The position numbers were made by a program, and so were the translations under genes. From positions 1 to 64,000 of the forward strand of contig NZ_RQJX01000008.1 in assembly GCF_003850045.1 (NCBI RefSeq): a DNA stretch of 64,000 bases, given 5' to 3'. Numbering within the stretch: position 1 is the stretch's first letter; the number at the start of each line of letters is the position of its first letter. Source of the stretch: Aeromicrobium camelliae. GTDB lineage: Bacteria; Actinomycetota; Actinomycetes; Propionibacteriales; Nocardioidaceae. Shown here piece by piece: positions 1 to 64,000 of this stretch. The notes beneath the pieces were generated by a model, which searched no databases, was not told where the DNA came from, and was given only the letters and a program-made list of their open reading frames with translations.

Positions 1-1
1 C

Positions 2-268
2 AGCTACCGCGGATACTCACCACCGGACCACCTGAAAAACGCCATCCGCTACAGAGACGGCACCTGCAGATACCCCGGATGCGCCACCAAGGCCACCAAC
101 TGCGACCTCGACCACCGAGAACCCTGGCCCAACGGCCACACCTGCGCCGACAACCTCTGGGCACTCTGCAGGCACCACCACAAACTCAAAACCTTCGACC
201 ACGCCATCCCCATCGAGCACGAGGACGGCTGGGCCTGGGACGTCGGCGGCACCATCCTGACCGAATGA
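2..268 (+). CDS. HNH endonuclease, C-terminal part (DUF222/HNH type), 5' end outside window
   Basis: The reading frame is open from the left edge and ends in TGA at 266-268, so only about 88 C-terminal residues are present. They hold a full HNH nuclease core: a CRYPGC zinc-type knuckle, then CDLDH, then an N-rich stretch (NGHTCADN) and a CRHHHKLK end. This is the layout of the HNH domain that follows DUF222 in many actinobacterial proteins. Such proteins are abundant, multi-copy and of unclear role, often proposed to be linked to mobile DNA. The missing N-terminus prevents a check of the DUF222 part. The domain call is firm and the DUF222 assignment is inferred. Confidence 0.8.
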   Translation, partial: SYRGYSPPDHLKNAIRYRDGTCRYPGCATKATNCDLDHREPWPNGHTCADNLWALCRHHHKLKTFDHAIPIEHEDGWAWDVGGTILTE

Positions 269-513
269 CGCGTCAGCGGTACGCCGGGGAAGCGCCGATC
301 CGAGCATGCCCGAGCGCATCGGGGCTCGTGACGCGCGCACGGCGATACGTTCTCGTCGCGGGCGCCAGAAGTGGGTCGGCTCGGATCGGCAGACCCGGCG
401 TTTCGTTCAGATCGCTCAGCGGGTCGTGTTCGTACGAAGCGGACTGCACATGACTGCATTCTGAAAACGGTCCACCTTCATGTTCTAGTCTACACGTTCA
501 GACCGTCTGAGGG

Positions 514-1383
514 TTACGGCCGTGCGCCGCGCATGGTGATGCAGCGCTCCGCTGCCGCGGAACCGCTGGCGAGCGCGGCCTTGGGGTCGCGGGTCCGGAG
601 CCATTCGCTGAGGAAGCCCGCGGTGAAGGCGTCTCCGGCGCCCGTCGTGTCGAGCACCGCCACGCGCGGAGCGGTGACCTGGGCTCGCACGTCTCCCCCG
701 ACGTACGCCGCGCCCATCGCCCCGAGCGTCACGACCACGTGCGGATACGCCTCAGCCAGCCGGTCGAAGTCGACGAAGGGGCCGGTGGCGCCGGCGAGCA
801 GGCGCGCCTCCTCCATGTTCGGCACGACGAGATCGGCACCTGCGGTCCACGCGAGGAAGTCCTCCACCCCGCACTGACGCAGAAACCCCGTCGAGCTCGG
901 GTCGACGCTGATGCCGACGCCCCGTGCGCGCGCCGCCCGGACGAGGTGCTGAGCCACCGGCAGAGTGTCGGGGTCGAAGAACGTGTAGCCGGTGAGATGC
1001 AGCCAGTCGACGCCGTCCCAGATGCTCTCGTCGAGATCGTCGATGGTGAGCGCACTGTTCGCGGCGCGGTCGACGAACATCGTCCGGTCCGCGTCATCGT
1101 CGAGGGTCAGGACGATGGTCGCCGTCGGGAGCACCGGGTCGGCGACTAGTTGGGCGTCGACGCCGACATTGGCGAGCGCGTCGCCGTGGCGCCCCACGCC
1201 GTCGGCTCCCACCTTCCCGACGAAGCGTGTGGGTGCCCCGAGGTGTCCGAGCCACGCGGCCGTGTTCGCGGCCGACCCGCCCGGCGTCATGCGCACCTCG
1301 GCACGCGTGTCGCTGCGGGGGTTGATCGGCTCGAGTGGCCGCACGCCGATGTCGTCGACGACGTCTCCCACGACGAGGATCAT
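514..1383 (-). CDS. psuK: PfkB-family carbohydrate kinase, probable pseudouridine kinase
   Basis: This 289-residue protein is a ribokinase/PfkB-family kinase. The N-terminus carries the substrate-binding GGSAANTA motif (about residue 35) and the C-terminal part has DTTGAGDAF, with the catalytic Asp and anion hole near residue 245. Family members phosphorylate sugars or nucleosides with ATP. Its start overlaps the stop of the upstream pseudouridine-5'-phosphate glycosidase gene by 4 bp (ATGA), so the two are translationally coupled. That partnership is the reason for choosing pseudouridine as the likely substrate: PsuK makes pseudouridine 5'-phosphate, which PsuG cleaves to uracil and ribose 5-phosphate. 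Sequence alone cannot exclude another nucleoside or sugar. Confidence 0.82.
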   Translation of the reverse strand: MILVVGDVVDDIGVRPLEPINPRSDTRAEVRMTPGGSAANTAAWLGHLGAPTRFVGKVGADGVGRHGDALANVGVDAQLVADPVLPTATIVLTLDDDADRTMFVDRAANSALTIDDLDESIWDGVDWLHLTGYTFFDPDTLPVAQHLVRAARARGVGISVDPSSTGFLRQCGVEDFLAWTAGADLVVPNMEEARLLAGATGPFVDFDRLAEAYPHVVVTLGAMGAAYVGGDVRAQVTAPRVAVLDTTGAGDAFTAGFLSEWLRTRDPKAALASGSAAAERCITMRGARP

Positions 1384-2282
1384 CGCGCCGCCCAGGCCGT
1401 CGCGATCTCGGCCGCCACGCGGATGTTGTTGCGCGCGATGTCGAGGTTCACGCGCAAGCTCTCACCGCCGGTGATGTCCACGATCGTCTGCAGCAGGAAC
1501 GGCGTGACGTCCTTGCCGCTCAACCCCTCGTCGTCGGCCCGGCGGAGCGCCTCGGCGAGCGCGTCGTCATGAATCTGCGGATCGAGTTGCTGGTCGACCG
1601 GGAGCGGGTTGGCGACGAGAATGCCGCTGCGCTGCTCCAGGGCGTCACGAGCGGCCATCACCGCTGCGACGGCGGCGGCATCGGGCACGTTCCAGTCGAG
1701 CGCGTGACCGGAGCTGGAGAGCCAGAAGCTCGGGAACTCCTCGGTCCGGTAGCCGAGGACCGGCACACTCAACGTCTCGAGCCGTTCTAGCGTCGCGGGG
1801 ATGTCGAGGATGGACTTCACGCCGGCCGACACGACGGTGATCGGTACGTGCGCGAGGACCGTCAGGTCCGCCGACTCGTCGAAACTCTCCGCAGCACCAC
1901 GGTGCACGCCCCCGAGACCGCCGGTGGCGAACACGCGGATGCCGGCACGGTCGGCGATGAACGAGGTCGCCGCCACCGTCGTCGCGCCGCTCACGCCGCG
2001 CGCCGTGACGATCGGCAGGTCCCGGACGCTGAGCTTGACGATGTCCTCCGTCGCGATGCGCTCGAGCTCGGCGGGCGTGAGACCGGCCTTCAGCCGGCCG
2101 TCGAGCACGGCGACCGTCGCCGGAACCACCCCCACGTCGCGGAGGATCTGCTCGAACTCCTGGGCGGCGGCGAGATTGTCCGGCCGCGGGAGTCCGTGCG
2201 AGATGATCGTCGATTCCAGGGCAACGACCGGACGGCCCTCAGCGAGGGCGCCGGCGACTTCAGCAGAGCACTCGACCTTCAC
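1380..2282 (-). CDS. psuG: Pseudouridine-5'-phosphate glycosidase
   Basis: This 300-residue protein has the length and motifs of PsuG (indigoidine synthase A-like family). VALESTIISHGLP lies near residue 20, a GGLGGVHRGA loop is in the middle, and SAGVKSILDIPATLE with GYRTEEFPSFW follow. The enzyme reversibly cleaves pseudouridine 5'-phosphate into uracil and ribose 5-phosphate in the cytoplasm during RNA nucleoside salvage. The start is GTG at 2282; no in-frame ATG lies close by, and 19 residues precede the VALEST motif, as expected. The start codon sits inside a 14-bp perfect inverted repeat (see 2272-2312), which is odd. It is the first gene of a psuG-psuK pair. Confidence 0.92.
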   Translation of the reverse strand: MKVECSAEVAGALAEGRPVVALESTIISHGLPRPDNLAAAQEFEQILRDVGVVPATVAVLDGRLKAGLTPAELERIATEDIVKLSVRDLPIVTARGVSGATTVAATSFIADRAGIRVFATGGLGGVHRGAAESFDESADLTVLAHVPITVVSAGVKSILDIPATLERLETLSVPVLGYRTEEFPSFWLSSSGHALDWNVPDAAAVAAVMAARDALEQRSGILVANPLPVDQQLDPQIHDDALAEALRRADDEGLSGKDVTPFLLQTIVDITGGESLRVNLDIARNNIRVAAEIATAWAAR

Positions 2283-2312
2283 GCCCCGAGGCTATCGAGG
2301 CGTGAAGGTCGA
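2272..2312 (-). promoter_or_regulatory. Inverted repeat covering the psuG start codon
   Basis: Two 14-bp arms are perfectly complementary: TCGACCTTCACGCC at 2272-2285 and GGCGTGAAGGTCGA at 2299-2312, with 13 bases between. On the minus-strand RNA the second arm contains the GTG start codon of psuG (2282-2280) and the bases just upstream. It could hide the start codon, act as a weak terminator for the ABC permease gene ending at 2322, or be a protein binding site. No U-tract follows, which argues against a standard terminator. Confidence 0.5.
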
Positions 2313-2321
2313 TCGGGGTAG

Positions 2322-3125
2322 TCAGGCGTCGCGGCGTCGAAGCATCACGCCGGCGAGCGCCACCACGACGGCCACCTCGGCGAGGAAGACCGCGAAGCCG
2401 ACCCACGGGTCCAGCAGGTTCGGGTTGAACATGACCGGTGCGGCGATCGAACCACCGGTGTTGCTGGGCAGGAGCTTGTTGATCCACTGACCCGTCTCAC
2501 CGGGTACGAGCATGACCATGGTCGGCAGGACGAACAAGGCGGTGAGCAGGATGGTCACGGCACCGGCGGTGTGGCGGACGAGGAACCCGACCGCGACGGC
2601 CAGCACTCCGAGACCGGCCAGGTACAGGCCGCTGCCGAACATCGAGCGCAGGACGTCCCCCTCGAGGCCCACACCGATGCCCTCGGCCTCCAGGAACGCA
2701 TTGCCCCCGACGTACCCGAGCAGCGCGGTCGCGGTCCCGACCACGAAGAGCACGGCGGCGAGTAGCACCGCTTTCGCCGTGAAGACCCGGGCTCGCGACG
2801 GCACTGCCGCGAACGAGCTGCGGATCATCCCCGATCCGTACTCCGCCGTGACGGTGAGGACACCGAGCACGACCGCGGCAGCGGGCGCGAGCATCATGCC
2901 GAACGTGATGAACGACCCTGGAGACTCGTCGGCCTCCGGGCTCGCCAACCACTCGGCGTTGAGCGCGCAGATGAGGGTGGTCAGGCCGGCGCCGACGACG
3001 ACGAGCGCCATCAGCGTCCACCAGGTCGAGCGGACGGTGCGGAGCTTGACCCACTCGGCGTGCAGGATCGATCCGAATCCGGGTCGCGCAGTGATCAGAC
3101 CGCGGGGCGGGGCGAGCGTGCTCAT
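2322..3125 (-). CDS. ABC-2 type transporter permease
   Basis: This 267-residue integral membrane protein begins with a short cytoplasmic stretch (ILHAEWVKLRTVRSTWW) that is typical of ABC-2/DUF-type permeases paired with single ATPases. About six hydrophobic segments follow. The start ATG at 3125 overlaps the stop of the ATPase gene by 4 bp (ATGA), so the pair forms one exporter. The C-terminus ends in a basic tail (MLRRRDA). The substrate is unknown; relatives are often annotated as antibiotic or bacitracin-type resistance exporters, but nothing here proves that. A longer upstream start is open but would lie inside the ATPase gene. Confidence 0.82.
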   Translation of the reverse strand: MSTLAPPRGLITARPGFGSILHAEWVKLRTVRSTWWTLMALVVVGAGLTTLICALNAEWLASPEADESPGSFITFGMMLAPAAAVVLGVLTVTAEYGSGMIRSSFAAVPSRARVFTAKAVLLAAVLFVVGTATALLGYVGGNAFLEAEGIGVGLEGDVLRSMFGSGLYLAGLGVLAVAVGFLVRHTAGAVTILLTALFVLPTMVMLVPGETGQWINKLLPSNTGGSIAAPVMFNPNLLDPWVGFAVFLAEVAVVVALAGVMLRRRDA

Positions 3126-4036
3126 GCCGCGACTCCTTCCGTGGAGTGATACTCGACGGCCTCGGCCGTCAAGGTCATGAAGGCGTCCTCGAGCGACGAC
3201 CGCACGAGGGTCAGTTCGTGGAGAAGCAGGCCGTGGGAGCACACCAGCTCTCCCACCGCGGCGGCGTCGGCTCCGATGACGCGCACCTCGTCGTCCAGCT
3301 CGGTGACGGCGAAGCCCCGGCCGCTGAGCAGTGCCGCGACCTCGCGGGACTGCGGCGAGCGCAGCCGGACGTGGCTGGCGGCGTGGTGCGCCATGAAGTC
3401 GGTCATCGAGGTGTCGGCGAGGATCGTGCCGCGGCCGATGACGATGAGGTGATCGGCCATGAGCGCCATCTCGGACATCAGATGGCTCGAGACGAAGACG
3501 GTCCGCCCTTCGGCCGCGAGTTGTCGCGCGAGTTCACGCACCCACCGGATGCCTTCGGGGTCGAGCCCGTTGACCGGTTCGTCGAGCACGACCGTCCCCG
3601 GGTCGCCGAGCAGCGCCGCGGCGATGCCGAGCCGCTGCCCCATGCCGAGCGAGTACGCGCCGACCCGCCGGCCGGCGACTTTCTCGAGGCCGACGAGGCC
3701 GATGACCTCGTCGACTCGCCGCTGCGGGATGCGGTTGCTGACCGCGAGCCAGCGCAGGTGGTCCCGCGCGGTACGGCCGGGATGGACGGCGTCGGCATCG
3801 AGGAGGGCGCCGATCTCCCGCAACGGCGCGCCGGTGTCGGCGTACGCGTGGCCGTTGACGGTGACCGACCCCGAGGTGGGGGCGTCGAGGCCGAGGATCA
3901 TCCGCATCGTGGTGGACTTGCCCGCGCCGTTGGGGCCGAGGAAGCCCGTCACGCGGCCGGGCTCGACGGTGAAGTCGACCGCATCGACCGCGGTAGTCGC
4001 GCCGTAGCGCTTCGTGAGGTGGCGTGCCTGGATCAT
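3122..4036 (-). CDS. ABC transporter ATP-binding protein (ABC-2 exporter)
   Basis: This is a 304-residue ATPase of the DrrA/NodI/CcmA type. Walker A is GPNGAGKST near residue 37, the signature is the variant YSLGMGQR, and Walker B is VVLDEPVNGLD. The C-terminal 80 residues form the usual accessory domain. The start MIQARHLTKRYG at 4036 was chosen because the family begins right at this strand; a GAGG sequence lies about 10 bases upstream. It energises the permease encoded directly downstream with a 4-bp overlap. The exported substrate is unknown. Confidence 0.88.
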   Translation of the reverse strand: MIQARHLTKRYGATTAVDAVDFTVEPGRVTGFLGPNGAGKSTTMRMILGLDAPTSGSVTVNGHAYADTGAPLREIGALLDADAVHPGRTARDHLRWLAVSNRIPQRRVDEVIGLVGLEKVAGRRVGAYSLGMGQRLGIAAALLGDPGTVVLDEPVNGLDPEGIRWVRELARQLAAEGRTVFVSSHLMSEMALMADHLIVIGRGTILADTSMTDFMAHHAASHVRLRSPQSREVAALLSGRGFAVTELDDEVRVIGADAAAVGELVCSHGLLLHELTLVRSSLEDAFMTLTAEAVEYHSTEGVAA

Positions 4037-4132
4037 GCGTCCAGCCTCGCGGCGCTGCACCGTGCGCCACATCGGGGAACGACCCCGAAACACCCCTCGA
4101 CCCGCCCCTGAGGCCGGATCGGGGTCCTCAGG

Positions 4133-4711
4133 TCAGGAGATCTCGGCGCGGTAGAAGTTCGCGTGCGAGCGCGAGGGCGTCGGTCCACGCTGGCCCTGGT
4201 AGCGCGAGCCGTACTTCGCGGAACCGTACGGATGCTCGGCCGGCGAGGAGAGCTGGAAGAAGCACAGCTGACCGATCTTCATGCCCGGATAGAGCTTGAT
4301 CGGCAGCGTCGCGACGTTGGCCAGCTCGAGCGTGATGTGGCCTCCGAAGCCCGGGTCGATGAAGCCGGCCGTGCTGTGCGTCAGCAGACCGAGCCGCCCG
4401 AGCGAGCTCTTGCCTTCGAGGCGCGCGGCGATGTCGTCGGGGAGCGTCACGTACTCGTACGTCGAGCCGAGGACGAACTCGCCCGGGTGGAGCACGAAGG
4501 CGTCGTCGCCCTCGACCTCGACCTGCCGGGTGAGGTCCGACTGATCGGCCGCGGGGTCGATGTGCGGGTACTTGTGGTTGTCGAAGACCCGGAACAGCCG
4601 GTCGAGCCGCACGTCGATGCTCGACGGCTGGATCATCGACGGCTCGAGCGGATCGAGCGACACGCGTCCGGCGTCGATCTGGGCGAGGATGTCGCGGTCC
4701 GAGAGCAGCAC
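4133..4711 (-). CDS. dcd: dCTP deaminase, probably the dUMP-forming bifunctional type
   Basis: The 192-residue length and sequence are those of Dcd. Key motifs are [12 protein letters not shown] near the N-terminus, the substrate loop [10 protein letters not shown], and [19 protein letters not shown] with catalytic Glu129. The [12 protein letters not shown] segment resembles the mycobacterial dCTP deaminase/dUTPase, which converts dCTP directly to dUMP for dTMP synthesis and keeps dUTP low. The bifunctional call rests on this likeness. The gene stands alone on the minus strand between the ABC pair and the TauE gene. Confidence 0.93.
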
Positions 4712-4760
4712 GTGGACAACCTAACGCATCGCGCTGGGCGCTGGTGGCCCTCGGCGCCTG

Positions 4761-5510
4761 CTACGACAGACCGCGGAGGCCGTCGACGACGGTGGCGACG
4801 GCACCGAGGAAGGCGAGCACGATCACGAACGCCCGTGCCTGGTCGTCGCGGATGTAGCGCTGGAGCCAGTCCCCGGCGAACACGCCAGCGACGATGAGGG
4901 CGATGACGAGCAGCCACAGCAGTACGCCGAGGTCGGGCGCCGATGTGGGGCTGGTGACGGCCTTGGTCGTGAGTGTGACGACCGACGTGGCGATGAACAA
5001 CGGCTGCAAGGTGGCGACGAATTGCGGCTGAGGGACCCGCGCCAGTAGTGCGTAGGCGGTGAAGGCCGGCCCCGCGGCACCGGCGATCGCGTTCGAGGCC
5101 CCGCCGATGGCCCCTGCCACGGCCCCTGCCCCGACGCCACGCACCACGAGCCGTGTCCGCTGGAGCGCCCAGGAGATGCTCAAACCCACGAGCACCACGA
5201 TTCCCACGACCACCGAGACGGGTGCCGGAGGAAGTCCCAAAGCGAGCCAGGAGGCCGGGACCGTCGCGATCATCGCTGGGATCCCGAGGGCGGCGAACAG
5301 CCGCCAGTCCACGTCGCTCCAGACCCGCGCCATGACGAGCGCCGACGACACGAGCCCGCACGCGTTGATGACGATGACGCCCTCATGCGCGCCGAGCAGC
5401 AGCACCAGGAAGGGCGAGGCCAGCAGCGCGAAACCGAGCCCGGCGACGCGCTGAGCGACGGCTCCCACGAACACGGCGACCATGACGAGGACGACGGATT
5501 CGAGGGCCAC
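4761..5510 (-). CDS. TauE/SafE family sulfite/organosulfonate exporter-like membrane protein
   Basis: This 249-residue hydrophobic protein has about eight transmembrane segments and the two-half layout of the TauE/SafE family. The N-terminal half contains VGAVAQRVAGLGFALLASP and the second half starts at VRGVGAGAVAGAIGGASNAIAG, both typical family loops. Members move sulfite, sulfoacetate or other small anions across the inner membrane. The start is GTG at 5510. It is monocistronic, with the cold shock gene divergent on the other side, so the context gives no hint of substrate. Confidence 0.8.
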   Translation of the reverse strand: MALESVVLVMVAVFVGAVAQRVAGLGFALLASPFLVLLLGAHEGVIVINACGLVSSALVMARVWSDVDWRLFAALGIPAMIATVPASWLALGLPPAPVSVVVGIVVLVGLSISWALQRTRLVVRGVGAGAVAGAIGGASNAIAGAAGPAFTAYALLARVPQPQFVATLQPLFIATSVVTLTTKAVTSPTSAPDLGVLLWLLVIALIVAGVFAGDWLQRYIRDDQARAFVIVLAFLGAVATVVDGLRGLS

Positions 5511-5567
5511 CCGTGCACCCTAGCCGCGCCGGGCGGCCCGCACTGAGGGGGCGTGTGGGAGGGGTCT

Positions 5568-5720
5568 GCTAGTGTGGAACCCGTTGTAGACGTTTGTTGT
5601 GCCAGTGATTCACCGGACTTCATTCCGCAAGGATGGTCCTCAGTAACTCCCCGGTTGATGTGCGTCGCGACTCAGAGTCGCCCGCGATAAGCGCGAGCGC
5701 ACTACCGTAAGGAGATCAAC
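5568..5720 (+). promoter_or_regulatory. csp promoter and long 5' untranslated leader
   Basis: An extended -10 element (TG-C-TAGTGT, hexamer at 5570-5575) would start RNA near 5582. That leaves an unusually long leader of about 140 bases before the cold shock start codon. The leader contains a small hairpin (GCGACT-cag-AGTCGC). A strong Shine-Dalgarno sequence, AAGGAG, lies at 5709-5714. Long structured leaders are a known feature of cold shock mRNAs. The promoter call is by eye and no good -35 element was seen. Confidence 0.45.
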
Positions 5721-5924
5721 ATGGCTACTGGAACCGTGAAGTGGTTCAACTCGGAAAAGGGCTTCGGCTTCATCGCGCCTGACGATGGCAGCGAGGACGT
5801 TTTCGCCCACTACAGCTCCATCAACGCGTCGGGCTACCGCTCGCTCGAGGAGAACCAGAAGGTCGAGTTCGACGTCGAGCAGGGCCAGAAGGGCCTCCAG
5901 GCGGCCAACATCCGCCCGCTCTGA
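5721..5924 (+). CDS. Cold shock protein (CspA family)
   Basis: This 67-residue single cold-shock domain protein is full length for the family. Both RNA-binding motifs are present: RNP1-like KGFGFIAP and RNP2-like VFAHYS, after the canonical N-terminus [10 protein letters not shown]. It binds single-stranded RNA and DNA and acts as an RNA chaperone. It has a strong ribosome binding site, a long leader and its own terminator, so it is monocistronic. Actinobacteria usually have several copies; which paralogue this is cannot be told. Confidence 0.97.
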
Positions 5925-5945
5925 TTTCGAGCATCGCTTAACGCC

Positions 5946-5981
5946 AACAGCCGCTCGCCCCTCACGGGGCGGGCGGCTGTT
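5946..5981. terminator. Terminator hairpin between csp and the tctAB gene
   Basis: Arms 5946-5961 and 5966-5981 pair over 16 bp with a single G-U pair and a 4-base loop. It lies 22 bases after the csp stop codon and 17 bases from the stop of the convergent permease gene. It probably serves both directions. A short pyrimidine run follows on the plus strand. Confidence 0.85.
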
Positions 5982-5997
5982 CGCTTTCTCGGGGTGG

Positions 5998-8046
5998 TCA
6001 GCCCACGAAGATCCCTCCCGGCAGATGGATCGGCAGGAACACCGGGACCACCGCGATGATGCTGACCATCACCGCCGTGTAGATCGTCGCGGTGCGCGGC
6101 CGTGTTCCGGCGACGTACAGCAGGAACGCCGGCAGGAAGAACAGCAGCGCCGGCACGTAACCGAACAACGTCGCCAGGACGACGAACACCGTCATCCACG
6201 CGAAGGTGCGCGCCGAGTTGCGCACCATCGGCGTCACCACCGGCCAGCGCGTGACGGTGCTCGGCGTCTGGACGAGGGTCGTGCCGGACGTCGGCACGAT
6301 CGCCTCGTCGGCGTGGAACTCAGGATCGCGCTCGGGTCGCGGCGGCGCGAACGAGCCGCCCTTCCACTCGCGCGCCACCAGCAAGGCGGCGAGCGCGATG
6401 CCCACACCGGCGACGAGTTGCGGGACGAGCCGCCCCTCGTCCGAGAACGAGCCGGCCAGGAAGAACGCCACGACGAACACCGCGAGCAGCCCGACCGAGG
6501 TCGTCAGCGACCACACCGAGTCGGCGAGCGGACCGTCGGCCTCGGCGCTGGCGGCCGGCGGTGCGTCCTGCTCGGCCGGGACGTCCTTGCGGAACCGCCG
6601 CCGCAGCGCCAGCAGCGCCGGCACCGCGAGAATCGCGATGAACACGAGAACGTACGGGCGGGTCAGCCAGTCCGACGGCGCGTAGACGCGATCGGTGAGG
6701 AAGTAGTAGCGCTCGAGCGGGACGGCGAGCACGAAGCCGATGAGGAACGGTGCCCGCGGGAAACCGGTGCTCTTGAGCAACCACCCCAGCGCTCCGAGTA
6801 CGAGCATGATCCACAGGTCACCGACCTGCAGCGAGCCCTGGTAGGCGCCGAGCATCATGATCGCCAGCAGGCCGGGTCCGAGCACGGAGAACGAGACGGT
6901 CGTGATCCGGGCGAGTCCCTTCGAACTGACGAAGCACAGAAGCGCACCCACGACACTCGCGATCGCGAACGACCAGATGATGAGGTACATCAGGTCGAGG
7001 TGATCGGTGACGATCGACGGTCCCGCCTGAATTCCGTTCGTCAGCAGCATGCCGAGGAGCATGGCGGCCGGGACGCTGCCGGGAATGCCGAACATGAGGG
7101 TAGGGATGAGGTCGCCTGCCGCGATCGAGCTGTTGGCACTCTCCGGTCCCACGACGCCGCGCGGGTCGCCCTTGCCGAACTTCGACTTGTCCTTGGCGGT
7201 CGCAACGGCCTGGCCGTACGCCAGCCACGTTCCCGCCGTTGCTCCGATGCCCGGCAGGATGCCGGCCCAGATGCCGACCAGGGAACCGCGGATGACCTGG
7301 GTCCAATGCGACAACCACTCGCGGATGCCGGCCATCCATCCGCCGCTGAGCGACACGGGTGCCTCGTTCGACTTCTTCTGTCCGGCTCGCGAGGCGATCT
7401 CGGCGAGCCCGAACGCACCAAGCGCGACCGCCACGAGCGACAGCCCGTCGGCGAGCAGCATCGACCCGAAGGTGAAGCGGTACTCCGCCGTCGTGGGCGC
7501 CGTGCCGACCATGCCGAGCAGCAGACCGAGAGCCGCCGCGACAAGCCCCTTGACCGCGTTGCCGCGCGACAACACCGCAGCCATCGAGATCCCGAGCACC
7601 GTGAGCATGAACAGTTCGGGGCTTCCGAAGGAGAGCACGAGCGGCCGCACCAGCGGAATGGCGATCGTCAGACCGATCGCACCGATGACACCGCCGACCA
7701 TCGACGATAGGAAGGCGAGGCCCAAGGCGCGTTTGGCCTGTCCGGCCCTCGCCATCGGGTAGCCGTCCAGCAACGTCACGCTCGCGGACGCCGATCCCGG
7801 GGCGCCCAGCAGCACGGTCGCGACGGTGTCGGACGTGTGGACCACGGCCAGGGCACCGATGAGCATCGCGAGCGCGGCGGCCGGCTCCATGCCGAACGTC
7901 AACGGGAGGAGGATCGCCATCGCGGCGGTTCCACCGAGGCCGGGGATGAGCCCGATGATCAGCCCGGCCAGCACGCCGGCCATCAGCATGAGCAGCATCG
8001 ACGGGTCAGCGAGTGACCCGAGTGCTGAGAGTGCAGCTTCAGTCAT
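5998..8046 (-). CDS. Tripartite tricarboxylate transporter permease, TctA-TctB fusion
   Basis: This 682-residue protein joins two subunits that are normally separate. Residues 1 to about 490 are TctA: about a dozen membrane segments with the conserved GLIPGLGGTAAMAILLP loop near residue 32 and GAPGSASASVTLLDGYPMA. A charged linker with KDVPAEQDAPPAAS follows. The last 170 or so residues have four hydrophobic segments in the pattern of the small TctB subunit (DUF1468). TTT systems take up citrate-like acids using a periplasmic or extracellular TctC receptor, encoded 11 bases upstream. The fusion is seen in the sequence; the substrate is inferred from the neighbouring PrpF-family isomerase. Confidence 0.9.
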   Translation of the reverse strand: MTEAALSALGSLADPSMLLMLMAGVLAGLIIGLIPGLGGTAAMAILLPLTFGMEPAAALAMLIGALAVVHTSDTVATVLLGAPGSASASVTLLDGYPMARAGQAKRALGLAFLSSMVGGVIGAIGLTIAIPLVRPLVLSFGSPELFMLTVLGISMAAVLSRGNAVKGLVAAALGLLLGMVGTAPTTAEYRFTFGSMLLADGLSLVAVALGAFGLAEIASRAGQKKSNEAPVSLSGGWMAGIREWLSHWTQVIRGSLVGIWAGILPGIGATAGTWLAYGQAVATAKDKSKFGKGDPRGVVGPESANSSIAAGDLIPTLMFGIPGSVPAAMLLGMLLTNGIQAGPSIVTDHLDLMYLIIWSFAIASVVGALLCFVSSKGLARITTVSFSVLGPGLLAIMMLGAYQGSLQVGDLWIMLVLGALGWLLKSTGFPRAPFLIGFVLAVPLERYYFLTDRVYAPSDWLTRPYVLVFIAILAVPALLALRRRFRKDVPAEQDAPPAASAEADGPLADSVWSLTTSVGLLAVFVVAFFLAGSFSDEGRLVPQLVAGVGIALAALLVAREWKGGSFAPPRPERDPEFHADEAIVPTSGTTLVQTPSTVTRWPVVTPMVRNSARTFAWMTVFVVLATLFGYVPALLFFLPAFLLYVAGTRPRTATIYTAVMVSIIAVVPVFLPIHLPGGIFVG

Positions 8047-8057
8047 GGGATCGTCCT

Positions 8058-9185
8058 TCAGCCCAAATGGATGTCGTAGGTGTCCCGCAGGAGGGACAGG
8101 ATGTAGTCGCGCACGGAGTCGTCGACGGCGTAGGCCTCCGCCACACGCTCCTTGACGCCGTCGTCGGCGACGAGCGGATAGCCGCCCAGCACCTCAGCCG
8201 CCTTGTCGTTGAAGGCCTTGTCGCGGGAGAGGTCATCGGCCGCTTGACGCAGAGATTCGCTCGCGCCCTCCGTCGTCTCGCCCGGAACCCACAACCCCTT
8301 CTGATACGTGTACGTCACGCCCAGCAGTGCGGTGTACGCCTCCCAGGCCGGGCCGCTCGGGGCCTCGCCGTACAACTCTTCGTACGCCTCGGCGACCGTC
8401 GGCAGATCCGGGAAGTTCGCGTCGCGGACGACGTCGCCGTCCTCGTCGAGCTGCCCGAACGAGACCAATGGAACGACGCTGCCGTTCTGCAGCAGCGGTC
8501 CGACGGACGGCTCCCAGGCGGACGTGGTCTGGTAATCGAGGTCGACCTCACCGCGTTGGACGGCGAGGTTCACCGGCCCGCGACCCTCGAAGCCGAAGAT
8601 CGACCGTTGCTCGACTCCGAGCACGTCGAACGCGACGAGAGTCGTCAGGTCGAGTCCGGTGGCGCTGATGCCGCCGAAGGTCAACGGTGCCTCGCGATCC
8701 ACGAGGTCCCGTAGCCCTTCGACGCCGGCGGCCTTGCGCGCGTAGATCGCACCGCCCGTCCCGTTCACGACGACGGGTGTCATCTGTGCGAAGTCGTAGT
8801 TGACCTCGCTACGGCCCAGCACCCAGGGCACGACGCTCGTCGCGGTCGAGACGAGAAGGTGCGTCCCGTCCGCCGGCGCGCGCCGCGCGAACTGGTTCGA
8901 CCCGGTGATGCCTTCACCGCCGGGTTCGTTCACGGGCGAGAACCCGGGCCCGCCGGTGACGCGGGGAGCCAGCTCCTGCCCGACGAACCGAGCCCAGGTG
9001 TCGGTCCCACCGCCTTCGGCGAGCGGGATCATGACCTCCAGGGTCTCCTTGGAGAAGTCTCCGTCGGCGGTGTCCGCCGCGGAACTGAACGGCGACCCAC
9101 CGAGGAAGGCTGCGGCGACCGCGAGGGCCGTGAAGACGCACATCACCGTGGTGGACTGTCGCGATCGCGCGAACGTGATGCTCAT
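8058..9185 (-). CDS. Tripartite tricarboxylate transporter substrate-binding protein (TctC family)
   Basis: This 375-residue exported protein has an N-terminal basic and hydrophobic signal (residues about 10-37) with a likely cleavage after SSA. No lipobox cysteine is placed correctly. The mature part begins with LEVMIPLAEGGGTDTWARF, which matches the family's strand and G-G-T-D ligand loop, and continues with PGGEGITGSNQFARRAP. It captures the carboxylate substrate for the TctAB permease downstream. Its start overlaps the stop of the PrpF gene by 4 bp, so PrpF, TctC and TctAB form one operon. Confidence 0.9.
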   Translation of the reverse strand: MSITFARSRQSTTVMCVFTALAVAAAFLGGSPFSSAADTADGDFSKETLEVMIPLAEGGGTDTWARFVGQELAPRVTGGPGFSPVNEPGGEGITGSNQFARRAPADGTHLLVSTATSVVPWVLGRSEVNYDFAQMTPVVVNGTGGAIYARKAAGVEGLRDLVDREAPLTFGGISATGLDLTTLVAFDVLGVEQRSIFGFEGRGPVNLAVQRGEVDLDYQTTSAWEPSVGPLLQNGSVVPLVSFGQLDEDGDVVRDANFPDLPTVAEAYEELYGEAPSGPAWEAYTALLGVTYTYQKGLWVPGETTEGASESLRQAADDLSRDKAFNDKAAEVLGGYPLVADDGVKERVAEAYAVDDSVRDYILSLLRDTYDIHLG

Positions 9186-10282
9186 GAGGCCACCGCCTCC
9201 GCCGGGCGCGCAGGGAGAGCGGCCGGTCCGATGACCAGACGCGTGTCGGCGAGTTCACGCATCGTCCGGGTGACCGCGACCGCCGGACGACCGGCGTGCT
9301 CGCCCAGAACCGTCTCGACGATCCCGGCCGGAGTGGAGATCCGCAGCCGGTCGCCGTGAGGAGCGGCGAGGTCGGCCGCGATGGTTCCGGGTGTAGCCAC
9401 CGCCATCGTGACCGCGACGCTGCCGGTGATGGCGAGAGCCGGGTGCACCTTTCCCATGGAGAGCATCCGCACCCGCAGGTCGCTGCCCTCGGGCGCCGGC
9501 GACACGACCACGAGCTTCGGTACTGCTCGCTCCGCGCCTGCCGGCGTGGCCGCCATGCCCATCGCCACCGCCCCGGCGCGGCGGATCTCGTCGAGGCGCA
9601 ACAACGTCTCAGGGTCCGCGTCGAGGACCGCCGGCACCTCGTCGCCGGTCAACCCGACCGACCGCGCGTCGATCACGACGACCGGGGCGCCCGCATCGAG
9701 CAGGGTGGCCTCGGCGGTGCCGTGCGGGGTCGTGAGCTCGTCGCGAGTCCGCCCGGTCGGCAGCAGCTCGCCGGTCGTTCGGCCGGCGGGCTCTACGAAC
9801 CACATCCGGACTGCTTCTCCCGGGAACGGCACCCCGGGGATCTCACTCAAGACGGTGTCGTCTCCGGAGGTGTCCAGCTCGAGCACGATGAGCTGGCCGG
9901 TATTGGTGTTCCGCACGCGCACGGACGTCGTCGGTGTCGTCGGGGTGACCCAGCCGCGGCGCAGCGCGTAATGCCCGACGACCGACGAGCAGTTACCGCA
10001 GTTGCTGCCCCAGTCGACCACCGGCTCCTCGATGCCCACCTGCGCGAAGGTGTAATCCACGTCCACACCCTCATCGCTCGACGGCGAGACGATCACCGCT
10101 TTGCTCGTGGTGGACGTGCCCCCGCCGACGCCGTCGACCTGACGCGGGTCGGGGCTGCCGAACAGTCGCAGCAGCACCTCGTCGACCGTGTAGTCGGGAA
10201 GCTCCAGCTCCTCCCGGTCGAAGACCCAACACTTGCTCGTTCCTCCCCGCATCCAGGTCGCCTTGATCTCTCGTCCGTGCAT
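9182..10282 (-). CDS. PrpF-family isomerase (methylaconitate/aconitate or 4-oxalomesaconate type)
   Basis: This 366-residue protein has the PrpF fold signature MRGGTSK at residues 11-17 and the mid-domain motif GSNCGNCSS. The family moves a double bond in unsaturated tricarboxylates: PrpF isomerises 2-methylaconitate, GalD tautomerises 4-oxalomesaconate, and relatives interconvert cis- and trans-aconitate. It is the first gene of an operon with a tricarboxylate transporter and lies opposite a LysR gene. There are no 2-methylcitrate or gallate genes nearby, so uptake and use of an aconitate-like acid is the favoured inference. The family call is secure and the exact substrate is not. Confidence 0.85.
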   Translation of the reverse strand: MHGREIKATWMRGGTSKCWVFDREELELPDYTVDEVLLRLFGSPDPRQVDGVGGGTSTTSKAVIVSPSSDEGVDVDYTFAQVGIEEPVVDWGSNCGNCSSVVGHYALRRGWVTPTTPTTSVRVRNTNTGQLIVLELDTSGDDTVLSEIPGVPFPGEAVRMWFVEPAGRTTGELLPTGRTRDELTTPHGTAEATLLDAGAPVVVIDARSVGLTGDEVPAVLDADPETLLRLDEIRRAGAVAMGMAATPAGAERAVPKLVVVSPAPEGSDLRVRMLSMGKVHPALAITGSVAVTMAVATPGTIAADLAAPHGDRLRISTPAGIVETVLGEHAGRPAVAVTRTMRELADTRLVIGPAALPARPAEAVAS

Positions 10283-10315
10283 CGTCGCGTTCCTCTCGAG
10301 TGACTACCCGAAAGA

Positions 10316-10342
10316 TGATGCGCATCACAACAGTGAAGCACT
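10316..10342. promoter_or_regulatory. Palindromes in the prpF-lysR divergent promoter region
   Basis: In the 117 bases between the two start codons lie a perfect 12-bp palindrome TGATGCGCATCA (10316-10327) and an inverted repeat AGTG-aag-CACT (10332-10342). They are placed where a LysR regulator would bind to control the operon and its own gene. Which, if either, is the operator is not shown. Confidence 0.4.
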
Positions 10343-10399
10343 AGCGATGATTAATGAAGGAGCCTGTACCTTTACTTAAAGCTCGAGGAAGGAGGGGAG

Positions 10400-11299
10400 A
10401 TGGATGTCCGGCGCCTGATGCTGCTCGTGGAGGTCCTCGACCGGGGCTCCATCTCCGCGGCCGCTGAGGCTTTGCAATACACCCCGTCTGCGGTCTCACA
10501 ACAGGTGAAACGACTGGAATACGAGGTAGGACAGCCCCTCCTGTCCCGCTTTCCCCGCGGTGTGCGGGCAACGGACGCGGGCCTCGTGCTCTACCGCCAT
10601 GCGTGCCGCATCCGCGACCAGCTGCAGGCGGCTCAAGCCGACGTCGACGCCGTCGCCGGGCTCCGACAGGGCCACCTGCGCATCGGCACGTTCCCGACCG
10701 TGGGCAGTTCTCTGCTGCCGTTGGCCGTCCGCGCGTTCAAGGAGAAGCACCCCGACGTCCGGCTCACCGTGCACAGCGCGCGTTTCGACGACTTGGTGCA
10801 GCGCCTTCATGCCGGATCGGACGACGTGACGTTGCTGTGGGACTACGAGTGGAACCGTTTCCGCGACGACGAACTGGACGTCGTGCATCTGCTCGACGAC
10901 GCGACGATGCTCGTCGTGTCCGCCGACCACAGGCTCGCGCGTCGACGTCGCGTGCGGCTCGCCGAGCTCAGCGAGGAGGAGTGGGTGGTCAGGGAGGCCG
11001 ACCACCCGGTCACCGAAGTCCTCGACCGGAGCGCCCGTGCCGCCGGGTTCTCGCCGCGGATCTCCTTCCGCGCCAACGATTACCAGGAGGCGCAGTCGAT
11101 GGTGGGGGTCGGACTCGGAGTGGCGCTCGCACCGCGGCTGGCGGTCGTCAATCGGGTCCCGGGTGTGCGCGTGCTCTCGCTCGCGGGTGGCGTCCCGGCC
11201 CGGCGGATCTTGGTAGTGACGCGGCGGCACGCGATCGCCGCGCCGACCGAAGCCGCGATGCTGAGCACGCTGCGCGAGGTCGCGGACGATCTCGCGTAG
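10400..11299 (+). CDS. LysR-family regulator of the tricarboxylate locus
   Basis: This 299-residue protein has an N-terminal winged helix (residues 1-60, with SISAAAEALQYTPSAVSQQVKRLE as the DNA-contacting part) and a two-lobed effector domain beginning near LRIGTFPTVGSSLLP. It has a good ribosome binding site (GGAGGGG at 10389-10395). It is divergent from the prpF-tctC-tctAB operon, the classic arrangement for a LysR activator that senses the transported or isomerised acid. Control of that operon is inferred from position. Confidence 0.9.
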   Translation: MDVRRLMLLVEVLDRGSISAAAEALQYTPSAVSQQVKRLEYEVGQPLLSRFPRGVRATDAGLVLYRHACRIRDQLQAAQADVDAVAGLRQGHLRIGTFPTVGSSLLPLAVRAFKEKHPDVRLTVHSARFDDLVQRLHAGSDDVTLLWDYEWNRFRDDELDVVHLLDDATMLVVSADHRLARRRRVRLAELSEEEWVVREADHPVTEVLDRSARAAGFSPRISFRANDYQEAQSMVGVGLGVALAPRLAVVNRVPGVRVLSLAGGVPARRILVVTRRHAIAAPTEAAMLSTLREVADDLA

Positions 11300-11303
11300 G
11301 TCG

Positions 11304-11834
11304 TCAGTCGCGCAGGGAGCGGTCCAGCTCGCTCATCAGCTGCGCGACGCGGCTTCGCCCTTCCGGGGCGAGCGGATAGCGCCGCAGGACGTCGACGACC
11401 GCCGGTGTCGCACGCTGACGCGCTGAGTCGAGCGCGCGTTCCGCCGCCGTGTCGTCGTCGGGCGACTGAAGCTCGGCGACCCGGGCAGCGTTCGCCGCGG
11501 CTCTGAGTATGTGGCCCACCTGATGCGCCTTGGCGATCGGGTGCAAATAGGGCGCCGCTGCCGCGTCGCCGGCCGATCGCGCGGCCAAGCGGGCGACCTC
11601 TGTGCTCGCCTCGGCCGCAGCGCGGTGGGCGTCGAGCGAGGTGACCCGCTGCAGCTTCGTGCGCTTGGCGCCGTCGGCGAACTCCCAGGCCGCCTCCAGC
11701 GCGGCCCGCGGTCGGCCGTCGTCGGGATGGACAGCCTCGAAGAGGGGCAGGATCTCCTCTGCGGTGTCAGCGACGAAACGCGTCACCACGCGCAACTCCT
11801 CCGTCGTCAGGTCGAAGTCACCGGACACGATCAC
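11304..11834 (-). CDS. Imm-5-like (putative immunity) protein
   Basis: This 176-residue, alanine-rich, probably all-helical cytoplasmic protein has the recognisable pattern of a family annotated as putative immunity protein: [18 protein letters not shown], then [18 protein letters not shown], then [18 protein letters not shown], ending in VVDVLRRYP and [11 protein letters not shown]. The function is not established, and no toxin gene is adjacent. Its start overlaps the 3' end of the upstream YbdK-type gene by 17 bp, so the two are co-transcribed. It ends 4 bases from the stop of the convergent lysR gene, with no room for a terminator. Confidence 0.6.
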
Positions 11835-12861
11835 CGCCGGCAGGGGAGGCGTGCGTGATCTCGAGTGCCGCCGTGACGACGTCGCGGACCTCCTGCTGCA
11901 CCGCGTACGCCTGCCGTTGGATCCGCGCGCCGGTCCCCTGCTCGAGGATGCGGGCGATCGCCACCTCCACGTGCTCCTCGTCGCCGTAGTCGACCAATGC
12001 GGGCCGGACCACGTCGAGCAGCCGGGCGATCACGTCGCGGGCGGGCACAGGGGTGCCGGTGGCCGGGTCGATCAGGCGGTCGTGCACCCCGCTGTGGCTC
12101 GCCTGCCACGACCACAGCCGCAGCAGCGACGCCGGGACCTCCGGCGCCGGCTGGTGCGACTCCCGGACCGCCATCTCCACCAGGGCGCGCGTGAGCGTGG
12201 CGATCACGGCCGCATCGGCCGGGTTGAGGCACACGTCCGCGATCCTCACCTCGAGCGTCGGCTGGTGCTCCGAGAGGCGAGCGTCGTAGTAGAGCATCGC
12301 GGCGTCCAACGGCACTCCCGTCGCCAGCATCGCCGCCTGGTGTCGTTCGTACGCCTCAGCGGACCCGTACAGGTCGACCGGACCGGCAGTAGGCCAGCGC
12401 GACCACGCCTGGTAGCGGTACGAGGCGTAACCGGTGTCCGTGCCGTGCCAGAACGGCGAGTTCGCACTCAAGGCGAGCAATGTCGGCAGCCACACGCGGA
12501 TACGGTCGAGCACCGCGACGCCCTCGTCGCGCGAGTCGATGCGTCGGTAACGAGAGTCCGGCCCGAGGTGCGGCTCCACGAAGCCGGGGGACGTGGGCAG
12601 AGCCGCCACCCGGCCACCCACCTTCGCGGCGGCCTGCTCGGCGAGGGCACGGCCGGTGAGGATCGCCTCGAGTTGCCCGGTCATCGTGGTCTGGGGTGGG
12701 GCGGCCACCTCGATCTGCTCCTGTTGCAGCTCGGCCGTGACCTCGTGGCCCGTGTCCGTGGCTGCCATCTGCAACGACGCCGCCCAGTCCCCGGCGGGAA
12801 GCGGGTCCAGGGTGGTCGCATCGATCAGGAGCAGTTCCTCTTCCACACCGAATGTCCGCAC
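11818..12861 (-). CDS. Carboxylate-amine ligase, glutamate-cysteine ligase 2 (YbdK) family
   Basis: This 347-residue protein starts with the family hallmark [13 protein letters not shown], where the glutamates bind metal and ATP. It continues with [17 protein letters not shown]-like substrate residues ([10 protein letters not shown]) and the C-terminal [12 protein letters not shown]-type motif (here [10 protein letters not shown]). Family members show weak gamma-glutamylcysteine synthetase activity in vitro; the true substrate is often unknown. The start GTG at 12861 was chosen because the family begins there and AGGA lies 8 bases upstream; a longer frame would run through the end of the neighbouring amidohydrolase gene. 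Actinobacteria use mycothiol, so a glutathione role is unlikely. Confidence 0.85.
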
Positions 12862-12934
12862 CTGCTCATCCTGGCCGCTGGCCCCGGCGGCTGCACGGCC
12901 GGGTTGATCCCGGAATCCTGCAAAGGTTGTCTCG

Positions 12935-14101
12935 CTAGCGATCCGTCCGGGCCGACACCACGTCGAGCGCGGTCCAGGCGAGCGCAGTCGCAGCGTCAAG
13001 TAGCGCCTTCTCCGCTTTCGGTCCGACGCAATGCTCCGCAAACTCCCGCTGGTGGTTCAGAACAGGCCAAGAACCGACACCTACATAGGGGTGAATGGCG
13101 GGCACAATCTGTGAGAGATTGCCCATGTCAGTAGAGGCCCGGTTCATGCGTCGCGCCGGAGTTCCCTCGTCGAAGACGCGCCCCAACCGCTTCGCGTTAC
13201 CGATATAGGCCTGCAACGCCGCCTGGTCAGTGCGGAACTCAGCGTAAGGCTTGCTCTCGGGAACAATGGTGAGGTCGCAACCCGTCGCGAGAGCCCCCGC
13301 TTCGAAACACCGCCACACTTTCTCTTCGACCGCCGCGAGCTGCTGAAGTGACTCAGCACGCACGTACCAGCGGCCCTCCGTGCGCGCCGGAATGGCGTTG
13401 GGAGCCTCGCCGCCGTTGGTCATCACCCCGTGGACGCGCACCGATTCGGGAAGCTGCTGGCGGAGGAGACCGAGCGCGACTTGCGCAATCGTGAAGGCGT
13501 CCGCGGCGTTGACCCCCTGCTCAGGGTAGGCCGCCGCGTGCGCAGCCTTCCCCGCATAGGACACGTGCGAGTGCGACACCGCGAACGGTTGGGCTTCGGC
13601 GACATCGACAGGCGCCGGGTGAGCCATCATCGCGAGATCCAGGTTCACGAACGCTCCTCGTTCGATGAGGTCGATCTTCCCGCCGCCGCCTTCCTCGGCG
13701 GGCGTTCCGTAGACCTCGATCCTCAACCCGAACTCGTCGGCCAACGGGGCGAGAGCACGAGCCGCGCCCACGGTTATGGCCGAGATGAGGTTGTGCCCGC
13801 AGGCGTGTCCGAGGCCCGGGAGCGCGTCGTACTCCGCGCACAGACCGAGCCGGAACGGTCCGGTGCCGTAGGTCGCGAGAAAGGCAGTATCCAGGCCGAG
13901 GTACCCCATCGTGACGTCGAACTGCGCTTCGCCTAGTGCGTCTGCCACCCAACGGGCAGATCGATACTCCTCCCACGCGACCTCCGGATTCGCGTGCAGC
14001 ACCTCGGAGAGGGCGATCAGTCGTGGTGCATCGCTTCGCACGATCTCCGCTGCACGGTTTTTGGCGGCCGAGAGTTCGCCCCGGCGATGGTCCCCCATCA
14101 C
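12935..14101 (-). CDS. M20-family amidohydrolase
   Basis: This 388-residue cytoplasmic metallohydrolase is of the M20D/AbgB-like type. Metal ligands are visible in [15 protein letters not shown] (about residue 90) and in the [10 protein letters not shown] segment, where the Glu pair is the catalytic base and ligand. A further His comes in the dimerisation lid. The family removes acyl or amide groups from small molecules such as indoleacetyl-amino acids, aminobenzoyl-glutamate or N-carbamoyl compounds. It is the last gene of the RidA-DUF1028-M20 operon, overlapping the DUF1028 gene by 4 bp. The substrate is unknown; the context suggests an amide product of an N-containing compound broken down by this cluster. 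Confidence 0.88.
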
Positions 14102-14766
14102 TCGTCTCCTGGAACGCCGTAGGAAGGCGCTGCAGTGGGATCCAATCCGCGAGTGACGTAGTCGTCGCGCTGCGGCAGCCAGAGGTCCAGCAACCGCCGC
14201 AGATCCGAGATGGGATGGTCGCTCCAGTCAACCCGTAAATCGGTCTCGCGCCACGGCACCGTCCGAACCACGGCTAGACCCGCCGAATGGACAGGTCCTG
14301 CCTCGCCGCCGGCTGCAAGCCCCGCTTCTAATGCGGTGAGCAGGCGCTCTTCGAGCGCTCCCGTCGCGGACTCAAAGCTCTCCACCAGCGCGTCGACCAC
14401 CTGAGGTCCTGCCAGCATGTTGCCGGCCGCCACGACGTGGGCGCCCACACGGTCAGCATTGACCCCGAGCGCGTGCTTTCCCGAATACGCAGCGCCCTCA
14501 CCGCCGGCCTCAAGCACCGTCAGTTGCCGGTAGTCGATGAACTCGCACTTCTCGACGACACTATTGAGTGCGTCCCCTGCGCCGTGGCCCCGATCCAGCG
14601 CATCAAGCAGCTGGTTTCCAAGTCGAGGGTCGGTGACATTCTGCGAAGCGGCACCACCGACGCCTGATCGCAGATGGATGCAGCGCGCTGCGACGGCCGG
14701 ACTCGACGACGTCACCGCCATACCGACGGCGCCCGAGTCATCGGTGGCGAGCACAGAGAAGGTCAC
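14098..14766 (-). CDS. DUF1028 (Ntn-hydrolase-like) protein
   Basis: This 222-residue protein matches the DUF1028 family: TFSVLATDDSGAVGMAVTSSSPAVAARC at the start, then SQNVTDPRLG, and GNMLAGPQVVDAL in the middle. The family is predicted to adopt an Ntn-hydrolase fold and is often found beside RidA and peptidase or amidohydrolase genes, but no reaction is established. The GTG start at 14766 overlaps the RidA stop (GTGA). Its stop overlaps the M20 start (ATGA). In this context it may be a second amide-cleaving enzyme. Confidence 0.82.
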   Translation of the reverse strand: MTFSVLATDDSGAVGMAVTSSSPAVAARCIHLRSGVGGAASQNVTDPRLGNQLLDALDRGHGAGDALNSVVEKCEFIDYRQLTVLEAGGEGAAYSGKHALGVNADRVGAHVVAAGNMLAGPQVVDALVESFESATGALEERLLTALEAGLAAGGEAGPVHSAGLAVVRTVPWRETDLRVDWSDHPISDLRRLLDLWLPQRDDYVTRGLDPTAAPSYGVPGDE

Positions 14767-15203
14767 CGGTAGCCCTCCGGAATCACTGCGATCGCATCCA
14801 CCTCTACCAACCACTCGGGTCGAGCAAGTGCTGACACGACAATCCCGGTCGAGATCGGGTGGACGCCACGGGTCCAGCGACCGATGGTGCGGTACACCGT
14901 CTCGCGATAGCGGGGATCGACGATGTAAATCGTCAGCTTCACCAGATGCTCCATCGACGCCCCAGCCTCCCGCAGCAGCATGTCGATGTTCGCCATCGCC
15001 CGTTCGGTTTGCGCTTCCACGTCACCGACACCGACCGATTCACTCGTGTCGAGGTCCTGGCCGATCTGCCCTCGGACATACACCGTGTTGCCGGCGACGA
15101 CCGCTTGACAAAGGTCGTTATCGAGATGTTGCTCCGGGTAGGTGTCACGCGTATTGAAGGGGCGGATGCGCGTGTGTCCGCCCGCAGTGATCGATTTGCT
15201 CAA
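14763..15203 (-). CDS. RidA-family (YjgF/UK114) enamine/imine deaminase, TTG start
   Basis: This RidA-family protein is 146 residues long from the proposed start. Family features are the QAVVAGNTVYVRGQIGQDL strand region and the C-terminal STGIVVSALARPEWLVEVDAIA with its conserved Arg. RidA proteins hydrolyse reactive enamines or imines, and relatives such as RutC act in catabolic pathways. I place the start at TTG 15203 because GGAGAG sits six bases upstream; a GTG at 15257 would add 18 residues that the family does not need. It leads the RidA-DUF1028-M20 operon, which suggests an oxidised amine or heterocycle as pathway intermediate. Confidence 0.85.
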   Translation of the reverse strand: MSKSITAGGHTRIRPFNTRDTYPEQHLDNDLCQAVVAGNTVYVRGQIGQDLDTSESVGVGDVEAQTERAMANIDMLLREAGASMEHLVKLTIYIVDPRYRETVYRTIGRWTRGVHPISTGIVVSALARPEWLVEVDAIAVIPEGYR

Positions 15204-15215
15204 GTCAATCTCTCC
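15204..15215 (-). promoter_or_regulatory. Ribosome binding site that decides the ridA TTG start
   Basis: GGAGAG on the minus strand (15210-15215) is spaced six bases from TTG at 15203-15201. The alternative GTG at 15257 has no such sequence at proper distance. This supports the rare TTG start. Confidence 0.6.
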
Positions 15216-15349
15216 AGTGGGATCGGCCGATGGGACCTTCCTCCTGAGGGTAGGCACGCCCGCAGGGTCTGTCGAGACGATCTAATCGGGCCGCAAGTTC
15301 GGCCCAGTCGATGCACACAAGGCGCGCTCGGAACGGCCGCCACCCACCC

Positions 15350-16270
15350 TTATTGGCCTGCCCCGATCCCACCGCGCTGTACGACGTCCTCGATCAGCCC
15401 CTGGACGGCGGCCATCCTGCGCGTTGCACGGGCCCCCTCCGCCTTCATGACCACGACGCCGAGCGACGGCGCCTGATCGGCGATGTCCACTGCCACCACC
15501 GCCTGGTCGTTGCCCTCGGAATCGTGCCGGGGGCGAACATTCAGCAGGGTGTACGCAAGCCCCCGAGCGACAATTGCCCTGCACGTCGCCGCACTTGTCG
15601 ACCGGTAGCGCACCAGTGGATTGACCCCCGCAGATTCGAAGATGCCCGCGAAGTACTCGCGACTGTGGGGCAGATCCAGTAGCGCCAAGGGCTCGTGGGA
15701 CAACTCGTGAAGTTTGACTCTCCTTCGTTTTGCCAACCGGTGGTTGTGTGGCAACAGGATGTAGGGAGCAAGCCGACGAAGTGGGGTCATGCTCAAGCGC
15801 GCGTCGGGCGCCAGGTCGTAACCGATGGCCAACTCGAAGCGACCACGGGCCACTCCCTCAGTCAACTCGGCAAGGTCGACCTCACTCGTGTTGATCTCGA
15901 GCCCAGGAAAATGCGCCGCTGCTTCCGCAAGGATCTCAGGGAGGACGTAGGGTGCAAGCACGCCGAAACAGGCTAGGTGGAGAGTGCCCGTCAGGTCATG
16001 GCCCAATCCGCGCGCTTGGTCAGCCAACTCGTCCGCCTGCCGTAGCAGGTTCCGGGCAGCTGCGAGCAGTTCTTCCCCGGCCGCGGACAAGGTGACACCC
16101 CGTGCGTGATGACGCAGCAGGAGTTGCACTCCCAGCGTCCGCTCCAGCTCCACGAGGGCGGTCGACAAAGCAGACTGGGACAAGTGAATCTCCTGCGCCG
16201 CCGCGGTGACGCTTCCCGCTTCAGCGACGGCGACGAAGTACTCCAACTGCCGCAGCGTGTACTGAGCCAT
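15350..16270 (-). CDS. LysR-family regulator of the amidohydrolase/monooxygenase cluster
   Basis: This 306-residue LysR protein has its winged helix in residues 1-60 (MAQYTLRQLEYFVAVAEAGS, then LSQSALSTALVELE). The effector domain starts with LHLACFGVLAPYVLPEIL. The start ATG at 16270 is preceded by AGGAGGAG on the minus strand, an excellent site, so the upstream alternative at 16291 is rejected. It lies between the RidA operon (same strand, 146 bases downstream) and the divergent monooxygenase gene. It is well placed to control both, presumably in response to the pathway substrate. Confidence 0.88.
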   Translation of the reverse strand: MAQYTLRQLEYFVAVAEAGSVTAAAQEIHLSQSALSTALVELERTLGVQLLLRHHARGVTLSAAGEELLAAARNLLRQADELADQARGLGHDLTGTLHLACFGVLAPYVLPEILAEAAAHFPGLEINTSEVDLAELTEGVARGRFELAIGYDLAPDARLSMTPLRRLAPYILLPHNHRLAKRRRVKLHELSHEPLALLDLPHSREYFAGIFESAGVNPLVRYRSTSAATCRAIVARGLAYTLLNVRPRHDSEGNDQAVVAVDIADQAPSLGVVVMKAEGARATRRMAAVQGLIEDVVQRGGIGAGQ

Positions 16271-16519
16271 CCCGCTCCTCCTCGTCGCCATCGGACCGGC
16301 CGGCGCATGCGCTCAGGCTCTCGCAGTGGGCAACCGGCGCCCCACAGTGTACGAGGTTGCGAGCTGCCGATGCGCCCCCGAAAGTGCGCGTCCCACCCGA
16401 TCGCTTTGTTCGGCACAATAGAACTCGAAGGCCGACAAGATCTGTTGGACACATGCTCGACCTCCGGCGAGGATCGCGTGAGACGCAGCAGCAGTTGCGC
16501 TGGTTCATCGGAGGTTGAA

Positions 16520-17779
16520 GTGTCGAAAGAGCACATCGAGGCAGTTGTTATCGGGGCCGGGCAGGCGGGGATAGCGATGAGTGAGCACTTGAGCAACTGC
16601 GGCGTTTCGCATGTTGTTCTCGAGCGGGACCGCATCGCCGAACGATGGCGCTCGCAGCGGTGGGATTCACTCGTCGCGAACGGCCCCGCGTGGCACGATC
16701 GCTTCCCCAATCTGGAGTTCGATGAAGTCGCCCCGGATTCCTTCGCAACGAAGGAACAGGTCGCGGACTACTTCGAGGCGTACGCCAGAAAAATCGGTGC
16801 GCCGGTACGTTGCGGCGTCGAGGTCACGTCGGTCCGGCCGAACGAAGGCCGACCGGGTTTTCGAGTGACGACCTCCGCGGGTGAGTACGATGCTCGGTTT
16901 GTCGTGGTCGCTACCGGGCCTTTCCAACGCCCGTCGATCCCCGCGATCGTCCCAGAGTCCGCAGGCGTTCAGCAGATTCACTCGAGCAGTTATCGCAACC
17001 CGGCGCAACTGCCCAGCGGAGGCGTGCTCGTGGTCGGGGCCGGCTCATCCGGGGTCCAGATCGCCGACGAACTTCGCCGATCTGGCCGCGATGTGTATCT
17101 GTCGGTAGGACCCCACGATCGACCGCCGCGAAGCTATCGGGGACGGGACTTCGTGTGGTGGTTGGGCGTGCTCGGCATGTGGGACGCAGACGCACCGCCC
17201 GCTGGCGCGGAGCACGTCACCATCGCCGTCAGCGGAGCGCGCGGAGGTCACACTGTCGACTTCCGCGAACTTGCCGCGGCCGGTATCGAACTTGTCGGCA
17301 TGACCACGGCCTTCGAGGACGGAGTGCTCCGATTTGCCGGCGACCTTGCAGCGAACATCCAACGAGGTGACGCGAACTATCTCGCACTTCTCGATGCCGC
17401 TGACGACTACATTGCGCGCAACGGCCTCGCATTCCCGGAGGAACCACGAGCCCGTGAGCTCGGCGCACTTCCCGATTGCGCCTCACAGCCGCATCGTGAG
17501 CTCGACCTTCAGGACGCCGGGGTGAACTCGATCGTCTGGGCAACCGGGTTCACGGCCGACTACAGCTGGTTGCACGCGGACGCGTTCGACGAGAAAGGCC
17601 GGCCGCGGCACCGCCGCGGCGTCTCCAGCGAGCCGGGCATCTATTTCCTTGGGCTTCCCTGGCTGTCCCGGCGCGGTTCAAGCTTCATCTGGGGCGTGTG
17701 GCATGACGCAAAGTACGTGGCTGACCACATCGCCACGCAACGGACGTACCTCAGCTATCGAAGCGGAGCCAGCAAGTAG
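16520..17779 (+). CDS. Flavin-containing monooxygenase (FAD/NADPH-dependent, CzcO-like)
   Basis: This 419-residue flavoprotein has an FAD-binding Rossmann motif VVIGAGQAG near residue 10, a second dinucleotide site VVGAGSSGVQIADEL near residue 170, and an ATGF motif (VWATGFTADYSWL) near the C-terminus. This is the layout of class B flavin monooxygenases that oxygenate N or S atoms or ketones. The GTG start at 16520 was chosen because GGAGG lies five bases upstream (16510-16514). It is transcribed away from the LysR gene. In this cluster it could carry out the first oxygenation, giving an intermediate later processed by RidA and the amidohydrolase; that order is inference. Confidence 0.85.
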   Translation: MSKEHIEAVVIGAGQAGIAMSEHLSNCGVSHVVLERDRIAERWRSQRWDSLVANGPAWHDRFPNLEFDEVAPDSFATKEQVADYFEAYARKIGAPVRCGVEVTSVRPNEGRPGFRVTTSAGEYDARFVVVATGPFQRPSIPAIVPESAGVQQIHSSSYRNPAQLPSGGVLVVGAGSSGVQIADELRRSGRDVYLSVGPHDRPPRSYRGRDFVWWLGVLGMWDADAPPAGAEHVTIAVSGARGGHTVDFRELAAAGIELVGMTTAFEDGVLRFAGDLAANIQRGDANYLALLDAADDYIARNGLAFPEEPRARELGALPDCASQPHRELDLQDAGVNSIVWATGFTADYSWLHADAFDEKGRPRHRRGVSSEPGIYFLGLPWLSRRGSSFIWGVWHDAKYVADHIATQRTYLSYRSGASK

Positions 17780-17787
17780 CGGACCGA

Positions 17788-17826
17788 CTCGACGCCGTTC
17801 GCCGCCACGCGGGGAGCGGCGTCGAG
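17788..17826 (+). repeat. Inverted repeat after the monooxygenase gene
   Basis: Arms CTCGACGCCG (17788-17797) and CGGCGTCGAG (17817-17826) pair perfectly across a 19-base loop, starting 8 bases after the stop codon. It may be a first, weaker termination signal for the monooxygenase transcript. No T-run follows. Confidence 0.45.
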
Positions 17827-17892
17827 CTGTATGTCGGCGCCTTGGATCGTGAGGCCGAGGCGGCCACGGCGCTGGCTTCCGCGTACAACGCA

Positions 17893-17927
17893 CGACGCCT
17901 CATCCCCAGCAGAGGGATGAGGCGTCG
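17893..17927. terminator. Bidirectional terminator between monooxygenase and MFS permease genes
   Basis: A perfect 14-bp stem (17893-17906 with 17914-17927) closes a 7-base loop. It lies between two convergent genes, 113 bases after one stop and 53 bases from the other. It probably ends transcription from both sides. Confidence 0.8.
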
Positions 17928-17980
17928 CGGTTCTCGATGACCAGGCTTAGCGAGGGCACACGGCCTCGGATGAGGAACGG

Positions 17981-19306
17981 TCAGGCGGTTGCGCGCTTGT
18001 CGCTCTCATGAAGGAGTTCTCGGCCTCGGGTTTCGGGGATCGTCGATACCGTCACCAGCCCGATGCCGGCGATGACCACCAAGACGAATGCGGGAACGAG
18101 ATCGCTTCCGGTCAGCCCGATCAACCACGTGTTGAGGTAGGGAATCGTTCCGGCGAAGAACGCGCCGGCGACGCTGTATCCCATCGAGAGCCCGCTCTGA
18201 CGGGTGCGAGTGGGAAACAGCTCAGCAACCGTCGAAGCGTGGGTACCCAGAATGAGAGCCAAGATGGCAGCGAGACCGAACGTTGCGGCGAATCCCGTCG
18301 ACAAGGTGCCCTGCTGCATCAACAGGAAGAGCGGAACGGCTGCGAGAGCCAGCAGCACTCCCGCCCCGAGCAGCACAGGCTTTCGACCCACGCGATCCGA
18401 GAGGATCCCGGACAGGGGAATGATCCCGATTGCGGTAAGCGAAGCGACGGATGACAAAAGCGCAGCTTGAGAGCCCGAAAGCCCGACGATCTCCTCCTGG
18501 TACGTGATCAGGTACACGAGGACCACGTAGAAGGTCGAGTTCATGAACGTCTCGATGCCCACCGTCTGGGCGAACTGCCGGCCGTTGCGGCGAAATACCT
18601 CTCGCACTGGCTGCGAGGAAACCGTCTCCAGCTCCGAGATCATGCGGAACTCAGGCGTGTCCTCAATGCGCATGCGGATGTACAGCCCCACGAACGCGAG
18701 GGGGACGGTGATCAAGAAGGGGATACGCCATCCCCAGTCGAGGACCTGCTGATCGGTCAGTGCAACGTGGAGGAGCCACACGACGAACGACGCTGCGAGG
18801 AACCCGAGCACCGAACCGAACTCGATCCATGAGCAACCGAAACCTCGACGCTTGGGTGGCGAGTACTCGGCCAAAAAAGCCGCCGCGGAACCGAACTCAC
18901 CTCCTGCCGCGAGCCCTTGGATGATGCGTGCCACCACGAGGAGCACCGGCGCAAGGATGCCGATCGTGTCGTAGGAAGGAAGGACACCCATCAAGAGAGT
19001 GCCGACGGCCATCGAGATGATGACGATCGACAATGTGATCTTGCGGCCGTACTTGTCCCCGATGTACCCGAACAGGACCGAGCCGAGCGGACGGACGAAG
19101 AAGGCGACCGCGAAAACTGCGAAGACCGCCAAGAGCGCGGCGTTGCCGTCCTGCTCCGGGAAGAAGATCTTGGCGATCGTCGTCGCCAGATACGCGTAAA
19201 GAGCCCAATCGAACCAGTGCACGAAAACACCGACCGATCCTGCGACCAGGCTCCGCCGCAGGCCTTTCTGCATGGTCGGATCGCTGGCTGTCCCCTCGGT
19301 GGTCAT
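17981..19306 (-). CDS. MFS transporter, metabolite:H+ symporter (MHS) family
   Basis: This 441-residue protein has 12 predicted membrane segments. MHS family marks are WFDWALYAYLATTIAKIFFP in the first segment, RPLGSVLFGYIGDKYGRK in loop 2-3, and GLAAGGEFGSAAAFLAEY in segment 5. Members take up organic acids, betaines or aromatic acids with protons. It is convergent with the monooxygenase gene and next to the catabolic cluster, so it is the likely uptake step for the substrate. The start ATG at 19306 has GAGGGG about 7 bases upstream. The substrate itself is unknown. Confidence 0.9.
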   Translation of the reverse strand: MTTEGTASDPTMQKGLRRSLVAGSVGVFVHWFDWALYAYLATTIAKIFFPEQDGNAALLAVFAVFAVAFFVRPLGSVLFGYIGDKYGRKITLSIVIISMAVGTLLMGVLPSYDTIGILAPVLLVVARIIQGLAAGGEFGSAAAFLAEYSPPKRRGFGCSWIEFGSVLGFLAASFVVWLLHVALTDQQVLDWGWRIPFLITVPLAFVGLYIRMRIEDTPEFRMISELETVSSQPVREVFRRNGRQFAQTVGIETFMNSTFYVVLVYLITYQEEIVGLSGSQAALLSSVASLTAIGIIPLSGILSDRVGRKPVLLGAGVLLALAAVPLFLLMQQGTLSTGFAATFGLAAILALILGTHASTVAELFPTRTRQSGLSMGYSVAGAFFAGTIPYLNTWLIGLTGSDLVPAFVLVVIAGIGLVTVSTIPETRGRELLHESDKRATA

Positions 19307-19506
19307 ATGTCCCCTCGCTCGTCGGCGTCGTTCCCACCGCTGGCCAATCCCGGCGGCGTATCGCCCATCGTGATGCGGCCCACACGGATATGTAAAGCGC
19401 GAGTAAACTGGCTACTGAATCTGAAAAATCGATGCCGCGAACGTGGGCGGACCCTGGGATTGACCTCGCCTGAGCCCGCTACTTTGTCGGTCCGCGGCGA
19501 GGACTC

Positions 19507-19722
19507 CTACGAGTCACTCGAGCTGATCAGCCCGAGCCGTCGCGCTTTGAGAAGCGCCGATTTACGGTCGCGAACGCCGAGCTTGGCGTACACGGAGGAT
19601 GCCTGCTTCTTCACCGTGTTGAGGGAAACCGTCTGCGCATCGGCAACCTCAGCAAGAGTCTCGTAGCCGTCCCCGACGCCTGATGGTGGGACGGCTCCCC
19701 GCCGTCGCGATGAGTGTTTCAA
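19507..19722 (-). pseudogene. Remnant of a LuxR-family regulator (C-terminal HTH only)
   Basis: Only about 55 recognisable residues remain: TLAEVADAQTVSLNTVKKQASSVYAKLGVRDRKSALLKA, which is the last two to three helices of a LuxR-type helix-turn-helix. The usual first part of this domain (the L-T-x-R-E-x-x-V-L helix) and any sensor domain are missing. The frame further upstream on the minus strand encodes nothing recognisable. I read this as a decayed regulator beside the accessory catabolic cluster; a functional small HTH protein is less likely. Confidence 0.6.
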
Positions 19723-19868
19723 GCCACTTCTCCTCTTCCCCTATGCCGAGCTGGCGGCGTTTCACGCTGGTGTATGCGCGTCCCGATCCACCGCGTGGAA
19801 CGAGAACCAGGCAAGGTCTATCGGAGGAGTGCTGCGCCTGACTACGGCTCGCATCCTCAAAAGAGCCA

Positions 19869-19891
19869 AATTGGTACGCGAATTGGTACGC
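19869..19891. repeat. Tandem AATTGGTACGC direct repeats (period 12 bp)
   Basis: AATTGGTACGC occurs at 19869-19879 and again at 19881-19891, so the copies share the same face of the helix. A looser third copy may follow. The surrounding stretch 19723-20069 holds no credible gene. The repeat looks like a regulator binding site, possibly for the lost LuxR gene or for a GntR-like factor. Confidence 0.45.
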
Positions 19892-20069
19892 ATGGTGCGC
19901 ATAGCGTGGCGCGGCTCCGAGCGGCACCTGCCGGGAGGCGGTCTCAGTTGGTCGCACGCCTTCCAAGCCCGCGTCTCCACCGCGAGCTCACCCGAAACCG
20001 CGAGGGCTTACTTCGACCCCAAGTCGTCGTCGAGTCGGATGCGATTCGACCTTTCGCCTCAGCGGACGA

Positions 20070-20245
20070 GACCAGTGGTAGCCTGCGGATCGCCAGTCGT
20101 ACCCCGATGGGGGTCAGGGAATCCGGTGCGAATCCGGAACTGACGCGCAGCGGTAAGGGCGACGGGCCGAGCACAACGCCACTGGACGAGATTCTGGGAA
20201 GGCGCTCGGTCCGGATGACCCCGAGTCCGAAGACCTGCTGGCCCT
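20070..20245 (+). ncRNA. Cobalamin riboswitch upstream of the B12-type binding protein gene
   Basis: The conserved cobalamin-aptamer core is present. GGGAATCCGGTGCGAATCCGG leads into ACTGACGCGCAGCGGTAA (about 20118-20155), and the B12-box-like GAGTCCGAAGACCTGCTGG lies at 20223-20241. A P1 stem can form between 20072-20078 and 20235-20241 with two G-U pairs. The element ends about 70 bases before the start of the binding protein gene. Known cobalamin riboswitches repress expression when adenosylcobalamin or another B12 form is bound. The match is by eye to the consensus. Confidence 0.9.
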
Positions 20246-20313
20246 CGCGGCAATCGCCGGGAGGTCACGCCGGGCTCCGCGCACGAGCCCCGACCTCGAA
20301 AGGTGGCGGCTCC

Positions 20314-21342
20314 ATGCCCGCATCCCGTTCTCTCGCATCGATCAGTGCCGCGAGTCTCGTGCTCGCCCTCTCTGCCTGCGCGAGCAGCTCGTCCGAACGA
20401 CTTCAACCGACGAGCGAAGCCGGTTACCCGCGCACGATCGACAACTGCGGTCGCCAGGTGACCATCGAGGCTCCCCCGCGGAGGGCTGTCTCGCTCAACC
20501 AGGGGTCGACCGAGATCCTGTTGTCGCTCGGTCTCGCGGACCGGATGGTCGGCACCGCGACGTGGACCGATCCGGTCCGTGAGAACCTCAAGGTCGACAA
20601 CGCCAAGGTCGAGCGCCTCGCCGACAACGCTCCGTCCTACGAGCGGGTCCTCGAGGCAGAACCGGACCTGGTGACCGCGTCGTTCGCCTCCACGCTGGGT
20701 GAAGGCGGGGTGACGACGCCGGACGCGCTCGAACGTCTCGGTGTGCCTTCGTATCTCTCTCCGGCCGAATGCGCGAAGGACAACGAAGGCGACGACGACG
20801 GCTCGCGGGACGCGCCGCTCGGCATCGAGACGATCTATCAGGAGGTCCAGGAACTTGCCGAGATCTTCGGCGCAGAAGCTGAAGGGCAGGCACTCGTCGA
20901 TGATCTGACCGCTCGCATGGAAGCGGCCGCCGCCCAGGCACCCGAGGATGAGGTCAGCGTCCTGTTCTGGTTCGCGAACTCCGAGTCGCCCTACCTGGCG
21001 GGCTGTTGCGGCGCCCCGGGCATCATCAGTCGCACGCTCGGTCTGAAGAACGTCTTCGACGACACACAGGCGGAGTGGCCGCAAGCGAACTGGGAGACCG
21101 TGGCGCAACGCGATCCGGATGTCCTCGTGATCGGCGACCTGACCCGCAAGAGCCAGACGGCCGAGACCGCCGCGGCGAAGATCGCCTACCTGGAGTCCCA
21201 TCCCGTGACGCGGGAGATGACCGCCGTCGAGGAGCGCCGGTACATCACGCTGACCGGCGCCGCGATGAATCCGTCGATCCGCACCGTGGACGGCGTCGAG
21301 CAGGTGGCGGAGGGCCTGCGCGAGCTCGGGCTCAGCGAATGA
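20314..21342 (+). CDS. Cobalamin-type ABC transporter substrate-binding lipoprotein
   Basis: This 342-residue lipoprotein has a signal peptide with lipobox LSAC (Cys about residue 22) and a helical-backbone (PBP2/BtuF-FepB type) binding domain. Family marks are RRAVSLNQGSTEILLSLGLADRMVGT and, in the second lobe, NWETVAQRDPDVLVIGD. The start ATG at 20314 follows AGGTGG and the riboswitch; a longer open frame upstream would run through the riboswitch and was rejected. B12 as ligand is inferred from the riboswitch; siderophore-type ligands are the alternative. The stop overlaps the permease start by 4 bp. Confidence 0.87.
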   Translation: MPASRSLASISAASLVLALSACASSSSERLQPTSEAGYPRTIDNCGRQVTIEAPPRRAVSLNQGSTEILLSLGLADRMVGTATWTDPVRENLKVDNAKVERLADNAPSYERVLEAEPDLVTASFASTLGEGGVTTPDALERLGVPSYLSPAECAKDNEGDDDGSRDAPLGIETIYQEVQELAEIFGAEAEGQALVDDLTARMEAAAAQAPEDEVSVLFWFANSESPYLAGCCGAPGIISRTLGLKNVFDDTQAEWPQANWETVAQRDPDVLVIGDLTRKSQTAETAAAKIAYLESHPVTREMTAVEERRYITLTGAAMNPSIRTVDGVEQVAEGLRELGLSE

Positions 21343-22361
21343 CGCTCACCACCCGCTCGTGGCTTCTGGGCCTCACCGCCCTCGGCGTGCTCGCCGCGTC
21401 CATCGCGATGGCGGTCACCATCGGCCCCTCGGACCTCGCTGCGCGCGACGCGCTGTCCGTAATCATCGCGAAGACAGGCGGACCAGAGTCAGGGCTCAGC
21501 CGCCTTCAGGAGGGCATCATCTGGGACTTGCGCCTCCCGCGGATCCTGCTGGCCGCCGCTTGCGGAGCCGGCCTCGCAGTCTGCGGAGTGATCCTTCAAT
21601 CGCTGTTGCGCAATCCCCTGGCCGACCCGTTCGTTCTCGGCGTCTCGTCGGGCGCGTCGACGGGGGCGGTCGCGGTCGTCGTCCTCGGCCTCGGCACGGG
21701 TGCGATCGGACTCGCGGGAGGCGCCTTCATCGGAGCTGTGGCCGCCTTCGCGCTGGTGCTCGCCCTGGCCGCGGCTGCCGGGGGGACGACGGATCGCGTC
21801 GTACTCGCCGGTGTGGCGGCGACTCAGCTGTTCTCTGCTCTCACGTCGTTCATCGTGTTCACGTCCGCCGACGCGGAGCAGACGCGCGGAGTCCTCTTCT
21901 GGCTGCTCGGCTCGCTGGCCAGCGCCTCGTGGCGAGACGTCGCTGTCGTCAGCGCCGTGGTGCTCGTCGGTCTCGTCGTGTGCCTCATCGCGGCCTCCTC
22001 ACTCGACGCGTTCGCCTTCGGCGAGAATGCGGCCGCGGCGCTCGGCGTCAACGTCGCCGTATCGCGCCTCGGGCTGTTGCTGATGACCGCGCTGATGACC
22101 GCCGCCATCGTCAGCACGTCGGGAGCGATCGGCTTCGTCGGGCTCGTCCTGCCCCACCTGGCCCGCGTGCTCGTCGGCGTCGGACACCGGCGGCTCGTCC
22201 CCGCCACGGCCGTCGCCGGTGCGATCTTCCTCGTCTGGGTGGACACCGCCGCCCGCACGGTGCTCGATCCGCAGGAACTGCCGGTCGGCGTCGCCACCGC
22301 TCTCGTCGGCGTCCCGGTGTTCGCGTTGATCCTGTTGCAGCGGAGTCGAACGTCGGTCTGA
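21339..22361 (+). CDS. FecCD/BtuC-type ABC transporter permease
   Basis: This 340-residue permease has about ten membrane segments. FecCD family marks are LRLPRILLAAACGAGLAVCGVILQ and the NPLADPFVLGVSSGAS loop early on, and GAIGFVGLVLPHLAR, the ATPase-coupling helix, near residue 265. It partners the lipoprotein encoded just upstream (ATGA overlap). No BtuD/FecC-type ATPase gene follows; the next feature is a tRNA on the opposite strand. An ATPase must be encoded elsewhere or be shared with another system. Control by the cobalamin riboswitch points to vitamin B12 uptake. Confidence 0.88.
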   Translation: MTLTTRSWLLGLTALGVLAASIAMAVTIGPSDLAARDALSVIIAKTGGPESGLSRLQEGIIWDLRLPRILLAAACGAGLAVCGVILQSLLRNPLADPFVLGVSSGASTGAVAVVVLGLGTGAIGLAGGAFIGAVAAFALVLALAAAAGGTTDRVVLAGVAATQLFSALTSFIVFTSADAEQTRGVLFWLLGSLASASWRDVAVVSAVVLVGLVVCLIAASSLDAFAFGENAAAALGVNVAVSRLGLLLMTALMTAAIVSTSGAIGFVGLVLPHLARVLVGVGHRRLVPATAVAGAIFLVWVDTAARTVLDPQELPVGVATALVGVPVFALILLQRSRTSV

Positions 22362-22381
22362 ACCGCGTCCAGGAAGAGTGG

Positions 22382-22455
22382 TGGAGCCGGTGACGGGAAT
22401 CGAACCCGCGTATCTTGCTTGGGAAGCAAGCGCTCTGCCATTGAGCTACACCGGC
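22382..22455 (-). tRNA. tRNA-Gly (anticodon CCC)
   Basis: The minus strand folds into a full cloverleaf of 74 bases with the 3' CCA encoded. The acceptor stem is GCCGGTG paired with CACCGGC, the D-arm begins TAGCTCAATGGCAGAGC, and the anticodon stem CTTGC/GCAAG encloses the loop TTCCCAA. The T-arm has GGTTCGATTCC. The anticodon is CCC, reading GGG. Confidence 0.96.
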
Positions 22456-22528
22456 GTCGACCCCGATCATAGCGACCTCGGGGCTCTGGAGGGCGCAAGG
22501 GAGGCAGCGGCCACGCTACGGTGACGCC

Positions 22529-23278
22529 ATGTCACTCGTGCTGCTGGAGTCCGACGGTCCGGTTCGGACGATCACACTGAACGCGCCGGACCGCCTCAAC
22601 GCGCTGGACATGCCACTCCTGGACGAGCTCCGAGCCGCGGTCGCGACCGTCGCCGACGATGACGAGGCCCGGGTCCTCGTGGTGACCGGTGCCGGCAAGG
22701 CGTTCTGCTCAGGGGCGAACGTCGACAGCCTCTTCGGCGACACGAGTCGGCCCGTCGAGGAACTGCGCGAGCACCTCATGCGCGTCTACAGCTCCTTCCT
22801 CGGCATCCGCGACCTCCAGATTCCGACGATCGCCGCGGTCCACGGTGCGGCGGTCGGGGCGGGCCTGAACATCGCGCTCGCCTGCGACGTCATCGTCGCC
22901 GGGCCCGAGGCGGGATTCGGTCCGACCTTCTCGAAGATCGGCCTGCACCCCGGCGGCGGCTGCACCTGGATGCTCACCCAGCGCATCGGCTCGGCGAACA
23001 CGGCCGCGGCGCTCTACGCCGGCGAGATCATCGACGCTCAGACCGGCCTTCGGCTCGGCATCGCCCAGGAGATCGCGGACGACGCCCTCGCCCGGGCCCG
23101 GGAGCTCGCCGACACCTACGCATCGCGCAATCCGCAGCTCATGGCCGACATCAAACGCTCGGTGCAGATCGCAGCCGACGCCGATCTCGCCGGCTCCCTC
23201 GACTTCGAGTCCTGGGCCCAGGCCGCGTCCCTCAGCAGCGAGGAGTTCGCCGCCTTCGCGGCCCGCTTCCGCCGTTGA
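22529..23278 (+). CDS. Enoyl-CoA hydratase/isomerase (crotonase) family protein
   Basis: This 249-residue crotonase-fold protein has the CoA-binding RLNALDMPLLDEL, the oxyanion-hole CSGANVDSLFGD and AVGAGLNIALACD segments, and GPTFSKIGLHPGGG. In classical hydratases two glutamates do the catalysis: one in the GGGCELA-type helix and one in the QPE-type loop. Here Asn and Phe appear at those places. The pattern is closer to PaaG-type isomerases but also lacks their PDSGG Asp. It may catalyse a different crotonase reaction; the substrate is unknown. It is a single gene followed closely by the phosphatase gene. Confidence 0.85.
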   Translation: MSLVLLESDGPVRTITLNAPDRLNALDMPLLDELRAAVATVADDDEARVLVVTGAGKAFCSGANVDSLFGDTSRPVEELREHLMRVYSSFLGIRDLQIPTIAAVHGAAVGAGLNIALACDVIVAGPEAGFGPTFSKIGLHPGGGCTWMLTQRIGSANTAAALYAGEIIDAQTGLRLGIAQEIADDALARARELADTYASRNPQLMADIKRSVQIAADADLAGSLDFESWAQAASLSSEEFAAFAARFRR

Positions 23279-23328
23279 CGCCCAGACGACCCCTAGGGAA
23301 ACAGCGGGTCGCGGGATACAGTGCGTGG

Positions 23329-24537
23329 GTGGAACCAACCGTGGCGGGCACCCGGACGGCGGGCGCGCACGCTGCATCCGCACATGCCGACCCCGTCGAC
23401 CCCGACATCCTGGCGACCCTCCACGAGGCTCGCCGCCGATTGAGAACGCAAACCGCCTCGCTCCTCTTCGTGAGCGAGAACGGCACCATCCTCGAGCCGT
23501 ACGCCTCGGTCGGCCTCCGCCACACTCTCCGCGCCGCCTCGCGCGTGCCGATGGGCCAGGGATTCGCCGGGCGGATCGCCCTGTCCCGCCAGCCGCTCGC
23601 CCTGTCCGAGGTCACGCGCGAGAACGTCATCAACCCCCTGCTGCGCACGTCAGGCGTCCAGTCCCTGCTCGGCGTCCCCGTCCTGACGCCCTCGCGCCTT
23701 CTCGGCGTCATGCACGTCGGCACCTTCGAGGGTCACGAGTTCACCGATGACGACGTGGCGACCCTGTACGAGTTCGCCCGCCGGGTCGCCGAGATCGCCG
23801 AGCCGACCGGCGTCCACCGCGCCCACGACGCCGCCCTCGTCCTGCAACGCAGCCTCCTGCCCACCACCCCGCGCGACATCGCCGGCCTCGAGACGGCCGC
23901 CCGCTACGTTCCCGCCGAGGGCGACCTCGGTGGCGACTGGTACGACGTCTTCAGCCTCCCCGACGGCTCCGTCGGCCTCGTCATGGGCGACGTCATCGGC
24001 CACGGCCTCCCCGCCGCGGTCATCATGGGACGCCTGCGCAGCGCGCTGCGCGCCTACGCCCTCGACTACTCCCGCCCCGCTGAGGTTCTCGAGCGGCTCG
24101 ATCGCAAGATCCGGCACTTCGAGGACGGCGCGTACGCGACGGTCGTCTATGCGGTGCTGCAGCCCCCGTTCGAGAAGGTCACGTTCAGCTCGGCCGGACA
24201 CTGGCCGCCGCTGATGGCCGCGCAAGGCGAGTCTCCGCAGGAAGTGCCGATCGTGCACGACCCCATGCTCGGCATCGGCGACTTCGAGCGGAAGGAGACC
24301 GTCGTGGAGTTCCCCGAGGGATCCTCGCTGTGCTTCTACACCGACGGGCTGGTCGAGCGGCCTCTCGACCCACACGACCCGCGAAGCCGGTCGACGGACC
24401 GCCAGCTGAACATCGTGCGCACCCACTTCTCCGCGGCGGACGACCCCGAGACGGCATGCAGCCGCCTGGTCGCGAACGCCGTCGGCGACGAGTTCGTCGA
24501 GGACGACATCGCGCTCCTCATCGTCCGTCGCCCCTGA
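23329..24537 (+). CDS. GAF domain PP2C-type (SpoIIE/RsbU) protein phosphatase
   Basis: The protein is about 402 residues from the proposed GTG start at 23329. Residues 30-170 form a GAF sensor domain (TASLLFVSENGTILEP, then SLLGVPVLTPSRLLGVMHVG). After HDAALVLQRSLLP comes the SpoIIE-type phosphatase with metal-binding EGDLGGDWYDVF, MGDVIGHGLPAA and FYTDGLVERPLD. Such proteins dephosphorylate anti-anti-sigma factors or other partners in partner-switching stress signalling. No partner genes are adjacent. The start is uncertain: a TTG at 23275 would add 18 residues and overlap the crotonase gene end, and no clear ribosome site decides. Confidence 0.85.
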   Translation: MEPTVAGTRTAGAHAASAHADPVDPDILATLHEARRRLRTQTASLLFVSENGTILEPYASVGLRHTLRAASRVPMGQGFAGRIALSRQPLALSEVTRENVINPLLRTSGVQSLLGVPVLTPSRLLGVMHVGTFEGHEFTDDDVATLYEFARRVAEIAEPTGVHRAHDAALVLQRSLLPTTPRDIAGLETAARYVPAEGDLGGDWYDVFSLPDGSVGLVMGDVIGHGLPAAVIMGRLRSALRAYALDYSRPAEVLERLDRKIRHFEDGAYATVVYAVLQPPFEKVTFSSAGHWPPLMAAQGESPQEVPIVHDPMLGIGDFERKETVVEFPEGSSLCFYTDGLVERPLDPHDPRSRSTDRQLNIVRTHFSAADDPETACSRLVANAVGDEFVEDDIALLIVRRP

Positions 24538-24547
24538 ACCTCAGAAC

Positions 24548-25468
24548 TCAGGTGGCACCGTGGGTGGCGGCCACCGCGCGCGCCTCGGCCCGCAGCGCCT
24601 CGATGACGAACCGCACCGACGGTCGTTCGAACCGGTCCGGCCGCAGGACCGCGGCGATCTCGCGCTTCGCACGGATACCGACGAGCGGCCGCGTCACCAG
24701 ACCGTTGCCGTGCTCTCGTGTCGTGAAGCGCGGCAGAATAGCGATGCCGTGCCCCGCCGCGACCACTGCTTCGACGATCCCGTTGTCACTGAAGCGCTGC
24801 GCGATCCGCACCGGCTCGCCGGTCACCGCCACGATCCGCGTGAGGACGTCGTCGAACGGATATCCCTTCGGCACCCCGATCCACGTCTCGCCGGCGACGT
24901 CCTTGGGCGACAGCGTCTGGTGCCGAGCCAGCCGGTGGTCCTCGGGCAGCGCGACATCGAGCGGCTCGCTCATGAGCGGGACGACCTGAAGATCACGGTC
25001 GTGCCACGTCTCGCGCGCGCTCGGCGTGTCAGCCACGACGACGTCGTAATCGGGAACGAGGTCGGCCATGTCCTCAAGATGCGTGGGATCGACGTCGTGG
25101 CACACCAACCGCACGCTCGGCTCCTCCTCCATCCGCCGCAGAAGCCCCGGGAGCAGCATCTCGCCACCGGTCGGGAACGTCGTGAGGCTGACATCGCCGG
25201 CCGGTCGCGTCATGTAGTCGCGCCACTTCGCCTCGGCCTGCTCGATCGCCACCGCGATCTCCGTGGCCGTCCGCGCCAGCGCCCGACCGGCGGCGGTCAG
25301 CGCGATGCCCCGCCCACGGGGCTCGGTCAACTGAAATCCGGCCTCGCGCTCCAGCAGTTTCAGCTGTTGCGATACCGCCGAGGGAGTGACGTGCATCTCC
25401 TCGGCAACGGCAGCCACCGAGCCCCGCTCGGCCAGTTCCCGCAGAATCGCAAGGCGCTTCACGTCCAT
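24548..25468 (-). CDS. LysR-family transcriptional regulator
   Basis: This 306-residue regulator has the winged helix MDVKRLAILRELAERGSVAAVAEEMHVTPSAVSQQL with the DNA helix around residues 25-40. The effector domain starts at VSLTTFPTGGEMLLPGLL. It is convergent with the phosphatase gene, 10 bases apart, and divergent from a gene for a tiny membrane peptide. A TTCA-g-TGAA palindrome lies 17 bases upstream of its start codon and may be its autoregulatory site. Its effector is unknown. Confidence 0.88.
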   Translation of the reverse strand: MDVKRLAILRELAERGSVAAVAEEMHVTPSAVSQQLKLLEREAGFQLTEPRGRGIALTAAGRALARTATEIAVAIEQAEAKWRDYMTRPAGDVSLTTFPTGGEMLLPGLLRRMEEEPSVRLVCHDVDPTHLEDMADLVPDYDVVVADTPSARETWHDRDLQVVPLMSEPLDVALPEDHRLARHQTLSPKDVAGETWIGVPKGYPFDDVLTRIVAVTGEPVRIAQRFSDNGIVEAVVAAGHGIAILPRFTTREHGNGLVTRPLVGIRAKREIAAVLRPDRFERPSVRFVIEALRAEARAVAATHGAT

Positions 25469-25484
25469 GTAGCCAGACTACACG

Positions 25485-25493
25485 TTCAGTGAA
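25485..25493. promoter_or_regulatory. TTCA-g-TGAA palindrome in the divergent lysR/small-peptide region
   Basis: The 9-base palindrome TTCAGTGAA lies between the LysR start (25468) and the small membrane peptide start (25563). The position fits an operator for the LysR protein. It is short, so it could be chance. Confidence 0.3.
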
Positions 25494-25562
25494 GTTCTCT
25501 TAGCTTGTCCTTCGCAATCGAGCCGCCGAGAATGGAGGGGAACCACCACGAAGGGAGCCCGC

Positions 25563-25673
25563 ATGATCATCGTCGCCACGCTGGCCGCGATCACGCTCGC
25601 TGTCGGGATCACCCGCACCGCACACCTCGTGCGTACGGACGGCTACCGCCAGGTGCCGACCCGCTGGCGCTGA
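25563..25673 (+). CDS. Small membrane peptide, 36 residues
   Basis: An ATG with AAGGGAG upstream opens a 36-codon frame that ends in TGA. The peptide has one hydrophobic segment (IIVATLAAITLAVGI) and then a polar, basic C-terminus with DGYRQVPTRWR. A strong terminator follows 19 bases after the stop, so this is a self-contained small transcription unit divergent from a LysR gene. Similar short one-TM peptides with a D-G-Y motif in the tail are common in actinobacteria next to regulators, from memory; their role is not known to me. Confidence 0.65.
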   Translation: MIIVATLAAITLAVGITRTAHLVRTDGYRQVPTRWR

Positions 25674-25692
25674 CCGCACACCGACCGCCGCG

Positions 25693-25722
25693 AAGCCCGC
25701 TTGCTCTGGAGCAAGCGGGCTT
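25693..25722 (+). terminator. Intrinsic terminator after the small peptide gene
   Basis: A 14-bp perfect stem (25693-25706 with 25709-25722) has its real loop at about four bases and is followed by TTTCTC. It is one of the strongest intrinsic terminators in the window. It isolates the small peptide gene from the acyl-CoA dehydrogenase gene. Confidence 0.9.
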
Positions 25723-25752
25723 TCTCGTTGCGCCACCCCGGGGTTGAACTCC

Positions 25753-25791
25753 TAAGTTACTCGCGAGATACTTAAGTTACCCGGCAGTAAA
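25753..25791. promoter_or_regulatory. Tandem palindromic operators upstream of the acyl-CoA dehydrogenase gene
   Basis: The first element is AAGTTACTCG-CGAGATACTT (25754-25773), a 20-bp palindrome with 8 of 10 matches around a CGCG centre. A second, overlapping one is GTTAC-N6-GTAAAC (25776-25791). TAAGTTAC itself is repeated exactly 20 bases apart (25753 and 25773). Palindromes of this kind are typical for TetR-family repressors of fatty acid degradation genes. The regulator is not in this window. Confidence 0.55.
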
Positions 25792-25838
25792 CCTCCGGTC
25801 AGCCGATCGATCCGAACGTACCCCTGAAGGACGCTGGC

Positions 25839-27698
25839 ATGAGCCATTACAAGAGCAATCTGCGTGACGTCGAGTTCAACCTCTTCGAGCTGTTCGACCG
25901 CGACTCGGTCATGGGCTCCGGGCCCTTCGCCGAGGTCGACGGCGAAACGGCGCGGAGCATCCTCGTCGAGGTCGAGCGCCTGGCCCGCGAGGACCTCGCG
26001 GCGTCCTTCACTGACGCGGATCGCCACCCGCCGGTCTACGACCCCGACGCCAAGACCGTCGCCATGAACCCCGAGTTCGCCAAGAGCTACCAGGCCTGGA
26101 TGGACTCGGAGTGGTGGCGCCTGCAGCTGCCCGAGGAGCTCGGCGGCCAGCCCGCCCCTTCCTCCCTCATCTGGTCGCTCGGCGAGTTCGTCCTCGGCGC
26201 CAACCCACCGGTGTGGATGTACGGCGCCGGCCCGGCCTTCGCGCGCATCGTCTGGGAGAACGGGACCGACCGCGACAAGAAGATCGCCGAGCACATCATC
26301 GAGCGCCGCTGGGGCACCACGATGGTGCTGACCGAGCCCGACGCCGGCTCCGACGTCGGCGCGGGCCGGACCAAGGCCTTCCAGAACGAGGACGGCACCT
26401 GGCGCATCGAGGGCGTGAAGCGCTTCATCACGTCGGCCGAGCACGACATGAGCGAGAACATCATGCACCTCGTGCTGGCCCGCCCGGTCGGCATCGAGGG
26501 CGTCGGCGGCCCCGGAACCAAGGGCCTGAGCCTGTTCCTCGTCCCCAAGTACCACTTCGATCTCGAGACCGGCGAGCTGACGGGCGAGCGCAACGGCGCC
26601 TACGTCACCAACGTCGAGAAGAAGATGGGCATCAAGGTCTCGACCACGTGCGAGGTGACCTTCGGCGACGGTGCGCCGGCCACCGGCTGGCTGCTCGGCG
26701 AGGTGCACGACGGCATCAACCAGATGTTCCGCGTCATCGAGAACGCCCGCATGATGGTCGGCGCGAAGGCCATCGCCACGCTGTCGACCGGCTACCTCAA
26801 CGCCCTCGAGTACGCCAAGGAGCGCGTGCAGGGCGCCGATCTCACCAACCCGGCCAAGACCGCTCCCCGCGTCACCATCACCCACCACCCGGACGTGCGC
26901 CGCTCGCTGCTCACGCAGAAGGCGTTCGCCGAGGGCCTGCGTTCGCTGATGATCTACGCGGGAACCTGGCAGGACGAGATCGCCATCAAGAAGGCCGCCG
27001 GCGAGGACGCGTCGCTGGCCGAGTCGGTCAACGACTTCCTGCTCCCGATCGTCAAGGGCTACGGCTCGGAGCGTTCGTGGGTGCTGCTCGGCACGGAGTC
27101 GCTGCAGACCTTCGGCGGCTCGGGCTTCCTCCAGGACTACCCCGTCGAGCAGTACGTCCGCGACGCCAAGATCGACACCCTCTACGAGGGCACGACGGCG
27201 ATTCAGGGCCAGGACCTCTTCTTCCGCAAGATCGTCCGCGACAAGGGCACCGCACTCGGCTTCCTCAACAACGAGATCGAGGCGTTCATCAAGAGCGAGG
27301 CCGGCAACGGTCGCCTCAAGGTGGAGCGCGAGCTGCTCGCCAAGGGCCTGGACGATGCCCAGGCGATCGTCGGCGCCATGTTCAACGACCTCATGGCCGC
27401 CAACCCGGCCGAGGAGACCGGCGACGCCCGCAACGTCTACAAGGTCGCCCTGAACACGACCCGCCTCGTGTACGTGCTCGGCGATCTCGTCGTCTCGTGG
27501 CTCCTGCTGCGCGGCGCCGAGGTGGCGCTCGCCAAGCTCGATGCCGGCGCGACCGGTACCGACAAGTCCTTCTACGAGGGCAAGGTCGCCGCGGCGTCGT
27601 TCTTCGCCAAGAGCGTTCTCCCCACGCTCTCGGCGGAGCGTCAGATCGCCGAGAACGTCGACCTGTCGGTCATGGAGCTGGACGAGTCGGCGTTCTGA
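25839..27698 (+). CDS. Long-form acyl-CoA dehydrogenase (FadE5-like)
   Basis: The 619 residues make this the long class of acyl-CoA dehydrogenase, as in mycobacterial FadE5. It starts with [18 protein letters not shown], and the FAD and substrate region has [19 protein letters not shown]. The catalytic Glu lies in [15 protein letters not shown] near residue 447. It oxidises fatty acyl-CoA to trans-2-enoyl-CoA, passing electrons to ETF. The start ATG at 25839 follows GAAGGA. It is monocistronic, with tandem palindromes in the leader that suggest fatty-acid-responsive repression. Confidence 0.93.
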
Positions 27699-27726
27699 TC
27701 CACGGGCGGTATGGCACAGTGGCGCG

Positions 27727-28221
27727 GTGAGGTCTCGCGCGTGGTACGTCATCGGCGCCGTGATCGCCGCCGTCGGCTGGGTCGGCGCGACGGCCTATAC
27801 CGCCGGGGCGTGGGATCAACTGCGCGGCAGCACCGTCACCCCCGTGGGCCAGCCGTTCGACGGGTCCGGCCATGATGTCGCCGTCCTCACCGACCTGCCG
27901 CAACCCGGGCGAGAGATCGCCTGCGAGGCCGTCGGGCCCGGCGAGGAACGCACGCCCATCCCGTCGGACTCGGTCGTCGACGTGACGGTGAGTTCGGACG
28001 GCACCCGCTGGCACCTCATCGCGCTCATGGAGGACGGGCGCGAGCAGATGAGCGTCGAATGCCGGCCGAGCGACGAACGCTCCGACAGCGCGATCTACGG
28101 GTACGCCGTCGTGGACGATCTCGACGCGCGCGACCGGGCCGGATCGCTGCTGGCCTGGGGATCGCTCGCCGCCGGCGCCGCGATCATCGCCGCGACCGCG
28201 TGGCGGCGGGCGCGGCCATGA
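27727..28221 (+). CDS. Two-TM membrane protein of unknown function
   Basis: This 164-residue protein has an N-terminal membrane segment (WYVIGAVIAAVGWVGATAY) and a C-terminal one (LLAWGSLAAGAAIIAATAW) flanking an extracytoplasmic domain of about 100 residues with two cysteines (IACEA and SVECR) that could form a disulfide. The topology resembles actinobacterial DUF-type membrane proteins. I do not recognise a named family. GTG at 27727 is the start that places the first membrane segment at the N-terminus. Its stop overlaps the start of the C39-like protein by 4 bp, so the two probably work together. Confidence 0.65.
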   Translation: MRSRAWYVIGAVIAAVGWVGATAYTAGAWDQLRGSTVTPVGQPFDGSGHDVAVLTDLPQPGREIACEAVGPGEERTPIPSDSVVDVTVSSDGTRWHLIALMEDGREQMSVECRPSDERSDSAIYGYAVVDDLDARDRAGSLLAWGSLAAGAAIIAATAWRRARP

Positions 28222-28763
28222 CACCGGCGGGCGCGCCGATCCCCCGGATCGTCCAGCCCGATACGCGCACGTGCGGCCCGAGCGCGATCCTCGCCGCCGC
28301 CATCGCCCTGCGCGGCGAACCCTCCGTCGGCCGCTCGCAGGCCGTGCACGTGCTGCACCGGCGGCTGGCCTCAGCGCGACGATCCGACGGCGGCTGGCGG
28401 CTACCGTGGCCCCGCGCCCTCGGAACGTCGCCATGGGCCGCCGCCCACGAGCTGGGCGCGGTCAGCGGCGAGACGTACGCCTGGAGGCTCGTCCGTCACC
28501 GGCGGCTCGACCGGGAGTTCGCGAAGCTCGCCGCGTCCACCCAGCCCGCTCTGCTCTACGTCGGCAGCGCCGTACTTCCGCGGCACGTCGTCCTGATCGC
28601 CGAGGTGAACGAGGACGCGCTCCGCATCCTCGACCCGGCCTCCGGCCGTATCGTCGCCCGCGACCGGAGTGCGTTCGTCGACCGTCGCTTACGCCTCAGC
28701 GGCTGGGACGTCCCGTGGCTCGTCGTGAGCCGACGGGGTGACGAATCGCACGAGGCCCCCTAG
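28218..28763 (+). CDS. C39-like / papain-fold cysteine peptidase-like protein
   Basis: This 181-residue protein has the C39-like signature QPDTRTCGPSAILAA with Cys19 as the probable nucleophile and Gln13 as the oxyanion residue. His123 (LPRHVVLIAE) and Asp139 (RILDPASG) complete a plausible triad in the right order and spacing. There is no signal peptide or membrane segment, so it acts in the cytoplasm or is exported another way. Homologues include bacteriocin-leader peptidase domains and transglutaminase-like enzymes. Overlap with the upstream membrane protein gene (ATGA) suggests a functional pair. The substrate is unknown. Confidence 0.6.
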   Translation: MTPAGAPIPRIVQPDTRTCGPSAILAAAIALRGEPSVGRSQAVHVLHRRLASARRSDGGWRLPWPRALGTSPWAAAHELGAVSGETYAWRLVRHRRLDREFAKLAASTQPALLYVGSAVLPRHVVLIAEVNEDALRILDPASGRIVARDRSAFVDRRLRLSGWDVPWLVVSRRGDESHEAP

Positions 28764-28772
28764 GTTGGCCCC

Positions 28773-29552
28773 ATGAGTCTGCAGACCTACGTCGACGCCT
28801 GGCGGCACTCCGTCAACGCCGTCCTCGACCTCGACCTGCGTCCCGAGGACGCCGATCGCATCACGGACCTGCCCGGCTGGTCCGTCCGCGACGTCGTGGC
28901 CCATCTGGTGCACCTCGAGGAGGTGCTGGCCGACGGCTCGGAGACGGCCCGCGCCGACGGCCCGAAGGGGTTGTCAGCGGAGTACACGCAGGCGGGCGTC
29001 GACGCCCTGCGCGACGTGCCGCTCCCCGATCTGCTGGCTCGCCTCCGCGCGGCGGTCGATCGCCGTTCCGCCCAGCTCGAGGTGCTGCCGGACGACCCGA
29101 ACGCCCTGGCGCCCAGTACCCCGTCGGGGACACCGTGGTCCTGGGACACCCTGCTCCGCAACCGGGTGGTCGACGCGTGGATGCACGAGCAGGACCTGCG
29201 CCGGGCGATCGGTCGCGGCGGCAATCTCGACTCCCCCGGCGCCCACGTGACCGTCCAGACCTTCCGCGCCGCCCTCCCGTTCGTCATCGGCAAGCGCGCC
29301 GGCGCCCCGGCCGGCCATCCGGTCGCCGTCATCGTCACCGGCCAGGTCCCCTTCCGCCGCACCGTCGCCGTCGGCGACGACGGCCGCGCGGGCGACACGG
29401 ATGCCGATCCGAAGACGACGCTCACGATGGACACCGAGTCGTTCGCCATCCTCGGCGGCGGCCGACGCAAGCCCGGCCAGGTGCCGGTCACCGTCGAGGG
29501 CGACTCCGAACTCGCCCACCGCATCCTCACCGGCCTCGCGGTCACCCCGTAG
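28773..29552 (+). CDS. Maleylpyruvate isomerase family, mycothiol-dependent (DinB-like) protein
   Basis: This 259-residue protein belongs to the actinobacterial TIGR03083-type family. The N-terminal DinB-like four-helix bundle has DLPGWSVRDVVAHLVHLE with a metal His, and the second metal site is in VVDAWMHEQDLRRAIG. The C-terminal 80 residues form the usual alpha/beta extension. Members use mycothiol or are predicted to do so, for isomerisation or conjugation; most have unknown substrates. It starts 9 bases after the cysteine peptidase-like gene and is followed 8 bases later by a short-chain dehydrogenase, so the four genes from 27727 may be one transcript. Confidence 0.83.
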   Translation: MSLQTYVDAWRHSVNAVLDLDLRPEDADRITDLPGWSVRDVVAHLVHLEEVLADGSETARADGPKGLSAEYTQAGVDALRDVPLPDLLARLRAAVDRRSAQLEVLPDDPNALAPSTPSGTPWSWDTLLRNRVVDAWMHEQDLRRAIGRGGNLDSPGAHVTVQTFRAALPFVIGKRAGAPAGHPVAVIVTGQVPFRRTVAVGDDGRAGDTDADPKTTLTMDTESFAILGGGRRKPGQVPVTVEGDSELAHRILTGLAVTP

Positions 29553-29560
29553 GACCCGCG

Positions 29561-30502
29561 ATGAGCGAGCACTGGACGACTGAGGACATCGGCGACCTGC
29601 GCGAGCACACCGCCGTGATCACCGGAGTGACGGGCGGGCTCGGCGCCGCCACCGCCCTCGGCCTTGCTCGGCGCGGCGCCCGCCTCATCGTGACCGCTCG
29701 CGACCTCACGAAGGCCGATGAGGCGCTCGCCCGACTGCACCAGGAGGCGCCCGACGCGCAGATCGACGTGATCCGCCTCGATCTGGCCGACTTGGAGCAG
29801 ACCAAAGAGGCGGCAGCCGAGCTCGCCGGCTCGGTCCAACGGATCGACATCCTCATCAACAACGCCGGCATCATGATCCCGCCGTTCTCGCGCACCAAGG
29901 ACGGCTTCGAACTGCAGATGGGGACGAACCACCTCGGGCATTTCGCGTGGACCGCCGGGCTCTGGCCGGCGCTGCGCCACGGTGCCCGCATCGTGACCGT
30001 GTCGTCGTTGGCGCACGCGTCCGCACGCCAGCTCGACCTGCGGGTGCTGACGGCCGGGAACTACCCACGCCGGTACCGACGCTGGCAGGCATACGGGGAG
30101 TCCAAGCTCGCCAACCTGCTGTTCGCGCTCGAACTGAACCGCCGAGCGACCACCGCTAGCCTGCCGGTGACCAGCGTCGCCGCGCACCCCGGCTATGCCT
30201 CGACCAACCTCACCAAGACCGGCCTCACGCTCCACGGCTCGTCCCTGCCGGCGATCGCGATCCACCAGATCACCGGGTTCATCGGGCAGTCCGCCTCACT
30301 GGGGGCACTCCCGTTGCTGCGTGCGGCGACGGACCCGGACCTGCGCGGCGGCGAATACCTCGGACCCGACGGGTTCCAGCAGCTGCGCGGCAAGCATCCG
30401 CGGCACGTCGGCATGACACGACTCGCTCGCGACGAGGCCCTCGCCGCGAGCGTGTGGGAGGCGTCCGAGGCGGCCGCCGGCGTGCGGTTCGACGTCAGCT
30501 GA
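29561..30502 (+). CDS. Short-chain dehydrogenase/reductase (retinol dehydrogenase-like)
   Basis: This 313-residue SDR has the cofactor motif TGVTGGLG near residue 22, the structural NNAG motif near 95, the catalytic Ser in VSSLAHAS, and YGESK with catalytic Tyr and Lys near 178. This is the layout of the light-dependent or retinol dehydrogenase-like oxidoreductases common in actinobacteria. The ATG at 29561 follows AGGA. Its last 8 bases overlap the convergent MFS gene end. The substrate is unknown. Confidence 0.88.
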   Translation: MSEHWTTEDIGDLREHTAVITGVTGGLGAATALGLARRGARLIVTARDLTKADEALARLHQEAPDAQIDVIRLDLADLEQTKEAAAELAGSVQRIDILINNAGIMIPPFSRTKDGFELQMGTNHLGHFAWTAGLWPALRHGARIVTVSSLAHASARQLDLRVLTAGNYPRRYRRWQAYGESKLANLLFALELNRRATTASLPVTSVAAHPGYASTNLTKTGLTLHGSSLPAIAIHQITGFIGQSASLGALPLLRAATDPDLRGGEYLGPDGFQQLRGKHPRHVGMTRLARDEALAASVWEASEAAAGVRFDVS

Positions 30503-31805
30503 GGCCGCGGCCGGAGATCTGTCCCCAGTAATCGGGATCGTCGCGCAGCAGCCGCGCCCGCGTCTTGCGGCGGTAGCGCCAGATCTGCACGAGCCCGAGG
30601 ATCCACAGGACGTACTGGAAGCTCATCGCCAGCTTGAACGCCTCCGGGGTGTACGCCGCGCTCGAGCCCGGCGTCGCCGCGTCGAGGATGATGCCGATCG
30701 CCACCACCAGCACGAGACTCGCGACGAAGCCGCCCTGGTTGATCAGGCCGGTCGCGCTGCCGAGCCGCTCGACCGGATTGGAGGTGCGGCCGAGGTCGAA
30801 GCCGATCATCGACGCCGGACCGCCGACGCCGGCGACCACGACGAGGATCACCAGCATCCAGCCCGGCGCGTCCCCCGGCCACAGCAGCACGACCGCCCAG
30901 GCGAGCATGATCGACCAGACGAGCACCAGCACGAGGGTGGACCGATGCCACTGGTACGTGCCGACGAACCACCCGAGTAACGGGCCGGCGGCGATGACAG
31001 CGAGCACCATGACGGTGAGCAGGAGGTTCGCGAACCCCTCGCTGGTGTTCTCGCCGCGGACGAAGAAGGGGAATCCCCAGAGCAGCCCGAGGCCGTTGGA
31101 GCTGAACTGAGTCGTGAAGTGGATCCAGAAGCCGAGCCGCGTCCCCGGATGCGACCACGAGGCCCCGAGGCTGGACTTGATGTTGGACCACGAGAGCGCT
31201 GGGCCACGCACGGTGCGCCGGCTCGGCTCGTCGCGCACGGCGATCAGGACCGCGATCGCCGCGACGAGACTCAGCGCAGCGGCCAGGACGTACGACCGCG
31301 TCCACCCGAGGGTGCCGAGGGCGTACGTCATCGGGGCGGCGGCGACGATCGCACCGATCTGCCCGATCGGACCGGTGATCTGCGTGATCAGCGGAATCTG
31401 CCGCGGAGCGAACCACGCGTTGATGAGTCGCAGGACGCACACGAAGGTCAGCGCGTCGCCGATACCCACGAAGATCCGGGCGAGCACGGCGAGTTCGTAG
31501 GAGTTCGCGAAACCGAACCCGGTCTGCGCGAGCACCAGCACGGTGCTGCCGGCCAACATCACGGCACGCGGACCGAAGCGGTCCACCAGCAGCCCGACCG
31601 GCACCTGCATCCCCGCGTACACCAGCAGCTGGAGCATCGTGAAGGTCGCGAGCTGCGAGGCGGAGATGTCGAAGCGCTCGGAGGCGGCCAGCCCGGCCAC
31701 GGCGAGCGAGGACCGGTGGAACACCGCGAGGAGATACGCCGCGACGGCGACGCCCCAGACGAGGAATGCTCCCGGGGAGTGTCGGTCGGGAGGCGCCTGG
31801 TTCAC
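30495..31805 (-). CDS. MFS transporter
   Basis: This 436-residue protein has 12 predicted membrane segments. The loop 2-3 motif is GLLVDRFGPRAVMLAGS, and segment 4 has ARIFVGIGDALTFVC. The sequence resembles the nitrate/phosphate-antiporter-like branch of MFS, but no specific substrate motif is visible. It is convergent with the dehydrogenase gene (8-bp overlap) and divergent from an acetyltransferase gene. Which compound it moves cannot be told. Confidence 0.85.
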   Translation of the reverse strand: MNQAPPDRHSPGAFLVWGVAVAAYLLAVFHRSSLAVAGLAASERFDISASQLATFTMLQLLVYAGMQVPVGLLVDRFGPRAVMLAGSTVLVLAQTGFGFANSYELAVLARIFVGIGDALTFVCVLRLINAWFAPRQIPLITQITGPIGQIGAIVAAAPMTYALGTLGWTRSYVLAAALSLVAAIAVLIAVRDEPSRRTVRGPALSWSNIKSSLGASWSHPGTRLGFWIHFTTQFSSNGLGLLWGFPFFVRGENTSEGFANLLLTVMVLAVIAAGPLLGWFVGTYQWHRSTLVLVLVWSIMLAWAVVLLWPGDAPGWMLVILVVVAGVGGPASMIGFDLGRTSNPVERLGSATGLINQGGFVASLVLVVAIGIILDAATPGSSAAYTPEAFKLAMSFQYVLWILGLVQIWRYRRKTRARLLRDDPDYWGQISGRGLS

Positions 31806-31923
31806 CTCGACATTCTAGGAGTTCGGGAGGACGCGCCGACGTCCGGCCGAGGCCCTGTGACATGGCCCACGCTTCTGCTCGAGCGGTAGCCAGTCCGCAC
31901 AGACTGACATAACGTGGGCGGTG

Positions 31924-32412
31924 ATGAGCCCAGTTCTGACGCAGACAACGACCATCCGACCGATCACCGACAACGATCTCGACACCATCGTCGACCTCAA
32001 CCAGGACGCCCTCGAGGGCGTCGGCCCCCTCGACCGCGCGAAAGCCGCGGAACTCGTGGCGATGGCCGACCAGGCACTCGTGATGGAGGACGACGGCGAC
32101 ATCGCCGGTTTCGTCATCACCCTGCCGCCCGGCGTGGACTACGACTCCAGCCGCTACCACTGGTTCGACGGGTACTTCGACACCGACGACTACGTCTACC
32201 TCGACCGGATCGTCGTGTCCGCCGATCATCGGCGCAAGGGGGTCGCCTCGCGGCTCTACGAGGCGATCGAGCGCGACAAGCCGATCGGCCTGGAGGTCTA
32301 CGACCACAACGACGGGTCGCTGGCCTTCCACACCGGCCGCGGGTTCCGCGAGGTCGGCGTGCTGGCCGAGAACGGCCTCGTCAACGTCATGATGGTGCGC
32401 CTCCCCGCCTGA
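31924..32412 (+). CDS. GNAT-family N-acetyltransferase
   Basis: This protein of about 162 residues has the GNAT fold: IRPITDNDLDTIVDLN at the start, the central strand YVYLDRIVVSADHRRKGVASRLYEAIE with the acetyl-CoA-binding R-x-x-G-x-A pattern, and the last strand SLAFHTGRGFREVG. It transfers an acetyl group from acetyl-CoA to an unknown amine. GTG at 31921 directly before the ATG is an equally possible start. A perfect bidirectional terminator follows. Confidence 0.9.
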   Translation: MSPVLTQTTTIRPITDNDLDTIVDLNQDALEGVGPLDRAKAAELVAMADQALVMEDDGDIAGFVITLPPGVDYDSSRYHWFDGYFDTDDYVYLDRIVVSADHRRKGVASRLYEAIERDKPIGLEVYDHNDGSLAFHTGRGFREVGVLAENGLVNVMMVRLPA

Positions 32413-32439
32413 GCGAACAGGCGCACGTCTTCTTCACCG

Positions 32440-32473
32440 CGAGGGCGGGACGACCACGGTCGTCCCGCCCTCG
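32440..32473. terminator. Bidirectional terminator between acetyltransferase and E2 genes
   Basis: Arms 32440-32455 and 32458-32473 are perfectly complementary over 16 bp. It lies between convergent genes, 28 bases after one stop and 11 bases before the other. It is the only likely end signal for both transcripts. Confidence 0.88.
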
Positions 32474-32483
32474 TCGTGTCCGC

Positions 32484-33749
32484 TCAGAACGTCAGCGCGC
32501 GCACCGGGTCCGAGAGCAGCGCAGCCACGTCCGCGAGGAACCGCGACCCCTGCTCACCGTCGACGACCCGGTGATCGAAGCTGCACGCGAGCGTGGTGAC
32601 CCAGCGCGGCACGATCTCGTCGGTCGCCTCGTCCACCCACGGGCGGCGGTTGATCGCGCCGACGGCGAGGATGCCCGACTGTCCGGGATTGAGGATCGGC
32701 GTCCCGGCGTCCACGCCGAACACCCCGACGTTGGTGATCGTGAACGTGCCGCCGGCCATCTGCGCGGGCTGGAGCGTGCCCTCACGCCCGGTGGCGACCA
32801 GCTCCCCGATCGCGCGCCCGAGTTCGGCCAGGGTCATGGTGTCCGCGTCCGGGACGACCGGCACCAGCAGCCCGCGCTCGGTAGCTGTCGCGATGCCGAG
32901 GCCCACGTGCTCCGGGAAGACGATCTCCTGAGCGTCCTCGTCCCATCGCGCGTGCAGATCCGGCGTGCGCCGCAGTGCGAGGCACACCGCCTTGGCCACG
33001 ATGAGCGTCGGCGTGACCTTGACGTCGGAGAACTCGCGGTCGCCGCGCAGCCGCTCGACGAGGTGCATCGTCGCGCTGACGTCGACGGTGACCCACTCGG
33101 TGACGTGCGGCGCCGTGAAGGCCGACTGCACCATGGCCTCCGCCGTGCGCTTCCGCACCCCGGCGATCGGCACCCGGCGCCCCGCCGCGCTCGTCGGGGC
33201 CTGCGCCACGGGTTCTGACGGCGCGGGCTCAGCGTCGGTACGGCGCGAGGCGAGGTGGGCCTCCACGTCGGCGCGGCTGATGATGCCGGCCGGGTCGGAG
33301 GGCGTGACCTCGCGCAGATCGATTCCGTGGTCCTTGGCGAACTTGCGGACCGGCGGCTTGGCCAGGGCCGCGACGCTGACGGGAGCCGCGGGCACCTCGG
33401 TGGCCGACGAGCTCGCCGCATGCGCACCGCGGCGTCGACGCCGGCCGCCACCGACCGCCTCGTCGCGCGGGCCGTACCCGACGAGCACTCCGTTCGTGGG
33501 TGCACCTTCCGGCTCGGCTGGGTCCACCCGCAGGATCGGGGTGCCGACCGCGACCGTGTCACCCTCCGCAGCCATGATGGCTCCGACACGTCCCGCGAAC
33601 GGGCTGGGCAGCTCCACGACCGACTTGGCGGTCTCGATGTCCACCAGCACGTCGTTGACCTGCACCTCGTCGCCCTCGGCGACGCGCCAGGTGACGATCT
33701 CGGCCTCGGTCAGCCCTTCTCCGACGTCCGGCAGCGCGAATTCGGGCAT
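32484..33749 (-). CDS. bkdC: 2-oxoacid dehydrogenase complex E2 (dihydrolipoamide acyltransferase)
   Basis: This 421-residue E2 has one N-terminal lipoyl domain with the modified Lys42 in DIETAKSVVELPSPF, an E3/E1-binding domain (VRKFAKDHGIDLREV, about residue 135), and a catalytic core ending in SFDHRVVDGEQGSRF with the His-x3-Asp-Gly site. It transfers acyl groups from lipoamide to CoA. Three linked genes for E1alpha, E1beta and E2 with these sequences fit a branched-chain 2-oxoacid complex; a pyruvate complex is the alternative. The ATG shares one base with the E1beta stop (TGATG). No E3 gene is present. Confidence 0.9.
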   Translation of the reverse strand: MPEFALPDVGEGLTEAEIVTWRVAEGDEVQVNDVLVDIETAKSVVELPSPFAGRVGAIMAAEGDTVAVGTPILRVDPAEPEGAPTNGVLVGYGPRDEAVGGGRRRRRGAHAASSSATEVPAAPVSVAALAKPPVRKFAKDHGIDLREVTPSDPAGIISRADVEAHLASRRTDAEPAPSEPVAQAPTSAAGRRVPIAGVRKRTAEAMVQSAFTAPHVTEWVTVDVSATMHLVERLRGDREFSDVKVTPTLIVAKAVCLALRRTPDLHARWDEDAQEIVFPEHVGLGIATATERGLLVPVVPDADTMTLAELGRAIGELVATGREGTLQPAQMAGGTFTITNVGVFGVDAGTPILNPGQSGILAVGAINRRPWVDEATDEIVPRWVTTLACSFDHRVVDGEQGSRFLADVAALLSDPVRALTF

Positions 33750-34729
33750 CAGAACTCCTTCGCGGTGTCGACGGCGTCGAGGATGCGATCGACGCTCGGG
33801 AGGAACTCGTTCTCGACGCGGCTCGGCGGGTAGGGCATGTCGTAGCCCGTGACGCGCTGGACCGGCGCCTCCAGGGAGTAGAAGCACTCCTCGCTGATGC
33901 GGGCGCTGAGTTCCGCACCGAGGCCGAGCGTGCGCTGGGCCTCGTGGACGACGACCGCCCGGCCGGTGCGCCGCACCGACTCGAACACCGGGCCGAGGTC
34001 CAGCGGCGACAACGAGCGCAGATCGATGACCTCCAGCTCGATGCCCTCGTCGGCCGCGGTGGTCGCCGCGTCGAGGCAGGTCCGGACCATCGGCCCGTAG
34101 GCGATGAGCGTGGCGTCGCTGCCGCGACGACGGACCACGGAGGACCACAGGTCGACGCCGGGGTCGCTCGTGTCGACCTCACCCTTCTCCCAGTACCGGC
34201 GCTTGGGTTCCATGAAGATGACCGGGTCGTCGGACTCGATCGCCTCCTGGATCATCCAGTAGGCGTCGTGCGGGGTCGCGCACGAGACGACCTTGAGGCC
34301 GGCCGTCATGACGAACTGCGCCTCGGGGCTCTCGGAGTGATGCTCGACCGCGCCGATGCCGCCGCCGAACGGGATGCGGACCACGAGCGGCACCCGGATG
34401 CGGCCGGCGCTGCGGAAGTGCAGCTTGGCGACCTGGCTCACGAGCTGGTCGTACGCCGGGTAGACGAATCCGTCGAACTGGATCTCCACGACGGGCCGGT
34501 AGCCGCGGGTCACCAGACCGACGGCGGTACCGACGATGCCGGACTCGCCGAGCGGCGTGTCCATGACCCGGTTCTCACCGAAGTCCTTCTGCAGCGCGTC
34601 GGTCACCCGGAACACGCCGCCGAGGCGACCGATGTCCTCGCCCATGAGGACCACGCGATCGTCGCGCTCCATCGCCGCCCGCAGGCCGGCGTTGATGGCT
34701 CCGCCGAGGCTCATCGTCTGCGTCGTCAT
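33749..34729 (-). CDS. bkdB: 2-oxoacid dehydrogenase E1 component, beta subunit
   Basis: This 326-residue protein is full length for E1beta. It has VVLMGEDIGRLGGVFRVTDALQ, the NRVMDTPLGESGIVGTAVGLVTRGYRPVVEIQF segment that forms the TPP pocket, and the C-terminal transketolase domain with ELEVIDLRSLSPLD. With E1alpha it decarboxylates 2-oxoacids and reductively acylates lipoamide on E2. It overlaps E1alpha by 4 bp (ATGA). It is the middle gene of the operon. Confidence 0.92.
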   Translation of the reverse strand: MTTQTMSLGGAINAGLRAAMERDDRVVLMGEDIGRLGGVFRVTDALQKDFGENRVMDTPLGESGIVGTAVGLVTRGYRPVVEIQFDGFVYPAYDQLVSQVAKLHFRSAGRIRVPLVVRIPFGGGIGAVEHHSESPEAQFVMTAGLKVVSCATPHDAYWMIQEAIESDDPVIFMEPKRRYWEKGEVDTSDPGVDLWSSVVRRRGSDATLIAYGPMVRTCLDAATTAADEGIELEVIDLRSLSPLDLGPVFESVRRTGRAVVVHEAQRTLGLGAELSARISEECFYSLEAPVQRVTGYDMPYPPSRVENEFLPSVDRILDAVDTAKEF

Positions 34730-35859
34730 GCCGCGCCCCTTTCGTCCAGGGCCTGCCAGGCGACGGCGTCGTCACGCTGGGCGGCCAGCTCCGGTGGGAG
34801 ATCGGTGTGCACGGAGGAGAAGAGGTCGGCGAGGTCGGGTTCGGGCAGCTGGGCGCAGGCCTCGCGCAACCGGGCGCCGAGCTGGTCGGCCTCGGCCTCG
34901 ACCGAGGCGAAGAAGTCCGGCGTCGCGCCCTCCGCCTCGAGGTAGGCGCGGACGCGGGCGATGGGGTCCTTGGCCTTCCACTGCTCGGTCTCGTCGGCGG
35001 TGCGGTACCGCGTCGGGTCGTCGGAGGTCGTGTGTGCGCCCATCCGGTAGGTCACGGCCTCGATGAGCGTGGGTCCGCCACCGTCGCGTGCCTTCTGCAG
35101 CGCGGCACGGGTGACGGCGTGGCACGCGAGGACGTCGTTGCCGTCGACGCGGATGCCCTCGAACCCGAAGCCCGCTGCTCGCTGGGCGATCGGAACTCGG
35201 GTCTGACGTTCCAACGGGACCGAGATCGCGTACTGGTTGTTCTGGCAGAAGAACACGACGGGCGCCTGATACGAGGCCGCCCAGACGAAGGACTCGGCGA
35301 CGTCCCCCTGGCTGGTGGCGCCGTCACCGAGGTACGCGATCGTGGCCGCATCGCGCTCGGGATCGCCGTGGCCGACGGCGCCGTCGAGCAGCAGGCCCAT
35401 GGCGTAACCGGTGGCGTGGAGCGTCTGGGCGCCGATGATGATCTGCGGCAGACCGTAGCGGTGCTCCTGCGGATCCCAGCTGCCGAGCTCGGTGCCGCGG
35501 AAGAGCCCGAGCAGTTGCGTCGGGTCCACGCCCCGGCAGTACGCGACGCCGTGGTCGCGGTAGGTGGGGAAGGCGAAGTCCTGGGGACGGAGGGCACGGC
35601 CGGAACCGACTTGCGCGGCCTCCTGACCGAGCGCCGGAGGCCAGAGGCCGAGTTCGCCGTGACGCTGCAAGGCGAAGGCTTCGGTGTCGATGCGACGGGT
35701 GAGGACCAGGTCGCGGTACCACCCTTCGACCTGCTCGCGCTCGACGTCGTCGTCGGGGAACCGGGGGTCGTGCCGCCGGGTGCCGTCCGGGCTCAGCAGC
35801 TGGACGAGCTCGTGCTCGCCGGCGAGAGCGCCGGGTTGCGGGGTCATGGGTAGGGTCAT
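34726..35859 (-). CDS. bkdA: 2-oxoacid dehydrogenase E1 component, alpha subunit
   Basis: This 377-residue E1alpha carries the TPP-binding motif GDGATSQGDVAESFVWAASYQAPVVFFCQNN near residue 195 and the phosphorylation-loop-like YRMGAHTTSDDPTRYR near 290. It is the first gene of the E1alpha-E1beta-E2 operon. The start ATG at 35859 has GGAGGA on the minus strand 6 bases upstream; the longer open frame upstream has no such site. The family of this E1 fits branched-chain keto acid dehydrogenases. A perfect 26-bp inverted repeat 83 bases upstream is probably the operator. Confidence 0.92.
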   Translation of the reverse strand: MTLPMTPQPGALAGEHELVQLLSPDGTRRHDPRFPDDDVEREQVEGWYRDLVLTRRIDTEAFALQRHGELGLWPPALGQEAAQVGSGRALRPQDFAFPTYRDHGVAYCRGVDPTQLLGLFRGTELGSWDPQEHRYGLPQIIIGAQTLHATGYAMGLLLDGAVGHGDPERDAATIAYLGDGATSQGDVAESFVWAASYQAPVVFFCQNNQYAISVPLERQTRVPIAQRAAGFGFEGIRVDGNDVLACHAVTRAALQKARDGGGPTLIEAVTYRMGAHTTSDDPTRYRTADETEQWKAKDPIARVRAYLEAEGATPDFFASVEAEADQLGARLREACAQLPEPDLADLFSSVHTDLPPELAAQRDDAVAWQALDERGAA

Positions 35860-35941
35860 GCCGATCCTCCAATCGCCGTCGCGCGGGATGACCGCGGTCG
35901 GTGCAACGGGACGCAGCTCCAGGGGTGGCGGAGCCGAGCGC

Positions 35942-35967
35942 CACGATGTGACGGTGCTCACATCGTG
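35942..35967. promoter_or_regulatory. Perfect inverted repeat upstream of the bkd operon, probable operator
   Basis: CACGATGTGA (35942-35951) and TCACATCGTG (35958-35967) form a 10-bp perfect inverted repeat with a 6-base spacer. It lies between the start of E1alpha (35859) and the stop of the aminotransferase gene (36005). The spacing of half-sites suits a dimeric regulator such as an Lrp/AsnC, GntR or TetR family protein. No such regulator gene is next to it. Confidence 0.6.
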
Positions 35968-36004
35968 AGACCAGCGTAACGGTCGGGCCCGCCAGGGGCC
36001 ACCC

Positions 36005-37063
36005 TCAGCGTGCGGCGCGCCAGCGCGCGGCGGCGTCGAGGAACTCGGCGTTGATCGCCGGCTCGCCGACCGTGACGCGCACGCCGTCGCCGTCGAACGC
36101 CCGCACCGAGACCGGCGCACACTGCGCGGCGAAGTCGAGGGCGTCACTCCCGAGCGGCAGCCACACGAAGTTGGTCTGCGTGTCGGGGACGTCCCATCCG
36201 CCGGAGCGCAACGCGTCCACCATCGACTCGCGCTCGGACACGACGGCCTCCACGCGTTGCTCGAGTTCGTCGACGGCGTTCAGCGAGGCGACCGCCGCAG
36301 CGATCGCGATGTCGGTGACCGCGAACGGCGGCGTCGCCGTCCGCACGACGGTGGCGATCGCCGGCGGTCCGACGAGGTAGCCGATCCGCAGACCCGCGAG
36401 ACCATAGGCCTTCGAGAACGTGCGCAGCACGACGACGTTGTTCCGGCCCGGGAGAACGTCGAGTCCGCGGGCCGCGTCGGGCCGGCGGACGAACTCGACA
36501 TACGCCTCGTCGACCACCACGAGCACGTCCGAGGGCACCCGGGTGAGGAAGGCGGCCAACTCGTCGCGGGTGACGACCGGGCCCGTCGGGTTGTTGGGCG
36601 TGCACACGAGCACGACGCGTGTCGCCTCCGTGATGGCATCGGCCATCGCATCGAGGTCGTGTGTCGCGTCGTCGCGCAACGGCACCGGGACTCCCGTCGC
36701 CCCGGCGAGGTCCACCGCGATCGGGTACGCCTCGAAGCTGCGCCACGGATAGACGACCTCATCGCCGGCCTCGCAGAACGCCGCCAGCAGTGTGAACAGC
36801 ACGCCGACCGAGCCCGTCCCGCCCGCGAGCTGATCCTCATCGACGTCCAACCGCTCGCTGAGGGAACGGTAGAGCGCCGTCATCCCGGCGTCCGGGTACC
36901 GGTTCATGCGGGCGAGTTCGTCCGAAGCCCGCTCCAGCACCGACGGCAGCGGGGGGAACGGGTTCTCGTTGCTCGACAGCTTGTACGCGTCGCTGTGCGC
37001 CGGTTTGCCGGCGCGATACGCGGGGATGCGCTGGAACACCGATCGGGGACGCGGGAGAGCCAT
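36005..37063 (-). CDS. HisC-like aminotransferase (histidinol-phosphate or aromatic type)
   Basis: This 352-residue PLP enzyme is of fold type I. It has KLSSNENPFPP near the N-terminus, CTPNNPTGPVV with the PLP-contacting Asn, VDEAYVEF, and FSKAYGLAGLRIGY with the PLP lysine. The length and sequence match actinobacterial HisC/Pat proteins; the stand-alone gene, not in a his operon, favours the aromatic amino acid (phenylalanine) aminotransferase Pat. It is upstream of the bkd genes on the same strand but separated by 145 bases with an operator, so it is probably a separate unit. Confidence 0.85.
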   Translation of the reverse strand: MALPRPRSVFQRIPAYRAGKPAHSDAYKLSSNENPFPPLPSVLERASDELARMNRYPDAGMTALYRSLSERLDVDEDQLAGGTGSVGVLFTLLAAFCEAGDEVVYPWRSFEAYPIAVDLAGATGVPVPLRDDATHDLDAMADAITEATRVVLVCTPNNPTGPVVTRDELAAFLTRVPSDVLVVVDEAYVEFVRRPDAARGLDVLPGRNNVVVLRTFSKAYGLAGLRIGYLVGPPAIATVVRTATPPFAVTDIAIAAAVASLNAVDELEQRVEAVVSERESMVDALRSGGWDVPDTQTNFVWLPLGSDALDFAAQCAPVSVRAFDGDGVRVTVGEPAINAEFLDAAARWRAAR

Positions 37064-37101
37064 GGCGTCACCCTAGCTCCGGCGTCTGGGACGATGGGCC
37101 G

Positions 37102-38055
37102 GTGAGTCGGCCGGTGATCGGATACGCCCTGGTAGTGACCGCCGCGGTGATCTTCGGCGTCAACGCCGGGGTGTCGCGCGTCCCCGTGCAAGCAGGTCTC
37201 GACATCGACAGTTACACCGCGTTCCGGCTGACCGGCGCAGCGCTCACGTTCTGGCTGCTGGCGGCCCTCATGGACCGCTCCGCCTTCCGCGCGCCGCGCG
37301 GGCGGGCGCTGGCCCTCGTCGCCGCGCTCGGGATCGCGGGAGTTTTGGGAGCTCAGGCGACCTACAACATCACCGTCAACCGGCTGCCCCTCGGCGTCGC
37401 GCTGCTGCTGGAGTACCTCGCCCCCGCGATCGTCGTGCTGTGGGTGCGGGTCGTCCGCCGCGAGCCGGTGCACCCGCGGCTCTACCCGGCCATCCTCGTC
37501 TCGCTGCTGGGCCTCGCCCTCGTCGGGCAGGTGTGGCGCGGCCTCACGCTCGACGGAATCGGCGTCCTCGTCGGCCTGCTCTCCGCGGCCTGCCTCGCCA
37601 GCTATTTCCTGCTCGGCGAGGCACTCACGACGCACAAGGACGCCACCTCGAGCCCCTTGCAGGTCGTCGTGTGGTCGTTCGGCATCGCCGCCGTGGTGAT
37701 CAACCTCTACGAGCCGTTCTGGACCGCATTCGACGTGCTCGGGCAGGACACCACGCTGTTGGGCCGACTCGATGACGTGACGGTTCCCGGCTGGCTGCCG
37801 ATGGCCTACATCGTGCTGCTCGGCACTGTCGCGCCGTTCTTCCTGTTCCTGCTGGCGATGCAGTTCATCCCGAGCACCCGCGCGTCGGTTGTCGCGATGC
37901 TGGAGCCGGTCGTCGCGCTCGTCGTCGGGTGGTTGTGGTTCGCCGAGGTGCTCTCGACCGCTCAGGCGATCGGCGTCGCGGTGGTGCTGACCGGGGTCGT
38001 CGTCGCGCAGAGCGCACGCCTCGTACCGGCCGAGAACGTGCCCACCGCGCCCTGA
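37102..38055 (+). CDS. EamA-family (DMT superfamily) transporter
   Basis: This 317-residue protein has ten predicted membrane segments in two EamA repeats. The first starts VIGYALVVTAAVIFGVNAGVSR, and the second has PMAYIVLLGTVAPFFLFLLAMQFIPSTRASVVAMLEPVVALVVGWLWFAE, a very typical EamA block. Members export or import amino acids, nucleosides or other small molecules. The start is GTG at 37102, divergent from the aminotransferase gene with only 38 bases between. The substrate is unknown. Confidence 0.9.
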   Translation: MSRPVIGYALVVTAAVIFGVNAGVSRVPVQAGLDIDSYTAFRLTGAALTFWLLAALMDRSAFRAPRGRALALVAALGIAGVLGAQATYNITVNRLPLGVALLLEYLAPAIVVLWVRVVRREPVHPRLYPAILVSLLGLALVGQVWRGLTLDGIGVLVGLLSAACLASYFLLGEALTTHKDATSSPLQVVVWSFGIAAVVINLYEPFWTAFDVLGQDTTLLGRLDDVTVPGWLPMAYIVLLGTVAPFFLFLLAMQFIPSTRASVVAMLEPVVALVVGWLWFAEVLSTAQAIGVAVVLTGVVVAQSARLVPAENVPTAP

Positions 38056-38095
38056 TCAGCAGGCACGGCCATCGTCGACCTGCGACAATGACAGC

Positions 38096-38476
38096 ATGGA
38101 ACGCTTCCTCTCCACGTGGTTCGCGAGCAGTGTCGCGCTGGCCTTCGCCGCGCTGATCCTGGGCGATCACATGAACATCAGCGACCCGAACGAGTCGACG
38201 CTCAACCGCGTGCTGACCGTGGTGCTCGTCGGCCTGGTCTTCACGATCATCACCTCGATCGTCGGCCCGGTCGTCAAGCTCCTGTCGCTGCCGTTCATCA
38301 TCCTGACGCTCGGACTGCTGCTGGTGGTCATCAATGCGCTCCTCCTGCTGCTCACCGAGGTCATCTCCGAGCAGTTCGGTCTCGCCTTCTTCGTCGACGG
38401 CTTCTGGTGGGCCGTGCTGGGTTCGATCGTCATCTCCCTCGCCCAGACCGTCGTCCGCGCCATCATCGGAGACTGA
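38096..38476 (+). CDS. Phage holin family 4-TM protein (superfamily IV)
   Basis: This 126-residue protein is almost entirely membrane embedded with four hydrophobic segments. The LLSLPFIILTLGLLLVVINALLLLLTE motif is the hallmark of the mycobacterial-type 4-TM holin family. Despite the name, chromosomal members are widespread and not tied to prophage; none is seen here. It is followed by the phosphatase gene after 3 bases, so the two are co-transcribed. Its function is unknown. Confidence 0.88.
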   Translation: MERFLSTWFASSVALAFAALILGDHMNISDPNESTLNRVLTVVLVGLVFTIITSIVGPVVKLLSLPFIILTLGLLLVVINALLLLLTEVISEQFGLAFFVDGFWWAVLGSIVISLAQTVVRAIIGD

Positions 38477-38479
38477 TCC

Positions 38480-38989
38480 GTGAGCCACGACCGGTATCGC
38501 ATCGCCGTCGTGTGCCTGGGCAACATCTGCCGTTCCCCCATGGCGCACGTCGTGCTGGAGAAGAAGATCGCCGACGCCGGCCTCGACGACCAGGTCGAGG
38601 TGGTGTCGGCGGGCACCGGCGGGTGGCACACGGGCGACCCGATGGACCCGCGCGCGGCAGCGGTCTTGAGCGACGCGGGGTACGACGCCTCGCGGCATGT
38701 CGCCCGCACGTTCACGACCGACTGGTACGCCGAGAACGATCTGCTGCTGGCGATGGACCACAGCAACTACACCGACATGGCCGCGCTCGCCCCCACCGTC
38801 GGGGACACCGAGCGGCTGCGGATGTTCCGCAGCTTCGATCCCGAGGCCTCCGAGGACGACCTCGAGGTACCCGACCCGTGGTTCGGCGGCGATGAGGGGT
38901 TCCGTGAGGTCATGGCGATGATCGAACGGTCCACCGACGCGATCGTCGAGCAGCTCCCCGAGCTGCTCTCGACTTCCGAACGAGGCTGA
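38480..38989 (+). CDS. Low molecular weight protein-tyrosine phosphatase
   Basis: This 169-residue enzyme carries the phosphatase loop CLGNICRS (Cys12 nucleophile, Arg18) at its N-terminus and the general acid Asp in VPDPWFGG near residue 130. It hydrolyses phosphotyrosine in proteins, or arginine phosphate in some relatives. Start GTG at 38480 follows GGAGA. Tyrosine phosphatases of this size often pair with a kinase controlling envelope polysaccharide; none is visible here. Confidence 0.92.
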   Translation: MSHDRYRIAVVCLGNICRSPMAHVVLEKKIADAGLDDQVEVVSAGTGGWHTGDPMDPRAAAVLSDAGYDASRHVARTFTTDWYAENDLLLAMDHSNYTDMAALAPTVGDTERLRMFRSFDPEASEDDLEVPDPWFGGDEGFREVMAMIERSTDAIVEQLPELLSTSERG

Positions 38990-39014
38990 TCGGCCCTCGG
39001 GTAACGTCGTGACC

Positions 39015-39887
39015 ATGGCTCGGATGGCAGGGACGGCGGCGCGTGCGGAGGCTCTCGTGGGAACTCCCGTCGTGTCCACCACCCCGGTCGCCGGCGGTGA
39101 CATCTGCACCGCCACGCGCCTCCGGCTGACCGACGGCCGCAACGCCGTCATCAAGACGCGTCCGCAGGCTCCGGCCGGCATGTTCCGCCGCGAGGCCGAA
39201 GGGCTGCGCTGGCTCGGCGAGGCCGGCGGCGTCCCGGTGCCGGAGGTGCTCGGCGTCGATGACGAGTGCCTCGTCCTCGCCTGGGTCGAGCCGGGCAAGC
39301 CCACCCCCGAGCTCGCCGAGCAGTTCGGCCGTGAGCTGGCCGTCACCCACCGCGCCGGCGCTCCGCACTTCGGCGCCGACCGCGACGGCTACATCGGTCT
39401 CGCGCCGCTGCCCAACCGCCCGCTGCCGACGTGGGAGGAGTTCTACGCCTCCCGGCGGGTCATGCCGTACGTGCGGGCCGCTCTCGACCGCGGGGCGCTG
39501 ACGTCCGACGAGGCCGCCACGATCGAGCGCCTCATGCGTCGCATCCACACCTACTCGGGGCCGGCCGAACCGCCCGCGCGGCTCCACGGCGACCTGTGGT
39601 CGGGCAACGTCCTCTGGGGAGCCGAGGGCCGGGTCTGGGTCATCGACCCGGCCGCGCACGGCGGACATCGAGAGACCGACCTCGCGATGCTCGCGCTCTT
39701 CGGCGCCCCGCATCTGCAGCGCATCCTCGACGCGTATGACGAGGCCTGGCCCCTCGCGGAGGGCTGGCGCGAACGGGTGGCTTTGCACCAGCTGCATCCA
39801 TTGCTCGTCCATGCCGTGCTCTTCGGCGGCGGGTACGGAGCCCGGGCCGCGGCCTCCGCGCAGAGCCTCCTCGACGGCCGCGGCTGA
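39015..39887 (+). CDS. Fructosamine kinase family protein
   Basis: This 290-residue protein has a kinase-like fold with ATP-binding [26 protein letters not shown], the catalytic loop [12 protein letters not shown] and the metal-binding [18 protein letters not shown]. The family phosphorylates ketosamines (Amadori products) on proteins, which destabilises and removes the sugar. ATG at 39015 is chosen; a GTG 6 bases upstream is possible. It lies 25 bases after the phosphatase gene and may be in the same transcript. Confidence 0.9.
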
Positions 39888-39910
39888 CTCAGCGCGCCCG
39901 GCGGCGTGTG

Positions 39911-39929
39911 CTCAGGGGCTTCTCAGGGG
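39911..39929 (+). promoter_or_regulatory. MprA-box-like direct repeat upstream of the response regulator gene
   Basis: CTCAGGGG (39911-39918) and CTCAGGGG (39922-39929) are identical 8-base repeats with a 3-base spacer, 19 bp in total. It lies 20 bases before the start codon of an MprA-like regulator gene. The mycobacterial MprA box is described as two loosely conserved 8-base direct repeats separated by three bases, so autoregulation is likely. The match to that layout is from memory. Confidence 0.65.
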
Positions 39930-39948
39930 TACGCGGCACACTAAGCAC

Positions 39949-40647
39949 ATGCGCATCCTGGTGGTCGACGACGACCGTGCCGTGCGCGAGTCGCTGCGGC
40001 GCTCGCTGGAGTTCAACGGTTACGAGGTCGAACTCGCCTCCGACGGCGCCGAGGCCCTCGCCCGCGTCCCCCAGGTCCAGCCCGACGCGATCGTCATGGA
40101 CGTGATGATGCCCCGCCTCGACGGCCTGGAGGCGACCCGCGCCCTGCGCTCGGCGGGCAACGACGTCGCGATTCTGGTGCTCACCGCCCGCGACGCCGTG
40201 ACCGACCGCGTCGACGGCCTCGACGCGGGAGCCGACGACTACCTGACCAAACCCTTCGCGCTCGAGGAGCTGCTCGCGCGGCTCCGCGCCCTGCTCCGCC
40301 GCGCGACCCGGACCAGCAGCGTCGACGACGACGATCCCGAGCCCGCCCTCGAGTTCGCCGACCTCTCCCTCGACCCGGCCACCCGCGAAGTGCGTCGCGG
40401 GGACCGGCCGATCTCGCTGACCCGCACCGAGTTCGCCCTGCTCGAACTGTTCATGCGCCGGCCCAAGCGCGTGCTGGAGCGTTCCTTCATCCTGGAAGAG
40501 GTGTGGGGCTTCGACTTCCCCACCACCGCCAATTCCCTCGAGGTCTACGTCGGGTACGTCCGGCGCAAGCTCGAGGCGGAGGGTGAGCCGCGTCTGCTGC
40601 ACACGGTGCGCGGCGTCGGCTACGTGCTGCGGGAGACGCCGCCGTGA
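39949..40647 (+). CDS. mprA: OmpR/PhoB-family response regulator (MprA-like)
   Basis: This 232-residue regulator has a receiver domain with acidic pocket DDD (residues 7-9), phospho-acceptor Asp51 ([11 protein letters not shown]) and Lys in LTKPF, then a winged-helix domain with [29 protein letters not shown] and [11 protein letters not shown]. The start ATG at 39949 is fixed by the receiver fold. It is followed by the histidine kinase (GTGA overlap) and then by a PepD-like protease, the same order as mycobacterial mprA-mprB-pepD. Role: envelope stress response, by inference from this order. Confidence 0.87.
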
Positions 40648-42071
40648 GCATGGCCCGCGACGCCGCCGATCGCCTGCTCGACTGGCTCCACGACGCGCTC
40701 AGCCCGATCACCTCGCGTCTCTCGCTGGCCGGCCGCGTCGCGATCCTCACCACCGTGTCCGTGGCCCTCGTCCTCACGAGCCTCAGCACGTTGCTGTACG
40801 TGACGGTGCGCTCGGAGTTCATCGACTCGGTCGACGAGGCGCTCGTGAACCGGGCCAACGACGCCGTCGCGGCCGGTCTGAGCGCGTCAGCACTCTCGGA
40901 CCCGGGGACCCAGCAACTGCTGGACCTCATGGGCATCCGCACCGTGTTCGTCCGCAGCGGCGGCGGGTTCTTCCAGCAAGGCAACGACGGCATCCCCTAC
41001 GGCATCGACGAGCTCGGCGTCGCCCTCGGCCAGGAGCAGCAGTCGGCGCGCACGGTCGAGCTGGCTGGCGAGCGCTACCGCGTCGTGGCGGTCCAGGCCG
41101 GGCCAGGCCGCGCCTTCGTGCTCGCCCAGTCGATGGAGTCCACCCAGCAAGCCCTCGACCGGCTCGCCGTCGTCCTGGTCCTCGCGTGTTTCGCGGGTAT
41201 CGCGCTCGCCGGCGCCGCCGGCTGGGCCGTCGCGAGCAACGGCTTGCGGCCGGTCCGGCGGCTCACCGCGGCGACCGAGCGCATCGCCTCGACCGGCGAC
41301 CTGGGGCCGATCGAGGTGTGGGGCACGCGCGACGACGAGCTCGCCCGGCTCACGCGGTCGTTCAACGCCATGCTTCAAGCGCTCGACGCATCGCAGTCGC
41401 GCGAGCGTCAACTCATCGCGGACGCCGGCCACGAGCTGCGGACCCCGCTGACCAGCCTGCGCACCAACATCGAACTGCTGCGGCAGGCGACCGGCGACCC
41501 GGACCGCAAGCTCAGCGCCGACTCCCAGCGCGAGCTCATGGACGACGTCCGCGCACAACTCGACGAACTCACGACGCTCATCGGGGACCTCGTCGAGCTC
41601 GCTCGCGACGAGCCGCTGCACCGCGACCCCGAGCCGCTCGACCTCGCGGAGGTCGTCAACCAATCGGTCGCGCGGGTGCGTCTGCGCGCGCCGGAGCTGA
41701 GCTTCGACGTCGAGCTCGACGACAGTCGCGTGGTGGGCGAGAGTCAGTCCCTCGAGCGCGCCGTCACCAACCTGCTCGACAACGCGGCCAAGTGGAGCCC
41801 GCCCGGAGGCACGGTGACCGTGCGCCTCGACGCGGGTGTGCTGACCATCAGCGACGAGGGGCCCGGCATCGCCGAGGAAGACCTCCCGCACGTGTTCCAG
41901 CGGTTCTATCGATCGACGGCCGCGCGGTCGCTCCCGGGCTCGGGACTCGGCTTGTCGATCGTGCAACGTGCCGCGGACCGGCACGGCGGATCGGTGGAGG
42001 TGGAATCGACGGTGGGTCGTGGCACGACATTCACGCTGCGGCTCCCGCTCGCGCCGGCTTCGGAAGGCTGA
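40644..42071 (+). CDS. mprB: Sensor histidine kinase (MprB-like)
   Basis: This 475-residue kinase has two membrane segments (about residues 31-53 and 173-197) around an extracytoplasmic sensor of about 120 residues, then a HAMP domain ([17 protein letters not shown]). The dimerisation/phospho-acceptor His263 is in AGHELRTPL, and the ATP-binding boxes are [29 protein letters not shown] and GSGLGLSIV. It partners the response regulator encoded just upstream. The GTG start overlaps the regulator's stop. Confidence 0.9.
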
Positions 42072-42148
42072 CAGAGTGGAGCAGACCTTTTCGCTGCCTC
42101 ACACCGGGCTTTCATGACCGTCTCAGCAACGGGGGAGAATGTAGCACC

Positions 42149-43687
42149 ATGACCGATTCTCAGGATCCCTACGCGGACCGTCCCTACGTTCCGCCCGCGG
42201 GCCCGCGTGGGCCCCAGGACCCCGCCTCGCCGGCCGCCCCGGCGTCGAGCGGGGGCGAGAATGCCGGTGAGCCTGGCGGCCCGGCGAGCCCGCACCCCCA
42301 TCAGCCCACCCCGCCGGCCGAGCCCCACGGCGACCCGCTCGACCCCAACCGTCGCGACGAAGACACCACCCGCTTCGCACAGGCGCCCGGCGGCCCAGCC
42401 AGCGGACCCGGCGTTCCGCCGCCAGGGCCCGATGCGGCTCGGGAAGCGCACACACCGCAGGGCGGCCCGTTCGTCTCGGACAGCGAGCACACGACGGTCC
42501 TCGGCGCCCCGCCCGCTGGGCCGGGAGCGACGCCGCCTGGAGCCGGTGCGACGCCTCAGAGCGGCGGCTCGACTCGGCCGCCCCGTCGCGGACGGCTCGT
42601 GGCCGCGGTCGTCGGGATCGTCCTGCTGGCTGGTGCGGCCGGCGTCGGCGGCGCAGCACTGTACGACGAGTTCTCGAACGGATCAGGTCTCTCGCCGCGC
42701 ACGACCAACACGGGCACGTCGCTCGACGATCCCGCGTCCTCGGATCTGCCGGCCGGCACCGTCGAGCAGGTGGCCCAGAAGATGATGCCGTCCGTCGTCC
42801 AGATCAACTTCGCCGGCAGCGGCGAAGGTGGCTCCGGCACCGGCGTCATCATCAGCGAGGACGGACAGATCCTCACGAACAATCACGTGGTCGAGGCGGC
42901 GGCCGACGGCGGCACCCTCACCGTCTCGTTCAACGACGGCACCAACGCCGAGGCCACCATCATCGGCCGTGACCCCGCGACCGACATCGCGGTCATCCAG
43001 GCCGAGGGCGTCTCCAATCTCACTCCGGCTGACTTCGGCCGCTCCAGCGAGGTGCGCGTGGGCCAGGAAGTCGTCGCCATCGGCTCCCCGTTCGGGCTGG
43101 AATCCACGGTCACGCAGGGCATCATCTCCGCGCTCAACCGGCCGGTCTCGCCGGGAAGCCAGACCAGCGACTCCGACACGGTCACCACGTTCCCCGCGAT
43201 CCAGACCGACGCCGCCATCAACCCCGGCAACTCCGGCGGACCGCTCGTGGACCTCGAGGGACGCGTCATCGGCATCAACTCGGCCATCCGGTCCTCGGGC
43301 ATCGAGGGCGGCTCGATCGGACTCGGCTTCGCCATCCCGAGCGACCTCGCCCGCAACGTCGCCGCGCAGATCCTCGACGGCAAGACGGTCGAGCACGCGC
43401 GGATCGGCATCACGGTGCAGAACGCGACGAGCGACGACCAGATCACCGGTATCGGCGCACGGGTCGCGGATGTCGAGCCCGGCGGCCCCGGCGACGATGC
43501 GGGTCTGCGCGAGGGCGACATCGTGACGAGCGTGGACGATCACCCGGTTGCCAGCAACCAGGCGCTGATCGCCACGATCCGCGGCTACCAGCCCGGTGAC
43601 GAGGTCACGCTGACGATCCTGCGCGACGGCCGCCAGGAGCAGGTCCAGGTCACCCTCGGCTCCGACCAAGGCGACCTCGCCCGCTGA
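42149..43687 (+). CDS. pepD: HtrA-like membrane serine protease with PDZ domain (PepD-like)
   Basis: This 512-residue protein has a proline-rich, disordered cytoplasmic N-terminus (residues 1-147), one membrane segment (149-171), a trypsin-like protease domain with the triad His246 (TNNHVVE), Asp279 (ATDIAVI) and Ser362 (NPGNSGGPL), and a C-terminal PDZ domain. It degrades or refolds damaged extracytoplasmic proteins. It follows mprB by 77 bases, as mycobacterial pepD follows mprB, and is probably controlled by MprA and by the stress sigma system. The start ATG is followed directly by MTDSQDPYAD. Confidence 0.93.
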   Translation: MTDSQDPYADRPYVPPAGPRGPQDPASPAAPASSGGENAGEPGGPASPHPHQPTPPAEPHGDPLDPNRRDEDTTRFAQAPGGPASGPGVPPPGPDAAREAHTPQGGPFVSDSEHTTVLGAPPAGPGATPPGAGATPQSGGSTRPPRRGRLVAAVVGIVLLAGAAGVGGAALYDEFSNGSGLSPRTTNTGTSLDDPASSDLPAGTVEQVAQKMMPSVVQINFAGSGEGGSGTGVIISEDGQILTNNHVVEAAADGGTLTVSFNDGTNAEATIIGRDPATDIAVIQAEGVSNLTPADFGRSSEVRVGQEVVAIGSPFGLESTVTQGIISALNRPVSPGSQTSDSDTVTTFPAIQTDAAINPGNSGGPLVDLEGRVIGINSAIRSSGIEGGSIGLGFAIPSDLARNVAAQILDGKTVEHARIGITVQNATSDDQITGIGARVADVEPGGPGDDAGLREGDIVTSVDDHPVASNQALIATIRGYQPGDEVTLTILRDGRQEQVQVTLGSDQGDLAR

Positions 43688-43706
43688 TCCATCACCTACA
43701 GCGCCC

Positions 43707-43812
43707 GTAGGTGGTCGAGTAGGGCGGAGCTCTGCGGAGCCCGTATCGAGACCACGTCACGTCGACAGGCCTCGACACGCGGCTCGTCCCTCGCCGCTAC
43801 TCGACCACCTAC
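43707..43812. repeat. Dispersed intergenic inverted-repeat element, copy 1
   Basis: This 106-bp element has perfect 16-bp ends GTAGGTGGTCGAGTAG and CTACTCGACCACCTAC. Between them lie CGTATCGAGACCAC and GTCGACAGGCCTCG, which are shared with copy 2. It sits just after the protease gene. It looks like a REP/MITE-like repeat family of this genome and has no coding capacity of its own. Confidence 0.85.
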
Positions 43813-43839
43813 ATCCTCGCCTGACTCCCCGCCCGGGCA

Positions 43840-43933
43840 TAGGTGGTCGAGTAGGAGGTCGCTCAGCGACCGACGTATCGAGACCACGGTTACGTCGACA
43901 GGCCTCGCTCCCTCGCGGCTACTCGACCACCTA
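43840..43933. repeat. Dispersed intergenic inverted-repeat element, copy 2
   Basis: This 94-bp element has 15-bp ends TAGGTGGTCGAGTAG and CTACTCGACCACCTA in the same orientation as copy 1, 27 bases away. It contains the same CGTATCGAGACCAC and GTCGACAGGCCTCGC core plus an extra hairpin GGTCGCT-CAGCGACC near the left end. It ends 4 bases before the stop of the old yellow enzyme gene. It may act as that gene's terminator. Confidence 0.85.
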
Positions 43934-43937
43934 CGAC

Positions 43938-45023
43938 TCAGCGCCAGGCGCCTCGTTCGTATTGGGGTGCGTAGGGCGCGGCGGTGCGGTCGATACCGAG
44001 CTCGTGGGCGGCGCGCAGGGGCCAGCCCGGCTCGCGCAGGGCGGCACGGGCGAGCAGCACGAGGTCCGCGTCGCCGTCGGCGACGATCCGCTCGGCCTGC
44101 TCCGGGTCGGTGATGAGGCCGACCGCGCCGGTCACCATGTCCGAGCCGGACCGGACCTCGCGGGCCAGCGGCACCTGGTACCCGGGCCCGACCGGGATGT
44201 CCGCCGGCAGGATCGCCCCCGACGACACGTCGACGACGTCGACCCCGTGGTCCTTGAGTTCAGCGGTGAGCTTGGTGGTCTCCTCGATCGTCCACCCGCC
44301 CTCGAGCCAGTCGGTGCCGGAGAACCGGATGCCGAGCGGCTTGTCCTCGGGCCAGACCGCGCGGACGGCGTCCACCACCTCACGGACGAGCCGCGTGCGG
44401 CCGTCGAAGTCGCCGCCGTACTCGTCCGTGCGCTGGTTCGACAGCGGGGACAGGAACTGGTGCAGCAGGTAGCCGTGGGCGGCGTGGATCTCGATGAGGT
44501 CGAAGCCCGCCTCGTCGGCGCGGCGCGCGGCGTCGGCGAACGCCTGGGGAAGCGCCGCGACCTCCTGTGTCGTCAGCTCACGCGGCTCGTCGTATCCGGG
44601 AAAGGCGATCGGTGACGGGGCGACGGTCTGCCATCCGCCCTCGCTCGCCGGGACCGACCCCTCTCCCGCTTCGCTGAACGGGGCGTACGTCGACGCCTTG
44701 CGGCCCGCGTGGGCGATCTGCACTCCGATGGGTGCGCCCTGATCGTGGACAAAGTCGACGATCCTGCGCCAGGCGTCGCGCTGGGTCTCGTTCCACAGCC
44801 CCGTGTCCTCGGGGCTGATGCGTCCCTCGGGAACCACGGCCGTGGCCTCGGTGATGAGCAGGCCGAAGCCGCCGATCGCGTGAGAACCCAGGTGGACCAG
44901 GTGCCAGTCGGTGGGAACACCGTCACGGGCGAAGCACGAGTACTGGCACATGGGGGCGAGCCAGATCCGGTTGCGGGCGGTGACACCGCGCACCGTCAGC
45001 GGTTCGAACAAGGCAGGGGTCAT
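43938..45023 (-). CDS. NADH:flavin oxidoreductase / old yellow enzyme (YqjM-like)
   Basis: This 361-residue FMN-dependent TIM-barrel enzyme has LAPMCQYSC (the YqjM-type Cys that tunes FMN), HLGSHAIGGFGLLITEATAV, IQIAHAGRKA-like VQIAHAGRKAS, and the substrate motif IHAAHGYLLHQFLSPLSNQRTDEYGG. It reduces activated C=C bonds, such as those in enones or nitroesters, with NAD(P)H. The start ATG at 45023 is the family start; a longer frame adds unlike residues. A single gene between two repeat copies and the giant surface protein gene. Confidence 0.93.
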   Translation of the reverse strand: MTPALFEPLTVRGVTARNRIWLAPMCQYSCFARDGVPTDWHLVHLGSHAIGGFGLLITEATAVVPEGRISPEDTGLWNETQRDAWRRIVDFVHDQGAPIGVQIAHAGRKASTYAPFSEAGEGSVPASEGGWQTVAPSPIAFPGYDEPRELTTQEVAALPQAFADAARRADEAGFDLIEIHAAHGYLLHQFLSPLSNQRTDEYGGDFDGRTRLVREVVDAVRAVWPEDKPLGIRFSGTDWLEGGWTIEETTKLTAELKDHGVDVVDVSSGAILPADIPVGPGYQVPLAREVRSGSDMVTGAVGLITDPEQAERIVADGDADLVLLARAALREPGWPLRAAHELGIDRTAAPYAPQYERGAWR

Positions 45024-45072
45024 GTCTACCACAACCGGCGGCCAGCCTCCCGCATTCCTCACCGACGCATGA

Positions 45073-45115
45073 CAAAGGGCCCGTTCCACCACTTCCCGAT
45101 GGAACGAGCCCCTTG
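45073..45115 (-). terminator. Terminator-like hairpin downstream of the giant surface protein gene
   Basis: Arms 45073-45088 and 45100-45115 pair over 16 bases with two mismatches and an 11-base loop. On the minus strand the stem is followed by a short T-rich end. It is the second of two hairpins after the surface protein stop codon. Confidence 0.65.
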
Positions 45116-45123
45116 CCCGGGGG

Positions 45124-45165
45124 CCCACGGCGCGGGTCGCCTCGGGGGCTATCCCGCGCCGTGGG
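45124..45165 (-). terminator. GC-rich hairpin immediately after the giant surface protein gene
   Basis: CCCACGGCGCGGG (45124-45136) pairs perfectly with CCCGCGCCGTGGG (45153-45165), starting 6 bases after the stop codon on the minus strand. With the next hairpin it forms a tandem termination region. Confidence 0.7.
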
Positions 45166-45171
45166 GGCCTC

Positions 45172-48100
45172 TCAGCGGCGCACTCGCTGCGTCATGAGCG
45201 CACCGCCACCGAGCAGTGCGATCAGTCCGGCGAGCACCAGCCACAGCGCTGAGTCCGGCGCACCGGCATCGGGCAGCTCCGCGACGAGCACCCGCACCGA
45301 GTCGTCGGTGCCGATCGGATCGCCGCCGGGCGGCGTTCCGGTAGCCGTCGCGTGATTGTCGACGTAGCCACGCTCACGGTCGGCCTCGGTCGGCGTGTAG
45401 GTCGCGGTCGCCGTGACCTTCTCACCCGGAGCCAGGACACCGGCCTCGCCCGGCCAGTCGCGGTAGGTGATCTTCGACAGGCCCTCGAGCCCGTCGCGCA
45501 CTTGCACGTCAGTGAGGGTCACCGTTCCGGTGTTCTCGACCTCGAACGTGTACCGGATCTGGTCGCCGTCAACCGTGCCGGTCTTCGTCAGCTTCAGTCC
45601 CGGCAGCGCGGGGAGCGGGGTGCGCTCCTCGTCCGGACCGTCGACCGGATCGCCGGTCGGCGGGGTCCCGGTTGCCAGGGCATGGTTGACGACTTCGCCG
45701 CGGTCGATGTCGGCCTGGGTCAGCGTGTAGGTGGCGGTCGCCGTGACGCTCTCGCCGGGGGCGAGGACGCTCTCGTCGCCGGGCCAGACGTACTCGAGGT
45801 CGGACAGACCCTCGAGCTCGTCGGCGATCGACACGTCGCGCAGCGTCACGTTGCCGGTGTTGGTCGCCTCGAAGGTGTAAGTGACGGTGTCACCAGCCTT
45901 CGACGCAGCACCCGCATTCAGCGTCGCGGTCTTGACCAGAGCGATGCTCGGACCCGCCTCGATCGGAACCGAGACCTCGTCGATGTCGTCGACCCGCTCA
46001 CCCGCCGGCGGCTGACCCGACGCGGTAGCGACGTTGTCGACCGAGCCAGCATCGACATCAGCCTGCGTCAGCGTGTAGGTCGCCGTCGCCGTCACCGACT
46101 CGCCGTAACCCAGCACACCCTCAGCAGTCGGCCAAGGACCGAACACGATGTCCGACAGACCCGCCAGCTCATCGCTGAGCGCCACGTCGGTGAGCGTCAC
46201 ATTGCCCGTGTTGGTGATCGTGAACTCGTACTCCACGGTGTCACCAGCGCGACCCTCCGCACCCTCGGCAAGCGCACCGGACTTCACCAGATCGATCGAC
46301 GCGAGCTGCGGCAGCGGCAACTCATGATCGTCCTCGTTCTCCACCGGAGGCTGACCACCAGGAGGCGTGCCCACGACCGTGGCGTTGTTGACCACATCAC
46401 CGCGGTCGATGTCCGCCGCCGTCAACGTGTACTCGGCCGTCGCCGTCACCGACTCACCCGGAGCCAGCACACCAACCTCACCCGGCCACGTGTAGACGAG
46501 CTCGGACAGCCCCTCCATCGGATCGGTGATCGACACACCCGTCAACGTCACATTGCCGGTGTTCGTCGCGGTGAACTCGTACTCCACCGTGTCACCGGGG
46601 ACAACCTGCGCCCCATCGGCGAGACCGCCGGACTTCACCAGATCGATGCCCGGATTCGACGGCACATCCACACGCTCGGTGTCGTCGTCCTCGACCGGAT
46701 CACCGGACGGCGGCGTACCCACGACCGAAGCCGTGTTATCGACACCACCGGCATCGACGTCGGACTGCTTCAGCTCATACGTCGCCGTCGCGGTCACGGA
46801 CTCGCCGGGCAACAGCGTCCCCGCCTCATCCGGCCACGTGCCGAAGACGATGTCGGACAGGCCGTCGAGCTCATCGCTCAGTGCCACATCGGTCAACGTC
46901 ACGTTACCGATGTTCGTGACCGTGAACTCGTACTCCACCGTGTCACCAGCGCGACCCTCCGAACCCTCGGCGAGCGCACCGGACTTCACCACCTCGATGA
47001 GCGGCAACTCAGGAAGGTCGACGATGTGCTCGTCGGTGTTGTCCACCGGGTCGCCGGACGGCGGCGTGCCAGTCGCGGTGACCGTGTTCTCCACCTCACC
47101 GGTGTCGAGATCGGCCTGCGTCAGCTCGTACGTGGCGGTCGCCGTCACCGACTCACCCGGCTGCAGCGTGCCTGCCTCACCCGGCCAGTCGCCGAACACG
47201 ATCTCAGACAGACCCTCCAGCGGGTCATCCAGCGTCACGTCAGCCAATGTCACGTTGCCCGTGTTCGTCACCGTGAACTCGTACTCCACGGTGTCACCCG
47301 CGACACCCTCAGAACCTTCACGCAGGGCGCCGGTCTTCTCGACGTCGATCGCGGGGGACTGTGCCACCGGAACCTGAGCGTCGTCGGTGTCAGTGACCGG
47401 ATCGCCGCTCGGCGGCGTGCCTGTGGCGGTCGCCACGTTGTCGACGCCACCGGCGTTCACGTCGGCCTGCGTCAGCGTGTACGTGGCGGTCGCCGTGACC
47501 GACTCACCCGGCTGCAGCATCCCGGCCTCACCCGGCCAATCACCGAACACGATGTCCGACAGGCCCTCCAGCTCATCGCTGAGCGCCACCTCGGTCAACG
47601 TCACGTTCCCAGTGTTGGTGATCGTGAACCCGTACTCCACGGTGTCGCCCGCAACACCCTGCGCGCCCTCGGCGAGCGCACCGGACTTCACCAGGTCGAT
47701 GGCCGACGCCTGCGGCACATCGACGACGTGATTGTCGGTGTTCTCCACCGGATCGCCGCTCGGCGGCGTGCCCGTCGCGGTCACCGTGTTCTCGACCTGG
47801 CCGGCGTTCACATCGGCCTGCGTCAGCTCGTACGTGGCGGTTGCCGTGACCGACTCACCCGGCTCCAGCACCCCGGCCTCACCCGGCCAGTCACCGAACA
47901 CGATCTCGGACAGACCCGGCAGCGGATCGTCCAACGTCACGCCCGTAAGCGTCACGTTCCCGGTGTTCGTCACCATGAACTCGTACTCCACCGTGTCGCC
48001 CGCACGTCCCTGCGCACCCTCGGCAAGCCCACCGGACTTCACCACATTGATCGATGCATCGGGGGTGATCGTGACGATCTCCTTGTCGGTGTTCTCCACT

Positions 48101-50625
48101 GGATCGCCGCTCGGCGGCGTGCCCGTCGCGGTCACCGTGTTCTCGACCTGGCCGGCGTTCACATCGGCCTGCGTCAACTCGTACGTGGCGGTCGCCGTGA
48201 CCGACTCGCCCGGAGCCAGCACCCCAGCCTCACCCGGCCAATCACCGAACACGATGTCCGACAGACCTGGCAGCGGATCGTCCAACGTCACGTCGGTGAG
48301 CGTCACGTTGCCCGTGTTCGTCACCGTGAACTCGTACTCCACGGTATCACCGGCGCGACCCTCCGCGCCGTCAGCGAGCGCACCGGACTTCACGACATCA
48401 AGCGCGGGCGCCTGCGGCACCTCGACGATTTCCTCGGCGGTGTCGGTCACCGGGTCACCCGTCGGGGGCGTGCCCGTGGCGGTGGCCGTGTTCTCGACCT
48501 GCCCGGCATCCACGTCGGCCTGCGTCAACTCGTACGTGGCGGTCGCCGTGACCGACTCGCCCGGAGCCAGCACCCCAGCCTCACCCGGCCAGTCACCGAA
48601 CACGATGTCCGAGAGCCCCTCGAGTTCATCGCTCAGCGCCACGTCGGTCAACGTCACGTTACCCAGGTTGCTGATGGTGAACTGGTACTCCACCGTGTCG
48701 CCGGCAACGCCCGGCGAACCGGCTGCGAGGGCCCCGTTCTTCACGAGGTCGATGAGCGGCTGCTGCGGCACCTCGACAATCTCCTCGTCGGTGTCGGTCA
48801 CCGGGTCACCCGTCGGGGGCGTGCCCGTGGCGGTGGCCGTGTTCTCGACCTGGCCGGCGTTCACATCGGCCTGCGTCAACTCGTACGTGGCGGTCGCCGT
48901 GACCGACTCACCCGGAGCCAGCACCCCGGCCTCACCCGGCCAATCACCGAACACGATCTCGGACAGACCCGGCAGCGGGTCATCCAGCGTCACGCCCGTA
49001 AGCGTCACGTTGCCCGTGTTCGTCACCGCGAACTCGTACTCCACCGTGTCGCCCGCGACACCCTGCGCACCCTCGGCAAGCCCACCGGACTTCACCACGT
49101 CGATCGCTGCATCCGGCGCAACCGGAACCTGAGCGTCATCCGTGTCGGAAACCGGATCACCGAACGGCGGCGTGCCGACAGCGGTCACCGTGTTGTCGAC
49201 GCCACCTGTGTTCACATCGGCCTGCGTCAGCTCGTACGTCGCGGTCGCCGCGACGCTCTCGCCCGGAGCCAGCACACCGGCCTCACCCGGCCAGTCACCG
49301 AACACGATCTCGGACAGACCCGGCAGCGGATCGTCCAACGTCACGTCGGTGAGCGTCACATTCCCGGTGTTCGTCACCGTGAACCGATACTCCACCGTGT
49401 CGCCCGCGACACCCTGCGCACCCTCGGCGAGGGCACCGGACTTCTCGACCTGGATCGACGGCGCCAGCTCCGGCAGCGTGACCTCGGCGGGATCCTCGTC
49501 GCTGACAGGAGAACCAGCCGGCGGCTGACCTGTGACTGTCGCGGTGTTCGTGACGGTGCCGGCGGCGATGTCCTCGGCTGTGAGCTCGTAGGTCGCCGTC
49601 GCCGTGACCGACTCACCCGGCTCCAGCACCCCGGCCTCGCCCGGCCATGCACCGAACGTGATGCCCGACAGACCTGGCTTCGGGTCGTTCAAGGTCACGT
49701 CGGTCAGGGTGATCGAGCCGGTGTTGGTGATCGTGAAGTCATACTCGACGATGTCGCCGGGAAGACCCACTGCCCCGTCGGCCAGCACGCCGTCCTTCAC
49801 CAGCTCGATGGTGGCGCAGGTGTCGTTGATGATCTGGGTCAAGGTGTCCCGCAGATCGCTGAAGCCCGTAGCGAAGTAATCGCTGTTCTCAACCGTGCCC
49901 GAGACCTGAGCGATATGCTCGCGGAACTGGTCCAGCGCACCGCCCGACAGATTGTCAGTCGCGCCGACACCGATGATGCGTGTGCCCTGGGCCTTGACCG
50001 CGTTGGCGCTTTCCACCGCGCGAGTGATCGACGGCACATCCGTGGAACCGCCGGGACCTTGGGCCGGCGATCCGTACTGCGTCGGGTTGCCGTCCGTCAC
50101 GAAAAGCAAGGCGTCGTACTGCTCGGGAGCCGATGCGATCGCCGCGAACGCGCGATCCCAGTTCGTGCCGCCTCGCTGCGAGTTGGGCCGCTGAATGCCG
50201 TTCACCTTGTCCGCGATGGTCTGGGAGCCCTGGGGCGTCATGACCGAGGTCAAAGGAAGGGGCGCGTTAGCCGGCGAACCCGTCGCGGGGGCGTTCGAGG
50301 CGAACGTGTGGATGGCGATCTGAACCGGATATCCGGTCAGCCCGGCCGCGAACTCCGCGATGTTGGACTTCATCTCTGCAAGCTGACCGTCAGTCACCGA
50401 GTTCGACAGGTCGAGACTGATCGCGAGCTTCAGATCCGGCTCACAGCGTTCAGGAAGACTCGGATTCGGAGCCGGGGGCGTCGTCGACTGGACCGCGCCG
50501 GCGGCGGTGATGCTGCCCATGACCGCGACCAGCATCGCCAACATGAGGGCGATGGCGCGGCGGGGCCAGCGGAGGTGGCGCCTGCGAGAGGCATGATTCG
50601 GCCTGGACCGAGAAGTGGACGTCAC
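45172..50625 (-). CDS. Giant sortase-anchored surface protein: VWA domain plus 13 DUF11/DUF7507-like repeats
   Basis: This is an 1817-residue cell-surface protein. It has a long basic N-terminus and signal helix (about residues 24-45, ending near AAGA). A von Willebrand A domain spans about residues 65-260, with MIDAS motif DLSNS, a GTNWDRAF loop and VTDGNPT. Thirteen repeats of about 116 residues follow (about residues 272-1775). Each repeat has the core [22 protein letters not shown], then [27 protein letters not shown]. The C-terminus has the sortase-like signal LPDAG near residue 1783, a membrane segment and a basic end. Start GTG at 50625 was chosen because AAGGAG lies 9 bases upstream. 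A role in adhesion is inferred. Confidence 0.9.
45290..49815 (-). repeat. Thirteen tandem coding repeats of about 348 bp
   Basis: The DNA encoding the 13 surface-protein repeats is itself highly repetitive, with long near-identical blocks between copies, for example the recurring GTGACCGACTCACCCGG segment on the plus strand. Copies 2 to 9 are most alike, and copies 1, 10, 12 and 13 more diverged. Such arrays change copy number by recombination and are hard to assemble from short reads, so the copy number seen here may not be exact. Confidence 0.9.
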
Positions 50626-50740
50626 GGTGCTGCTCTCCTTGCACGGGCGGTGGGGAGTACCGCGGCAAACCGCGGCAGGACACAGCAGGGCTGCATGCCA
50701 TAGTTCATCATTCATCCTCACACCGCGGCCGCTGCCCCGA

Positions 50741-51177
50741 ATGCTGGGATTTCACCCTCATTTTCACCCCCCTCGCTTCCCCTGGTCCCTCCTTCTCGCG
50801 AGCCTCGTACTCAACCTCGTGTACGCGGCGGTGCCAGGCGCACTGATTCCCGCGCAGATCGCCGACGCGTCATCGGACAGCAAAGCGATCCGGCTCGCGC
50901 TCGTCATGACCCTCTCGCCGCTGGTGACGATCGTCGTGCATCCCCGGGTCGGACTCGTGTCACTCGACAACGCCGTCTCGCTGCTGATGATCGCCGGGCG
51001 CCGGCCGTCGCGGGAGCGGCACTCACCACGACCGGCGGCTCATTTCTCGCCTACGCTGCGGTGGGGGTAGCCCTGTCGGCGCTGTTCATCGCGCGGATCT
51101 TCCCCAAGGGAACGAGTCCGCCACGGGTCATCACCGGGGACGGTCACCGTGCTCGTCAGGCGAGGCGCCTACGGTGA
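50741..51177 (+). pseudogene. Decayed MFS transporter gene (internal deletion and frameshift)
   Basis: From ATG at 50741 the frame reads the first transmembrane part of an MFS protein: SLLLASLVLNLVYAAVPGALIPAQIAD, then ALVMTLSPLVTIVVHP. Around 50990-51010 the coding signal shifts to another frame, which reads AVAGAALTTTGGSFLAYAAVGVALSALFIARIFPKG, a last MFS segment and its C-terminal end, with a stop at 51175-51177. The middle ten or so segments are missing. I see no intact gene in this interval (50626-51155). It is read as a remnant of a transporter gene. Confidence 0.7.
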
Positions 51178-52754
51178 CCGTCGCGGGCCAGGATTCCCAT
51201 CGCGAGTCCCCGGGCGATCGCCTCATCGCGGCGGTTCACGCCCAGCTTGCGGTACAGCGAACGTCGTTGCGTCTTGATCGTATTGACCGACAGTTGCAGG
51301 CGCGCAGCGATGTCGTTCTCCGTGCCTCCCCGCACCAGTTCGCTGAGCACGATCCGCTCACGTTCGGTCAGTCGTTCGACCTGGATGTCACCGCCGAGTA
51401 ACGGCTCTGGCGTCTGCTGACCGGTCAGTTCAGCGAACACTGCGGCGTCGGCAGGAGAAAGGAGCCGCAAGGGCCAGGTGACGCCGTCGGCTTCCATCTT
51501 CTCCACCATCCGCTCGGCCACGAGACGTAGTGACGATCTCGAGCCGAGCCGGCGGACCAGCGCGAACTCCACAACGGCGGCGTGCAGCCGCAACCGCGGC
51601 GTCGCCCCGATGCCGGCCTGGCTGATGCGAGCGATCAGTTCACGCATGCGGTCGATGTCGCCCGATGCGACGCCCGCGTGCGCCGACGCCAGGACCGCGG
51701 GAAGTCGTGAGCCCTCCGTCGTCATGGCCTTCGACGGTGGCCCGATGATCAGCATCATGCCCTCGACCACGTCGGTCAGCGCTCTCGAGAGTGGGCGCGC
51801 GCGTTGACAGGCCGTGAGCAGGTTGGCGGCGTCGCGGAACCGGCCGGACGTGAGCATGACGATCGCGCGGACGAGCATGACGATGTCGCGATGGTCTCCG
51901 GACGCCTCGGCCTCGGCAATCGCACGCTGAGCGGCATCGATCCGTCCCTGTTCGAGGGCGAGCAGAGCGTCGACAGCGGCGAGGAGATCCGACCATGGAG
52001 CGCGGCGGGCCATCGTGGAGCAGGCGCGTCGACGACGCGTGGCGGCATGAACGTTGCCGAGCACGAGCTCCGTGAGGGCCGCCGCGGCTCCGAGCGCAGC
52101 CTGCCACCAACCCCCGTTCGCCGTCTCGAGGCCTCGTTCGAAGACCGTGCGAGCGTGGAACACCCGACCGTCGTGCAACAGCGCCATGCCGCACTCGGCA
52201 TGAAGGGCTGGGAGCCAGGCAGACAGCGCCTCCCGGTCGCCGCGTCCGAGATCGTGAAGCATGCTGTCGAGGGACACTGCTGTCATGACACCGCCGGGGC
52301 GGGCGAGACGCCGCTCTACGGCGCATCGCAGGCCTCGTGCGAGCGCTCGGTCCACGACCGTGCGCCGGTGGTCCCGGTCGTTCCACGGCGCACGGAGAAG
52401 ATCAGGGGCCACCGGGTGCGTGCGCTGCTGCACCGCGAGGGCGACGAGCGTCCATCGCAGGGCCGGGAAGCTGCCGATCTCGACGGGAGGCGCAGCGACC
52501 CATCGGGCGAGGACTTCCGGATGATCGAGTGCAAGCGGGAGCCCGACATCTCGAAGAACCTGTTCCGCCCGCTCCGGATCCGCGGACCGCGCAGCGGCAC
52601 GCAGGCGTTCGAGCGCGACCGCGTCATCGCGATCCCCGTCAAGCGCGCCCAACCTTCGGGCTCCTGCCCCGCGCAACACCCTCCAGGCCTCCGCGGTGAG
52701 CCGCTCCGGTTCGTCGATCACCAGCACGAGGGGACCTTCGGTCTCGTATCGCAT
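51156..52754 (-). CDS. LuxR-family regulator with large helical middle domain, no visible P-loop
   Basis: This 532-residue regulator has a C-terminal LuxR helix-turn-helix (LTERERIVLSELVRGGTENDIAARLQLSVNTIKTQRRSLYRKLGV, about residues 465-510). The middle is a long, Ala-rich, TPR-like helical region as in MalT/LAL-type regulators. The N-terminus, GPLVLVIDEPERLTAEAWRVL, looks like the Walker B part of a STAND ATPase, but the Walker A loop expected about 80-100 residues before it is absent. Either the gene is truncated at its 5' end or it works without ATP. It is divergent from the sigma factor gene, which may be its target or partner. Confidence 0.75.
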   Translation of the reverse strand: MRYETEGPLVLVIDEPERLTAEAWRVLRGAGARRLGALDGDRDDAVALERLRAAARSADPERAEQVLRDVGLPLALDHPEVLARWVAAPPVEIGSFPALRWTLVALAVQQRTHPVAPDLLRAPWNDRDHRRTVVDRALARGLRCAVERRLARPGGVMTAVSLDSMLHDLGRGDREALSAWLPALHAECGMALLHDGRVFHARTVFERGLETANGGWWQAALGAAAALTELVLGNVHAATRRRRACSTMARRAPWSDLLAAVDALLALEQGRIDAAQRAIAEAEASGDHRDIVMLVRAIVMLTSGRFRDAANLLTACQRARPLSRALTDVVEGMMLIIGPPSKAMTTEGSRLPAVLASAHAGVASGDIDRMRELIARISQAGIGATPRLRLHAAVVEFALVRRLGSRSSLRLVAERMVEKMEADGVTWPLRLLSPADAAVFAELTGQQTPEPLLGGDIQVERLTERERIVLSELVRGGTENDIAARLQLSVNTIKTQRRSLYRKLGVNRRDEAIARGLAMGILARDGHRRRLA

Positions 52755-52861
52755 GCATCGCCTTCGTCATCGCTCGGCCTCCCCCCGCCAGGCGCCGCCC
52801 GAACGGGCGGTCACAGATGAGACGGCGGGACCGAAACAATCTCACGCAGACTCCGACGTGA

Positions 52862-52874
52862 TATAAGTTATACT
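52862..52874. promoter_or_regulatory. AT-rich divergent promoter between luxR-type and sigma factor genes
   Basis: TATAA-g-TTATA (52862-52872) is a perfect palindrome in an otherwise very GC-rich area. Reading right, TATACT (52869-52874) is a good -10 hexamer for the sigma gene. Reading left, TATAAC or TATATC could serve the LuxR gene. It lies 107 bases from one start codon and 93 from the other. Overlap suggests shared, mutually exclusive control. Confidence 0.5.
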
Positions 52875-52967
52875 CATGGCGGTCCGCCCAGAGCTACCGT
52901 GGTACGGCGCCACGGGAAAGCGTCCACCGTCGGCGTGCGCACCTTCTTTCCTACCTGGAGATCGGAC

Positions 52968-54578
52968 ATGACCGAACCCTGGGGCCTCCGCGACGGCCTC
53001 GTCGAGGACCGCGACCTGGTGGAAGCCCTGCGCGCCGGGGACGCGGGCGCCATGGAAGCCCTCTACCGCCGGCATGGCCCATCGATGCGGCGCCTCGCCT
53101 ACGCTCTCGATCCCGATCGCGGGGACGATCTCGTGGCCGAGGCGTTCTCCCGGGTCTTCGACACGATACGTGCAGGCAGGGGCCCGCTCGATAACGTGGC
53201 CGGTTACCTCGCCACCACCGTGCGGCATCTGCACGTCGATCAATCGCGCGCGCGAAGACGCGAACTACCCGTCTCCGACCGGCCCTGGCTACTCGACGAT
53301 GCGACCGAGGTGGAACTGCTCGATCCGATCGACCTGGAACGGGCCGGGCAAGCGCTCTCCGCACTGCCAGAGCGCTGGCGCGAGGTGCTCTGGTACTTGG
53401 AGGTCGAGGGACGAAAACCCGCTGAGGTCGCGCTCCGGCTCGGGATGCCGGCGCCACGCGTCTCGGCCCTCGCCTACCGGGCGCGCGAGGGCTTGCGCCG
53501 CAGCTATCTCGACCGCCACCTGACGGCCGCCGCGACACGCACATGCCGGTGGACGCGCGAACGACTCAGCTCATTCGTCCGAGGCGGTCTGAGCGACGCG
53601 GCGCAGGACAGGGTGCGCCGCCATCTCGACTCGTGCAATGCGTGTCTCCTCGAGCACGGGTCACTTGTCGAGGTGAACACCCGGCTCGGCATCTGGTTCT
53701 GGCCGCTCGCGGTGACCGGCTTCACTGTCTTGCGACCGGAGTTGTGGCCGAAGGGCTTGGTCGCCGCGGACGCTGTCGGCGGTGCGCCCGGGCGCACCCC
53801 GCGACGCGCCCCCAGAGCTAAGCGAGTGCTGACGAAACGCTCCCATCTCATGATCGGCGTGGGCGCGGTCATCGCAGTCATCGTCGTTGCGGCCGTCACT
53901 GCGCTGGCACCCACGGTGCCGATCGAAGCCGATGCGGCACCTCCTGGGGCAGAAGGCCTCGACGAGGCTCCGCCGAGGGGCAGTGAACCGTCGTGGCCGG
54001 AACTGACGGGAGACGATCTCGCAGCTGCATCCCCGCGGAGCGAACCCGACGCAACCGCCCCTGAGCTCGCCTCGCGCCCGGTCCGCACTGCACAGCCCCC
54101 CGTCGAGCGCGCTGCTCCCGCAGGCCGCGCATCCGCCCAGAGCCCCCAGCCCCGTCCCACGGCGCCCGCCCCCGGAGGTGGGAACGAGCCTGAACCGCGG
54201 CCCGGTGTGATCAGAACGCTCGCCTTCGAGTCCGCAACCCTGCGCTCGTCGGCTCCGGGCTCCAGCGAATGGAGATTGACGCTCAGCCCCACAGGGACGT
54301 ACACCGGACACCTGGAACCCGTGACTCTGGCGGTGTCGTTTCGGATGGATCAGCTCACCGTTTTCACAACGCTGGCATCGACGAGCTGGCGATGCGACGC
54401 GCAGAGTCCGCCCTACCAGTTCGTCGAGATGGCATGCCACACCACGTGGGTGCCCGGCCAGCCGATCGAGCCGTTGTCGGCGCATTTGTCGTCCCTGGAA
54501 TCAGGCAAGGCGCCCAGGGGTGTCGCCCGTCTGTCTCCGGTCGGGGTTCCCGGCGCGACCTCGTCGGCGGCGTTCTGA
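52968..54578 (+). CDS. ECF sigma factor fused to a zinc-finger anti-sigma-like domain, TM helix and extracytoplasmic tail
   Basis: This is a single 536-residue protein. Residues 14-98 form sigma region 2 (LVEALRAGDAGAMEALYRRHG, then DDLVAEAFSRVFDTI). Residues 125-185 form region 4 (ALSALPERWREVLWYLEVEGR, then AREGLRRSY). Residues 193-240 form an anti-sigma zinc-finger-like module with His219, Cys223 and Cys226 (RRHLDSCNAC). One membrane helix lies at about 293-315, then a proline-rich stretch and a C-terminal domain of about 120 residues outside the cell. Start ATG at 52968 follows GGAG. ECF groups with fused C-terminal extensions are known; release from the membrane would need proteolysis or induced change. 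Targets are unknown. Confidence 0.85.
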   Translation: MTEPWGLRDGLVEDRDLVEALRAGDAGAMEALYRRHGPSMRRLAYALDPDRGDDLVAEAFSRVFDTIRAGRGPLDNVAGYLATTVRHLHVDQSRARRRELPVSDRPWLLDDATEVELLDPIDLERAGQALSALPERWREVLWYLEVEGRKPAEVALRLGMPAPRVSALAYRAREGLRRSYLDRHLTAAATRTCRWTRERLSSFVRGGLSDAAQDRVRRHLDSCNACLLEHGSLVEVNTRLGIWFWPLAVTGFTVLRPELWPKGLVAADAVGGAPGRTPRRAPRAKRVLTKRSHLMIGVGAVIAVIVVAAVTALAPTVPIEADAAPPGAEGLDEAPPRGSEPSWPELTGDDLAAASPRSEPDATAPELASRPVRTAQPPVERAAPAGRASAQSPQPRPTAPAPGGGNEPEPRPGVIRTLAFESATLRSSAPGSSEWRLTLSPTGTYTGHLEPVTLAVSFRMDQLTVFTTLASTSWRCDAQSPPYQFVEMACHTTWVPGQPIEPLSAHLSSLESGKAPRGVARLSPVGVPGATSSAAF

Positions 54579-54746
54579 CCGATCCACGCGAGATGGCCCG
54601 TCCATGTCCGTCTCACCACCACGACCGGATTCTTCATAGGGATCGTCGTGCTGCTCGCGCTCAATCTGCTCGTGGTGTCGTGGCTCTACCTGCGCTATCG
54701 CTGCAATGACCCTGACTCCTGAGGCGAGTGGTGAAGTCCCGTCGGC

Positions 54747-55394
54747 TCAGGCGGACGGTCGGCGGCGGGCGAGGATGACGGCCGCTGCTCCGATGACGGC
54801 GAGCAGGACGATGATGCCGATGACGAGGCCGAGGTCGGCTCCGCCGTCATCCGCCTCGTCCGCCGTCTCGTGAGCCTCCGGATCGTCGGCCGCGTTGGCG
54901 TCGGAGGCCGGCGCGTGGGCGTCGGCGCGCAGCTGCGCGTCGGCGGCCACGGTGGGCAGGCTCTCGCCGCCCTCCTGGAAGCTCAACGCGACGAAGTCGC
55001 CCTCCTCGAGCACCTGCTCGGACACGCCGGACTGGGCGTACTGCCAGGGCGCGCCGTCGGTGGCCATGTAGAAGGCCCAGTAGGCGTCGGCGGCGGGCAT
55101 GCCGGTGCACGGCTCCGCCTCCTCGTCGGGGAGGCCGTTGACGCGGCAGACGACGCTGTCGCCGTACTCGGCGGTCCCCTCGATCTCGATGCCCGCCATC
55201 GACAGGGCGTCGAGCGCGCGCATGCCGGCGGCGCCCTGGGCGCAGACCGTGGTGGGTGCGCCGGCGAGCGAGCCGTACTCGACGAGGATCGGGATGTCCG
55301 AGGGTCCTTCGCACTGGCCGTGCGCAGCCGCCGGCTGAGCCGTGACGACGAGGCCGGACAGCACGAGGGCCAGGGCGGCGAGCAGACGATTCAC
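54747..55394 (-). CDS. Exported, membrane-anchored DUF4430 (transcobalamin-like) protein
   Basis: This 215-residue protein has a signal peptide (RLLAALALVLSGLVVTAQPAAA), a domain of about 100 residues that fits the DUF4430/transcobalamin C-terminal-like fold (GMRALDALSMAGIEIEGT, then PAADAYWAFYMATDGAPWQYAQSGVSEQVLEEGDFVALSFQEG), an acidic, Ala-rich linker and a C-terminal membrane helix with basic tail (LGLVIGIIVLLAVIGAAAVILARRR). It would display the domain outside the cell. The GTG start at 55394 has AAGGAG upstream and overlaps the S-component stop. Last gene of the riboswitch-controlled ECF operon; a B12 capture role is inferred. Confidence 0.75.
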   Translation of the reverse strand: MNRLLAALALVLSGLVVTAQPAAAHGQCEGPSDIPILVEYGSLAGAPTTVCAQGAAGMRALDALSMAGIEIEGTAEYGDSVVCRVNGLPDEEAEPCTGMPAADAYWAFYMATDGAPWQYAQSGVSEQVLEEGDFVALSFQEGGESLPTVAADAQLRADAHAPASDANAADDPEAHETADEADDGGADLGLVIGIIVLLAVIGAAAVILARRRPSA

Positions 55395-56209
55395 GAGTGA
55401 GGTCTCCTTTCGGGCGCCGGCTCGGCCGGCGGGAGATAACGGGCCCGTCGCGCCGCGCGGCGCAAGGTGGTGAGGATGGCGGGCCCGAGGATGACGATGA
55501 GCAGGGTGTTCGTGATGGCTCGACCAGTGTCCCAGCCGGCCGTCGACGTCAGCAGGGTGTACACGAGGAACCGTTGCAGGTTCTCCAGGACCGGGTCCCC
55601 CGGCACGAACGACAGCGTTCCGCTGTCGACGCCGATGAGGAACGGCCACGAGGACAGGTTCATCAGCATGCCGAACAGATACGCGCAGAAGACGCCGTAG
55701 ACCGCGAGCATCGCGATCTCGGCGCGACCGCTGGCCCGCCGCGGTAGCAGCCCGGCCCCCATCCCGATCCACGCCGAGCAGAGCATCTGGAACGGCAGCC
55801 ACGGCCCCACTCCGGAAGTGAGCAGGGCGGACGCGAACATCGTCGTGCACCCGAGCACGTAGCCGAAGCCCGGCCCGAAGACCCGGCCGGCGAGGATCAG
55901 CAGGAAGAAGACCAGCTCGATGCCGGCGGTCCCGGCGCCGAGTCCGCGCAGGGCGGCGTTGATCGCGGTCAGCACCCCGAGGATCGCGAGCGCCTTGGAG
56001 TCCATGCCGCCCTCGGAGAGCTCGGCCAGGACGACCAGGGCGACGACCGGCAGGAGCACCATGAGGATGAACGGCTGATCGACGCGTTGACCGTCGGAGC
56101 CGGGCTGCACGAGCAGCGGCCAGAGGAACATCATGAGTCCCGCGACCGAGGCCAGCGTCAGCACGAGTGCCGAGCGGCGCGTGACGGGAACGGCGGCGGG
56201 CACGCTCAC
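55391..56209 (-). CDS. ECF transporter S component (substrate-specific), probable cobalamin
   Basis: This 272-residue membrane protein has about seven hydrophobic segments, including GLMMFLWPLLVQP, ALAILGVLTAINAALRGLGAGTAGIELVFFLLILAGRVFGPGFGYVLG and a third block ending in WPFLIG. The GRVFGPGFGYVLG and PRRASGR segments fit actinobacterial S components found with a double-ATPase protein (CbrT-like group). The start GTG at 56209 overlaps the ATPase stop (GTGA). Cobalamin as substrate is inferred from the riboswitch at the head of the operon. Confidence 0.82.
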   Translation of the reverse strand: MSVPAAVPVTRRSALVLTLASVAGLMMFLWPLLVQPGSDGQRVDQPFILMVLLPVVALVVLAELSEGGMDSKALAILGVLTAINAALRGLGAGTAGIELVFFLLILAGRVFGPGFGYVLGCTTMFASALLTSGVGPWLPFQMLCSAWIGMGAGLLPRRASGRAEIAMLAVYGVFCAYLFGMLMNLSSWPFLIGVDSGTLSFVPGDPVLENLQRFLVYTLLTSTAGWDTGRAITNTLLIVILGPAILTTLRRAARRARYLPPAEPAPERRPHS

Positions 56210-57798
56210 AGCAGCGTCCTCTCCACCTGTCCCACCGTGAGCCACTGCGGCCCGAGGACCTTGGACACCTGCGGCGCGAAGGCCGGGGACTCGGCCAGCA
56301 CCCGCTCGACGGGACCGCGCGACACCACCTCACCGTCGGCCATGACGGCGACGGTGTCCGCCACCGTCGCCGCGAACTCCACATCGTGCGTCGACAGGAT
56401 GATGCCGTGCCCGTCCTCGGCGAGACCGCGCAGCACGTCGGCGAGTTCGGCCTTGGCGCGGTAGTCGAGGCCGCGAGTGGGCTCATCGAGTGCGATGACG
56501 CGAGGCCGTGCGGTCAGCACGATCGCGAGTACGAGCGCGAGGCGTTGTCCCTCGGACAGATCGCGCGGGTGGTGAGTGCTGTCGATGCCGGGAGCGAGCC
56601 GGTTGAGCAGCTCGCGGCAGGTCCCGGTAGGCGCGCCAGCCTGCGCGTCCGCGGCAGCGCATTCGTCGGTCACGGTCTCGAGGTACAGCAGGTCGGCCGC
56701 CGTCTGCGGCACGAGGCCGACGAGCATCCGCGCCTCGTCCGCCGTGACCTCGGCGGGATCCACGCCGTCGACTCCGACGCGCACGCGGCCGGAGCGGCGC
56801 GAGCCGGTGCCCTGGATCGCCCACAACAGCGAGGACTTGCCCGATCCGTTGCGGCCCATGACGACGAGGACCTCCCCGGCTCGCAGCGCGATATCGACGT
56901 CGTCCACGGCCCGGGTCGCTCCGTAGGCGACGGTGATGCCCTCAGCCTCGAGCAGCGACGCTCCGGCCGGCTCGGCCCGTCGCGGCGGCGCGGTGAGCAC
57001 GAACGGTTCGGTACGCACGTGCCGACGCGCTTCACGCACCGAAAGCGGCAACGGGTCCCATCCCGCGAGGCGGCCGAGTTCGATGAGCGGCGGGGCGACG
57101 GGAGAGTCCGCGAGCAGGTCCGCGGGCGGTCCGCTGCGCACCGTGCCGTCCTCGACGATCACGAGCTGATCGGCGAAGGGGATAACGCGCTCCATGCGAT
57201 GCTCGGCCAGCACGACGGTGAGCGCGAGGTCGTCGACGAGCCGGGCGATCGTGGCCAGGACGTCCTCGGCGGCGGTGGGATCGAGAGCCGAGGTGGGCTC
57301 GTCCAGCACCAGGACTCGCGGGTGCATCGTGAGGACAGAGCCGATCGCGACCCGCTGCTGCTGACCGCCCGAGAGCGTGCGCAGCGCTCGTTCGCGCAGG
57401 TCCGCCATCCCGAGCAGGTCGAGGGTCTCCTCCACGCGGCGGCGCATCGTGCTCGGCGGGAGACCGAGCTGCTCCATGCCGTAGGCGAGCTCCTCCTCGA
57501 CCGTGTGCGTCACGAAGCCGGCCGCGGGGTCCTGTCCGACGTAGCCGACGAGGTGCGCGAGCTCGCGCGGCGGGCGACCCACGATGGACTCACCGGCGAT
57601 CCGCACGTCACCGCGGAGCACACCTCCGGTGAAGTGCGGGACGAGCCCGTTGAGCATGCCGAGCAGCGTGGACTTGCCTGAGCCGGTACGGCCGGCGACG
57701 AGCGCCAGCTCACCCTCGGGGATGTGCAGGTCGACGTGGTGGAGGGTCGCGGAGGACTCGCCGTCGTAGGCGAACGTGACGTGGCGCAGGTCGATCAT
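56206..57798 (-). CDS. ECF transporter ATPase with two fused nucleotide-binding domains
   Basis: This 530-residue protein has two ABC ATPase domains in one chain. The first has Walker A GRTGSGKST (about residue 37), signature LSGGQQQR and Walker B VLVLDEPTSALD. The second has Walker A GRNGSGKSS (about 308), a variant signature LSEGQR and VIALDEPTRGLD. It powers the T and S components, both encoded with 4-bp overlaps on each side. The altered second signature is a known kind of asymmetry in double-domain ATPases and may leave only one fully active site. The ATG at 57798 is fixed by the fold start. Confidence 0.93.
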   Translation of the reverse strand: MIDLRHVTFAYDGESSATLHHVDLHIPEGELALVAGRTGSGKSTLLGMLNGLVPHFTGGVLRGDVRIAGESIVGRPPRELAHLVGYVGQDPAAGFVTHTVEEELAYGMEQLGLPPSTMRRRVEETLDLLGMADLRERALRTLSGGQQQRVAIGSVLTMHPRVLVLDEPTSALDPTAAEDVLATIARLVDDLALTVVLAEHRMERVIPFADQLVIVEDGTVRSGPPADLLADSPVAPPLIELGRLAGWDPLPLSVREARRHVRTEPFVLTAPPRRAEPAGASLLEAEGITVAYGATRAVDDVDIALRAGEVLVVMGRNGSGKSSLLWAIQGTGSRRSGRVRVGVDGVDPAEVTADEARMLVGLVPQTAADLLYLETVTDECAAADAQAGAPTGTCRELLNRLAPGIDSTHHPRDLSEGQRLALVLAIVLTARPRVIALDEPTRGLDYRAKAELADVLRGLAEDGHGIILSTHDVEFAATVADTVAVMADGEVVSRGPVERVLAESPAFAPQVSKVLGPQWLTVGQVERTLL

Positions 57799-58895
57799 CG
57801 CATCGGCCTCGGTTCTGGAGTCGCGAACGCCGGAACGGCCGCCACGAGGACGGCCGCGATCGCGAGGAGCGAGACCTTCGGTGCGCCGGTGAGCGACGGG
57901 AACGCCGCGGCCGGCGCGACGAACTGCATCAGGACGGCGGCCGCCAGACCGCAGCCGACGGTCAGCCACTCGGCGGAGCGCCAGGGATCAGGCCGGTGCC
58001 GGGTGCGGTGGACGCGGCGGCCGGCACGGTGGAAACCGAGCGCCGCGAGCAGTACGCCGACGGCGAGCATCGGCCACGCGAGCAATCGGGGGGCGGTCTG
58101 GTCGAGGAAGGCGTAGGTGCCCACGCAGAGGCCGAACAGGCCGGCGAGCATGAGGACTCCGGTGACGGCGCGGTCGCGACGAGGAACTCCGCCGCTGCGT
58201 CCGTACCCGCGCGCGTCCATGCCGGCGGCGAGGGTCATGGAACGTTCCAACGCGTCCTCGAGCACCGGCACGACGACGCGCCGCAGCGCTCCCACTCCGG
58301 CACTCGGTTCGCCGCGCAGCCGGCGGGCGCGGCGGACCCGTTGCACGCTCTCGGCGAGCTGGGGGAACACAGCCAACGCGACGACGAGCGCGGTGCCGAC
58401 CTCGTACAGCGCCGGCGGGATCGACGTGAGCAGGCGTTGCGGGTTGGCCAGTGCGTTGGCGGCACCGATGCAGATGATGACGGCGGCGAGCCGCAGACCG
58501 TCGTACAGGCCGGCGAGCACCGAGGACAGCGTGACGTCGCCGAACAGGCGGACGCCACGGACGATGTCGGGCAGCGGGATCTCCGGCAAGGAGAGCAGCA
58601 CCACGTCGTCGGGGGTCGAGCCGCCGCCGAAGACGATCCGATACGCGACGCGCAGGACGACGATGACGAGGCCGAACCACAGGAAGAACCGGAAGGCTCG
58701 GGCCCAGGGGGCCTCGCTGCGACGGCTGACTACGACGAGCCAGGCGACCGCGATCACGAGCAGCAGCACGACGGGATTGGTGGTCGCCGACGCGGCGGCG
58801 GCGAGGGCCAGCGCCCACCCCCACCAGGCACCCGGGTGGAGGTCGCGCGGCAGGGGTCCTCGCTGGACCCGGGCCGGCGCCTCAGTGCTGACCAT
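57795..58895 (-). CDS. ECF transporter T component (EcfT/CbiQ-like transmembrane protein)
   Basis: This 366-residue protein has five or more membrane segments and the two coupling motifs of EcfT: RARRLRGE (about residue 195) and GMDARGYG (about 225). These short Ala-Arg motifs bind the ATPase. The C-terminal 110 residues add two or three more hydrophobic segments. It is the first gene after the cobalamin riboswitch. The order T, double ATPase, S, then DUF4430 forms a complete ECF importer, translationally coupled throughout. Confidence 0.9.
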   Translation of the reverse strand: MVSTEAPARVQRGPLPRDLHPGAWWGWALALAAAASATTNPVVLLLVIAVAWLVVVSRRSEAPWARAFRFFLWFGLVIVVLRVAYRIVFGGGSTPDDVVLLSLPEIPLPDIVRGVRLFGDVTLSSVLAGLYDGLRLAAVIICIGAANALANPQRLLTSIPPALYEVGTALVVALAVFPQLAESVQRVRRARRLRGEPSAGVGALRRVVVPVLEDALERSMTLAAGMDARGYGRSGGVPRRDRAVTGVLMLAGLFGLCVGTYAFLDQTAPRLLAWPMLAVGVLLAALGFHRAGRRVHRTRHRPDPWRSAEWLTVGCGLAAAVLMQFVAPAAAFPSLTGAPKVSLLAIAAVLVAAVPAFATPEPRPMR

Positions 58896-58977
58896 CAGTG
58901 CCCTTCCGGCGTGCGGCCGAGGGTGGCCGCCGGCGGGCGGTCACTCCACTGCAGCACGCGACAGTGTGACGTGACGA

Positions 58978-59066
58978 CGCATCTCGCCCGGTCTTCCGAC
59001 TCGCCCGAAGGCCCACGGCTGCGCGACAGTGCCGGACTCCGACCGGCTTTCCCGCGACGAGATGTG
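58978..59066 (-). ncRNA. Cobalamin riboswitch (short form) upstream of the ECF operon
   Basis: On the minus strand the core reads GGGAAAGCCGGTCGGAGTCC, then GGCACTGTCGCGCAGCCGT (59015-59053). This is the cobalamin-aptamer consensus with its CCGGT/CCGGC stem and CGCGCA motif. The B12-box region GAGTCGGAAGACC lies near 58991-59003. A 7-bp P1 stem closes it: CATCTCG (from 59064) with CGAGATG (to 58980). It ends about 83 bases before the T-component start. The element is shorter than the full class and looks like the compact actinobacterial form. Repression on B12 binding is expected. Confidence 0.8.
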
Positions 59067-59120
59067 GTTCAAGGGATGAACATCACGAGTATAGGCGTCG
59101 GCGTGGCGAACGCCCTGCCC

Positions 59121-59738
59121 TCACGCGGTGATCTCGGCGTGCTGGCGGACCCAGGCGTGCATCGCGATCGCGGCCGCGGCGCCCGCGTTGATCGACCGGG
59201 TCGAGCCGAACTGCGCGATCGAGAGCGTGCGATCACTCGCCTGCCGCATCGGCTCGGTGATGCCCGGACCTTCCTGGCCGAAGACCAGCACGCAGGCTTC
59301 CGGCAAGCTCGCGGTCTCGAGCGGAGTGGAGCCGGGCAGGTTGTCGATCGCCAGGATCGGCAGACCGGCCCCGTGCGCCCAGGCGGCGAACGCCTCGACG
59401 TCCTCGTGGTGCCGGATGTGCTGGTACCGGTCGGTCACCATCGCGCCGCGCCGGTTCCATCGCCGCTTGCCGACGATGTGCACCTCCGCGGCCGCGAACG
59501 CGTTCGCGGTACGGACGATGGATCCGATGTTGAAGTCGTGCTGCCAGTTCTCGATCGCCACGTGGAAGCGGTGACGGCGAGTGTCCAGATCGGCGACGAT
59601 CGCCTCGACGCGCCAGTAGCGGTATCGGTCGACGACGTTGCGCCGGTCCCCCTCACGCAGCAAGTCGGGGTCGTATCGGGGGTCGTCCGGCCAGGGGCCC
59701 TCCCACGGCCCGACGCCGACCTCCTCGGCCTCGCTCAC
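59121..59738 (-). CDS. SpoU/TrmH-family RNA 2'-O-methyltransferase
   Basis: This 205-residue protein has SPOUT-fold motifs: [28 protein letters not shown] (motif 1 with the catalytic Asn and Arg), [14 protein letters not shown] (motif 2), and [23 protein letters not shown] (motif 3, the knot). It methylates a 2'-hydroxyl in tRNA or rRNA using S-adenosylmethionine. It overlaps pyrE by 4 bp; the same pairing with pyrE is found in mycobacteria as far as I recall. The exact RNA target is unknown. Confidence 0.9.
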
Positions 59739-60379
59739 GCCACGCCGTAGCTCTCGCGGTACGCACGCATCGCGGGGAGCCGCTCGGCGAACCGCCCGGT
59801 CTCCTCCAGGTAGGCGATGACGTCGTCGAGGGTGACGATCGCCCGCACCGGAACGCCCCGCTCGCGCTCGATCTGCTCGATCGCGGAGACGTCGCCCGTG
59901 CCCCGTTCCTGCCGGTCGATCGCCACGACGACACCCGCCGCAGCGGCCCCAGCGCCGTCGATGAGGTCGAGGATCTCGCGGACCGCGGTGCCGGCGGTCA
60001 CGACGTCGTCGATGATGAGCACCCGTCCCTGAACCGGCGCGCCGACGAAGATGCCGCCCTCGCCGTGGTCCTTCGCCTCCTTGCGGTTGAACGCCCAGGG
60101 GACGTCGCGGCCGAACGCGTCGGCCAGCTGGATCGTCGCGGCCGCGGCCAGCGGGATGCCCTTGTAGGCCGGACCGAGGACGACGTCGAAGTCGATGCCG
60201 CTCGCATCGATCGTCGCGGCGTAGAAGCGCCCGAGCGCCGCCAGCCGAGCCCCCGTGTCGAAGCTGCCGGCGTTGAAGAAGTACGGCGAGACGCGACCGG
60301 ACTTCAGTGTGAACTCACCGAAGCGCAGGACGTCGTGCTCGATCGCGAACGCGATGAACTCGCGCTGGTAGTCGTGCAT
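59735..60379 (-). CDS. pyrE: Orotate phosphoribosyltransferase
   Basis: This 214-residue enzyme has the PRPP-binding motif [16 protein letters not shown] (about residue 120), the flexible loop with [11 protein letters not shown], and [12 protein letters not shown] at the N-terminus. It makes OMP from orotate and PRPP in pyrimidine synthesis. The length is normal for the family. The ATG at 60379 is preceded by 42 bases to the sortase stop. It is co-transcribed with the methyltransferase downstream. Confidence 0.96.
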
Positions 60380-60421
60380 GCCGATCAGCCTAGGGCGTCG
60401 CGTCGCCGTGCCGACGGCCGC

Positions 60422-61075
60422 TCAATCGGGCGTCGACTTGGAGACCCCGCTCTTGGCCTGCACATTGACCAACTCGCCGATCGCGACGCTGCGGTCGTCG
60501 GTATGGAACAGCTCCGAGCAGGTCAGCAGGGTGAGGAGTTTCTCGGTCGGCTCCTGGCCTTCGGCCTCGGGATCGGGCACGGGCTGCAACGGCCAGGTGG
60601 TGCGGAAGTCGACGCGGATCGAGTTGCCGTCGGTGCGCAGCTTGTAGGTGTAGATGTCGGTACGCGTCTCGATGATGACCTCATCGCCGGGCTTGAGGTC
60701 GGGGAACTTGCGGAACGGTTCGCCGTGGGTGACGCGGTGCGCGGCGAGGACGAGGTTGCCGACCTCACCAGGCCGCGCGCCCTCGGGATACATGCCGACG
60801 CCCTTGGCGAAGGTGGGGTCGTCGAAGCCGAGCAGGATCGGGACGACGTAGTCCTCGCCGAACCGCGGCACGCGGAGCAGGCCCTCGCCGTGGACGACCT
60901 CCTCGCCGCGCTCCCACTGCTGGATGATCGCAGCGTGCTCACGCTTCGCCATGTACGTGGTGCCGAAGTACTGCCAGCCCACATACCCGAGCACGGCGAG
61001 GCCGGCGAGGATCAGCGCCAGACCCAGGGCACCGAGCACTCGACCCGATCTGCGGGGCTTCACGTCCGTACTCAC
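60422..61075 (-). CDS. Class E sortase
   Basis: This 217-residue sortase has a short cytoplasmic N-terminus and a membrane helix (residues 13-35). The catalytic domain has His113 (LVLAAHRVTH), Cys186 (LLTLLTCSEL) and Arg195 (DDRSVAIG), the full triad. Class E enzymes join surface proteins to peptidoglycan, typically at LAxTG; the giant protein encoded at 45172-50625 ends in LPDAG. GTG at 61075 is the proposed start; a GTG at 61063 is also possible and better spaced from AGGGG. The gene is monocistronic before pyrE on the same strand. Confidence 0.88.
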   Translation of the reverse strand: MSTDVKPRRSGRVLGALGLALILAGLAVLGYVGWQYFGTTYMAKREHAAIIQQWERGEEVVHGEGLLRVPRFGEDYVVPILLGFDDPTFAKGVGMYPEGARPGEVGNLVLAAHRVTHGEPFRKFPDLKPGDEVIIETRTDIYTYKLRTDGNSIRVDFRTTWPLQPVPDPEAEGQEPTEKLLTLLTCSELFHTDDRSVAIGELVNVQAKSGVSKSTPD

Positions 61076-61099
61076 GCCCCTAGTGTTCCATTGCTTCCC

Positions 61100-61144
61100 G
61101 CGGTCTGACGAGAGACCGCAAAGTTCAAGAAATTTTTTCTTCAA
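61100..61144 (-). promoter_or_regulatory. AT-rich upstream region of the sortase gene with two inverted repeats
   Basis: GCGGTCT-N6-AGACCGC (61100-61119) is a perfect 7-bp inverted repeat. Next to it lies TTCAAGAAA-ttt-TTTCTTCAA (61124-61144) with one mismatch. The latter is a striking A/T island in this GC-rich genome. They lie just upstream of the sortase start and next to the small RNA promoter on the other strand, so they may be operator or promoter elements. Confidence 0.4.
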
Positions 61145-61149
61145 TCTCC

Positions 61150-61179
61150 TTGCCCCCGTCGTCGCGGCCGGGATACCAT
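61150..61179 (+). promoter_or_regulatory. Promoter of the candidate small RNA
   Basis: TTGCCC (61150-61155) and TACCAT (61174-61179) are spaced by 18 bases and resemble a vegetative -35 and -10 pair. Transcription would start near 61186. The next plus-strand gene starts at 61289, but a strong terminator intervenes. Confidence 0.5.
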
Positions 61180-61185
61180 AGAGCC

Positions 61186-61262
61186 GCAGCAAAGAGGACG
61201 ACTCGCAGCTGCCGACGGCCCGCCGTTTCACCCCCCGAGAACGGCGGGCCGACCTCTTTTCT
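61186..61262 (+). ncRNA. Candidate small RNA ending in an intrinsic terminator with a six-C loop
   Basis: From the promoter the RNA would be about 75 bases. It ends in a perfect 12-bp stem (61216-61227 with 61240-61251) whose loop contains six consecutive C residues, followed by a run of T (CTCTTTT). An outer pairing AAAGAGG (61191-61197) with CCTCTTT (61253-61259) is possible. There is no reading frame in it. The C-rich loop recalls the actinobacterial 6C RNA, which has two such loops; only one is visible here, so this may be a different small RNA or a transcription attenuator. Confidence 0.45.
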
Positions 61263-61288
61263 CCGCCGGTTCGACTATCGTCGCGTCA

Positions 61289-62446
61289 GTGAAGGCTTCC
61301 AGCGCGCGGCTCGACGGTCTCGGCACCACGATCTTCGCCGAGATGAGCGCTCTCGCGCTGCGCACCGGCGCGATCAACCTCGGCCAGGGCTTCCCCGACA
61401 CTGACGGTCCGGCCCCGGTCATCGAGGCGGCCGCCCTCACGGTGCGCGACGGCGGGCACCACCAGTACGCGCCCGGCCTCGGCATCCCCGCCCTGCGCGA
61501 AGCGATCGCCGAGCATCAGCGCCGTTGGTACGACGTGGAACTGGACCCCGAGCGAGAGATCGTGGTGACGACGGGAGCCACCGAAGCGATCGCGGCAGCG
61601 CTCCTCGGCCTCGTCGATCCCGGCGACGAGGTCATCGCGCTCGAGCCGTACTACGACTCGTATGTGGCGATGATCCAGATGGCGGGCGGGACACGCGTCC
61701 CCGTGACGCTGCGCGCACCGGACTTCCGCCTGCCCATCGACGAGTTGCGCGCGGCCGTCACCGACCGCACCACCGCGATCCTGCTGAACACCCCGCACAA
61801 CCCGACCGGGGCGGTGCTGCGGCGTGAGGAACTCGAGGCGATCGCGCAGCTCGCCCGCGACCGCGACCTCGTCGTCATCAGCGACGAGGTGTACGAGCAC
61901 CTGACCTTCGGCGCCCCGCACATCCCCATCGCCACCCTGCCCGGCATGCGCGAACGCACCATCACGATCTCCAGCATCGGCAAGAGCTTCTCGCTCACGG
62001 GATGGAAGATCGGTTGGGCCACGGGCCCCGCGGACCTCGTCCGTTCCGTCATGGGCGTCAAGCAGTTCCTCTCCTACACCTCGGGCGCCCCGCTGCAGCC
62101 GGCGGCTGCGCTCGCGCTCGGTCAGGACGCGAGCTACTTCGACGAGTTCCGCGCACGGCTCCAGCGCCAGCGCGACCAGCTGTGCGAGGGGCTCGCGTCG
62201 GTCGGCTTCGAGGTCTACGTCCCTGAAGGCACGTACTTCGCCACGACCGACGTCCGACCGCTCGGCTTCGAGGACGGGCTGGACTTCTGTCGGCGACTTC
62301 CCGAGCTCGCCGGTGTCGTCGCCGTCCCGCACGAGGTGTTCTATGACGATCGAGCGGCCGGGCGACCGCTCGTACGCTGGGCGTTCTGCAAACGCCCGGA
62401 GGTCCTCGACGAGGCTGTCCACCGCCTGCAACGCCTCGTGAACTGA
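61289..62446 (+). CDS. PLP-dependent class I aminotransferase (DapC/KAT-like)
   Basis: This 385-residue enzyme is of fold type I. It has INLGQGFPDTDGP near residue 29, NTPHNPTGAVL, SDEVYEHLTF with the PLP-binding Asp and Tyr, and SSIGKSFSLTGWKIGW with the PLP Lys near residue 233. The closest characterised kinds are N-succinyldiaminopimelate aminotransferase DapC and kynurenine-type aminotransferases. No lysine biosynthesis genes are adjacent, so the substrate is not fixed. GTG at 61289 lacks a ribosome site, and TATCGT about 16 bases upstream suggests a leaderless transcript. Confidence 0.85.
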   Translation: MKASSARLDGLGTTIFAEMSALALRTGAINLGQGFPDTDGPAPVIEAAALTVRDGGHHQYAPGLGIPALREAIAEHQRRWYDVELDPEREIVVTTGATEAIAAALLGLVDPGDEVIALEPYYDSYVAMIQMAGGTRVPVTLRAPDFRLPIDELRAAVTDRTTAILLNTPHNPTGAVLRREELEAIAQLARDRDLVVISDEVYEHLTFGAPHIPIATLPGMRERTITISSIGKSFSLTGWKIGWATGPADLVRSVMGVKQFLSYTSGAPLQPAAALALGQDASYFDEFRARLQRQRDQLCEGLASVGFEVYVPEGTYFATTDVRPLGFEDGLDFCRRLPELAGVVAVPHEVFYDDRAAGRPLVRWAFCKRPEVLDEAVHRLQRLVN

Positions 62447-62469
62447 GAAGTTTCCCCTGCCGTGCCAGG

Positions 62470-63666
62470 ATGGAGCGCGTGCCCGAGCCCCAGACGACGC
62501 CGCGCCTGCGGTCGCTCGACGGACTTCGTGGACTCGCAGCCCTCGTTGTCGTCGTGCACCACGCGGTCCTCACCATCCCCGCACTGGCGACGCCGTACTT
62601 CGCACCCTACGAGGCCACGACCGAAGGCTCGCCGGCCTGGTGGCTCAGCTACACCCCGCTGCACCTGCTGTGGGCCGGCGGCGAGGCCGTCGTCGTGTTC
62701 TTCGTGCTCTCGGGTCTCGTGCTCGGCCTCAAGGCCCGCAGCCCGCGCTTCGACTGGGGCGGGTACTTCCCCGAGCGGCTCGCGCGCCTGTACCTTCCGG
62801 TGGTCGCCGCCGTGGCCTTCGGCGTCGCGGTTGCCTCAGCGTTCCCGCGGACCGGCAACGGCTCCCTCGGACCGTGGATCGCGCAACGGCCCACCGGCCC
62901 GTCGCTGACCGGCGTCATCCACGACCTCACCCTCGTCTTCGGGCCGTCCCGGCTCATCAGCCCGCTGTGGTCGCTGCAGTGGGAGGTCATCTTCTCGATG
63001 CTGCTGCCGCTCTACATGGTCGCGGCGGTGGCGCTGCGCCGGACGCCGCTACTGCTCGCGGGACTGTGCATCGCCGCGTCGAGTGTCGGGTACTACGCCG
63101 GCGACGGTTGGCTCACCTACCTGCCGATGTTCGGCGTCGGCGTCGCACTGTCCGATCTCGTGACCACCACCCCGCGCACGTCGCGACGTGCCCGCTGGGG
63201 TTGGACCGTCGCGGCGGTGGGCGGGCTGCTGCTGATCAGTAGCCGGTGGAGCCTCGCGCCCGCGGTGGCTCCGTCGGCGGGCGCCACGGCCCTGACCGGA
63301 GCGCTCGTCGTGCTGGGCGCCGCGGTGCTCGTCGCCGCGGCCGTGCACGCTCGCCCGCTCGTGCGGATGCTCGAGCTGCGTCCCGTGGTGTGGCTGGGCG
63401 GCATCTCGTTCAGCCTCTACCTCATCCACGAGCCGATCGTCATCGCGACTGCCGAGCTGCTCGGCCCGGGGCGGGGGCCGCTCGTCCTCCCGATCGCGCT
63501 CGCGGTCGCCATCCCGGCCTCGGCCGCGTTCTACCGACTGGTGGAACGCCCGTCGCACCGCCTCGCCAAGCGCGTCGGGGTCTGGTTCCGCACCGAGTCC
63601 GCGCGCCAGGGCGATCCCGTGCGACGCTCCGACGAGCTCGTCGAGTCGTCGCACCGCGGCGCCTGA
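62470..63666 (+). CDS. Membrane acyltransferase 3 family protein
   Basis: This 398-residue protein has about ten membrane segments. It starts with the acyltransferase-3 hallmark RLRSLDGLRGLAALVVVVHHAVL, with the catalytic His, then VVVFFVLSGLVLG, RLARLYLP, and WSLQWEVIFSMLLPL. The C-terminus has GGISFSLYLIHEP, also typical. Such enzymes O-acylate surface sugars, peptidoglycan or lipids. It follows the aminotransferase gene by 23 bases. The acceptor is unknown. Confidence 0.9.
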   Translation: MERVPEPQTTPRLRSLDGLRGLAALVVVVHHAVLTIPALATPYFAPYEATTEGSPAWWLSYTPLHLLWAGGEAVVVFFVLSGLVLGLKARSPRFDWGGYFPERLARLYLPVVAAVAFGVAVASAFPRTGNGSLGPWIAQRPTGPSLTGVIHDLTLVFGPSRLISPLWSLQWEVIFSMLLPLYMVAAVALRRTPLLLAGLCIAASSVGYYAGDGWLTYLPMFGVGVALSDLVTTTPRTSRRARWGWTVAAVGGLLLISSRWSLAPAVAPSAGATALTGALVVLGAAVLVAAAVHARPLVRMLELRPVVWLGGISFSLYLIHEPIVIATAELLGPGRGPLVLPIALAVAIPASAAFYRLVERPSHRLAKRVGVWFRTESARQGDPVRRSDELVESSHRGA

Positions 63667-63671
63667 GCATG

Positions 63672-63701
63672 AAAAAAGCGCCGGGTTCAAGGACCGGCGC
63701 T
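63672..63701 (-). terminator. Intrinsic terminator for tRNA-Thr
   Basis: AGCGCCGG (63677-63684) pairs with CCGGCGCT (63694-63701). On the minus strand the stem is followed by TTTTTT, a classic intrinsic terminator. It lies 9 bases after the 3' end of the tRNA gene, which is transcribed on that strand. Confidence 0.9.
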
Positions 63702-63710
63702 GTCGAAGAG

Positions 63711-63786
63711 TGGAGCCGCCTGTCGGAATCGAACCGACGACCTTCTCATTACGAGTGAGATGCTCTACCGACTGAGCTAAGGCGGC
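63711..63786 (-). tRNA. tRNA-Thr (anticodon CGU)
   Basis: The minus strand forms a complete cloverleaf of 76 bases including the encoded CCA. The acceptor stem is GCCGCCT with AGGCGGC, the D-arm has TAGCTCAGTCGGTAGAGC, the anticodon stem TCTCA/TGAGA encloses CTCGTAA, and the T-arm has GGTTCGATTCC. The anticodon is CGT, reading ACG. Confidence 0.97.
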
Positions 63787-63866
63787 GCGGTCGACGAGGA
63801 TCGCCCGTCGAACCACAGGGAGTCTACCTGGCGACCCGCGCCGGATCGAATCGAGGGGGGCCTTCG

Positions 63867-63872
63867 TAGAAT
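63867..63872 (+). promoter_or_regulatory. Promoter -10 element for a leaderless chorismate mutase gene
   Basis: TAGAAT lies 7 bases before the GTG start codon at 63879, so RNA would begin at or near the start codon. No Shine-Dalgarno sequence is present. This is the usual layout of leaderless actinobacterial genes. Confidence 0.5.
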
Positions 63873-63878
63873 CGCGGG

Positions 63879-64000
63879 GTGGACGACGACATCCGCGCCG
63901 AGCTCGAAGAGATCCGCGCCAGCATCGACAACATCGACGCCGCCCTGGTGCACCTCCTCGCGGAGCGCTTCAAGTGCACGAAGCGGGTCGGCAAGCTCAA
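63879..64000 (+). CDS. Chorismate mutase (AroQ type), N-terminal part, cut by window end
   Basis: The 40 residues present match the first helix of AroQ-type chorismate mutase: IRAELEEIRASIDNIDAALVHLLAERFKCTKRVGKL, with the Arg and Lys residues that bind the substrate carboxylates. The enzyme turns chorismate into prephenate for phenylalanine and tyrosine. It is probably the small single-domain form, about 90 residues in actinobacteria, but the end lies outside the window. Start GTG at 63879 fits the leaderless promoter. Confidence 0.85.
   Translation, partial: MDDDIRAELEEIRASIDNIDAALVHLLAERFKCTKRVGKL

Follow-up and report, generated by a model that had tools for sequence, protein, structure and literature searches.

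The window (the whole stretch of 64,000 nucleotides analysed here) belongs to a 3.06-Mb genome of the genus Aeromicrobium, labelled G000. On its plus strand it carries a gene for one protein in which an ECF sigma factor is joined to a zinc-binding anti-sigma domain, a membrane helix and a predicted Ig-like outer domain. The following features were located in and around this gene.

45172..50625, minus strand: giant surface protein, 1817 aa from the GTG at 50625, with a signal, a VWA-like domain, 13 DUF7507/DUF11 repeats and an LPDAG anchor
50615-51070, plus strand: MFS transporter gene remnant that lacks a large internal part; what is left aligns with residues 24-70 and 356-394 of the unbroken protein of genome G023
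50750..50769, minus strand: tandem box GGGTGAAAATGAGGGTGAAA, some 125 bp before the start of the surface gene; shuffled window sequence gives an expectation of 0
51156..52754, minus strand: LuxR-type regulator, 532 aa, with a C-terminal GerE HTH (GerE E 2e-12); present in L031, L032 and L033
52839..52872, no strand assigned: conserved ECF-LuxR divergent control region ATCTCACGC-N10-GTGATATAAGTTATA, containing a palindrome at 52862-52872; same pattern in L031-L035
52968..54578, plus strand: fused ECF sigma factor/anti-sigma/membrane/Ig-like protein, 536 aa (ORF, Pfam, 36-homologue alignment)
53061..53261, plus strand: sigma region 2, residues 32-98 (Pfam Sigma70_r2 PF04542, E 9.5e-6, above the gathering cut-off; AF2 helices)
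53340..53489, plus strand: sigma region 4, residues 125-174 (Pfam Sigma70_r4_2 PF08281, E 3.9e-7, above the gathering cut-off)
53544..53645, plus strand: zf-HC2 zinc-binding anti-sigma domain, residues 193-226 (Pfam PF13490, E 3.2e-9, above the gathering cut-off; ligands invariant in 36 homologues)
53847..53909, plus strand: single transmembrane helix, residues 294-314, N-in, C-out (sequence, hydropathy)
53910..54206, plus strand: proline/alanine-rich stalk, residues 315-413 (23 Pro and 19 Ala of 99)
54207..54575, plus strand: outer Ig-like beta-sandwich, residues 414-536 (AF2, Foldseek; invariant C476/C490)
54747-58895, minus strand: operon for an energy-coupling factor transporter (ECF-type, an unrelated use of the name), comprising a secreted membrane-anchored protein, an S component, a double ATPase and a probable T component
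60422..61231, minus strand: sortase (Pfam Sortase, E 4.5e-21), the sole one found in a genome search, about 6 kb from the ECF gene

The ECF open reading frame likely starts at the ATG at 52968, preceded by a GGAG Shine-Dalgarno sequence at 52957-52960, and stops at 54578. An earlier description of this DNA made from its letters (the sequence-only reading) had begun the gene at 52862, which is instead the first base of the palindrome. From the N-terminus the protein runs through sigma region 2, sigma region 4, zf-HC2, a disordered linker, the membrane helix and the Pro/Ala-rich stalk to the C-terminal domain, and Pfam, sequence and hydropathy agree on the single-chain combination of sigma regions, zinc anti-sigma domain, one membrane helix and outer domain proposed in that reading. 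Regions 2 and 4 are present with no region 3 domain, as in ECF sigma factors (TIGR02937, 51.7 bits vs 42.9). The anti-sigma part has the Hx3Cx2C motif, upstream ligand and helical bundle of class I zinc anti-sigma factors, its zinc site being C193-H219-x3-C223-x2-C226 and its AF2 helices covering residues 191-205, 210-222 and 224-254. The AF2 model of the whole sigma/anti-sigma segment is helical, with a pTM of 0.49, so that the placing of sigma against anti-sigma in it is unreliable. A basic segment at residues 280-291, RAPRAKRVLTKR, precedes the membrane helix (positive inside). The protein has only five cysteines, three of them zinc ligands and the other two C476 and C490 of the outer domain, and C193, H219, C223, C226, C476 and C490 are invariant across all 36 aligned homologues. 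No separate anti-sigma gene adjoins the ECF gene; the genome has three zf-HC2 domains, and those elsewhere lie beside a weak SigR-like match on contig C12 and on contig C8. The fused sigma/zinc anti-sigma/membrane architecture is already known and is the layout of the actinobacterial fused ECF groups ECF48, ECF52 and ECF53. Fused sigma/anti-sigma proteins are common in actinobacteria.

The outer domain had been called an unassigned sensor. This still holds at the level of families, as a Pfam search of the domain gave no family match, but its fold can now be assigned. An AF2 prediction from 40 homologous tails, carried out as the sequence-only reading had suggested, gave a seven-stranded beta-sandwich (mean pLDDT 94.9, pTM 0.87). 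The best Foldseek matches were an adhesin CLIPPER domain, the alpha-2-macroglobulin receptor-binding domain, CBMs and cohesins, with weak E-values of which one alone was below 0.001. An Ig-like beta-sandwich is thus confidently predicted, a result that fixes the fold class and not the ligand, and a domain that is widespread among homologues gains a fold. Derivation from a DUF11 (PF01345)/DUF7507 repeat of the adjacent adhesin was considered and rejected, as hhalign found no match between the domain and adhesin-repeat profiles. In homologues of the outer domain DUF11 appears at subthreshold level only (E 0.0056 in the homologue L037, below the cut-off), and a literature search for a sigma factor combined with DUF11 in Microbacterium found none.

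In the LuxR protein of the window no Pfam domain other than GerE exceeds the cut-off. The protein gives no Pfam ATPase match and begins near an apparent Walker B-like strand, VLVIDEPERL, much like a LAL regulator that has been cut short; at such loci several other LuxR proteins reach 750-880 aa.

Homologues and gene neighbourhood

The ECF protein finds matches in 55 of 58 related genomes, several of them weak matches to the sigma domain only, and the fused layout recurs throughout the genus. Both zf-HC2 and sigma region 2 are present in every one of the 36 aligned homologues, so that absence of the zinc finger from orthologues, which the sequence-only reading had named as a refutation, does not hold. 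In those homologues that were inspected, hydropathy or visual reading showed a membrane helix. A 'core' copy of the fused ECF gene, of which L037 is an example, sits beside a SigR-like/RsrA-like pair in most genus genomes. Its tail is homologous to that of the window type by profile comparison (hhalign E 5.8e-16). G000 is without a core copy, its sole other match being the weak one on C12. As a separate observation, the motif CGTGAC-N15/16-TCGTT stands 44-109 bp before the start in 18 of the 22 core copies that neighbour the SigR-like gene (L036-L061, L078), against a background of 0.003 per 220 bp. It is a candidate for an autoregulatory ECF promoter in this genus.

The window protein groups with those of genomes G023, G009 and G032 in a clade of four (support 100/100 in one tree and 96/99 in another), found in four of 49 genus genomes. 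All four have the ECF gene and a LuxR gene in divergent orientation; the LuxR gene at L033 was missed by the gene caller, yet reads open. A giant C-anchored surface gene comes next after LuxR in G023, G009 and G032, and in the window it follows the MFS remnant, in keeping with the divergent LuxR gene and nearby giant adhesin gene described previously. In G023 LuxR is followed by surface gene a, the MFS gene and surface gene b, in that order. It is gene b that the window surface protein resembles most (67% over the first 270 residues), so that loss of gene a and of the greater part of the MFS gene from the window is probable. Transporter genes similar to those at 54747-58895 flank the module in G023, G009 and G032.

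Other ECF clades show related but rearranged neighbourhoods. The ECF gene is divergent from surface genes of 1.1 kaa at L034 and L035, lies in line behind LuxR and surface genes at L073 and L080, faces a surface gene followed by LuxR at L072 (L072/L215), and is divergent from LuxR alone at L093 in Nocardioides. The association of ECF with LuxR and surface genes needs two label changes in one tree and one in a larger tree, with weak deep branches. At G019:C1:2973695-2990974 we also noted a 6440-aa open frame packed with DUF7507 repeats, an exceptionally long surface protein.

The proposed link of the fused ECF to LuxR and an adhesin gene is therefore borne out by the same neighbourhood in all four clade genomes. 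The clade being limited to four of 49 genomes, this conservation partly reflects common descent. The recurrence beside LuxR and giant wall-anchored surface proteins suggests what the fused ECF may control. A literature search on LuxR, sigma factor and adhesin in Aeromicrobium found no relevant paper.

Candidate control sites

The TATAA-g-TTATA palindrome TATAAGTTATA at 52862-52872, previously taken as the promoter, is unique in the window (0.07 matches expected) and lies inside a conserved control region, but the palindrome itself was not found in any orthologous region. What is kept in six loci, between ECF and LuxR or between ECF and a surface gene, is ATCT[C/G][A/G]CGC-N9..15-GTG[A/T] and, after it, a second half-site that is degenerate. 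This pattern was derived from the same loci and matches once elsewhere in 5.4 Mb of strand sequence. The palindrome was also tried as a Crp/GlxR site, which was set aside as a weak lead: the dyad TGTGATGTAGATCACT of L032 is near TGTGA-N6-TCACA, but window and L034 are degenerate. No ECF-type promoter could be recognised upstream of the window's surface, LuxR or ECF genes. The core motif CGTGAC-N15/16-TCGTT, tried as a promoter common to core and module copies, occurs neither at the module loci nor anywhere in the window.

Before the surface gene lies the tandem box, a direct repeat with a period of 11-12 bp. A search of 98 genomes for the exact form GGGTGAAA-N4-GGGTGAAA, allowing a gap of 3-5 bp, finds it twice, ahead of the surface gene of the window and ahead of the ECF gene at L072. 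This candidate operator is rare enough for exact search; allowing two mismatches made the search over the 98 genomes noisy, and two such matches in G000 (C3, C34) lie elsewhere. With a matrix built from ten half-sites, eight of nine large surface genes examined in the four clade genomes score at least 15, and six surface genes from other genomes score at most 3.6 and have no box. Four of these eight sites had helped to define the matrix; of the independent four, three score at least 24 and L213 only 15.1. The a-type boxes of G023, G009 and G032 sit at the LuxR gene end, where coding similarity may contribute. Among 1211 other genes three exceed 20, including the ECF gene of L072, which had itself contributed to the matrix. 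Surface genes of the other ECF/LuxR/surface clusters have no box, that of L072 preceding the ECF gene instead. A further box stands before a DUF7507 surface gene that has its own LuxR neighbour and no ECF gene (G032 L211).

The sequence-only reading had suggested a test for activation of the adhesin promoter. That the sigma factor transcribes the adhesin gene does not follow from the sole conserved element found before the surface genes, the GGGTGAAA tandem, which also occurs away from the ECF gene. Because the box is found at such surface/LuxR loci, it fits LuxR at least as well as a sigma factor. Large activators of the LuxR family (LAL), MalT for example, typically bind direct repeats. SARP-LAL regulators are described as binding direct repeats of the heptameric kind (PMC5930380). 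The GGGTGAAA tandem is more likely a LuxR operator than a sigma promoter.

Proposed mechanism and its rivals

On balance we lean slightly towards a membrane-tethered single-chain ECF that would be inhibited in cis, released by proteolysis, and serve the LuxR/surface-protein module. By analogy with the ECF52-type model (PMC8999054, PMC5826349), from what is established for ECF/anti-sigma pairs and from the architecture itself, the zinc anti-sigma domain, joined by a short linker behind region 4, would hold sigma regions 2 and 4 inactive, while the helix would keep them at the membrane. The outer Ig-like domain, possibly braced by a C476-C490 disulfide, would read an envelope or surface cue from its proline-rich stalk. 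The sigma domain could then come free through a site-1 cut on the outer side, a site-2 cut by the M50 protease that the genome encodes, and trimming of the anti-sigma portion. ECF protein and divergent LuxR would form one module, with LuxR probably acting at the GGGTGAAA tandem before the surface genes and one or more giant sortase-anchored surface proteins as the output, whose expression the ECF may thereby influence. Perhaps, though we consider this doubtful, the switch monitors itself: the Ig-like domain would sense the cell's own wall-anchored layer and, with LuxR at the GGGTGAAA operators, set which giant sortase-anchored adhesins are displayed, in a system assembled more than once from different fused-ECF branches.

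Alternatively, the protein could be an ordinary fused ECF with its regulon elsewhere, its proximity to LuxR and surface genes being that of an accessory island inherited as a block. We regard this as unlikely, although several observations agree with it: the module has no recognisable sigma promoter, it is confined to few genus genomes and stands beside parts of the same transporter operon in the loci seen, its GC3 (0.78) is under that of most local genes, and at G032 L211 box, surface gene and LuxR do without an ECF. One inherited block is, however, insufficient, because ECF copies of other clades adjoin surface and/or LuxR genes in differing orders; the control region kept in six loci also speaks against it.

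A still less probable arrangement has the ECF sigma factor itself drive the surface genes from GGGTGAAA as a -35-like element, with LuxR upstream or in parallel. Nearly all of the strongest box matches fall in genomes that carry the window-type ECF, and the L072 box lies before an ECF gene, as autoregulation would predict. Against this, no constant -10 element follows GGGTGAAA at a fixed spacing, the ECF genes of the window clade have no box upstream, and the tandem repeat is of the kind bound by LAL activators. Least probable is a redox input in which oxidation of C476/C490 or of the zinc site opens the anti-sigma domain without proteolysis; all five cysteines do belong to these two sites, and redox sensing is established for zinc anti-sigma domains such as RsrA. 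Yet the zinc site may serve structure alone, as it does in RsiW (PMC7406223), disulfides of exported Ig-like domains are commonly structural too, and the rest of the outer domain would be left without a role.

Comparison with known fused ECF proteins

The closest likeness to the tethered single-chain ECF preferred here is ECF52 (SCO4117 of Streptomyces coelicolor), which likewise combines sigma factor, zf-HC2, membrane helix, proline-rich stalk and outer domain in one chain (PMC5826349). A truncated SCO4117 behaves as the proteolysis model expects (PMC8999054, PMC5826349), and this best-studied actinobacterial fused ECF has broad effects. The outer domains differ, however, that of ECF52 being an NPCBM carbohydrate-binding module; Pfam finds no NPCBM in the window protein nor in genome G000. 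The sigma-zinc-finger region shares only 34-38% identity with five Streptomyces-like proteins, picked for their ECF52 architecture and not by a group HMM, and the window clade of four (96/99) falls outside theirs. The neighbours here, LuxR and surface genes, also set the locus apart. ECF48 and ECF53 are alike by description, as C-terminal fusions with a zinc finger, one or two membrane helices and an expected proteolytic activation (PMC8999054).

IutY of Pseudomonas putida (ECF243) also unites sigma factor and membrane anti-sigma in one chain and is activated by Prc and RseP proteolysis; it is the sole fused ECF that the review names with experimentally characterised proteolytic activation (PMC8999054). 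It differs in serving iron-starvation surface signalling through an outer-membrane receptor in a Gram-negative organism, with a different anti-sigma type. The Hx3Cx2C zinc module is shared with the class I anti-sigma factors RsrA, ChrR and RsiW, and in known pairs helix 1 contacts sigma 4 and helix 4 sigma 2 (PMC7406223). Unlike these, the anti-sigma domain here is covalently joined behind region 4 of its own partner. The locus offers a small testable module of a one-protein membrane switch, one LuxR, one sortase and a giant surface protein, and what is new in it is the type of outer domain, the clade and the surface-gene module.
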